Assembly (NCBI GenBank): GCA_017479205.1
Contig: JAFVCN010000041.1
Span: 1-32,992, forward strand
From: Candidatus Saccharimonadota bacterium
GTDB taxonomy: Bacteria; Patescibacteriota; Saccharimonadia; Saccharimonadales; Saccharimonadaceae
DNA: 32,992 nucleotides
Reading direction: 5' to 3'
Below, piece after piece: positions 1 to 32,992 of this stretch. The translations under genes and the position numbers were made by a program. The notes under the pieces are model-generated. The model ran no database searches and was not told the origin of the DNA. It saw only the letters and a program-made list of their open reading frames with translations. The first letter of the stretch is position 1. Every line of letters begins with the position of its first letter.

Positions 1-42
1 ATCAACAAGAAAAAACCTAAGAACAAGCAAAGGCAGGGTTAA
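1..42 (+). CDS. rpmJ: 50S ribosomal protein L36, C-terminal end (partial)
   Basis: The first 14 codons in frame 1 end in TAA and read as a lysine-rich tail finishing NKQRQG, the typical C-terminus of ribosomal protein L36. Its place two bases before rpsM is the canonical bacterial order infA-rpmJ-rpsM-rpsK-rpsD-rpoA-rplQ. Only 13 residues are inside the window, so the zinc-binding part of L36 cannot be judged. Confidence 0.85.
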
Positions 43-44
43 GC

Positions 45-431
45 ATGGCAAGAATTGCAAGCGTCGTCATCCCTTCCGAGAAACAAGTTTGGATTGCCCT
101 TACTTATGTTTACGGAATCGGTCGTACGACCTCTAAAGCCATCCTTGCGGAGGCCAAAATTGAGCCTACCACTCGGGTGAAAGATCTCACCGAGGCTGAC
201 GAACAGAAAATCAACGACATTATTTCATCGAAATATCAGGTCGAAGGTGATCTTAAGCGCCTCGTAACAAACAATATTAAACGCATCAAGGATATTAATT
301 CCTACCGCGGTATTCGCCACAAAGCGAAACTCCCGGTCCGTGGACAACGCACCCGCACGAACGCGCGAACTCGTAAGGGTAAAGCGATTGCGGTCGGTGG
401 TGCACAGCCAAAAGCAGCAAGTAAAACCTAA
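45..431 (+). CDS. rpsM: 30S ribosomal protein S13
   Basis: S13 sits in the head of the small subunit and contacts the P-site tRNA and 5S/L5 through bridge B1. The 128-residue protein has the family N-terminus ([14 protein letters not shown]), the helix-hairpin-helix segment around [11 protein letters not shown], the signature [15 protein letters not shown] near residues 89-103, and a basic C-terminal tail ([12 protein letters not shown]) that reaches the decoding centre. It starts two bases after the rpmJ stop codon and is followed 21 bases later by rpsK. Length is normal for the family. Confidence 0.98.
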
Positions 432-452
432 TTTAGGAGAAAGGATTAAGTT

Positions 453-893
453 ATGGCAGAAGAAGAAGTCAAAACTACTGTTGCTACAACTGAAGCTCCT
501 AAAGAAGCTCCTGCTGCAGCAAAGAAGAAAAAAGGTAAACGCGTTGTTAACGCTGGCCAGGTTCATATCCAGGCTACCTTCAATAACACAATTATCAGCA
601 TCTCAGACAAAAAAGGCCAGGTTCTAGCCGCTTCGAGTGCTGGTGCGAACGGTTTTCGTGGTTCTAAAAAAGGAACTGCTTATGCCGCTCAAATTGCCGC
701 TGAAAAAGCTGGCGAAATTGCCAAGAAAGACTACGGTCTAAATTCAGTTGATGTCTACGTCAAGGGAATTGGACTCGGTCGTGATAGCGCAATCCGCGCA
801 ATCTCTGGTCTTGGTATTAAAATTGACAGTATTACTGACAAGACACCAATCGCTCATGGTGGTGTCCGTCCGAAAGGAGAAAGGAAACCGTAA
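453..893 (+). CDS. rpsK: 30S ribosomal protein S11
   Basis: S11 is a platform protein of the small subunit near the mRNA exit channel. The conserved core begins at about residue 31 (VNAGQVHIQATFNNTIIS) and ends with the family signature around GGVRPKGERKP. The first ~30 residues are an added Glu/Ala/Lys-rich tail (MAEEEVKTTVATTEAPKEAP), making the protein 146 residues against about 128 in most bacteria. A Shine-Dalgarno site (AGGAGAAAGGA) lies before the ATG. The stop overlaps the rpsD start as TAATG, indicating translational coupling. Confidence 0.98.
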   Translation: MAEEEVKTTVATTEAPKEAPAAAKKKKGKRVVNAGQVHIQATFNNTIISISDKKGQVLAASSAGANGFRGSKKGTAYAAQIAAEKAGEIAKKDYGLNSVDVYVKGIGLGRDSAIRAISGLGIKIDSITDKTPIAHGGVRPKGERKP

Positions 894-1510
894 TGGCACG
901 TGATATATCTCCAATTGTCAAACAATCGCGCCGTGAAGGCTGGGCTTTAGCCCCGAAGGCGCACAAAGTAATGGCTAAAAAATCTGGTATTCCAGGTGAA
1001 CACGGCGATATGCGTGTTCGTGGTGGTAGCCTTTACCTTACGCAGATGCGTGAGAAACAGAAAGTTCGTCGTCTTTACGGACTTCTCGAGAAGCAGTTTG
1101 CTAAACTCATGAAAGAAGCCCAGAAATCTGAAGGTCTAACTGGTGAAAATCTCTTACAGTACCTCGAGCGACGTGCTGATAACGCAGTTTATCGTGCTGG
1201 TTTCGCGACTACTCGTCGCCAGGCAAGACAGCTCGTTTCTCATGGACATTTTACTCTTAACGGTCGTCGTATCGACATCCCTTCAATTCGTTTGAAACCA
1301 GGCGATGTTCTTGAAGTCCGTTCAAAGAGTCAGAAATCAGAATACTTTAAGAATCTTGATAATGTTATTGCTGCAGCATCTCAGCCAGCTGTAAGTTGGA
1401 TGAAAGCTGATGGCAAGAAAATGAAGATTGAAGTAACTGGCTTACCAAAGCGCGAGGAAGCTGAGGCGGGCATTAACGAACAATTAATCGTTGAGTATTA
1501 CTCACGCTAA
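893..1510 (+). CDS. rpsD: 30S ribosomal protein S4
   Basis: S4 is a primary 16S rRNA binding protein that nucleates assembly of the 30S body. The 205-residue product has the N-terminal S4 domain (GIPGEHGDMRVRGGSLYLTQ) and the S4 RNA-binding fold near residues 95-155 (LERRADNAVYRAGFATTRRQ, then RQLVSHGHFTLNGRRI). It contains no cysteine, so it is the zinc-free form. It begins in a one-base TAATG overlap with rpsK and is followed by a strong AGGAGG site for rpoA. Confidence 0.98.
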   Translation: MARDISPIVKQSRREGWALAPKAHKVMAKKSGIPGEHGDMRVRGGSLYLTQMREKQKVRRLYGLLEKQFAKLMKEAQKSEGLTGENLLQYLERRADNAVYRAGFATTRRQARQLVSHGHFTLNGRRIDIPSIRLKPGDVLEVRSKSQKSEYFKNLDNVIAAASQPAVSWMKADGKKMKIEVTGLPKREEAEAGINEQLIVEYYSR

Positions 1511-1518
1511 GGAGGAAA

Positions 1519-2469
1519 ATGACTACAAAAGTAATTCATGAAGCAAATCTTGCTGAAGTCAAAGAGCTCTCGAAAACCAGCGCAGCGTTTGTCATTAAGC
1601 CACTTTATTATGGCTATGGCAACACTCTTGGTAACTCCCTCCGCAGAGTCTTACTCTCGAGCATTAAGGGCGCAGCAATTACTGCTTTTAGCATCGAAGG
1701 CGCAACTCACGAATTTACCGCTATTAAAGGTATTCGCGAAGATATCGTCGATATCATGCTAAACCTTAAAAACGTTCGCCTTAAGAGCCATACTGATGCT
1801 CCAGTCGAACTCGAACTTGAGATTAAAGGTAAGGATCAGAGCAAAAAAGACGGCGACCCACGCGTTGTCGCTGGCGACATTAAACTTCCAGCAGAAGTTG
1901 AAATTGCTAACCCGAATCAGACTATTTGTCATATTGATGACCCGAATTACACCTTAAAGATGCATTTCGTAGTTGAGTCTGGTAGAGGTTACCTTACAAT
2001 CGAAAAATCTGGCGAAGATCGCGTTCATAGCGATATGATTGCGCTTGATGCAGTCTTTACCCCTGTTCTTCGTGTTCGTTACAAAGTAGAGAACACTCGT
2101 GTTGGACAGGATACTAACTTACAACAGCTTACAATTACCGTCGATACTGATGGTACGATTACTCCAAAAGAGGCTTTCGAAGAAGCTGCTGCGATTTTAG
2201 TCAATCAGTATACAGCCTTAGCTGGCGGCACAACAGTCGATACTGCTCCAGCTCCAGGTAGTGAAGATGAGCAAGAAGATACTGGTCTCGCTCTTCCTAT
2301 TGAAGAACTCGGCCTTTCTGCTCGTACGGCAAACGCCCTCGTTAATAACGAAATTAAAACAATCCGCGATCTCGTTGTCCTTAGTGACTCCGACCTCAAG
2401 GAACTTAAAGGTTTCGGACAGAAGGCGCTTGACGAAGTTAAAGAAAAGTTAACGGAGTTAAACATTTAA
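1519..2469 (+). CDS. rpoA: DNA-directed RNA polymerase subunit alpha
   Basis: This is the alpha subunit, which dimerises to nucleate polymerase assembly. The N-terminal domain (about residues 1-235) carries GYGNTLGNSLRRVLLSS, the family dimer signature. After an acidic linker (EDEQEDTG), the C-terminal domain (about 253-316) has LPIEELGLSARTANAL and GFGQKALDEVKEKL, the helix-hairpin-helix fold that binds UP elements and activators. Its presence means UP-element recognition is possible here. At 316 residues it is full length. AAGGAGG lies six bases before the ATG; only one base separates the stop from rplQ. Confidence 0.98.
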   Translation: MTTKVIHEANLAEVKELSKTSAAFVIKPLYYGYGNTLGNSLRRVLLSSIKGAAITAFSIEGATHEFTAIKGIREDIVDIMLNLKNVRLKSHTDAPVELELEIKGKDQSKKDGDPRVVAGDIKLPAEVEIANPNQTICHIDDPNYTLKMHFVVESGRGYLTIEKSGEDRVHSDMIALDAVFTPVLRVRYKVENTRVGQDTNLQQLTITVDTDGTITPKEAFEEAAAILVNQYTALAGGTTVDTAPAPGSEDEQEDTGLALPIEELGLSARTANALVNNEIKTIRDLVVLSDSDLKELKGFGQKALDEVKEKLTELNI

Positions 2470-2470
2470 A

Positions 2471-2854
2471 ATGCATCGTCATGGATACAAAGGCCGAAAA
2501 TTCGGTCGTGAAAGAGACCAGAGACGAGCTCTCCTCAGAGGGTTAGAATGTTCTCTGATCAAATATCAATCAATTACCGTTACGCTCGCCCGTGCGAAGG
2601 AAATGCGACGTGAGACCGAGAAACTTATTACGATTGCGAAAAAAGGTGGACTTTCAAATCGTCGTCTTCTTATCTCTCGTCTAGATTCTATCGAGTGTGC
2701 AGATCTCTTAATGGATGTAATCGCTCCGCAAATTAAGCGTAACTCTGGTTATCTCCGCATCGAGAAAGCTGGCCTCAGAACTGGCGACAACGCCGAGATG
2801 GGAACTATCAGCTTTGTTGACGAGATTAACCTCGATAAAAAGGAGGATAAGTAA
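2471..2854 (+). CDS. rplQ: 50S ribosomal protein L17
   Basis: L17 lies near the peptide exit tunnel of the large subunit. The 127-residue protein shows the family start (MHRHGYKGRKFGRERDQRRA), the central KEMRRETEKLITIAKK segment, and the C-terminal RIEKAGLRTGDNAEM with a conserved-looking end. It follows rpoA after a single base with no separate ribosome site, and its stop overlaps the rplM start as TAATG, so the three genes are translationally coupled. Confidence 0.97.
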   Translation: MHRHGYKGRKFGRERDQRRALLRGLECSLIKYQSITVTLARAKEMRRETEKLITIAKKGGLSNRRLLISRLDSIECADLLMDVIAPQIKRNSGYLRIEKAGLRTGDNAEMGTISFVDEINLDKKEDK

Positions 2855-3279
2855 TGAAAACCTATTCTCAAAAAGCAAGTGAAATTAAACGTGACTGGTA
2901 TCTTATTGACGCTAAGAGCCTTCCTCTCGGTAAACTCGCTGTAGTTATCGCAGATAAGCTCATGGGTAAGTCAAAAGTTACCTACACGCCGCATATTGAT
3001 AATGGTGATTATGTCGTAGTCATCAACGCTAAAGACTTAGTTGTTACTGGCAACAAAATGACCGATAAAATGTATCATCGCCATAGCGGTTTTCCTGGTG
3101 GTCTTACTTCTCTTAAGCTTGAAGAAGTTGTAGAAAAAGACCCTAGCATAGCTATTAAGAAAGCTGTCGCTGGAATGCTTCCAAAGAACAAACTCGCTGC
3201 AGATCGCCTAGCTCGTCTTCGCGTTTTCGACGGCGCAGAGCATTCTCATACAGCTCAGAACCCAAAGGAGATTAAGTAA
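2854..3279 (+). CDS. rplM: 50S ribosomal protein L13
   Basis: L13 is an early 23S rRNA assembly protein. Evidence is the N-terminal KTYSQKASEIKRDWYLIDAK, the GKLAVVIADKLMGKSKVTYTPH core, and the MYHRHSGFPGG and MLPKNKLAADRLARLRVF signatures. Length 141 is normal. It sits between rplQ and rpsI with one-base TAATG overlaps at both ends. GGAGG lies 7-8 bases before its start inside the end of rplQ. Confidence 0.98.
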   Translation: MKTYSQKASEIKRDWYLIDAKSLPLGKLAVVIADKLMGKSKVTYTPHIDNGDYVVVINAKDLVVTGNKMTDKMYHRHSGFPGGLTSLKLEEVVEKDPSIAIKKAVAGMLPKNKLAADRLARLRVFDGAEHSHTAQNPKEIK

Positions 3280-3674
3280 TGGCAGAGAAATATACCTATG
3301 GACTCGGTCGTCGTAAGGCTGCGACTGCCCGTGCTCGCCTCTATAAGGGTAAAGGCAATATCACAATTAACGATAAACCAGCGCTTGAGTATCTTAGCGG
3401 TAATAAAACTTATCTCGCTGAGATTACTGACCCACTAGCTCTTACTCAGAAACAGAAGGAATATGATATTACGATTCGTGTTTCTGGCGGCGGACTAGCT
3501 GGACAGGTTGATGCGATTAAACTCGCAATCTCAAAAGCACTTCAAACTGAATTCCCAGATCTTCGCCCAATCTTAAATAAGGCAGGATTCGTCAAACGCG
3601 ACCCACGCGAGAAGGAACGCAAAAAATACGGCCTTCGCTCGGCTCGCAAGAAAGAGCAATTCAGCAAACGTTAA
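3279..3674 (+). CDS. rpsI: 30S ribosomal protein S9
   Basis: S9 binds the head of the 30S subunit, and its C-terminal arginine/lysine tail reaches the P-site tRNA. The 131-residue product has YGLGRRKAATARARLYKGKG at the N-terminus, the SGGGLAGQVDAIKLAISKAL core, and the invariant basic end KKYGLRSARKKEQFSKR. It is the last gene of the ribosomal run; a strong intrinsic terminator starts 10 bases after its stop. Confidence 0.98.
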   Translation: MAEKYTYGLGRRKAATARARLYKGKGNITINDKPALEYLSGNKTYLAEITDPLALTQKQKEYDITIRVSGGGLAGQVDAIKLAISKALQTEFPDLRPILNKAGFVKRDPREKERKKYGLRSARKKEQFSKR

Positions 3675-3684
3675 TTCGTTTTCA

Positions 3685-3712
3685 AAAAAATACCTCTTCG
3701 GAGGTATTTTTT
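3685..3712 (+). terminator. Intrinsic terminator of the ribosomal protein/rpoA operon
   Basis: TACCTC and GAGGTA pair around a TTCG tetraloop (3697-3700). The stem is extended by six A-T pairs and ends in a T tract. The UUCG loop is an exceptionally stable tetraloop. It closes the operon 10 bases after rpsI. Confidence 0.93.
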
Positions 3713-3721
3713 GTTGTGTTT

Positions 3722-3750
3722 TTGACTTTTAATGAAACTCGTGTTATAAT
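3722..3750 (+). promoter_or_regulatory. Consensus sigma-70-type promoter
   Basis: TTGACT (3722-3727) and TATAAT (3745-3750) are separated by exactly 17 bases, and TGT precedes the -10. The predicted start is near 3757, giving a leader of about 35 bases to the hydrolase gene. It is the closest match to the full -35/-10 consensus in the window. Confidence 0.88.
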
Positions 3751-3791
3751 ATACAGATAGCACATTTCAGTTAGGGAAGGAGCGAAGAACT

Positions 3792-4550
3792 ATGAAGAAT
3801 AGGGAGGTGGGTAAAATGATTGTCATTTTAATTATTCTTGCACTAAATATCTTAACTGCTCTTATTGTACGCGTAACACATGGCGGACGATTAATCTGCG
3901 ACGGAGCTTTTCCGATAACCGATGGAAAGGTTATCTTGGTTGCTGGCATGCTCAGTCAACCAGAGAGTGCCTATCAGTACATTGATTTTCACAACAAAGT
4001 AATCGGCTATTTAAGATTCTCGTCTTTTGGTTTTAACCCAAAAAATGCAGCGTACCAGCTTGATGAGGTAATACAGCCAAACGATACGGTAGTCGGCATT
4101 TCAATTGGATGTAAACCGATTATTATGTCGTTAGTAAAGTGTCGGCGTAAGATTTTAATCAATCCGATGACGCATTCGATCATTCTGAAAGCTAAAAACC
4201 AAATGTTGATTGAGTATTTAGCTCCGTTAGCTGAGGTACTAAGTTATGCATTAGGATGGATATCGCTGATACCGTTCATAAAAACGGATACTGGCGATCA
4301 TTATTCGCTGGCGCTTCTACTAGATCAGCTCTATTGGATGTATTATGGCGACCCAGAAGATGAAGATATGGATAGCCTTGATAATGTCGGTATTGTTATA
4401 TCGAACCAAGACGAGTTTTTAGAGAATGATATTATATCTAGTATCTATCTAAAGGCTTCTGGTCAGTTTGATATTGACACTCGACACGGGCATACTGCAA
4501 ATCCAAAAGTAGCGCCCTTGTATCAAGACGCAATTGATTTCCTTTTCTAA
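3792..4550 (+). CDS. Membrane-anchored alpha/beta hydrolase-like protein
   Basis: The 252-residue product has one N-terminal membrane segment (about residues 9-27), then an alpha/beta hydrolase-like domain. The strand VILVAGML leads to a nucleophile elbow GISIG with Ser104 at the centre. Asp207 (SNQDEF) and His234 (RHGHT) sit where the acid and the catalytic histidine would be. Substrate is unknown; no lid or specific family is recognised. Two starts are possible. ATG 3792 has AAGGAG nine bases upstream and gives a positively charged tail before the membrane segment. ATG 3816 has AGGGAGGTGG (3801-3810) and starts at the membrane helix. The longer form is given. It is monocistronic, with its own promoter and terminator. 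The hydrolase call is inference from motif spacing. Confidence 0.65.
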   Translation: MKNREVGKMIVILIILALNILTALIVRVTHGGRLICDGAFPITDGKVILVAGMLSQPESAYQYIDFHNKVIGYLRFSSFGFNPKNAAYQLDEVIQPNDTVVGISIGCKPIIMSLVKCRRKILINPMTHSIILKAKNQMLIEYLAPLAEVLSYALGWISLIPFIKTDTGDHYSLALLLDQLYWMYYGDPEDEDMDSLDNVGIVISNQDEFLENDIISSIYLKASGQFDIDTRHGHTANPKVAPLYQDAIDFLF

Positions 4551-4560
4551 CAAAAAACAG

Positions 4561-4590
4561 CCCTCGGAGTTTTCTCCGAGGGAATTGCTT
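4561..4590. terminator. Bidirectional intrinsic terminator
   Basis: A perfect 9-bp stem (CCCTCGGAG/CTCCGAGGG) with a TTTT loop lies between two convergent genes. A-rich sequence on one side and T-rich sequence (TTGCTTTTTA) on the other suit both directions. Confidence 0.88.
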
Positions 4591-4602
4591 TTTAGGGTGG
4601 TT

Positions 4603-5499
4603 TTATTGCGCATATGTTTCGCGCTCCTCAATAGTAAAGAGATTGCGCTTTGTTAAAAACTCCCAAAGCCATGGGAAGAGCATGCCTCTTGTATCGCGAC
4701 AAGCCGCCGCAATAACATCGACAAAGATTTTTAAATACTCGTATTCTTTATAAGTATCGATCATGTGTGCCGTCCAAATGGCCGCCTGTGAATATTCACG
4801 AGTCTGACTAGCATAATACTCGTCCTGGTCAGTAATGCCGCCAAAATACTTCTTCTTATAGAGCAACGAGCCTTTTCGCCCCTGTTTCTCAAAGATGAAG
4901 GCTCCTAGCGGAGCATCCGCCTTGTCGCAAAGCTTAGCAAACTGAAAGACCTCCCGATCTCGCGGCGTCCAGTCAAACGACTGAGCATGTTCGAAGATGA
5001 TAAAATCACGAATCAAGATGTCCTGATATTCGACGGTATGATATTGAATCTTCTTAATAAACTCCCGTAGTTCAATCTCAAACTTCTCTTCATGAGAACT
5101 GGAGCCGTCATCCGGCTTATCGCCACGCTCGTCTTCGCCAAGATCATGATACCGAAGCAGGGAAGTAATACGAAACTGATCATACATATCGAAAAGCTGC
5201 GGATACTGTTCGAAAATATTATTCGCCAGCTCGACACAAGTCGAAGAATGAATCGTATCAGTTTCGACGTAATCATTCGTAAACGGCTCTTCAGGGTTAA
5301 AGTCATAAACCCCGCAAAGTCCGCTTCCGGAACGAATTACGCGATCGCCGGAACGATAGTTCTCATAGCTTTTCCAAATTGCTAATGATTTATCCTGCTC
5401 GCCGATTTCGTTTTCACGATCAATCTTAATCTTACCATTACCTCTGATTTCTACTACTACACGGCCAAAATTAGTTTCTGTTTCTACTCTCGCTAACAT
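4603..5499 (-). CDS. HD-domain phosphohydrolase, YfbR/HDDC2-like
   Basis: The 298-residue soluble protein carries the HD metal site: His84 (DTIHSST), His118-Asp119 (RYHDLGED) and Asp192 (KLCDKADAPL), with a further HEEKFEIE segment at 136-143. This order and KLCDKAD resemble 5'-deoxynucleotidases of the YfbR/HDDC2 group, which cleave phosphate from deoxynucleoside monophosphates. Residues 1-80 form an added N-terminal part that I do not recognise. Start ATG 5499 is preceded by AGGGGGTG. It converges on the hydrolase gene and shares a terminator with it. The HD call is strong; the substrate is inferred. Confidence 0.75.
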   Translation of the reverse strand: MLARVETETNFGRVVVEIRGNGKIKIDRENEIGEQDKSLAIWKSYENYRSGDRVIRSGSGLCGVYDFNPEEPFTNDYVETDTIHSSTCVELANNIFEQYPQLFDMYDQFRITSLLRYHDLGEDERGDKPDDGSSSHEEKFEIELREFIKKIQYHTVEYQDILIRDFIIFEHAQSFDWTPRDREVFQFAKLCDKADAPLGAFIFEKQGRKGSLLYKKKYFGGITDQDEYYASQTREYSQAAIWTAHMIDTYKEYEYLKIFVDVIAAACRDTRGMLFPWLWEFLTKRNLFTIEERETYAQ

Positions 5500-5561
5500 T
5501 CTTACACCCCCTAACGAAAAAATAAAACCACGATGAAATGTGCAACCACCCTACTAACAAT

Positions 5562-5570
5562 ATTATACCA
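5562..5570 (-). promoter_or_regulatory. Extended -10 promoter of the HD phosphohydrolase gene
   Basis: Minus-strand TGGTATAAT (the -10 hexamer is 5562-5567). The -35 region is poor, so the TGN extension probably carries recognition. The leader to ATG 5499 is about 56 bases. It is divergent from the tRNA-Ala promoter, whose -35 region begins at about 5577. Confidence 0.75.
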
Positions 5571-5597
5571 TAAAATTTGTATTTTTACAGGCTGATA

Positions 5598-5606
5598 TGA
5601 TATAAT
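5598..5606 (+). promoter_or_regulatory. Extended -10 promoter of tRNA-Ala
   Basis: TGATATAAT with the hexamer at 5601-5606, and a TTGTAT -35-like element 18 bases upstream (5577-5582). Predicted start near 5613, three bases before the tRNA 5' end. Confidence 0.8.
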
Positions 5607-5615
5607 AATAGATAC

Positions 5616-5691
5616 GGGGACGTAGCTCATCTGGTAGAGCGCAGCATTCGCATTGCTGAGGTGGTCGGTTCGAGTCCGATCGTCTCCACCA
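5616..5691 (+). tRNA. tRNA-Ala (anticodon CGC)
   Basis: A complete 76-base cloverleaf with encoded CCA. The acceptor stem is GGGGACG/CGTCTCC with one G-U pair. The D arm is GCTC/GAGC. The anticodon stem CAGCA/TGCTG encloses the loop TTCGCAT, giving anticodon CGC, which reads GCG. The T arm is GTCGG-TTCGAGT-CCGAT. The encoded CCA overlaps the left end of an 82-bp structured repeat, whose first hairpin plus T run can terminate the transcript. Confidence 0.96.
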
Positions 5692-5771
5692 CAAAATTGG
5701 AGAAATCGCCGTAGGCGATTTTTTGACGCGTTGCGTCAAAGCTGGCGAAGCCAGCCAATTTTGTGGAAAGC
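5690..5771 (+). repeat. 82-bp cloverleaf-like repeat, copy 1
   Basis: Terminal inverted repeats CCACAAAATTGG (5689-5700) and CCAATTTTGTGG (5755-5766) are a perfect 12-bp match. They enclose three perfect hairpins: AAATCGCC-GTA-GGCGATTT (5703-5721), TTGACGC-GTT-GCGTCAA (5723-5739) and GCTGGC-GAA-GCCAGC (5741-5755). The result is a four-way junction. A second copy in the same orientation lies at 9598-9680, with one substitution and a one-base length change in the second loop. The first hairpin followed by a T run also looks like the tRNA-Ala terminator. Confidence 0.93.
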
Positions 5772-5817
5772 GCGTCAGCGATACATCGCGAAGCGATGTT
5801 GGAGCTAGCGCTTACCA
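5764..5817 (+). repeat. 54-base hairpin element, copy A
   Basis: TGGAAAGCGC (5764-5773) pairs with GCGCTTACCA (5808-5817) apart from one A-A mismatch. It encloses the hairpin ACATCGC-GAA-GCGATGT (5783-5799). It overlaps the right end of the 82-bp repeat. Its length and termini match the element at 5838-5891. Confidence 0.8.
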
Positions 5818-5837
5818 TAGAAGTAATAACGATTTGA

Positions 5838-5891
5838 TGGAAAGCCCGCCGCCGAGGAAAAGTTTACTTTTCCGAAGACAAGGGCTTACCA
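5838..5891 (+). repeat. 54-base hairpin element, copy B
   Basis: TGGAAAGCCC (5838-5847) pairs with GGGCTTACCA (5882-5891), again with one A-A mismatch. It encloses GGAAAAGT-TT-ACTTTTCC (5856-5873). It has the same 54-base length and ends as copy A, but an unrelated inner hairpin and a compensating change in the outer stem (GCGC to GCCC, matched by GCGC to GGGC). Confidence 0.8.
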
Positions 5892-5976
5892 AGATGCCAA
5901 TTTTGCATAAAAAATGCGTCCAAAAATGCATTTTTGCCTCTATTAATTCGTCTGTTAATGCCTTAAACGATCAGAT
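5892..5976. other. Non-coding stretch after the hairpin elements
   Basis: AT-rich sequence between the 54-base elements and the end of the broken Nudix gene. It contains a weak TGCAT/ATGCA inverted repeat. No gene or promoter is seen in it. Confidence 0.4.
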
Positions 5977-6498
5977 CTATGATTTAGCTTCTTTCAAAAT
6001 CTCCAAGACCCGCTTTTCACGCTCCGCCATCTGTTTTTTAAACGCATCGTCACTTTTGAAAACAGAGTTTACTGCTATAGCTTCTTCGATCGGTACAAAT
6101 CTTAAAACAAAATCTAGCGCCTTTTCCCCATCATCTAACTCTTGGCTACCTATCTCGTCTTCCACTTTACAAGTGTAGTAGAAATTCTGTTGAATATGGA
6201 TAGTATCCTTACCAGATTCGTCGCCATTTTGAATCTTTAAGACTTCTCAAAATTCTTTGACTGAATTCGGAATGAGTGTCATACCAGTTTCTTCTTTGAT
6301 TTCACGAGCTAATGTTTCAAGATGTGTTTCATCGCCCTCAATTCCGCCACCAGGGAATTTATAAAAATGATACTTCTGGCTATAAATCATTGCTATATTA
6401 CCATCGTTATCAAAGATAATTCCGCGAACCGATGGTCGGTAAAACTTTTCCCCATTTGGATTATAGTCCTTTAAGTCGATAGTAAAAAGTTTTCTCAT
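5977..6498 (-). pseudogene. Nudix hydrolase interrupted by an in-frame UGA
   Basis: Nudix enzymes cleave nucleoside diphosphates linked to another moiety. The Nudix box is intact: G51-x5-E57-x7-R65-E66-I-x-E69-E70-x-G72-M, in the window GGGIEGDETHLETLAREIKE and onward. After codon 83 (SVKEF) codon 84 is TGA (6247-6249). The same frame then stays open for 89 codons and reads as the C-terminal half of the enzyme, to TAG at 5977-5979. The total of 173 codons is a normal Nudix length, and the family usually has a glycine at this place, so GGA to TGA is a likely single-base change. ATG 6498 is chosen because a -10 lies exactly six bases upstream. It may be a recent nonsense mutation, readthrough, or a sequence error. 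Confidence 0.85.
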
Positions 6499-6504
6499 AT
6501 TACT

Positions 6505-6513
6505 ATTATACCA
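6505..6513 (-). promoter_or_regulatory. Extended -10 promoter of the broken Nudix gene (leaderless)
   Basis: Minus-strand TGGTATAAT (hexamer 6505-6510), followed by six bases and then ATG 6498. The predicted transcript starts on the A of the start codon. The promoter is intact although the gene is interrupted. Confidence 0.8.
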
Positions 6514-6583
6514 TAAAAGATGTGTTGAGGCTTTCGTCCAAATGTCTTCCTTGTAGATTGTTAATGCCTGAACAATCAGCCCC

Positions 6584-6804
6584 CACCACGTTAGGGTGTC
6601 GTCTATGGATATCGCATAGCGACACAAAGTATGGGACATCCTCGTGGATAACGGGAGTTCCCCACCTTTTTTTGCTCACAGACATGTTTGTCAGACATTT
6701 TTTGTACGCCAGATTATGGTCAGATCGATCTGACCGAAAATTGCCCGGCGTTCATCATGCGCCGCTTTTCTGTGGTATGACACGACTATTCATTATCCGT
6801 GTCA
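6584..6804. repeat. Cluster of unrelated hairpins in a gene-free stretch
   Basis: Between the Nudix promoter and the end of the small basic gene lies a run of inverted repeats. CCACG/CGTGG (6586-6590/6643-6647) encloses GTGTCG..CTATG/CATAG CGACAC (6596-6625). Then come an 18-bp perfect palindrome GGTCAGATCGATCTGACC (6718-6735), CGGCG/CGCCG (6746-6764, followed by CTTTTC) and TGACACG/CGTGTCA (6778-6804). Base composition is GC-richer than the flanks. No convincing gene covers it. Confidence 0.65.
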
Positions 6805-6831
6805 CAAGCAGGATTACAATGGTACAATGTC

Positions 6832-7059
6832 TTATTTTTTATACTCTTTCATCTGTTTGCTATTTGAACGAAACACACTTTGATTCGAAAATCCGAGTCC
6901 TCTAGTATGGGCACTTCGGATTCTTTTCTTTTTCCAGTTAGGATCTGACTCGTGCTTGGCGATAAGCATTTCTCTCGTCAAACCTCTTTTTTCGAGAATT
7001 TTTCGTAATTGAATGCCCAGGGCAGCAACTGACTCGGCTTTTTTCTTTCTATGTCCCAT
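6832..7059 (-). CDS. Small basic protein of unknown function
   Basis: The 75-residue product is strongly basic, beginning MGHRKKKAESVAALGIQLRK and containing RKILEKRGLTREMLIAKHES and PNWKKKRIRS. It has no membrane segment, cysteine pair or family motif that I recognise. The gene is supported mainly by its promoter: TGATAAAAT, six bases, ATG, the same arrangement as the DUF5684 gene at 20877. The basic composition suggests nucleic-acid binding, but that is only inference. It lies inside the repeat-flanked island, divergent from the RloC-like gene. Confidence 0.5.
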   Translation of the reverse strand: MGHRKKKAESVAALGIQLRKILEKRGLTREMLIAKHESDPNWKKKRIRSAHTRGLGFSNQSVFRSNSKQMKEYKK

Positions 7060-7065
7060 AGCTTC

Positions 7066-7074
7066 ATTTTATCA
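7066..7074 (-). promoter_or_regulatory. Extended -10 promoter of the small basic gene (leaderless)
   Basis: Minus-strand TGATAAAAT (hexamer 7066-7071), exactly six bases before ATG 7059. It is divergent from the promoter at 7103-7111. Confidence 0.65.
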
Positions 7075-7102
7075 CGTTTAGTCATTTATGAACTACTCTA
7101 TA

Positions 7103-7111
7103 TGGTATAAT
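7103..7111 (+). promoter_or_regulatory. Extended -10 promoter of the RloC-like gene
   Basis: TGGTATAAT with the hexamer at 7106-7111 and a predicted start near 7118. This gives the RloC-like gene a leader of about 149 bases, the longest in the window, with a hairpin GTCGGT-N7-ACCGAC (7158-7176) and two mini-ORFs. Confidence 0.75.
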
Positions 7112-7145
7112 GAAAGCAGATAAACAGGACTGTGACAGTGAAAAA

Positions 7146-7211
7146 ATGAGAATAGAGTCGGTTAACATTACCGACCAAAATATAGAGAAAAAAATAATTA
7201 CACAATCGTAG
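7146..7211 (+). CDS. Possible 21-residue leader peptide
   Basis: An ATG at 7146 opens 21 codons (MRIESVNITDQNIEKKIITQ and a final S) ending in TAG, inside the leader of the RloC-like gene. The hairpin GTCGGT/ACCGAC lies within it. A second mini-ORF (7242-7265, MKRIGED) ends two bases before the main ATG. No clear Shine-Dalgarno site is seen for the first one, so translation is uncertain. The beginning resembles SMC/RecF-type N-termini, which could be chance. Confidence 0.25.
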   Translation: MRIESVNITDQNIEKKIITQS

Positions 7212-7266
7212 CATAGACTCAAAAGGTAAGGATAGTATTTAATGAAAAGAATTGGAGAGGACTAAA

Positions 7267-9423
7267 ATGCCATTGGTATTTAATAAGATTGAGAATTCCG
7301 ATATTTTTGCACATGATTTTAATCCTTTCACGAGGAACAACCAAATTGACTTTCCTCGGCAAGAAGAAATAGTAGTAATATATGGTCCAAACGGAACCGG
7401 AAAAACAAGCCTTATCAAAGTCCTTTCTGATGCGGCGAACACAAAACTGGAGTTTCAATACGAAGGGGTGACGCATACTACCGGAGAAGACGTCTTTCAT
7501 ATTATTAGTGACCAGAATAATCGAAATATTATTTCCGGCGAAACGAGAGACTTCTTTCTCGGGGATGACATCCAGCGGGAATTTCAATTACAAGATACTT
7601 TGAATGAAAAGCGAAACATCCTTATTACTTCCATCATATCTACACTCAAATCTAACGGAATTACAGCTGCAAAGAGCCCGCTGATTGAACTAATTGATAA
7701 CGAACAATTAGGGGCATTTTTAAAGGATTGTGCAAACAATAAGTCCAAAGGCGGACATTATTCAAATGAACAGATTGTTGATATTTTCTCATTATTAGAG
7801 CTTTCGGAGCTTGGCGAATACGATGAAGATAAGCTAAACTTCCTAATCTCGGATTTTGAAAAGAAAAAGCCAATTATCCTTCAAATTGAGCAGTTAGCCT
7901 CAGAAACTCTCACGCCAAACGTACACGTTAGAGAGATTGAAGAAAATACTGAAGCAATCTCTATCCTAAACCGCTTTCATAAGTCGCAATGTATCGTGTG
8001 TGATACAGACGGAATAGACTGGGAAAGACTATTAGTTACTAAAACGGCGAATCGTGATGCCGTGAAAGAAAATCTTGATCCACACCTCAAAGAACTGCTT
8101 GAGGAGATAATTGGCCTTACTTTCGTTTCTGACCCATTCAATCTTAAGTCTCGATTGCTTAAAACTATAGAAAACGGCGATTTAGGTATTATTGCTGAGA
8201 TATTGAATGAAATCAGAATGTACAAGGAGCTTTATCAAAAAAAACTTAAAAATGCCATTATAAATGTTTATATTCAAACGTCGATCGAGGATACCTACCA
8301 GGAATATCGACAGTTGATTGAAACCACACCGGATATCACCGATGAAGATTATCTTTACATTAAAGAAATAATTGCAAACAGCATGAGCAAGCCGCTTGCT
8401 GTAGAACGCGATGAAAATAAAAGACTTCGTATTCGCTTGTCCAAGCAAGAGTTTCTCGGAATACCAAGACAAGAATTGCCACTCAGCACTGGCGAACAAA
8501 ACTTCCTGTCTCTGACTTTTGAATTTCTCAAAGCAAAAAACTCTGCTGCCCCTGTTGTCGTTATTGATGACCCAGTCTCTAGTTTTGACTCTATATATAA
8601 GAATAAGGTTGTTTACGCAATTACAAAAATGCTGAGTCATAAGAAACGAATTGTGTTGACTCATAACACTGATCTTATTCGCCTTTTAGATGGGCAGTAT
8701 AAGCATTGCTTTAAACTATATTTATTAAACAATACTGACGGCGAGGTGAACGGCTTTATTCCTCTCAGGACTCGTGAAGAGGAGATGCTGGTAAGTCTAG
8801 AGAAATTACTTGACGCTTTTCGTACTGACGTTCCCCGGAATGTCGTTAATTCCGAACTGTTTTTAATTTCTATGATACCTTTCATGCGTGGCTATGCGAA
8901 CATTGCAAACAAACGCGATATATTTGAAGAACTTACACAGGTCATGCATGGGTATAAAACGGAAACTGTTGATATCGCACATTCATATATTGAACTGTTT
9001 GGAAATCCCGGAAACACAATTCCTACGTCTTTCGTTGTTGGAGTCGCAGACATATTATCTCGAACTGTTGATAGGGTTGATTTAGTTAATACCGAGCACT
9101 TTCCTCTGCTAAATCGGACCTTAAAGCATTCTTTTCAATATCTTTCCTTGAGATTGGCTGTAGAGAAAGCTTTAGTTGATAAATTCAATATCGACACAAC
9201 ACAATACAGCCAGTTAGGTCAAATAATATCTGCAGCTTTTCCTGATGATAATGATATTGACCAAATTCGTAATAGGATAAGACTAACGTCCAAAAAGACT
9301 CTAATTAATGAGTTTAATCATTTTGAAGGCAACTTGAGCATTTTCCAACCTGCAATAGATATTACTGATGATGCTCTTGGCAAGGAAAGAGCCGATTTAA
9401 TGTCGTTTATCGATAGCCTGTAA
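7267..9423 (+). CDS. RloC-like ABC ATPase with zinc hook and candidate anticodon-nuclease domain
   Basis: The 718-residue protein has an SMC/Rad50-type ATPase split by an insert. Walker A GPNGTGKT is at 40-47; the insert (about 100-380) carries a zinc-hook-like CIVC at 242-245. The ABC signature LSTGEQ (406-411), Walker B VVVIDDPVSSFDS (430-442) and H-loop His466 (VLTHNTD) follow. DDPVSSFD is characteristic of AAA_13 proteins such as PrrC and RloC. The C-terminal ~230 residues contain R629-x3-E633 (LRLAVEK) and NEFNH with His685. These compare with the Arg-x3-Glu...His triad of PrrC/RloC anticodon nucleases, though the Glu-His gap is larger (52 against about 32 in PrrC). RloC cleaves tRNA in response to DNA damage or phage. 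Start ATG 7267 follows GGAGAGG; a TTG at 7252 overlaps that site and is unlikely. ATPase and hook are clear; the nuclease is inferred. Confidence 0.75.
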   Translation: MPLVFNKIENSDIFAHDFNPFTRNNQIDFPRQEEIVVIYGPNGTGKTSLIKVLSDAANTKLEFQYEGVTHTTGEDVFHIISDQNNRNIISGETRDFFLGDDIQREFQLQDTLNEKRNILITSIISTLKSNGITAAKSPLIELIDNEQLGAFLKDCANNKSKGGHYSNEQIVDIFSLLELSELGEYDEDKLNFLISDFEKKKPIILQIEQLASETLTPNVHVREIEENTEAISILNRFHKSQCIVCDTDGIDWERLLVTKTANRDAVKENLDPHLKELLEEIIGLTFVSDPFNLKSRLLKTIENGDLGIIAEILNEIRMYKELYQKKLKNAIINVYIQTSIEDTYQEYRQLIETTPDITDEDYLYIKEIIANSMSKPLAVERDENKRLRIRLSKQEFLGIPRQELPLSTGEQNFLSLTFEFLKAKNSAAPVVVIDDPVSSFDSIYKNKVVYAITKMLSHKKRIVLTHNTDLIRLLDGQYKHCFKLYLLNNTDGEVNGFIPLRTREEEMLVSLEKLLDAFRTDVPRNVVNSELFLISMIPFMRGYANIANKRDIFEELTQVMHGYKTETVDIAHSYIELFGNPGNTIPTSFVVGVADILSRTVDRVDLVNTEHFPLLNRTLKHSFQYLSLRLAVEKALVDKFNIDTTQYSQLGQIISAAFPDDNDIDQIRNRIRLTSKKTLINEFNHFEGNLSIFQPAIDITDDALGKERADLMSFIDSL

Positions 9424-9490
9424 TAAGAAGAAGGAAACAGTCGCTTTTACTGTAGTGGTTATAATAATAACAAAAAAATTGATGATGATT

Positions 9491-9556
9491 TAGCACTTGC
9501 TAGATGCGCCATTTTTTCTAGAAACTGGTGCGTCTGGACGCAAGCGTGTCTTGCGT
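9491..9556. repeat. Hairpin cluster downstream of the RloC-like gene
   Basis: Three consecutive hairpins: TAGCA-CT-TGCTA (9491-9502); AGATGCGCCA/TGGTGCGTCT (9502-9535, ten pairs as RNA including two G-U); and ACGCAAG-CGTGT-CTTGCGT (9538-9556). They precede the second 82-bp repeat copy. The stretch from 9424 to 9749 contains no gene that I can support. Confidence 0.6.
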
Positions 9557-9597
9557 GGTTTTTGCTGTCGGCGATATCCACGTATGACATGGCAACA

Positions 9598-9680
9598 CAC
9601 AAAATTGAAGAAATCGCCGTAGGCGATTTTTTGACGCGTGTGCGTCAAAGCTGGCGAAGCCAGCCAATTTTGTGGAAAGC
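9598..9680 (+). repeat. 82/83-bp cloverleaf-like repeat, copy 2
   Basis: Same orientation and sequence as 5690-5771, except A for G at 9608 and one extra base in the second hairpin loop (GTGT instead of GTT). All three inner hairpins are kept, with the outer pair CACAAAATTG/CAATTTTGTG. It is followed by TGGAAAGCCCGCC (9672-9684), identical to the start of the 54-base element at 5838, but the rest of that element is not recognisable here. Confidence 0.93.
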
Positions 9681-9733
9681 CCGCCTTAGTGAAGCATAGC
9701 TCCTGAAGCGTCTTTTTATATAAGCATAAGCTG

Positions 9734-9742
9734 TGATATAAT
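9734..9742 (+). promoter_or_regulatory. Extended -10 promoter of the CorA-like gene (near leaderless)
   Basis: TGATATAAT with the hexamer at 9737-9742, seven bases before ATG 9750. The predicted start is within one base of the start codon. Confidence 0.78.
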
Positions 9743-9749
9743 AGAGATA

Positions 9750-10685
9750 ATGATTAAAATATATAGGACAAATAATGAGAAGTTAGACGTTTTAGAAACG
9801 ATTACGGCTAATTGTTGGATTGATTTAGTAAATCCAACTGAAGCTGAAATTGACCAGGTAATCGAGAAAACTAAAATCGATCGTGATTTAATCGATAAAA
9901 TGCTCGATGAAAATGAGCTACCTCGTATCGAAACGTCTGGCGATTCGACTCTAGTCGTAATCGACGCGCCAGTGCGTGATGAAGAAGATGAAGATGAATA
10001 TGCAACTTTTCCTCTCGGAATTATTCTGTCTGATAGAAACTATATTGTTACAGTTTCAACTAAAAAGGTAACTGTCCTACACGATTTTCGCCACTCTCAC
10101 GTTAAAAATTTTCGAACAGCAAAGAAATCGCGTTTCCTAATCCAGATACTAGGTAAAACCTCGGCGCAATATCTAAAAATTTTGAATAAAGTCTATAAAG
10201 AAATTGAGAAAAAAGAAGATAAGCTCGAGCGTTCAACAAAAAATGAAGATTTAATAGATTTGCTTGCAACTGAAAAAACGCTAGTTTATTTTACAACCTC
10301 ATTAAAAGAAAATGATTTAGTTTTAGAGCGTCTAATCTCAGGGAATACGATTAGACTTTATGAAGGCGATTCCGACATGCTCGAAGACGCGATGATTGAA
10401 AACCGCCAGGCGATAGATATGGCGAAGATTTATCAGGATATTCTTTCAAGCATTACTGGAACTTACGCAACGGTCGTATCGAATAATTTGAACGATGTCA
10501 TGAAATTCCTCGCTGGAATTACGGTAGTTTTAAGTGTACCGACCATTATCTCGAGTTTTATGGGAATGAATGTTCCGTTTGGCGATTTTGACGACGGTCC
10601 AATGTCGTGGCTAGTCCTGTTAATTGTTTCCGCGCTTGCTTCGGTCGTGGTTTTTATTCTAATGAAGAAAAAAGGATTGCTTTAG
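9750..10685 (+). CDS. CorA-family divalent cation (Mg2+) transporter
   Basis: The 311-residue protein has the CorA plan: a large cytoplasmic N-terminal domain (about 1-250) with acidic stretches (APVRDEEDEDEY) and a long stalk helix, then two C-terminal membrane helices (about 251-271 and 285-305). The pore signature GMN is at 272-274 (FMGMNVP), and the protein ends in the usual basic tail (KKKGLL). The family forms pentamers that conduct Mg2+ or related ions. No Shine-Dalgarno site is present, in keeping with a leaderless transcript. An intrinsic terminator follows 14 bases after the stop. Confidence 0.93.
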   Translation: MIKIYRTNNEKLDVLETITANCWIDLVNPTEAEIDQVIEKTKIDRDLIDKMLDENELPRIETSGDSTLVVIDAPVRDEEDEDEYATFPLGIILSDRNYIVTVSTKKVTVLHDFRHSHVKNFRTAKKSRFLIQILGKTSAQYLKILNKVYKEIEKKEDKLERSTKNEDLIDLLATEKTLVYFTTSLKENDLVLERLISGNTIRLYEGDSDMLEDAMIENRQAIDMAKIYQDILSSITGTYATVVSNNLNDVMKFLAGITVVLSVPTIISSFMGMNVPFGDFDDGPMSWLVLLIVSALASVVVFILMKKKGLL

Positions 10686-10699
10686 ATTTAAAAGTTTAA

Positions 10700-10728
10700 A
10701 AAAGACCTCGATATTATCGGGGCCTTTT
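10700..10728 (+). terminator. Intrinsic terminator after the CorA-like gene
   Basis: AAAAGACCTCGAT (10700-10712) pairs with ATCGGGGCCTTTT (10716-10728) around ATT, with one mismatch and one G-U pair. The flanking A and T runs allow it to act for the convergent unit as well. Confidence 0.82.
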
Positions 10729-10794
10729 CTAGGCTGTATTATGGGGGACTATTCTTTTTGGTCGACCGCGTGGTCGTTTTTCTATCTTAAACAT
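10729..10794 (-). CDS. 21-residue AT-hook peptide
   Basis: The frame is MFKIEKRPRGRPKRIVPHNT plus a final A, then TAG. The core KRPRGRPKR matches the AT-hook consensus (Arg-Gly-Arg-Pro with flanking basic residues), a minor-groove binder of AT-rich DNA. AAAGGAGGT lies five bases before ATG 10794, an excellent ribosome site. The start is 20 bases after the stop of the 192-residue gene upstream on the same strand, so the two should be co-transcribed and end at the shared terminator. It is too short for usual gene callers. That it is translated is inferred from the ribosome site plus motif; its target is unknown. Confidence 0.68.
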   Translation of the reverse strand: MFKIEKRPRGRPKRIVPHNTA

Positions 10795-10814
10795 GAGTAC
10801 CTCCTTTCGGAGTC

Positions 10815-11393
10815 TTAGTCTTCGTTACCGCTAATGCAAACATCATCTTCGTTGTAGAAAAACTCAGGGTTCTTCGGAATCTCGATAATAATAGGTTCGG
10901 AAACTTCCATGAATTCATCATCTTCGAGATCCAATCTATGGGATGCCGTGTCGCGTCTTAAGATAAAAGGCTCAATTTCAGAAATCGACTTTCCTTTATC
11001 CTGCATACGGCGAATCTTTGCATCATACGCTCTAATTAAATGGAGCGTGGTCTGTCTAAGCGCATCGAGATCGCCGCTAATTGCACGATAACAATATTCC
11101 GGCAAATCGCCGTCATCAATCGTGCGAATTGCGTAAGATAGCGCGTCCGACTTCTCGTTCTTGCGATATGGAGAAAAACCAAAGTTAATAAACTTCTTCA
11201 GCATCTTATCTCCATGTCCTTTCTGACGAGTACCGATCAGGGTAAACTCACGGTAAACGTGAACTTCTACCGCCATATCGTCATTGAGTCTGTTGTAGAG
11301 TTTATCTAACAGCTCTACCAATCCAGACCCGCTTGCAATACTGCCGGGAAGATCTTCACCAGCCTTCATCTCAATCTTTAAAAAAGTTCTCAT
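10815..11393 (-). CDS. Accessory protein of unknown function, upstream of the AT-hook peptide gene
   Basis: I do not recognise this 192-residue protein. It starts MRTFLKIEMKAGEDLPGS, appears soluble, has a central basic part (RKNEKSDALSYAIRTIDDGD, then RAYDAKIRRMQDKGK) and an acidic C-terminus (LEDDEFMEVSEP, ending NEDDVCISGNED). ATG 11393 is chosen because GGAGGTGA lies eight bases upstream; an ATG at 11408 lies upstream of that site. Its ribosome-site region TTGTACCTTGGAGGTGA is nearly identical to that of the methyltransferase-like gene at 32266. The leader is about 97 bases and contains an AAACT/AGTTT hairpin. It is followed by the AT-hook peptide gene. Confidence 0.6.
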   Translation of the reverse strand: MRTFLKIEMKAGEDLPGSIASGSGLVELLDKLYNRLNDDMAVEVHVYREFTLIGTRQKGHGDKMLKKFINFGFSPYRKNEKSDALSYAIRTIDDGDLPEYCYRAISGDLDALRQTTLHLIRAYDAKIRRMQDKGKSISEIEPFILRRDTASHRLDLEDDEFMEVSEPIIIEIPKNPEFFYNEDDVCISGNED

Positions 11394-11496
11394 AATATTC
11401 ACCTCCAAGGTACAATGGCGCCAAACTAAAAAAGTTTAGCTGTTTTTATAAGTTACTCTTTACTTATCCCCCCGAAAAACAACCATAATTATTTTA

Positions 11497-11525
11497 ATTA
11501 TATCATATTTTATATTAAAAATCAA
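11497..11525 (-). promoter_or_regulatory. Promoter of the 192-residue gene/AT-hook unit
   Basis: Minus strand: TTGATT (11520-11525), 17 bases, TATAAT (11497-11502), with a TGA extension before the -10. It sits back to back with the rarA promoter; the two overlap in the region 11511-11539. Confidence 0.78.
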
Positions 11526-11530
11526 CAATG

Positions 11531-11539
11531 TGGTATAAT
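11531..11539 (+). promoter_or_regulatory. Extended -10 promoter of rarA (leaderless)
   Basis: TGGTATAAT (hexamer 11534-11539), then six bases, then ATG 11546. An in-frame ATG at 11528 lies upstream of this promoter, so a protein from that ATG could not come from this transcript. Confidence 0.82.
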
Positions 11540-11545
11540 AGAATT

Positions 11546-12724
11546 ATGGATAATCGGCGACCGCTAGCGGAGCAGATGCGCCCGCAGAGCTTAGATGAGG
11601 TAATCGGCCAAGATGAAATTATTGGCGATGGTAAGATTTTGACGGAGATTGTGAAAAAAGGTGAGCCGGTAAACTTAATTTTCTGGGGTCCGCCAGGAAC
11701 AGGAAAAACAACACTTGCACGAATTTTGGCAAAAGAATTTAAAGCGGATTTTATTGAGCTTTCGGCAGTTACGGCGGGGAAAAAAGATATAGAACAGGTA
11801 GTTGAGAGAGCAAAACAAAACTGGAATTTACAGATTAAAACAGTCCTGTTTGTTGACGAAATTCATCGTTTTAATAAGGCTCAACAGGATGCATTTTTAC
11901 CACACGTCGAGAGCGGCTTAATTATTTTAATTGGTGCAACAACAGAGAATCCAAGTTTTGAAGTAATTTCGCCATTGCTTTCGCGTTCTAGAGTTGTAAT
12001 CGTAAAAAACCTATCGAAGCCAGCAATTATAGAAGTTCTAAAACGCGCGATTAAAGCTAAAAAAGCAACGAAACGCGTTTCAAAAAAGGCTTTAGATTAT
12101 TTAGCAGAATTATCTGGCGGAGATGCAAGAAGCGCGCTCGGAGATTTAGAATTAGCTTTAAATCTAGCCGATAAAGTTGACGAAAATATCGTTAAGGAAG
12201 CGGCGGGTAGAAAAGTTCCTGGCTATGATAAGAAGGGCGACAAACATTATGATAATATTTCCGCCTTTATAAAATCAATGCGCGGCTCGGATGTAGATGC
12301 GACCCTTTACTATCTTGCACGCATGATTGAGGCTGGCGAAGATCCAAAATTTATCGCGAGAAGAATGGTAATTTTTGCATCAGAAGATATTGGTTTAGCT
12401 GGCAACGGCGGGTTAAATCTTGCGGTAGCGGCGTTTGAGGCGGTCGAACGAGTCGGGATGCCGGAGGGCGAAATTATCTTATCTCACGTCGCCTGCGCCC
12501 TAGCAAAATCAAAGAAAGATCGTAGCTCCTATGACGCTTACATAAGAGCAAAAGAAGCCGCTCAAAAATCAATGAATCTACCAGTACCGATTGAACTCAG
12601 GAATGCTCCAACAAAACTAATGAAAGATTTAGGTTTTGGAAAAGGACAGAAATGGGAAGCCGGCTTCCACCTTGACGTATCCTATCTTCCAAAAGAACTC
12701 GGAAAAGTGAAGTTTTATAAATAA
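11546..12724 (+). CDS. rarA: Replication-associated recombination protein A (AAA+ ATPase)
   Basis: RarA/MgsA is a clamp-loader-like AAA+ ATPase that acts at stalled forks. The 392-residue product starts [20 protein letters not shown] and continues GQDEIIG. Walker A GPPGTGKT is at 48-55, Walker [11 protein letters not shown] follows at about 100-110, and sensor 1 is [11 protein letters not shown]. Arginine finger LLSRSRVV and sensor 2 [13 protein letters not shown] come next. The C-terminal tetramerisation part has [19 protein letters not shown] and [18 protein letters not shown] 11546 is chosen from the promoter position; starting at 11528 would add six residues encoded by the -10 region. Confidence 0.95.
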
Positions 12725-12725
12725 T

Positions 12726-13798
12726 TTATTTCTTCTTTAGCTGGTCTTTTCCAGAAACTCTACGCAAAATAACAGTATTAATCAAGACGACAACCATACT
12801 GATAATTACAAACCAGTAGAAGTTAATACCACGATTTAGAAGCATAGCCGAACTGAGTAATCCCTCTCCAAAAACTGCGCCATATAGGCTCAGGAAAACT
12901 GTCTCGCTAGCGCCAATCGCGCCCGGAATCGGCAAACCAGAAGTAGCAACAAAGAGAATCGACTGCATTGTAAATAGAGTAAAGATATTATATCCGGAAA
13001 GATTAAAGGCCTTATAGACAAAGAACGGAATCATAAAGAATAGAACAATCTGAACCGTTGTTTTCATTAAGGCTTGGATAAATTCTTTACGATGGGTTTT
13101 AATATATTTAGAACTTTCACTATACTCATCTAAGCCTTTTTCGATACTTTTTTGCCACTCTTTTGCATGCGTAAAACCGATTTTATAGACAAATCCCATT
13201 ATTTTTCTAATGACTTTTCTGAGCCAATTCGGGAAGAAGATGCAGAGTGCAAGAATAAGAAAAGCCACACCGTTAATAATAAGTCCAATAATAAATAGCC
13301 AAAGAACCGCGCCACCAAGCATTCCATGTCCAATAATCGCACAAATAATTCCAAGCAAGGTTACCGCGAATTGAATTCCGCAAGTTTGAATCAGAATCGC
13401 AATCGTAGCATTTCCGGCGGAGATTTTTTCTTTAGTCATGTAATAAATTTCGAGCGGCTGTCCTCCACTTGCACCAGGAGTTACCGCACAGAAAAAGAAC
13501 CCAATCAGGGTAAACTTGAGGGCCTTAAAGAAATTGATTTTTCGCCGAAAGATTTTAAAAGGGAATTAATATTCCAAGCCTCCATTGAAAAATATCCAAC
13601 CATACACAGAAGCCCAATTATAATAAAACCAGGATTAACTTGTCCGAGAATTTTAATAATATCATTAAAATCTTGATCCTTAAAAATAAACCAAAATGTT
13701 ACAAACATTAAGCCGAGAAAAATTACAGCATTAAGAATCATCCGTTTTATAGCGTCGTTTTTTACGTCTTTTGTTGTCACTTTGCTTTTATCTCTCAT
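12726..13798 (-). pseudogene. Lysylphosphatidylglycerol synthase/flippase-like (UPF0104) membrane protein, frameshifted
   Basis: Two reading frames together encode one polytopic protein of the LPG_synthase_TM (MprF N-terminal/AglD) family. The first starts at ATG 13798 (two or more membrane spans) and runs to GEK, where the frame shifts at a run of five A on the coding strand (plus-strand T, 13538-13542). A sixth A would give GEKINFFKALKFTLIGF and continue into the second frame (FCAVTPGASGGQPLEIYY, then MTKEKISAGN). The combined length would be 357 residues. PGASGGQP and the GLPIPGAIGASE segment are typical of the family. It could be a true mutation, slippage at the A run, or a sequencing error. 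The start lies 10 bases after the tRNA-Val CCA. The 3' end abuts convergent rarA by one base. Confidence 0.85.
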
Positions 13799-13808
13799 AG
13801 TGTGTGTA

Positions 13809-13885
13809 TGGTGGGCTTTGGGGGGCTCGAACCTCCGACCTCACGAATGTGAATCGTGCGCTCTAGCCAGCTGAGCTAAAAGCCC
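13809..13885 (-). tRNA. tRNA-Val (anticodon CAC)
   Basis: A 77-base cloverleaf including encoded CCA (13809-13811). The acceptor stem is GGGCTTT/AAAGCCC, the D arm GCTC/GAGC, and the anticodon stem CACGA/TCGTG encloses the loop TTCACAT, giving CAC, which reads GTG. The T arm is GGAGG-TTCGAGC-CCCCC, with an A-C mismatch in the middle pair. The next gene starts 10 bases after the CCA, implying a shared transcript. Confidence 0.94.
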
Positions 13886-13903
13886 ATAAAATAAGCTAAT
13901 ATA

Positions 13904-13919
13904 TGTTATAATTATAGCA
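13904..13919. promoter_or_regulatory. Palindromic bidirectional promoter of prfA and tRNA-Val
   Basis: TGTTATAATTATAGCA reads as an extended -10 on both strands: TGTTATAAT on plus (hexamer 13907-13912) and TGCTATAAT on minus (hexamer 13911-13916). The two hexamers share two bases. The predicted start for prfA is near 13919 (four-base leader) and for tRNA-Val near 13904 (19 bases before the tRNA). The two directions cannot open at once. Confidence 0.78.
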
Positions 13920-13922
13920 TAT

Positions 13923-14978
13923 ATGGAGTTCAATTTAAATAAATACGAAGAAGAGGCGAAGGAAATTAACGATTTTTTGGCACGACCTGACGCTTACTCT
14001 GGTCCAGATTTTGCAAAAAAATCCAAGCGCCTTGCAGAATTAAACGAGATTTTAGATTTAGGTAAAAATCTTGTAAACCTAAAAAAGAACTTGCAGGAAG
14101 CAGAAGAATTATTGTCTGATCCTGAGCTTTCAGAAATGGCTAAAGCTGATGTAGAAAACTTAACTGGCGAAATCGAGAAAAAGAGCGCCGAGCTAGAAGA
14201 AAAGCTAATTCCTCGTGACCCGAACGACGACAAGCCAGTAATTATGGAGATTCGCGCTGGAGCAGGAGGAGATGAAGCCAGCCTGTTTGCGGGCGAGCTT
14301 TATCGAATGTATGTCCGCTATGCCGAAACGCACGGACTAAAGTCGGAACTGATTTCTCAAAATGAAAATGAAGCTGGCGGAATGAAAGAGGTAATTATCC
14401 GAATTTCTGGCGACCGTCCTTATGGACAGCTAAAATTTGAGGGTGGAGTACATCGTGTTCAGCGTGTACCGGTAACAGAAAGTCAGGGAAGAATCCACAC
14501 CTCGACTGCGACTGTAGCAGTCTTGCCGGAAGCCGAAGAAACAGAGTTTGAAATTAAACCAGAAGATTTAAGAATTGATATTTATCGTTCTGGCGGACAT
14601 GGCGGACAAGGTGTTAATACAACTGACTCAGCGGTTCGCATTACACATCTTCCGACAGGAATTGTGGTTGCAATGCAGGATGAACGCTCACAACAACAAA
14701 ACCGTGTAAAAGCAATGACTATTTTACGCTCCCGTCTAGCCGAAAAACAAAAGATGGAAGAACAGAAAAACGCCTCTGAAGCACGTAAATCCCTAATTGG
14801 AACTGGCGACCGCTCTGAAAAAATTCGCACTTATAATTTTCCGCAGGATAGAATTACTGATCACAGGATTCATTATAACCGCTCGAATATCGGCGCGGCG
14901 ATGGATGGCGACATCGAAGATATAATTTCAGAACTACAGAAAAATGAGCGCGAACTCGGAAGACAGGAAGAAGCGTGA
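13923..14978 (+). CDS. prfA: Peptide chain release factor 1
   Basis: RF1 reads UAA and UAG and triggers peptide release. The 351-residue product contains the GGQ loop ([20 protein letters not shown]), the [20 protein letters not shown] signature, and the codon-recognition region ending near [20 protein letters not shown]; the PVT tripeptide (RVPVTES) is the RF1 type rather than the SPF of RF2. Its own stop is UGA, which only RF2 reads. The stop overlaps the prmC GTG start as GTGA, so the factor and its methylase are coupled. A near-leaderless promoter precedes it. Confidence 0.97.
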
Positions 14979-15778
14979 TTTTAAAAGGGTGGTTACAAGA
15001 AGCCGAGAAAAAGATTTATAGCCTCGATGCAGAGCTAATTGCTTGTTATGCTTTAGGTTTTGAGGACCGAGTCGAGTTAGTCCTACACGGAGAGGATGAT
15101 TTCGATATGAAAAAAGCAGACGAGCTAGTAGAGAAGCGCGCGGCTGGAGTTCCGCTAGCTTATCTTACCGGCAAAAAAGAGTTTTTTGGACGAGATTTTA
15201 AAGTTGATAAAAATGTATTAATTCCACGTCCTGAAACCGAAGATATAATTTTAAGTGTTTTAAGTATAGTAGAAACGGATCAGCTAAAGAACTTAACAAT
15301 ACTAGATGTCGGGACTGGTTCCGGCTGTATTCCAATTACATTGAAGCTAGAACTAGATGCAATCGGAGTGGATGCTAAGATTTTTGCTTCAGACATTTCG
15401 AAGCCAGCGTTAAAAATAGCTTCTGAAAATGCGGAAGCTCTAAACGCTACGGTCAGTTTCGTTTATTCGGATTTATTGGCGAAGTTTAAAACGCTACCAG
15501 ATATTCTGATTGCTAATCTACCGTATGTTGATAAAAGTTGGGACTGGACCAGCGACAGTTTAAAATTTGAGCCAGCACTAGCGCTCTACGCGGACGATAA
15601 GGGACTCAAGATTATTAAAAGATTACTCGATGAGATAAATGATAGAAAAGACAAAAAAAGACACTTTTTATTGCTTGAAGCAGACCCATCCCAGCATCAA
15701 GATATTATTGACTACGCAAAAAAACGCGGAATAAATCTAATTTTAAAAAACAATTTTATTTTAGTTTTTCACACTTAA
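14975..15778 (+). CDS. prmC: Peptide chain release factor N5-glutamine methyltransferase
   Basis: PrmC (HemK) methylates the glutamine of the GGQ loop in release factors, so its place right after prfA fits. The 267-residue product has the N-terminal helical domain with [13 protein letters not shown] and VLIPRPETE, then the SAM-binding motif [13 protein letters not shown]. The catalytic motif, normally NPPY, reads NLPY (residues 181-184) in [11 protein letters not shown]. The start is GTG in a four-base overlap with the prfA stop. The C-terminus is slightly shortened but complete. Confidence 0.93.
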
Positions 15779-15797
15779 AAACTCTGGACTTTTTCTC

Positions 15798-15826
15798 TTT
15801 ACATTTTTGTTTTTATCTGATATAAT
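15798..15826 (+). promoter_or_regulatory. Promoter of the L31 gene
   Basis: TTTACA (15798-15803), 17 bases, TATAAT (15821-15826), with a TGA extension (15818-15820). The predicted leader is about five bases. Confidence 0.82.
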
Positions 15827-15837
15827 AAACTTTAATT

Positions 15838-16176
15838 ATGAGTAAAAAAGATTTACAACCTAAAGATTATCGTTTTGTAGTCTTTTCTGATGAAGCTGCA
15901 AAGTTTTCGTTCCTTACTCGCTCGACTGCGAAAAGTGACGAAACGATTAAATGGACTGATGGTAACGAATACCCTCTCGTAAAGATTCAGATTTCTTCTG
16001 CATCACACCCATTCTTTACCGGTGAAGAGAAGATTATCGATACTGAAGGTCGTGTTGATCGCTTCAAGGCTCGCGCTGCTAAAGCTGCTAAACTTAAAGA
16101 GCAGATCGGAAATAAAGCTCGCAAAGCCGAAAAAGAAGCTAAGAAAAAAGCTGAAAAAGACGAGCAGAACAAATAA
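15838..16176 (+). CDS. rpmE: 50S ribosomal protein L31, cysteine-free, with long charged tail
   Basis: L31 bridges the central protuberance and the 30S head. The first ~80 residues match L31: [48 protein letters not shown] and VDRFKAR. The zinc-binding cysteines of the C+ form are absent, as in type B/C- L31. The last ~35 residues are an Ala/Lys/Glu helix-like tail, bringing the length to 112 against 70-90 usually. It is monocistronic, with its own promoter and terminator. Confidence 0.9.
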
Positions 16177-16209
16177 ATAAGCGCCTCTTCTAGAGGCTCT
16201 TATTTTTTA
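16176..16209 (+). terminator. Intrinsic terminator of rpmE
   Basis: GCCTCT-TCT-AGAGGC (16183-16197), extended outward by ATAAG/CTTAT with one internal mismatch, then a T run. Confidence 0.85.
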
Positions 16210-16241
16210 GTAAATCTTGAACTTAAAAGCATAAGCGTTTC

Positions 16242-16270
16242 TTGATTTTTATGGTAAAGTATGGTATAAT
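16242..16270 (+). promoter_or_regulatory. Promoter of trmD (near leaderless)
   Basis: TTGATT (16242-16247), 17 bases, TATAAT (16265-16270), with a TGG extension. ATG 16279 is eight bases after the -10, so the leader is about two bases. Confidence 0.83.
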
Positions 16271-16278
16271 ATAGTTAT

Positions 16279-16959
16279 ATGGCTAAGATAAAATTCACAA
16301 TTATTACTCTGTTTTCAGAAACACTAGAACCATACCTAAACGCCTCGATGATGTGGAAGGCAAAAGAAGCGGGAGTGGCTGAGTTTAATTTTGTGAATCT
16401 TCGAGATTTTGGACTTGGACCGCACAAAAAAGTTGACGACACTATTTATGGTGGCGGAGATGGAATGCTTTTAATGTGCGAGCCAGTTTTTAATGCGATT
16501 GAAAGTATTAAAAAAGATGATCCAGATGCGCTAGTCTATCTTCCGACTCCAGCCGGAAAAATCTGGGAGCAGAGTTCGGCTCAGGCGTTAGCTAAAAGAG
16601 CGGAAGACTTTTCAGTAGAACAAAACAAACCACTGCATATAATTATCTTATGTCCTCATTACGAAGGCTATGACGAAAGAATTTTAACGATTGTAGATGA
16701 AAAATTTTGTTTAGGAAAATATATCTTAACGGGCGGGGAATTACCAGCTTTAATTCTAGTTGATAGTGTAGTCAGGCTACTTCCGGGTGTACTCGGAGGA
16801 GAAACTTCAGCAGAAATTGAGAGCTTCTCGGACGGCGATAATATTGAGTATCCTCAATATACTAAACCTGCCGATTTTCGTGGATTAAAAGTTCCAGATG
16901 TCTTACTTTCTGGACATCACGCTAATGTTGATAAGTGGCGCGCGGAACACTCAAAATAA
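16279..16959 (+). CDS. trmD: tRNA (guanine37-N1)-methyltransferase
   Basis: TrmD methylates G37 next to the anticodon and prevents +1 frameshifting. The 226-residue SPOUT enzyme shows FTIITLFSETLEPYLNASMM, NLRDFGLGPHKKVDDTIYGG, GDGMLLMCEPV, the knot region CPHYEGYDERI and YILTGGELPAL. The C-terminal segment has LLSGHHANVDKWR, which carries the conserved SGHH site. No ribosome site is needed given the very short leader. The stop codon directly abuts that of the convergent small surface protein gene. Confidence 0.97.
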   Translation: MAKIKFTIITLFSETLEPYLNASMMWKAKEAGVAEFNFVNLRDFGLGPHKKVDDTIYGGGDGMLLMCEPVFNAIESIKKDDPDALVYLPTPAGKIWEQSSAQALAKRAEDFSVEQNKPLHIIILCPHYEGYDERILTIVDEKFCLGKYILTGGELPALILVDSVVRLLPGVLGGETSAEIESFSDGDNIEYPQYTKPADFRGLKVPDVLLSGHHANVDKWRAEHSK

Positions 16960-17358
16960 TTAAGCGGCCTGTCGTTTTACTAAATCAATATTTACTAAAA
17001 TCAATGAAACGATTACACCGAGAGCAATCGCGGAAATAATTACGTCGGTAGGGCCAGTTTTCGGAATATCGTTAGTATTAGCAGCTACTGCAGGAGCGGT
17101 ATATTCTGAAGCTGGCGAAGAAACAGTCGTAGAATCTGTCGCAGGATTTAAAACTGCAGTATCAGTAGACTCTGTAGCTTCAGGAGTTTTCGCGGTTTCA
17201 GACGTTTCGACTTTAGCGGTTTCAGTTTTAGTTTTAGTACTATTAATCGCACTAGTAATCGCCCAAACTCCAATCGAAATAATTAGCGCCGCCGCAACTG
17301 TTGCAACGACAACAACCTTAAAACGATGATCTTTCGGTTCCGCAATTTTATCACTCAT
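16960..17358 (-). CDS. Small surface protein with S/T-rich spacer and IPKTG sorting-like motif
   Basis: The 132-residue protein has an N-terminal membrane segment (about 14-37), an extracellular-type Thr/Ser/Ala/Glu-rich spacer (about 40-95), then IPKTG (98-102), a second hydrophobic segment (105-123) and a short basic end (VKRQAA). This C-terminal layout is that of an LPXTG-like sortase signal with Ile for Leu. If uncleaved it would be a two-span protein with an outside loop. ATG 17358 has GGAGG 11 bases upstream. The family is not recognised; the sorting role is inference. Confidence 0.7.
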   Translation of the reverse strand: MSDKIAEPKDHRFKVVVVATVAAALIISIGVWAITSAINSTKTKTETAKVETSETAKTPEATESTDTAVLNPATDSTTVSSPASEYTAPAVAANTNDIPKTGPTDVIISAIALGVIVSLILVNIDLVKRQAA

Positions 17359-17417
17359 ATTTAAAAAATCCTCCGTTTATCGGCCATACCCACTCTCAAG
17401 ACCTTAATGTTTATATA

Positions 17418-17426
17418 AGTATATCA
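17418..17426 (-). promoter_or_regulatory. Extended -10 promoter of the IPKTG protein gene
   Basis: Minus-strand TGATATACT (hexamer 17418-17423), just after the rsmD stop codon. The leader is about 52 bases and contains GGAGG. Confidence 0.65.
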
Positions 17427-17431
17427 CTAGA

Positions 17432-17977
17432 TTATTCGCAAGTAAAGGTCGAGATACGCGCCGCCGCATAGGCCTTAGTTGAGAGCAATTTTCTACCAAT
17501 CACATGAGGGTCGAAGCTCGCTGGATGGCTAAGAATTAGACCGTTTTTCGATAAATCAACTAGCCTAGTGAAAGTTTCAAGTGAAAAACGATTGATTTTA
17601 TCATACGGAGGATCAGCAATCACAAAATCAAACTTAGTATTAAAATTCATTTTCTCTACATCCGCTTCAAAAACTCGCGTTTTGTCTTCAAGTTTTAGGT
17701 TTTTTAGATTTTTGCGAAGCAGCTCCGCTACTTTATGATTTTTCTCAATAAAAGTCACGTGCGCGGCTCCACGCGAAATTGCCTCAATCCCAACTGCGCC
17801 AGTCCCAGAAAATACATCTAGAATAACCGCACCATTTAGTTTTGAGCTAATTGAATTAAAAAGGGCTAAACGTTCTCTAGCTCCCATAGGGTGGGTATTT
17901 TTATCTTTTGGAGCAAGAATTTTAGAGCCTTTTAGACTACCGGCTAAGATCCTAAGGTCGGTCACTTTTTCTTTCAT
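17432..17977 (-). CDS. rsmD: 16S rRNA (guanine966-N2)-methyltransferase
   Basis: RsmD methylates G966 of 16S rRNA during 30S assembly. The 181-residue product has LRILAGSLKGSKILAPKDKN, the SAM motif ILDVFSGTGAVGIEAISRGA, FIEKN, and the catalytic DPPY in FDFVIADPPYDK. ATG 17977 is chosen because it overlaps the previous stop as ATGA and has GGAG upstream; an earlier in-frame ATG (18004) lies well inside the neighbour. It is the last gene of the recG operon. Confidence 0.92.
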   Translation of the reverse strand: MKEKVTDLRILAGSLKGSKILAPKDKNTHPMGARERLALFNSISSKLNGAVILDVFSGTGAVGIEAISRGAAHVTFIEKNHKVAELLRKNLKNLKLEDKTRVFEADVEKMNFNTKFDFVIADPPYDKINRFSLETFTRLVDLSKNGLILSHPASFDPHVIGRKLLSTKAYAAARISTFTCE

Positions 17978-18783
17978 TTTTTCTCCGGGATGCTCGAAGC
18001 CCAAGTTAAGACAATCGCGCGAATAATTTCTGGGAGTAGAATATTTTTAGTTTCAAAAGCGAGCTCGGTATTCCATCCGTTTTGACGGAACTTTGTATAC
18101 ATATCAAGCGCCGAAATTTTTTCAAGCGAGTCATAAAATGCTTTATGTAACTCGGCGTTTTCAAACTCACTATCTTCGATTTTCGGAGTAACGTGAATAG
18201 AATGAAGTCCATTTAGAGTAATCGCAACGCCATATTCAAACGCAACGTGTTTACTCATGTAGCCATTAGCACCCCAGTAGAGCCAATTATTTCTAAGAGT
18301 TTCAGGAGCGCTATGCCCGTGCATAATCCCCTTAATTGGAACACCGAAGATTTTAACAAAATCTTTTTCGGTCATCAATTCCTTTTGAGTTTCAACTAGA
18401 GGGAAATGATGAGCCGGAGTTAAACCATCTGTAACAGCATGGGCCATCCAGGCAGCCTCAAACGCCGCGCGGACCATATCTTTTTTCTTTAAAGCTCGCT
18501 TTAGATTATACTGATGATCTTCAATCATTTTAATCAATTTACCGTCGTCATGATCCGGCAAAATAAAATGCATTGGCTCGTCAACGCCTGGAGATTTACG
18601 CTTTAATCCATCAGGGCCGCCCATCCCCTCGAAATTTAAAATCATTTTTATATCTGGAAAATCAGCATCTTCCGGAAGATGTTTTCTTAGAATCTTCAGA
18701 GCAATCTTATCTAATTTCTGGTGAGTTCCGATAATTCTGCCAGATTTTTTCGAATTAGTTTTTATCGCGAGCGTCGAATACAT
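17974..18783 (-). CDS. Zinc-dependent phospholipase C / P1-nuclease-fold protein, intracellular
   Basis: The 269-residue protein keeps the zinc-ligand pattern of bacterial phospholipase C (PF00882 type). His21 (GTHQKLD) corresponds to H14, His72 (MHFILPD) to H69, H115-x3-D119-x5-H125 (HAVTDGLTPAH) to H118/D122/H128, and H157-x3-E161 (HSAPE) to H142/E146. Spacing in the last two pairs is identical to that of the Bacillus cereus enzyme as I recall it. No signal peptide is present; the N-terminus is MYSTLAIKTNSKKSGR. Known relatives of this fold cleave phospholipids or nucleic acids and are usually secreted. It starts in a TAATG overlap with recG and ends in an ATGA overlap with rsmD, suggesting a nucleic-acid-related role, which is inference. 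Confidence 0.7.
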   Translation of the reverse strand: MYSTLAIKTNSKKSGRIIGTHQKLDKIALKILRKHLPEDADFPDIKMILNFEGMGGPDGLKRKSPGVDEPMHFILPDHDDGKLIKMIEDHQYNLKRALKKKDMVRAAFEAAWMAHAVTDGLTPAHHFPLVETQKELMTEKDFVKIFGVPIKGIMHGHSAPETLRNNWLYWGANGYMSKHVAFEYGVAITLNGLHSIHVTPKIEDSEFENAELHKAFYDSLEKISALDMYTKFRQNGWNTELAFETKNILLPEIIRAIVLTWASSIPEKK

Positions 18784-20813
18784 TAGTTTAAAGTTGTTAA
18801 TTGTTGATATTTTTTAATCTCAGACATAAGCTCTTTACATTTTATCATATTGTCAGGATTCTGTAAAAAGACCTCGACATCCTTTTGAGCCTTCGAAATA
18901 GTTTTAGTATCGGTTAAACTAGCAATTTTAAGATTCATCACACCATGCTGAAGCTGACCATAGATTTCTCCAGGTCCGCGCAGTTTTAAATCGACCTCCG
19001 CAAGGTAAAAGCCATTAGTTGATTTTTCTAGCTCCGAAAGACGCTGGCTCGGAGGAGTATCGCCGCTTGTAATCAAGAAACAATTACTCGGTTTTGTTCC
19101 ACGCCCAACTCGACCGCGCAGCTGATGAAGCTGAGCAAGACCAAAACTTTCGGCATCCATAATAACAATTTGAGTGGCGTTTGGAACATCAACTCCGACT
19201 TCAACGACAGTAGTTGAAACAAGAATATCAATTTTGCCGTCCTTAAAACGATTCATAATCTCGTCTTTTTCATCTGTCTTCATTTTTCCATGTAAAAATT
19301 CAATCTTAGCTTTCGGGAATTTCATTTTTAACTTATCGGCCTCTTTTTTAACATTGCTTGCCTCGCTACGCCCAGTTTCTTCAATCAACTTACAAATCCA
19401 ATAAATTTGTTCTTTATCTTTCATCTTTTGGTTAAGGACTGGATAGAGCTGCTCCTTCATTTCGGTTTCATTTAAAATTTTCGTCTTAATCGGAGTGCGA
19501 CCTTTTGGAAGCTCGGAAATAGTCGAAACACTTAAATCTCCAAAAATCGTCAGCTGGAGAGAGCGTGGAATCGGAGTAGCGGTCATCGCTAGAAGATGCG
19601 GAGCAGTAGTTTTATCGCCAGTTTTTAGCAATAGTTTTTGTCTTTGCATAACGCCAAAACGGTGTTGCTCGTCAATAATAGCAAACGCAAGATCTGAAAA
19701 AACAGTATCGTCGGTAATAATAGCGTGCGTTCCGACTACAACATCAATTTCCCCAGATTTAATTCTCGCTTTCAAATCATCTTTTTTCTTGGTAGCGCCA
19801 ATTAAAAGTTCGACTTTTACGCCAAGAGGCCCGAGTAAATTTTTAAGAGTTTTAGCGTGTTGAGTCGCAAGAATAGCGGTTGGAGCGAGCAGGGCGGATT
19901 GTTTTCCGGCTTTAAAACATTGATAAATTGCAAGTGCAGAAACAACAGTTTTACCAGAACCGACATCACCTTGTAAAAGTCGATTCATCGGCGTTGCTTT
20001 TTCTAAATCTTTTAAAATATCCCAAGCTGCTAGGCGCTGAGCATTTGTAAGCTGAAAGGGCAGAGCATTAACTAGTTCCTTTGTATTTTTAGCATTAAAT
20101 TTTAGTGGTTCAGCACGAAGTTTTGAGTTTTCATTCTTATTCAGTCTAGAAGCTAAGATAAGCTCAAATATCTCCTCGTAAGCAAGATATTCTTTAGCTT
20201 TTTCTACATCATCAAAACTATCTGGAAAATGAATATTAAATAGAGCATCCGCGCGCAATCCAGGTTTAACAATCGGCAATAAATCCGGTACGATTGCGAT
20301 TTCATTTCTGAGATTTTGAAACATCCTCTTAAACCAAATTGATTTATAAGAACCTTTTGCAGGATAAATCGGTTGAAAACCGCTATTTTCATGGTCAGTT
20401 TCATAAATATCATCTGCCAAAACAGTCGTCGGGGAAGTTAGCTGATAGTGATTATACTTAAAGTCAAAGTTTCCAGTAAAGAAATAGGTTTGATTCTCTT
20501 TAAAAGTTTTGGAACGATAGGGCTGATTATACCAAATCGCTTTAACGGCGCCAGTTTCATCATAAACTTCGCCAGTTGTAATATTAAAATTTCTGCGACG
20601 CGTGTATTGAGTTTTTAAGTTACGGATTTTTCCGCGAATAATGACTTTTCCAGGAGTTAAATCGCTGATTTTTGTAGTCTTTTTATAATCTTCGTAGCTG
20701 CGCGGAAAATAATAAATAAGATCTTTAATAGTATAAAAACCATATTTATTTAAAGCCGTTGCCGTTTTTGGGCCAACGCCTTGTATTTCTGTAACTTCGC
20801 TCAAAAGATTCAT
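18783..20813 (-). CDS. recG: ATP-dependent DNA helicase RecG
   Basis: RecG remodels stalled forks and branched DNA. The 676-residue product has the N-terminal wedge/OB domain (EIQGVGPKTATALNKYGF, then KVIIRGKIRNLK). The helicase core has Walker A GDVGSGKT (about 282-289), the DExH box DEQHRFG (about 385), and motif III AMTATPIPRSL. In the C-terminal domain are FLHGKMKTDEKDEIM, TTVVEVGVDVPNA and QLRGRVGRG. ATG 20813 is chosen because TATAAT ends exactly six bases upstream. An in-frame ATG at 20831 lies upstream of the -10, so its six extra residues would be promoter sequence. Confidence 0.96.
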   Translation of the reverse strand: MNLLSEVTEIQGVGPKTATALNKYGFYTIKDLIYYFPRSYEDYKKTTKISDLTPGKVIIRGKIRNLKTQYTRRRNFNITTGEVYDETGAVKAIWYNQPYRSKTFKENQTYFFTGNFDFKYNHYQLTSPTTVLADDIYETDHENSGFQPIYPAKGSYKSIWFKRMFQNLRNEIAIVPDLLPIVKPGLRADALFNIHFPDSFDDVEKAKEYLAYEEIFELILASRLNKNENSKLRAEPLKFNAKNTKELVNALPFQLTNAQRLAAWDILKDLEKATPMNRLLQGDVGSGKTVVSALAIYQCFKAGKQSALLAPTAILATQHAKTLKNLLGPLGVKVELLIGATKKKDDLKARIKSGEIDVVVGTHAIITDDTVFSDLAFAIIDEQHRFGVMQRQKLLLKTGDKTTAPHLLAMTATPIPRSLQLTIFGDLSVSTISELPKGRTPIKTKILNETEMKEQLYPVLNQKMKDKEQIYWICKLIEETGRSEASNVKKEADKLKMKFPKAKIEFLHGKMKTDEKDEIMNRFKDGKIDILVSTTVVEVGVDVPNATQIVIMDAESFGLAQLHQLRGRVGRGTKPSNCFLITSGDTPPSQRLSELEKSTNGFYLAEVDLKLRGPGEIYGQLQHGVMNLKIASLTDTKTISKAQKDVEVFLQNPDNMIKCKELMSEIKKYQQLTTLN

Positions 20814-20819
20814 ATCTAT

Positions 20820-20825
20820 ATTATA
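20820..20825 (-). promoter_or_regulatory. -10 element of the recG operon promoter (leaderless)
   Basis: Minus-strand TATAAT at 20820-20825, then six bases, then ATG 20813. The preceding triplet is TTG, so the extended -10 is not perfect, and the -35 is weak. Confidence 0.72.
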
Positions 20826-20861
20826 CAACATCAGAAATTAGTAGAAAAATAACCATAAACA

Positions 20862-20870
20862 TGATAAAAT
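20862..20870 (+). promoter_or_regulatory. Extended -10 promoter of the DUF5684 gene (leaderless)
   Basis: TGATAAAAT (hexamer 20865-20870), exactly six bases before ATG 20877. It is nearly identical to the promoter at 7066-7074. Confidence 0.7.
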
Positions 20871-20876
20871 GAAGAT

Positions 20877-21965
20877 ATGAATCTGGATTTAATCTTTCAG
20901 TTTTTTACAGACGGTGAATATGGCGCAAATAAGCCGACTCTAGATAAGGTTATAACAGAGAATATGATCTTGTTGTTTTTTGTCGCTATAATTATTATTT
21001 TGATGATAGTCGGCAAATACGCAATTGGCGAAAAAATTTTTGGCAAGAAGAAAGGCTGGAAAGCAATTATCCCATTTTATGGCTTTTTTCAGCTATTTCG
21101 TGCGGTAGATTTAAATCCATACCTTTCAATTGCGATTATTATACCGTTAGTAGGACTGATTCCGTTGGGAATTTTTAGCTATGTCATGCCAAAAGCATTT
21201 GGCGCCAAAAAGGACTATCAGCTACTTTCAGTTTTCTTGCCATTTGTTGCTTATAACCTAATTGGCTTTGATAAAAAATATGAATATCAGTATGTAAAAG
21301 GAAAAAACGTCGCGTTTAAAAATGAATTTAGAACCGTTATGCCGGAAGATTTATCTTCAGATGCATTGACACCTAGTGGCGCCGTTAGTGGAGCGGCGAT
21401 TTCGCCGATGATAGCGAAACAATCTGAAATCTCTCGTGCGGCATCTGCCGCGGCAGAACAAACGCGCCTAATTCGTGAAGAACGCGAAAGACAGGAAAAA
21501 GCCGAAGCTGAACGTAAAGCGGCCGAAGAAGCGAAGAAAAAAGCTGCAAAACAAAATCCAGATGATTTTAATTACGATATTTTCGACAATAAAGAACAAG
21601 AGAATGTCGGTCCGGAATCTTCAAATATTGATTTTAACTTTAAACTTGTTAACGGACGTTTTAAATCTACGCCGGATCCAGTTTTAACTCCAGCGCCAGC
21701 TCCTATAGCCACGCCGAGGGCTACACCACAGCCAGTCACTAGTCCAGTCGCTACAACGACCAAACCGACTTCAGCCGCGCCAGTAGCTCCGGTAGATTTA
21801 AAAAATACTTTAGATAAAATCATTACACAAAAGGCTACTACTCCAGCGCCGACGCCGATGTCGGCTCCGGCTCCAGCCCCTACCCCCACACAGCCTACTA
21901 ATCCTGAAACCCCTAAAAAATCTGAAGCTTCTGGAATCTCGATTAGCGTTATTCCTCCGAAATAA
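20877..21965 (+). CDS. DUF5684-type membrane protein with coiled coil and Pro/Ala-rich tail
   Basis: The 362-residue protein has about four membrane spans in its first 145 residues. These include GWKAIIPFYGFFQLFRAVDL and PKAFGAKKDYQLLSVFLPFV, resembling the DUF5684 domain found near signal peptidases. A charged coiled coil follows (about 190-225, RLIREERERQEKAEAERKAA), then a Pro/Ala/Thr-rich low-complexity tail (about 270-350). The tail is probably cytoplasmic or at the surface depending on topology, which I cannot settle. No enzymatic motif is seen. The domain name is from memory of the sequence pattern; the biological role is unknown. Confidence 0.75.
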   Translation: MNLDLIFQFFTDGEYGANKPTLDKVITENMILLFFVAIIIILMIVGKYAIGEKIFGKKKGWKAIIPFYGFFQLFRAVDLNPYLSIAIIIPLVGLIPLGIFSYVMPKAFGAKKDYQLLSVFLPFVAYNLIGFDKKYEYQYVKGKNVAFKNEFRTVMPEDLSSDALTPSGAVSGAAISPMIAKQSEISRAASAAAEQTRLIREERERQEKAEAERKAAEEAKKKAAKQNPDDFNYDIFDNKEQENVGPESSNIDFNFKLVNGRFKSTPDPVLTPAPAPIATPRATPQPVTSPVATTTKPTSAAPVAPVDLKNTLDKIITQKATTPAPTPMSAPAPAPTPTQPTNPETPKKSEASGISISVIPPK

Positions 21966-21974
21966 CAGCTCCTG

Positions 21975-21983
21975 TGATATAAT
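21975..21983 (+). promoter_or_regulatory. Extended -10 promoter of the SDR-uvrB unit
   Basis: TGATATAAT (hexamer 21978-21983). The leader is about 20 bases and contains AAAAGGAG, so this unit is not leaderless. Confidence 0.78.
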
Positions 21984-22008
21984 AAGATAAAGATAAAAGG
22001 AGTTTTTA

Positions 22009-22770
22009 ATGTTTGACTTATCAGGAAAAGTAGCGGTAGTAACTGGTGCATCTAGTGGACTCGGTCAGCAAATGGCGCGAGCTTTCGCAAGGCAGGGTGC
22101 AGACCTGGCAATTTTAGCTCGTCGAGTTGAAAGGCTAGAAGAATTCAAAAAAGAACTTGAAAAAGAGTACAAGATAAAAGTACTCGCAGTCAAATGTGAT
22201 GTAACTAAAACTGAAGACATCGACGCGGCTGCAAAAGCAGTTGAAAAAGAATACAATAAAGTCGACATCCTATTAAACTGCGCTGGCTCGTCTAAAGATA
22301 AAGGCGTACTCGATATGACGGATGATGAGTGGGACTTCACGATTGCGACTGACGAAACTAGCGTCTTTAAGATGACTCGTGCTTTTGGTAATATTATGAA
22401 GAAAAACCATTATGGTCGAGTAATTAATATTGCTAGTATTTATGGCCTAGTAGGCAACGCCGAAATTCCAACTATCGCTTATCATGCTTCAAAGGGCGCA
22501 GTTGTTAATTTTACCCGCGCGGCAGCCTGTGAGTTAGCTGGAGAGGGAATTACAGTTAATGCAATTTGTCCAGGCTTTTTCTACACTGAACTTACTACAG
22601 ATGTTTTGAAGACTGATTTCTTTAAGAAGTTTGCTGATGCTCATGTCCCAATGAAACGCTATGGCGAAGCTGGCGAGCTTGATGCTGCAGCAGTTTTTCT
22701 TGCTTCCGAAGAAGCTCGTTATGTTACTGGAGTAATTTTGCCAGTTGATGGTGGATATACTGCAGCGTAG
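22009..22770 (+). CDS. Short-chain dehydrogenase/reductase (FabG-like SDR)
   Basis: The 253-residue oxidoreductase has the Rossmann cofactor motif TGASSGLG (12-19), the structural NCAG, catalytic serine in NIASIYG, Tyr158-x3-Lys162 (YHASK), and the C-terminal [10 protein letters not shown]. The arginine pair after strand 2 (ARRVERLEE) suggests NADP(H). Similarity is to FabG and gluconate 5-dehydrogenase types; the substrate cannot be read from sequence. AAAAGGAG lies before ATG 22009. uvrB begins four bases after its stop, so the two share a transcript, with no evident functional link. Confidence 0.9.
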
Positions 22771-22774
22771 TAAT

Positions 22775-24859
22775 ATGAATGTAAATAAATTTGAACTTGT
22801 TTCGAAATATAAGCCAACCGGTGATCAGCCGGAGGCGATTAGAGTTTTGACTGAAGGTCTTAAAAAGGGCGAGCGCGAGCAGACTCTGCTCGGCGTAACT
22901 GGTTCTGGAAAAACTTTCACAATGGCAAACATTATCCAGAACGTTCAGAAGCCTACCTTGATTTTAGCGCACAATAAAACCCTTGCGGCTCAACTTTATT
23001 CCGAGTTTCGCGAATTTTTCCCAAAAAATGAGGTTCATTATTTCGTCTCTTATTTCGATTATTATCAACCTGAAGCTTATATCGCTTCGACCGATACCTA
23101 TATCGAAAAAGACTCTGCAATTAATGAGGAAATAGACCGTCTTCGTCACGCCGCAACCGTAGCGCTATTGACGCGCCCAGATACGATTATTGTAGCTTCA
23201 GTATCGTGTATCTACGGTATTGGTTCGCCAGATCATTATACGGAGATGTCTTTACCACTCATCAAAAAAGATGGCGTCTGGCAACTAATGAAGACAAAAT
23301 ATTCTAGTCTTGCAACGGCTACTATCGCCAATCTTGAACAAAAACAAGCACTTGTAAACGCAGAAACGCAGACAAAAAATAGTCTAGATCAAACGAATTT
23401 TATGATCTATCTTGTTGCAATGCAATATCATAGAAATGATTTAGCTTTTGAGCGAGGAAACTTTCGCGTTATGGGGGATACAATAGATTTATTCCCAGCA
23501 AGTGGCGAGGTAGCTTATCGTTTTGAATTTGGATTTGATACATTAGAATCAGTTAAGATTATTGATCCGCTAACAGCAGAGGTACTCGAAAAACCAGACC
23601 AGCTTCACATCTTCCCGAATACTCATTACGCAACTCCAAAAGACGAGCTAGAGCGAGCATTAAAGACTATAAAAATTGAATATGACGAGCGCCTGAAGTT
23701 TTTCGAAGAACATAATAAGTTTCTCGAGGCACAACGTTTGTCTCAACGAACTAAATATGATTTAGAGATGTTAAAGGAAACTGGTTTTGTAAAGGGAATT
23801 GAAAATTATTCTCGACATCTTGACGGCAGGAAAGCCGGCGAGCCGCCTTCTACACTACTAGACTTCTTCCCAGAAGATTTTCTATTGCTTGTTGATGAGT
23901 CGCACATGACCTTACCTCAGGTACGAGGAATGTATAATGGCGATCACGCTAGAAAAGAAACTTTAGTTGAATATGGTTTTAGATTACCGAGCGCGCTCGA
24001 TAACCGTCCGTTGACTTTTTGGGAATTCCAAGACCATATTAAGCAAGCGGTTTACGTTTCAGCAACGCCTGGAGATTATGAGCTACAACACTCTCCTAAG
24101 CCGGCCGAGCAAGTTATTCGTCCGACAGGATTACTCGATCCAGAAATTGAGGTAAGAGGTTCAGAAGGACAGATTGACGATTTAATGGAAGAGATTGATC
24201 GTCGTATTGCAAAAGGTCAGCGTACACTTGTCACGACTTTAACAAAACGGATGGCGGAGGACTTAACGGACCATTTAAAAGAAAGGGGAGTTAAAACTGC
24301 TTATATTCATTCAGATATCGACACTTTAGAACGTGGAGATATTTTAAGAGATCTAAGACAAGGTGTTTATGACGTTTTAGTTGGAATTAATTTATTACGC
24401 GAGGGGCTAGATCTCCCAGAAGTTTCGCTGGTAGCAATTTTAGATGCCGATAAAGAAGGGTTTTTGCGCTCCGAATCAGCCTTAATACAGACAATTGGTC
24501 GTGCAGCTAGACACGTAGAGGGGCATGTAATTATGTATGGTGATCACATCACAGAAAGTATGGAACGCGCAATTTCAGAAACTAATCGCCGACGCGAAAT
24601 CCAACAGGCCTACAATAAAAAACATAATATTACCCCAACTTCAGTCAAGAAAGAAATCTCAGCTGGACTAAGAGCGATTATACCTGAAAAAGAGAAAGAA
24701 AATAAACTTGATCTTCGAAAAGTACCAAAAGAGGAAATCCCGAAACTTATTAAGGAATTAGAAAGCCAAATGAAATTAGCCGCGGCAAATCTCGACTTTG
24801 AACACGCAGCTGATTTAAGAGATCTAATCGAAAAGATTAAGAACGAGAATCAATCATAG
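22775..24859 (+). CDS. uvrB: Excinuclease ABC subunit B
   Basis: UvrB is the damage-verifying helicase-like subunit of nucleotide excision repair. The 694-residue product starts [20 protein letters not shown]. Walker A is GVTGSGKT (40-47), the beta-hairpin region [11 protein letters not shown] lies near 90-100, Walker B is LLVDESH, and the C-terminal motifs are [14 protein letters not shown] and [10 protein letters not shown] UvrC-binding UVR domain ends the protein ([20 protein letters not shown]). ATG 22775 is chosen for its family-typical N-terminus; an earlier in-frame ATG overlaps the SDR gene. Its 3' end overlaps the convergent 7TM-GAF gene by 23 bases. Confidence 0.97.
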
Positions 24860-26165
24860 CTGATATGATATTGACAATTACTTCGAGCTGAGCCAAATCT
24901 CTTTGCTCGAAGTTTTCTTTTCCACGCGGCGCTCCGACCAGGATTTGCCCAAAAACTTTACCTTTCGCATCAAACATTGCCGCCACGGCCTTAATTTTAT
25001 GTTCATCTAAAACGAGTTTTGTACCGGAGTCGATTTGTTGCCAGACTCCACGTTCCGGCTCTTTTAAGTCGTTAATTACTTTAATCTCTGCTTTAGAAAA
25101 TTTTTCAGATTTAGCGCCATGCACCTTATTGCCGACAACTATTCCAATATAGTCAAAATGAAGGTTTGAGGCAAGAAATTCCGCTAGCTCGTCAGCATCA
25201 GTTCTTCCAGACATCTTATTTAGCTTCTTTAAAATAGAGCCTAGATAGATTTGATCTTTTAAAATAAGCGAACGAACAAACTGGAGCAACTCGCTCATAA
25301 TCGGCAGAATCAACAGTAGAATCGTTACCATAATAAAGGTTAAGATATAAATTTCGGTCGAGAGTCCACGAATCTTAAACAGAAAAGTAATAATAGCGTA
25401 GAAAATCAACATATAAATCACGCCAGCATTTGCCGCGATAATAACATAAGACAAGAGTTTTAGGGCGCCAGAAGAAAGCTTAATAATCTGGTATCTTAAA
25501 ACGGCGTAATAATCCAGGATAATCATTAGAGTTAGTGTAATCGGCGCAAGAAAGATTAGCTCAAAATGCGTAATTGGAGCGATAACCGCAAAAATTAAGA
25601 ATAAAAACCTTAATAAAATACCAGCAATAGAAAGCATAGTTAAACCGTGTTTAGTCTGGAGGCTTTTAACTTTCTTAGCTCGCAAAATAATTCCTAACGC
25701 CATAAGTGCGGTCGAGAGAATAAAGAAGATAGCGTAGCTTAAATAGACTGGAGTTGGAGTAATGTTAAAAGAATTACCTTCGGTCGATAAAGTAAAACCA
25801 TTGTAGAAATCGGCAGTATCAAATAATAGTATGAACGAGATAAAGCCAAAGAAAACAATCGCTAGTCCAACCGAGATATATCTAAAAACTTTATAGGAGT
25901 AAAGGATATACGAAAGTAAGAAAATATCCATTAAAACCGGAGCGAGAAAAATACCGGAAGCAAGACACTTAACATCTATCTCGCTAGAAACAGGTAAGTT
26001 TAAAAAGACCATAATCGAGAGGGAAGAAATCGCTCCGAAGATAACCGACAAAAGATGATATTTTGTAAACTTACGCTCCGCCTTACGAGAGCCAATAAAA
26101 ATACACAGTCCAGAAATTAGCATCTCGATAATGCCTAGTATAATAATGAAGTTTTTTAGTTGCAC
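24837..26165 (-). CDS. 7TM-GAF membrane sensor-like protein, paralog 2
   Basis: The 442-residue protein has about seven to nine membrane segments in residues 1-300. The motif [13 protein letters not shown] is typical of the 7TM N-terminal part of some histidine kinases. A GAF-like domain follows (about 310-442), ending [20 protein letters not shown] and [10 protein letters not shown]. No histidine-kinase, cyclase or other output domain follows. It shares length and many residues with the gene at 27201 (for example [30 protein letters not shown]). The start is GTG 26165, with AAAGGAG upstream. It is the third gene of an operon, 15 bases after the CAP-protein stop. Confidence 0.75.
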
Positions 26166-26180
26166 CTTTTACTCCTTTCT

Positions 26181-27194
26181 CTAAAAGCTTGAAAATATTT
26201 GCGCCCAATAAATTTTATCTTTCGAGCCCGGATCGAAGACAATCCCAACTGATAGATATTTAAAATTATTATTTAGAATATTTGCGCGATGTGATGGGGA
26301 ATTCATCCAAGCATTAACAACTGTAGACGGAGAAGGTACGCCAGCGCCAGCAGCGATATTTTCACCGGCATAATTGCCCTCTGGAATATTTAGAATCGTT
26401 TTCCATTCCGAGCCATTTGGACGAGTGTGAGAGTAATTAGAAACTAATTCTCTAGCACGAGTTTCCGAAGCGGAAGCGGTACTCGAGCCCCAAGAAAGGC
26501 CAGGTAAACCATTTTTAGAACGTTCGTTATTAACCAGCTTTAGAACCTCATCTTTCCACTGATCAATCGGAACAGAAACCACTGTAACTTCGATTTTATC
26601 GCGCCTTGAACCATCATAAGTACCGGCAGTAATAGTAGTTTTACCAGTACCCACAATGAGTGGATAACGACATTTTGAAGAATTATAACCAAGCGATGAA
26701 CGGGCAGTAGTATAAAAACTCTTAATAACGTTTTTATTGGAAGATTGCCAGTACATTCTTGAATAGCCCGGCAGGGAATCGTCAATACAAAGATCTTTGT
26801 CCGCTGACTGATAGAGCGTAATTGCAGTTTCGTTCCAGAGTTCTCCTGCAGGAACATTACCACCAGTAGCCTGACCATTGGCGTTTGTAGTTTCTCCAGC
26901 ATCAGTTGTCGAATTTGGCGCTGCTGGTTTTACTGTAACAGTATTACCATTTTCATCAGTAACCGTAACATTTCCTTGCACAAAAGCCGATTCGCCTTCG
27001 CCAAGGTCAACCTCCTCAACCGCACCATCTATTTCATCGGAATATTCTGAAACGACATCAAGGTCGCCACTACCAGCAAAGCCCATTGCTGAAGCAACTA
27101 GAACTCCTGCAATCAAAATAGCAACTGCATTAACCGACAAAAGGATAGTCATCCTAGTTTGTCGAATCATTTTTGCTGCTGCCGCTGCTGCCAT
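26181..27194 (-). CDS. CAP/SCP (YkwD-like) domain surface protein
   Basis: The 337-residue protein starts with an Ala-rich cytoplasmic end and one membrane segment (about 15-38). An acidic, Thr/Asn-rich linker follows. Next comes a beta-type region with WNETAITLYQSADKDLC and GTGKTTITAGTYDG, which looks Ig/BIG2-like. The C-terminal CAP domain (about 212-337) has VLKLVNNERSKNGLPGLSW, YSHTRPNGS, GENIAAG and SPSHRANILNNNF; the His/Glu cleft residues are kept. CAP proteins are extracellular, with lipid-binding or protease-like roles proposed. It is encoded between two paralogous 7TM-GAF genes, six bases after the first and 15 before the second. Confidence 0.85.
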   Translation of the reverse strand: MAAAAAAKMIRQTRMTILLSVNAVAILIAGVLVASAMGFAGSGDLDVVSEYSDEIDGAVEEVDLGEGESAFVQGNVTVTDENGNTVTVKPAAPNSTTDAGETTNANGQATGGNVPAGELWNETAITLYQSADKDLCIDDSLPGYSRMYWQSSNKNVIKSFYTTARSSLGYNSSKCRYPLIVGTGKTTITAGTYDGSRRDKIEVTVVSVPIDQWKDEVLKLVNNERSKNGLPGLSWGSSTASASETRARELVSNYSHTRPNGSEWKTILNIPEGNYAGENIAAGAGVPSPSTVVNAWMNSPSHRANILNNNFKYLSVGIVFDPGSKDKIYWAQIFSSF

Positions 27195-27200
27195 TTTAGT

Positions 27201-28529
27201 CTATTTCTTTCCCTCAATTGTTGCCGCAGTAAGGTTAATTAACATTTCTAGCTGGATTAGCTCGCGACGCTCTAGACTATTTTTATTCTCTGGTTTTCCG
27301 AGAATAAGCTGTCCGATTTTCTTGCCTTTTGCGTCTACTAAAATCGCAACTGCTTTAATTTCGTTTTTCGAAGTAATTTCAAGGGCGCTTTTATTAAACT
27401 GCTGCCAGATACCACGTTTTGGCTCTGGTAGGCTCGAGATAATTTTTAATTCGTCGGTCGAAAGCTGTTTCGCCTCTGAACCATAGAGTTTATTTTTAGA
27501 TAAGATACCTACATAAGAAAAATGTAAGTGATCCGCTAAAAAGCCAGACAATTCATTGAGGTTAACTTTTGAAGTTGACATCACATTTAGTTTTTTAACT
27601 ACATAGGCGATATCAATTGTTTCGCTCGAGATTAAAGACTTAACAAAACTTGAGAGCTCGTTCATCGCGGGTAGTAGCAATAGAACAATCGCAATCATTA
27701 AGAAATTAAGAACGAAAATCGCTGGACTTGGGCTTGAAACTTTAAAGAGTGCAGTAAAGACAATGTAGAATAATAACATATAAATACTGGCGGCAGTAAT
27801 TAAAATAATTACATACGAAAGCGATTTTAGCCAGCTAGACGAAAGCTGAATTAGACGATATTTTAAGATCGAATAATAATGACCAACCATAGTGATTGTG
27901 AATGTCATAGTCCCAATCCAAATTAAATCGTAGTTCCAGAGCGGCAAGACTACATCGAAGCAAAGCATAAATGAGCCGGTGATTAAAATGCCAGCGCCAA
28001 GAATTAAAAGACCATTTCTCAGGTTTTTATTGCGAGTCTTTCTAATACGAATAAATAGCGAAAGCATAATAACGGATGTAATAAGGAAATAAAATATAGC
28101 ATAGGAGATATAAAACCAGTTAAAATTCAAAGCAACTGAATTACCTTCATGAGAGAGAGTAAAACTACTGTATAATATAGAAGAATCATAGATAATCAGT
28201 CCAGCCATTCCCGCCGCGACCATCGCCATAAGAAGCCCGAACGCGCGCACAATTTTAAACTGATAGCCACAGTACACCATAAGACAAATATCCATAAACA
28301 TTGCCGGTATATAAATACCTAAAATGATAAATGGAGCGATATTAGTATCTTCCGGTTTTAACGCCATGAAGGCGGTAATAGCAAGATTCCAAATCGCGCC
28401 GAAGGTCATCGAGATTGCAAAGTATTTTGACGATTTTTTATCGGCTTTTTTCGAGCCTGCCCAAGCCGAAATTCCCGACGCAAAAGTTAATATTGTCGTC
28501 AGGACAAGTAAAATTGTGATTAGTTGCAC
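27201..28529 (-). CDS. 7TM-GAF membrane sensor-like protein, paralog 1
   Basis: The 442-residue protein has the same plan as the gene at 24837: about seven to nine membrane segments (1-300) with YYSILKYRLIQLS, then a GAF-like domain (about 310-442) with FSYVGILSKN, IKAVAILVDAKGKKIGQLIL and ERRELIQLEMLINL. No output domain is present. Both paralogs start with GTG and the residues MQL. The ribosome site is AAGGAGG, six bases before GTG 28529. First gene of a three-gene operon; the CAP-protein gene starts six bases after its stop. Confidence 0.75.
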   Translation of the reverse strand: MQLITILLVLTTILTFASGISAWAGSKKADKKSSKYFAISMTFGAIWNLAITAFMALKPEDTNIAPFIILGIYIPAMFMDICLMVYCGYQFKIVRAFGLLMAMVAAGMAGLIIYDSSILYSSFTLSHEGNSVALNFNWFYISYAIFYFLITSVIMLSLFIRIRKTRNKNLRNGLLILGAGILITGSFMLCFDVVLPLWNYDLIWIGTMTFTITMVGHYYSILKYRLIQLSSSWLKSLSYVIILITAASIYMLLFYIVFTALFKVSSPSPAIFVLNFLMIAIVLLLLPAMNELSSFVKSLISSETIDIAYVVKKLNVMSTSKVNLNELSGFLADHLHFSYVGILSKNKLYGSEAKQLSTDELKIISSLPEPKRGIWQQFNKSALEITSKNEIKAVAILVDAKGKKIGQLILGKPENKNSLERRELIQLEMLINLTAATIEGKK

Positions 28530-28544
28530 TTGACCTCCTTAATG

Positions 28545-28590
28545 CTTTTGTTTATAATTATTTTAATATTTAAGTCACAAAAGGTCAATA
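28545..28590. promoter_or_regulatory. Divergent promoter region, 7TM-GAF operon and surface adhesin
   Basis: The 67-base intergenic stretch is AT-rich and must drive both directions. On the minus strand TTGTGA and TATAAA are 18 bases apart. On the plus strand TATAAT is at 28553-28558, with a leader of about 30 bases. Neither is as clear as the extended -10 sites elsewhere. Confidence 0.45.
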
Positions 28591-28596
28591 TTAGAT

Positions 28597-30981
28597 ATGA
28601 GTAAAAACATCAAAAATATTCTTTTAAAGCATCGGATTTTTATATTAGCGCGAGCGGTTTCTATCGTCGCGTTTTTAGTTCTAGCGTTTATAGCAGTAAC
28701 TTATTCTGCGCGGGCAGTTACGTTAGTTGAAGTTAATAATAAAGCTGGAATTCCAAGCAACTGGGGTTTAGTTTCGGCAACTCATCCTGATACGATCACC
28801 TTACCGATTACTTATTTTGACCAGACTTATTCTTGCTCTAATCGCGGAACCGGAACAAGACAATTCGAATTCGGAAATTGTAATGATTCTCAAGGCGGAG
28901 GACTTCAACAGGGAATTATTAAATCTTATCTTGGCGCAGATGGACTCCCAATTCCAGCATACGAAACTACTGCCGCCGCTAAAGCTGCTGGAATCGATTA
29001 TCAGTCACGCGGAGTAGTTGGACATGATCCAGTACAGTCTTCTGATAATTTTTATCGTTGGTTCCACGAAGTAGATGGGAAATCGACAAGATACAATAAA
29101 GAAATTACCTTTACGCGCGACGGAAATACAAACCGTTATGTATATGGTGGCCGCCAGATTTTTCCGCTTGATGATGTTCCGACAGCAACACAAAAACTCC
29201 TAAAACATAATTTTCATTTTACAGCTCATCTTAATGTTCCGATTAAAATTGCAGCAAGCGGTAACGAACGTTTTGACTTTTCTGGCGACGATGATGTTTG
29301 GGTATTTCTAAACGGACAACTAGTCTTAGATATTGGCGGAGTTCATAGTGCGGTTGATGGATACTTTACAATTAACGCTGATGGTACGATTACTTCAGTT
29401 GTCGATAATCGCATTAAGAATACTTATAATTTAGGCTTAGAGCGTGGAGACGTAATCGACCTTGATTTCTTCTATGCAGAACGAAATACAAGCGAGGCTA
29501 ATACTTTAATTACAATTTCAGAAATGGAATGGCCGATTCAAGCCGATTCAAAGCTAGAATCTTCAGTCGTAGATAATAAATTATTACAATACACGGCGGC
29601 GCTTGCTAACCGCGATACTGGTAATGAAATTACTTTAACAAAAATTGCTTCTGAGCTAGTCGACATTGATCCGACGACAAGAAATCAGCGCGAAGGTTTT
29701 GTTCCACTTTCATCAGAGAATCTAGAATATTCTTACACGCCGAACGATTTAACTAGCTGGAAACCATTGGAAATTTCTGCTCCAGCAAATTCAGATGATG
29801 GCTTTAAATTGAAGAATCCAATAACTTTAGCTAAGGCGGGTAAAGGACAGGACAAGATTTATTTCCGTTACTATATTAAGCCAGACGAGAACTCAATCGA
29901 TTATACAAATACTATCGCCTTCTATACAGTTAATAGCGACAATTATAGTGGTATTTCATATAGTTCAACTAGTGATAAAATCGACACATTGCGCGTAAAA
30001 GATGTTTATTATAAAGCGACTTTTAACGCGGCTGGCGGAACATCCGTAGCAACTCAAAATATAAAAGAATACGAAACTGCAACTAGACCAGAAGATCCAA
30101 CTCGCGAAGGATGGCTCTTTAAAGGTTGGACACTAGGTAATGAATCTTACGATTTTGATACTCCAGTAACAAAAGATATCGTTTTAGTTGCGCTTTGGGA
30201 GAAGATTCCTGATCCAACTTATTACAAAGTAGTATTTGATACTGATGGTGGCTCCGACATCGAAACCCAGACCATTAAAGAGGGAGAGACCGCTACTGAA
30301 GAAACTCCAGTGCGCGAAGGTTATCGCTTTAAAGGCTGGTTAGTCGGCGGAACGAAATACGATTTCTCGCTTCCAGTTAATGAGAATATTACCTTAACCG
30401 CTGACTGGGAAAGAATCCAATATCATATCTTCTTTGATACGCAAGGCGGTTCAGCAATCAGTCCAATCTTAGTCAACTCTGGAGAAGTTGCAACAGCGCC
30501 GAAGAACCCAACCCTTGAAGGATATGCCTTTATTACCTGGACTTTAGACGGAGAAACTTACGATTTTAATCAAACCGTCACGGAAGACATAACGCTAGTT
30601 GCGCAATATCAGCTGATTATTGTTCCGATTGAGCCAACTCCTACTCCAGAGCCGGATCCAGAACCAGAACCAGAGCCAGAGCCAGAGCCAGAAGAACCTG
30701 CAGAAGAAACCGATTGTGATGTAAATCCTTTTGCTGACGGATGTATGGATAGTGACGATGAAGAATATGATTTCGATATTCTTCCGGTTTACGGCGAAAT
30801 CGTTTTCGTGCCAAACACTGGTATCATTTCGAAAATCGCTAGTACTCCGTTCGGAAATCAGCTCTTCGCTTCAGTCGTTCTATCGCAAGCATTTATCTTA
30901 ATTACACTTGCAGTATTCAGTATTAGCTTTGCGACAACTTTCAGCTTCAGAAAATTTGCAAAACTAGAGAATAAAAAATAA
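28597..30981 (+). CDS. Large surface protein: fibro-slime domain, three InlB-type repeats, VPNTG anchor
   Basis: The 794-residue product begins with a signal peptide/anchor (about 12-40, ending YSARA). A fibro-slime (PA14-like) domain follows, with FDFSGDDDVWVFLNGQLVLD near 227 and DLDFFYAERNTSEANT near 288. Three InlB B-repeats / Listeria-Bacteroides repeats lie at about 470-535, 541-605 and 606-670; each has FDTDGG-like, EGYRFKGW-like and YDF..PV-like segments. A Pro/Glu linker (PTPEPDPEPEPEPEPEPE) leads to VPNTG (738-742), a membrane helix (about 755-780) and a basic tail. This looks like a host-contact or adhesion protein. A terminator follows directly. Domain calls are strong; the ligand is unknown. 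Confidence 0.87.
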   Translation: MSKNIKNILLKHRIFILARAVSIVAFLVLAFIAVTYSARAVTLVEVNNKAGIPSNWGLVSATHPDTITLPITYFDQTYSCSNRGTGTRQFEFGNCNDSQGGGLQQGIIKSYLGADGLPIPAYETTAAAKAAGIDYQSRGVVGHDPVQSSDNFYRWFHEVDGKSTRYNKEITFTRDGNTNRYVYGGRQIFPLDDVPTATQKLLKHNFHFTAHLNVPIKIAASGNERFDFSGDDDVWVFLNGQLVLDIGGVHSAVDGYFTINADGTITSVVDNRIKNTYNLGLERGDVIDLDFFYAERNTSEANTLITISEMEWPIQADSKLESSVVDNKLLQYTAALANRDTGNEITLTKIASELVDIDPTTRNQREGFVPLSSENLEYSYTPNDLTSWKPLEISAPANSDDGFKLKNPITLAKAGKGQDKIYFRYYIKPDENSIDYTNTIAFYTVNSDNYSGISYSSTSDKIDTLRVKDVYYKATFNAAGGTSVATQNIKEYETATRPEDPTREGWLFKGWTLGNESYDFDTPVTKDIVLVALWEKIPDPTYYKVVFDTDGGSDIETQTIKEGETATEETPVREGYRFKGWLVGGTKYDFSLPVNENITLTADWERIQYHIFFDTQGGSAISPILVNSGEVATAPKNPTLEGYAFITWTLDGETYDFNQTVTEDITLVAQYQLIIVPIEPTPTPEPDPEPEPEPEPEPEEPAEETDCDVNPFADGCMDSDDEEYDFDILPVYGEIVFVPNTGIISKIASTPFGNQLFASVVLSQAFILITLAVFSISFATTFSFRKFAKLENKK

Positions 30982-30985
30982 AAAT

Positions 30986-31016
30986 AAAACCCCGTTACGA
31001 AAAGTAGCGGGGTTTT
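30986..31016. terminator. Intrinsic terminator between convergent genes
   Basis: AAAACCCCGTTAC pairs with GTAGCGGGGTTTT around a GAAAA loop, with one G-U pair. The A/T flanks are symmetrical, so it can serve the surface protein gene and the convergent methyltransferase-like gene. Confidence 0.88.
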
Positions 31017-31051
31017 GAGGATAGTTAAATCCCCATAGTAAGTTGGTGTTT

Positions 31052-32266
31052 TTAATCTGTCTTTGTTACGATAATGTTCATTCCGAACGGATCTCGATAA
31101 ATAGGATCAAGCATAACGACCGGGTCTGAAATTCGATCTTCTGAAATGTTCAGCTGTTTTGCGGTCTGATTAACAAAGGTAAGCGCTTCTTCAAGCGGCA
31201 GGAGTTCGATTTTTGCGACCGAATCACCGCCTCCCCAGCCAAAGTACAGAGCATCTCTCGCCATCACAAAATGGGAAAGCTGCATATCAAACATGAACTT
31301 CCCACCAGGGTTAAGCAATTCCATCGCCGCTTGTATTAACGGCGCCAAAGCATCTTTCATAAATGAAATTACACCCTTAACGTAGATCAGATCAAACGTC
31401 CGCCCTTCAGCCTGCATCTGTACTAACATATCAGAAATACTGATTTTACGGTAGTCGATACGGGAACGCGCCAACGGATCTAATGATTCTGTTAAGAAGT
31501 CAAAATCGATTCGCGGATCCTGATCGCAGGCGAAGAAATTCTGATCCTCCCAGAAGTTATGCTGCGTCAAATATCCAGTCCTTCTGATTTCCGGCATGCC
31601 GCCAGCGCCGAGAGAAAGAATATCGGTTGCCTCCATAATCTGCTGCATAAACTGATCGTCACGCCACTTTGTAAAAAGATAGCCTTCGTCACGATAAGTC
31701 CAAGCAGACAAATGGTCGCTCAAGCTGGTTTCCTTGAAAACTCCGACTGGATCAAACCCCCAGCGATATGCAGTTTCTAAGGCAAGATAGCCGCCCGAGC
31801 CGGACAAGAAGCTCCAGAACATCTCCGATTCTGTCATATCTGCCGCAAACATCCACTCGCCAAGCGCCGGATTTAAAAGCAAAGGTTCAACTTTCTTCCA
31901 AAACGCCTCTACCCATTGTTCGAAAATTTCGTCGCCCGTCATCTTAACCTTAATAAAGCTGGTATCAATGCCGAGCATCTGCCCTCGATGAGTATAGAAC
32001 TCCGCGACCTTGCGACGATTACGGAAAAATTCCGCGCCAAGTTCGACTTTTTTCAGCCTGTAAGCCGTTTTCATAAAATCGTCCTTAATCTTCTGCATTG
32101 TCGCATCGGTAGTCTGGTCCGTAATATGGCCCTCCGCTTTCTCTCTAAAATATTTTTGAGAAACCGGAATGTAGAATTCGATCGCCTTCTTTTTAGACAT
32201 CGAATCCTCACAGCCAGGATAGTCCAGTTGCTTAAACATAGTTAGTTCATTTTTGATATTGAACAT
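31052..32266 (-). CDS. SAM-dependent methyltransferase-like protein
   Basis: The 404-residue protein has a helical N-terminal half of unknown type (to about 210) and a Rossmann-type half. The latter has motif I as DILSLGAGGMPE (about 215-226), acidic strand-2 end FFACDQDPRID, motif IV-like FDLIYVKGVISFM and the post-motif LNPGGKFMFDMQL. This is the class I methyltransferase layout; the GAGG loop is slightly unusual. Substrate unknown. ATG 32266 is chosen because GGAGGTGAT lies just upstream; an in-frame ATG at 32302 precedes that site. Its leader shares TTGTACxTTGGAGGTGA with the gene at 11393. Confidence 0.68.
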   Translation of the reverse strand: MFNIKNELTMFKQLDYPGCEDSMSKKKAIEFYIPVSQKYFREKAEGHITDQTTDATMQKIKDDFMKTAYRLKKVELGAEFFRNRRKVAEFYTHRGQMLGIDTSFIKVKMTGDEIFEQWVEAFWKKVEPLLLNPALGEWMFAADMTESEMFWSFLSGSGGYLALETAYRWGFDPVGVFKETSLSDHLSAWTYRDEGYLFTKWRDDQFMQQIMEATDILSLGAGGMPEIRRTGYLTQHNFWEDQNFFACDQDPRIDFDFLTESLDPLARSRIDYRKISISDMLVQMQAEGRTFDLIYVKGVISFMKDALAPLIQAAMELLNPGGKFMFDMQLSHFVMARDALYFGWGGGDSVAKIELLPLEEALTFVNQTAKQLNISEDRISDPVVMLDPIYRDPFGMNIIVTKTD

Positions 32267-32316
32267 AAAAATCACCTCCAATGTACAAAAGTTCACCACC
32301 AACCTTACTGGGGATA

Positions 32317-32325
32317 ATTATAACA
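32317..32325 (-). promoter_or_regulatory. Extended -10 promoter of the methyltransferase-like gene
   Basis: Minus-strand TGTTATAAT (hexamer 32317-32322), with no good -35. The leader is about 45 bases and ends in a strong GGAGGTGAT site. Confidence 0.72.
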
Positions 32326-32363
32326 TATTTTAACATCTAGTACTACAAAAAACTCTCTTAAAG

Positions 32364-32372
32364 TGTTATACT
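32364..32372 (+). promoter_or_regulatory. Extended -10 promoter of gatC (leaderless)
   Basis: TGTTATACT (hexamer 32367-32372), exactly six bases before ATG 32379, so the transcript should start on the start codon. Confidence 0.75.
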
Positions 32373-32378
32373 TGTAGT

Positions 32379-32666
32379 ATGAAAATTACACGCGAGGAAA
32401 TCTTACATTTAGCTAAACTTTCTAATTTTGAATTAAACGAGTCCGAAATTGATAGTCTTGGCGCTGATTTAGAAAATATTATCGGTTATATTTCGCAGTT
32501 AAATGAACTCGATACCGATGGAGTCGAGCCGACTTATCAGGTATTCGAAATGGAAAATATCTGGAGAGATGACGAAATTCAGCCTCAAGAAGCGACTAGA
32601 GAGGATTTACTTGCTTTAACGACCGAATCCATCCAAGATCAGATAAAAGTTCCTAAGGTTTTATAA
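32379..32666 (+). CDS. gatC: Asp-tRNA(Asn)/Glu-tRNA(Gln) amidotransferase subunit C
   Basis: GatC stabilises the GatA-GatB core that amidates misacylated Glu-tRNA(Gln) or Asp-tRNA(Asn). The 95-residue product shows the family pattern: ITREEILHLAKLSNFELNES, LENIIGYISQLNELDTDGVE, PTYQVFEMENIWRDD and a C-terminal IKVPKVL. Length is normal. gatA starts nine bases after the stop, so the genes form a gatCA operon. Its presence suggests Gln-tRNA and/or Asn-tRNA is made by the indirect route. Confidence 0.95.
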   Translation: MKITREEILHLAKLSNFELNESEIDSLGADLENIIGYISQLNELDTDGVEPTYQVFEMENIWRDDEIQPQEATREDLLALTTESIQDQIKVPKVL

Positions 32667-32675
32667 GAGGTAAAA

Positions 32676-32992
32676 ATGAAAATAGCGACAAAAGAAGTAA
32701 GTGCTGTCTCTCTAGTAAAAGAAGCGCTAGAAAAGGCCAAAAAATATAAAGATAAGAATATTTTTGTATCCCTAAATGAGGAAAACGCTCTAAAAAAAGC
32801 GGAAGAAATTGATAAGAAAATTGCTCAAGGAGAAAAGGTCGGGCGTCTTGCTGGCGTACCTTATGCCCTAAAAGATAATTTTCTAAGTAGAGAAGGAAAG
32901 ACGACGGCCTCCTCGCATATTCTAGAGCCGTTTGCTTCTCCGATTTATTCAACAACCGGTAAGAAGTTAGAGTCAGAGGGCGCGATTATGAT
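32676..32992 (+). CDS. gatA: Asp-tRNA(Asn)/Glu-tRNA(Gln) amidotransferase subunit A (5' part)
   Basis: GatA is the amidase subunit that frees ammonia from glutamine. The first 105 codons are inside the window and run off its end. GRLAGVPYALKDNFLSREGK includes the catalytic lysine of the amidase-signature triad (VPYALKDN), followed by TTASSHILEPF, where the family usually has TTxGS. The two catalytic serines would lie beyond the end. AAGAGG precedes ATG 32676. Confidence 0.94.
   Translation, partial: MKIATKEVSAVSLVKEALEKAKKYKDKNIFVSLNEENALKKAEEIDKKIAQGEKVGRLAGVPYALKDNFLSREGKTTASSHILEPFASPIYSTTGKKLESEGAIM

Follow-up and report, generated by a model that had tools for sequence, protein, structure and literature searches.

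The cloverleaf repeat that adjoins a tRNA-Ala gene in this Candidatus Saccharimonadota genome belongs to a family of small DNA elements with strong folds that had not been described before. Their common architecture, carried by different sequences, was recognized at tRNA genes for 13 isoacceptors, in about 17 species of a single genus of gut Saccharibacteria. Each unit starts from the CCA of a tRNA gene and is ordered as a cloverleaf (module A), TGG, a second hairpin (module B) and TACCA. On balance, we favour the view that these units are tRNA-CCA-docked, non-autonomous DNA elements of about 105-150 bp that insert immediately after the tRNA CCA. Searches of the open-access literature retrieved no description of such an element family.

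The two cloverleaves and the island between them

The window, that is, the whole stretch of 32,992 nucleotides analysed here, carries a tRNA-Ala(cgc) gene at 5616..5691 on the forward strand (ARAGORN, Rfam and fold), whose encoded CCA at 5689-5691 is the docking site. Self-comparison of the window revealed near-identical 82/83-bp cloverleaf palindromes in the same orientation at 5689-5766 and 9597-9675. The copies aligned without gaps over two blocks (42 and 43 nt), each 98% identical, with a spacing of 3908/3909, confirming the direct repeats proposed in the initial annotation, and the assembly search placed them at 97% identity over 86 nt. The one substitution and the one loop-base difference listed there were both recovered, and the first base of the stem also differs, being A in the right copy and C in the left one, with no CCA preceding the right copy. 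Both copies formed the predicted four-way junction, in which an outer stem encloses three perfect hairpins, with minimum free energies of about -39 (left) and -41 kcal/mol (right) and z-scores of -6.4 and -6.8, respectively, and 0 of 200 shuffles matched the fold stability of either copy.

The left cloverleaf (module A, 5689..5766, forward strand), characterized by means of its fold, covariance models, covariation and a terminator test, begins on the tRNA as had been claimed: its stem starts at the first C of the CCA, and the three bases of the CCA are the first three of the stem. The outer stem is formed by 5689-5699 and 5756-5766 (CCA...TGG) and the hairpins by 5703-5721, 5723-5739 and 5741-5755, the first of which, together with a T-run, is terminator-like. 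The unit proved larger than the cloverleaf originally described, including a second hairpin module that ends in CCA and is repeated in arrays. In the window, this module B (5764..5817, forward strand) reads TGGAAAGC...CAGCGATACA-hairpin-TGTTGGAGC...GCTTACCA and terminates in a second CCA; it was detected by a pattern search with 0 matches expected by shuffling and scored 53 bits with model R3. A short A-type spacer, CCAT...ATGG (5815..5840, forward strand, from sequence), whose grammar recurs in L038, L043 and L067, leads to a second B-type hairpin, TGGAAAGCCCGCC...GGGCTTACCA, at 5838..5891 on the same strand (pattern searches and fold). The right cloverleaf, away from any tRNA (9597..9675, forward strand; repeat comparison, fold and covariance model), is followed by a truncated B-module start, GGAAAGCCCGCC, at 9674..9685 on the forward strand, whose sequence matches 5839-5850.

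The 3.9-kb segment between the copies holds the genes that had been attributed to it, with corA lying outside. ORF and domain searches identified as cargo a Nudix gene remnant with an in-frame stop near 6244 (5977..6498, reverse strand) and a basic 75-aa ORF with no family assigned (6832..7059, reverse strand). The third cargo gene encodes an AAA_13/SMC-like ATPase of 717-723 aa with a CxxC hook motif (7252..9423, forward strand; Pfam AAA_13, 2.4e-17). This ATPase is possibly a defence gene; its PADLOC match was weak, only weak P-loop matches were obtained in the PDB and no relatives were found in IMG/VR or PLSDB. The RloC-like character proposed for it initially received neither support nor contradiction from these searches. 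Its presence in one of 246 genomes of the order agrees with the accessory nature suggested earlier for the segment, as does the recommended comparison at the tRNA-Ala locus. In G027 (CorA 87% identical), the nearest relative that has a tRNA-Ala-corA junction, tRNA-Ala(cgc) is joined through a simple terminator directly to corA, with neither cloverleaf nor island, the polarity of gain or loss between this genome and that of the window (G000) being read from a single species pair.

The island is an unproven but probable cargo insertion by recombination at the cloverleaf. In fact, the full B module behind the left copy and the truncated B start, followed next by corA, behind the right one are expected from the single crossover of a cloverleaf-bearing circle. 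It is rather unlikely, although worth considering, that ordinary homologous recombination or a tandem duplication involving the cloverleaf copies produced the island, separately from how the small element moves: the copies are 97% identical over about 85 nt, and among the samples only G000 has a cloverleaf that is not at a tRNA-like end, but 85 nt is short for homologous recombination and the cargo is foreign to the sample of the order. Such an origin of the island would not conflict with the explanation favoured here for the small element.

A family of folded units at tRNA ends

The search for further genomic copies proposed in the initial annotation yielded no near-identical third one in the 737,682-base assembly, where plain sequence searches returned the two copies only; covariance models did recover structural homologues with other sequences. 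A weak sequence match in contig C24 proved to share the architecture while differing in sequence, and was located directly on the CCA of a tRNA-Phe gene. The first covariance model, for which only the two copies of the window served as input, recovered this locus and sites that follow tRNA-Met in G169 and, in G027, a tRNA-like end close to tRNA-Glu, with E-values of 6e-15 to 4e-10 in 67 kb. Since two MAFFT alignments misplaced the hairpins, the model was expanded by structure alignment, with the two copies as its starting point. In an alignment of five sequences, 97.5% of cells were paired and 15 pairs had changed on both sides, as against at most 46% and at most 2 in the slid controls; this alignment leans on the model, and its members were not chosen for compensatory changes. 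The refined model R2 matched 17 of the 174 genomes of the genus with E-values down to 1e-21, three of them (G038, G053 and G371) being simpler hairpins by eye, and the B-module model matched 15 genus genomes and added true cloverleaves in G285 and G371.

The isoacceptors involved were Ala-cgc, Phe, Met, Glu-ttc, Glu-ctc, Val-tac, Val-gac, Pro-tgg, Pro-ggg, Ile-gat, Ile-tat, Lys-ctt and Leu-caa. In other genera, no model match was obtained among 392 genomes from 156 genera of the order, with stricter filters that weak relatives may escape. The pattern of the B core, searched in about 85,000 species genomes, was present in nine contigs, eight of them from Saccharibacteria and several titled goat gut. 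Among the viral contigs searched, no carrier of the element was identified: a stricter B pattern had no match in 2.9 million of them and an exact 28-mer of the cloverleaf was likewise absent. A loose TGGAAAGC...GCTTACCA scan of viral contigs gave matches that, among those listed, were unrelated. The covariance and B-module models thus support, within one genus, the lineage-specific MITE- or REP-like palindromic family that had been offered as one reading of the repeats.

Docking was precise. Each of the 26 members with a called neighbouring tRNA started at the 3' end of that tRNA; in 23 the start coincided with the first C of the CCA, while two tRNA-Phe members and one tRNA-Ile member deviated only through the calling of the tRNA end or of the match start. 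The four of 30 members lacking a called tRNA were the right copy of the window, the tRNA-like end in G027 and two contigs whose first bases lie within a tRNA. When 407,626 bp (20 element loci plus the window) were scanned by structure alone, 17 cloverleaves emerged: 15 at the CCA of a tRNA, one at the tRNA-like end of G027 and one corresponding to the right copy of the window. There were zero background cloverleaves elsewhere; these regions had been picked for carrying elements, and the informative results are the exact position and the absence of background.

The 3' strand of the module A stem ends in TGG, or GGG in a few members. Module B is laid out as (T)GG-A-A..., a variable stem, the core AGCGATA...TTAGAGC around a variable hairpin, and ...YTACCA; at its foot, TGG is paired with the final CCA, and an A.A mismatch is present in 26 of the 27 units. 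Nearly all strong B-module matches lie shortly downstream of a tRNA. B hairpins that are shorter and lack the core were observed in L202, L203 and L070. G067 and G174 have identical B modules in tandem, and mixed unit arrays occur at G000 tRNA-Ala, tRNA-Val and tRNA-Pro. Unit ends were located by searching for TACCA; the ACCA common to the tRNA and the unit end is, at this length, no proof of a crossover site.

Evidence on mobility and a proposed mechanism

Similarity is higher among the copies that one genome carries at its various tRNAs than among copies that separate genomes carry at a given tRNA, with identities of 0.69 versus 0.64 for A modules (permutation p 0.003) and 0.79 versus 0.72 for B modules (permutation p 0.0002); for example, the cloverleaves at the Leu and Val tRNAs of G169 are 93% identical. 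This likeness points to dispersal, in which gene conversion is a possible route. A second terminator just past the element, as expected if a unit had been wedged between the tRNA and its old terminator, was found at 4 of 27 loci and in 6 of 508 control windows. A synteny search at tRNA-Met revealed bare tRNA ends in other species, mostly in different contexts, and no second clean empty site.

The same loci could be regarded as non-mobile tRNA terminators or trailers, whose perfect palindromes are kept or renewed in situ by template-switch (quasipalindrome) correction and by gene conversion among tRNA loci. Hairpin 1 is indeed a terminator, template switching would give perfect compensatory stems that copy the tRNA CCA, and simple CCA...TGG palindromes occur at other tRNAs too. 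We consider this reading unlikely, because palindrome correction would erase both the invariant A.A mismatch and the conserved asymmetric B core, which persist; old terminators beyond the element in several loci, the element of G000 missing at the same place in G027 and the tandem identical units also count against it.

For units that insert after the CCA, a mechanism can be outlined. The tRNA-sense strand would fold as single-stranded DNA or as a cruciform, and a recombinase acting in trans would exchange at the CCA core of the folded strand. For the central TGG, either flanking CCA is a possible partner, the upstream one in the A fold and the downstream one in the B fold, so that the core would have three nodes, CCA/TGG/CCA; the two folds would then compete, and this competition could set the state for cutting or joining. 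The terminator carried by each unit keeps the tRNA properly ended. At the tRNA-Ala gene of G000, an array of units is docked, and it probably received the cargo between the cloverleaves through the single-crossover insertion of a circle at the cloverleaf. No transposase or recombinase could be tied to the element, and neither a circular form nor a presence/absence difference between strains was observed. A regular-expression search found no tyrosine-recombinase box within about 10 kb of the 20 sampled regions and no integrase gene beside the tRNA at the window locus or in those regions. We advance only tentatively the larger proposal of a new kind of mobile element, a CCA-docked DNA cloverleaf that would undergo folded-strand recombination through a CCA/TGG/CCA switch by means of a host recombinase, bringing its own terminator, forming arrays and carrying genes such as the ATPase island.

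Comparison with known systems and the nature of the fold

The element works like other small palindromic non-autonomous elements and, by their defining traits, falls into none of the groups compared here. The palindromic elements of Rickettsia and the hairpin or double-hairpin elements of mitochondria, a sponge example among them, are mobile hairpins tolerated in or near RNA genes; their sequences differ from those of the cloverleaf family, and we know of no fixed CCA docking among them. As regards MITEs, module B has TGGAA/TTACCA-type ends, and no autonomous partner transposon was found for the element. Islands that target tRNA genes by means of tyrosine integrases likewise leave the tRNA intact through insertion at its 3' end, and two related units of G027 end in a 19-nt copy of the preceding tRNA 3' end (Glu and Arg), which resembles the attachment-site duplication of tRNA-integrated elements. 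They differ from the present units, which measure about 0.1-0.15 kb, have no integrase nearby and, in most of the 27 cases, share only ACCA as a direct repeat at the far border. REP/BIME elements and the GTAG palindromes associated with RAYT are small dispersed palindromes with a conserved foot and a mismatch (PMC3733652), features shared by the cloverleaf units. The GTAG tetranucleotide at the hairpin foot was seen in 13 of 27 units, where the complement of the B foot is TGGTAG. In contrast, REPs are spread across intergenic space, whereas the cloverleaf elements always lie on a tRNA CCA and fold into a four-way structure. A Y1 transposase was not found in G000 and had matches in 8 of 174 genus genomes; the element occurs in just one of these eight, G088, as a 26-position fragment.

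The attC boxes of integron cassettes follow the consensus RYYYAAC/GTTRRRY. With this consensus, the box pair was found in 0 of 27 units on either strand. Integron attC sites are recombined as a folded strand of variable sequence, with a mismatch or bulge, a variable terminal hairpin and strand asymmetry (PMC2727003), all of which have counterparts in these units of variable sequence and fixed fold. Together with the unit arrays and a gene island between two copies, these traits could suggest an integron-like cassette system in which the tRNA end is the dock and the 3.9-kb island a cassette. We judge this improbable, given the missing boxes, the lack of an integrase motif near the elements in 20 regions and the single gene-bearing case. 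The units also differ from attC sites in having a tRNA end as target.

The fold most likely acts as DNA, since the compensatory changes involve few G-U pairs (22 of 1011, 2%), hairpin 1 with its T-run is terminator-like in 28 of 30 members, and GNA loops number 30 on the sense strand versus 5 of the complementary type. GNA triloops are especially stable in DNA. DNA energies made the sense strand the more stable one in 26 of 27 B units and 20 of 30 A modules. With a terminator in hairpin 1, transcription should stop inside the cloverleaf, and the downstream remainder should rarely be transcribed. A structured RNA co-made with the tRNA transcript, such as a processing signal or tRNA-linked sRNA, had been among the initial suggestions and would suit the strict tRNA linkage and orientation, the strong fold and the covariation, but it is very improbable in view of this terminator, the scarcity of G-U pairs, the Rfam covariance models, which above gathering score matched only the tRNA and returned no family for the element, and the occurrence of the same tRNA with the element in G000 and without it in G027.

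The mobile-element machinery of Patescibacteria is little known. A family that docks on the universal CCA end of tRNA genes and restores termination when it arrives would reveal a novel means by which small genomes accommodate insertions, and its folded arrays offer a directly testable recombination substrate. Moreover, the cloverleaf together with the B module provides a search model for gene islands in host-associated Saccharibacteria.

Cargo of the island

Within the 3.9-kb island delimited by the two cloverleaves of the window, the Nudix gene (5977-6498, minus strand) is broken by a single in-frame stop codon near 6244. This remnant is flanked on both sides by imperfect 20-bp direct repeats (5954-5974, GTTAATGCCTTAAACGATCAG; 6560-6579, GTTAATGCCTGAACAATCAG), a sequence layout resembling that of a small cassette. 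The AAA_13/SMC-like ATPase (7252-9423, plus strand) carries a zinc-hook-like CxxC motif, QCIVCDTD, and possibly has a defence role; across a sample of 246 genomes from the order, it occurs in this genome only.

Units at other tRNA genes of the genus

At tRNA-Ile(tat), the B units (the second hairpin module) of the congeneric genomes G390 (L201) and G088 (L278) were nearly identical, and G390 presented an additional complete cloverleaf and B ahead of the unit nearly matched by G088, a possible recent insertion step as judged from sequence. In G027, the nearest relative, hairpin units located 3′ of tRNA-Glu and tRNA-Arg (L067 927-1020 and 1209-1310, reverse strand) were closed by 19-nt copies of the respective tRNA 3′ end; by sequence, these are a second subfamily with tRNA-matching ends.

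T-runs at tRNA ends

Many tRNA genes of the genus presented a T-run immediately 3′ of CCA, as noted at the tRNA-Met loci L237-L259; therefore, the tRNA itself may act as a terminator stem where the T-run adjoins CCA.
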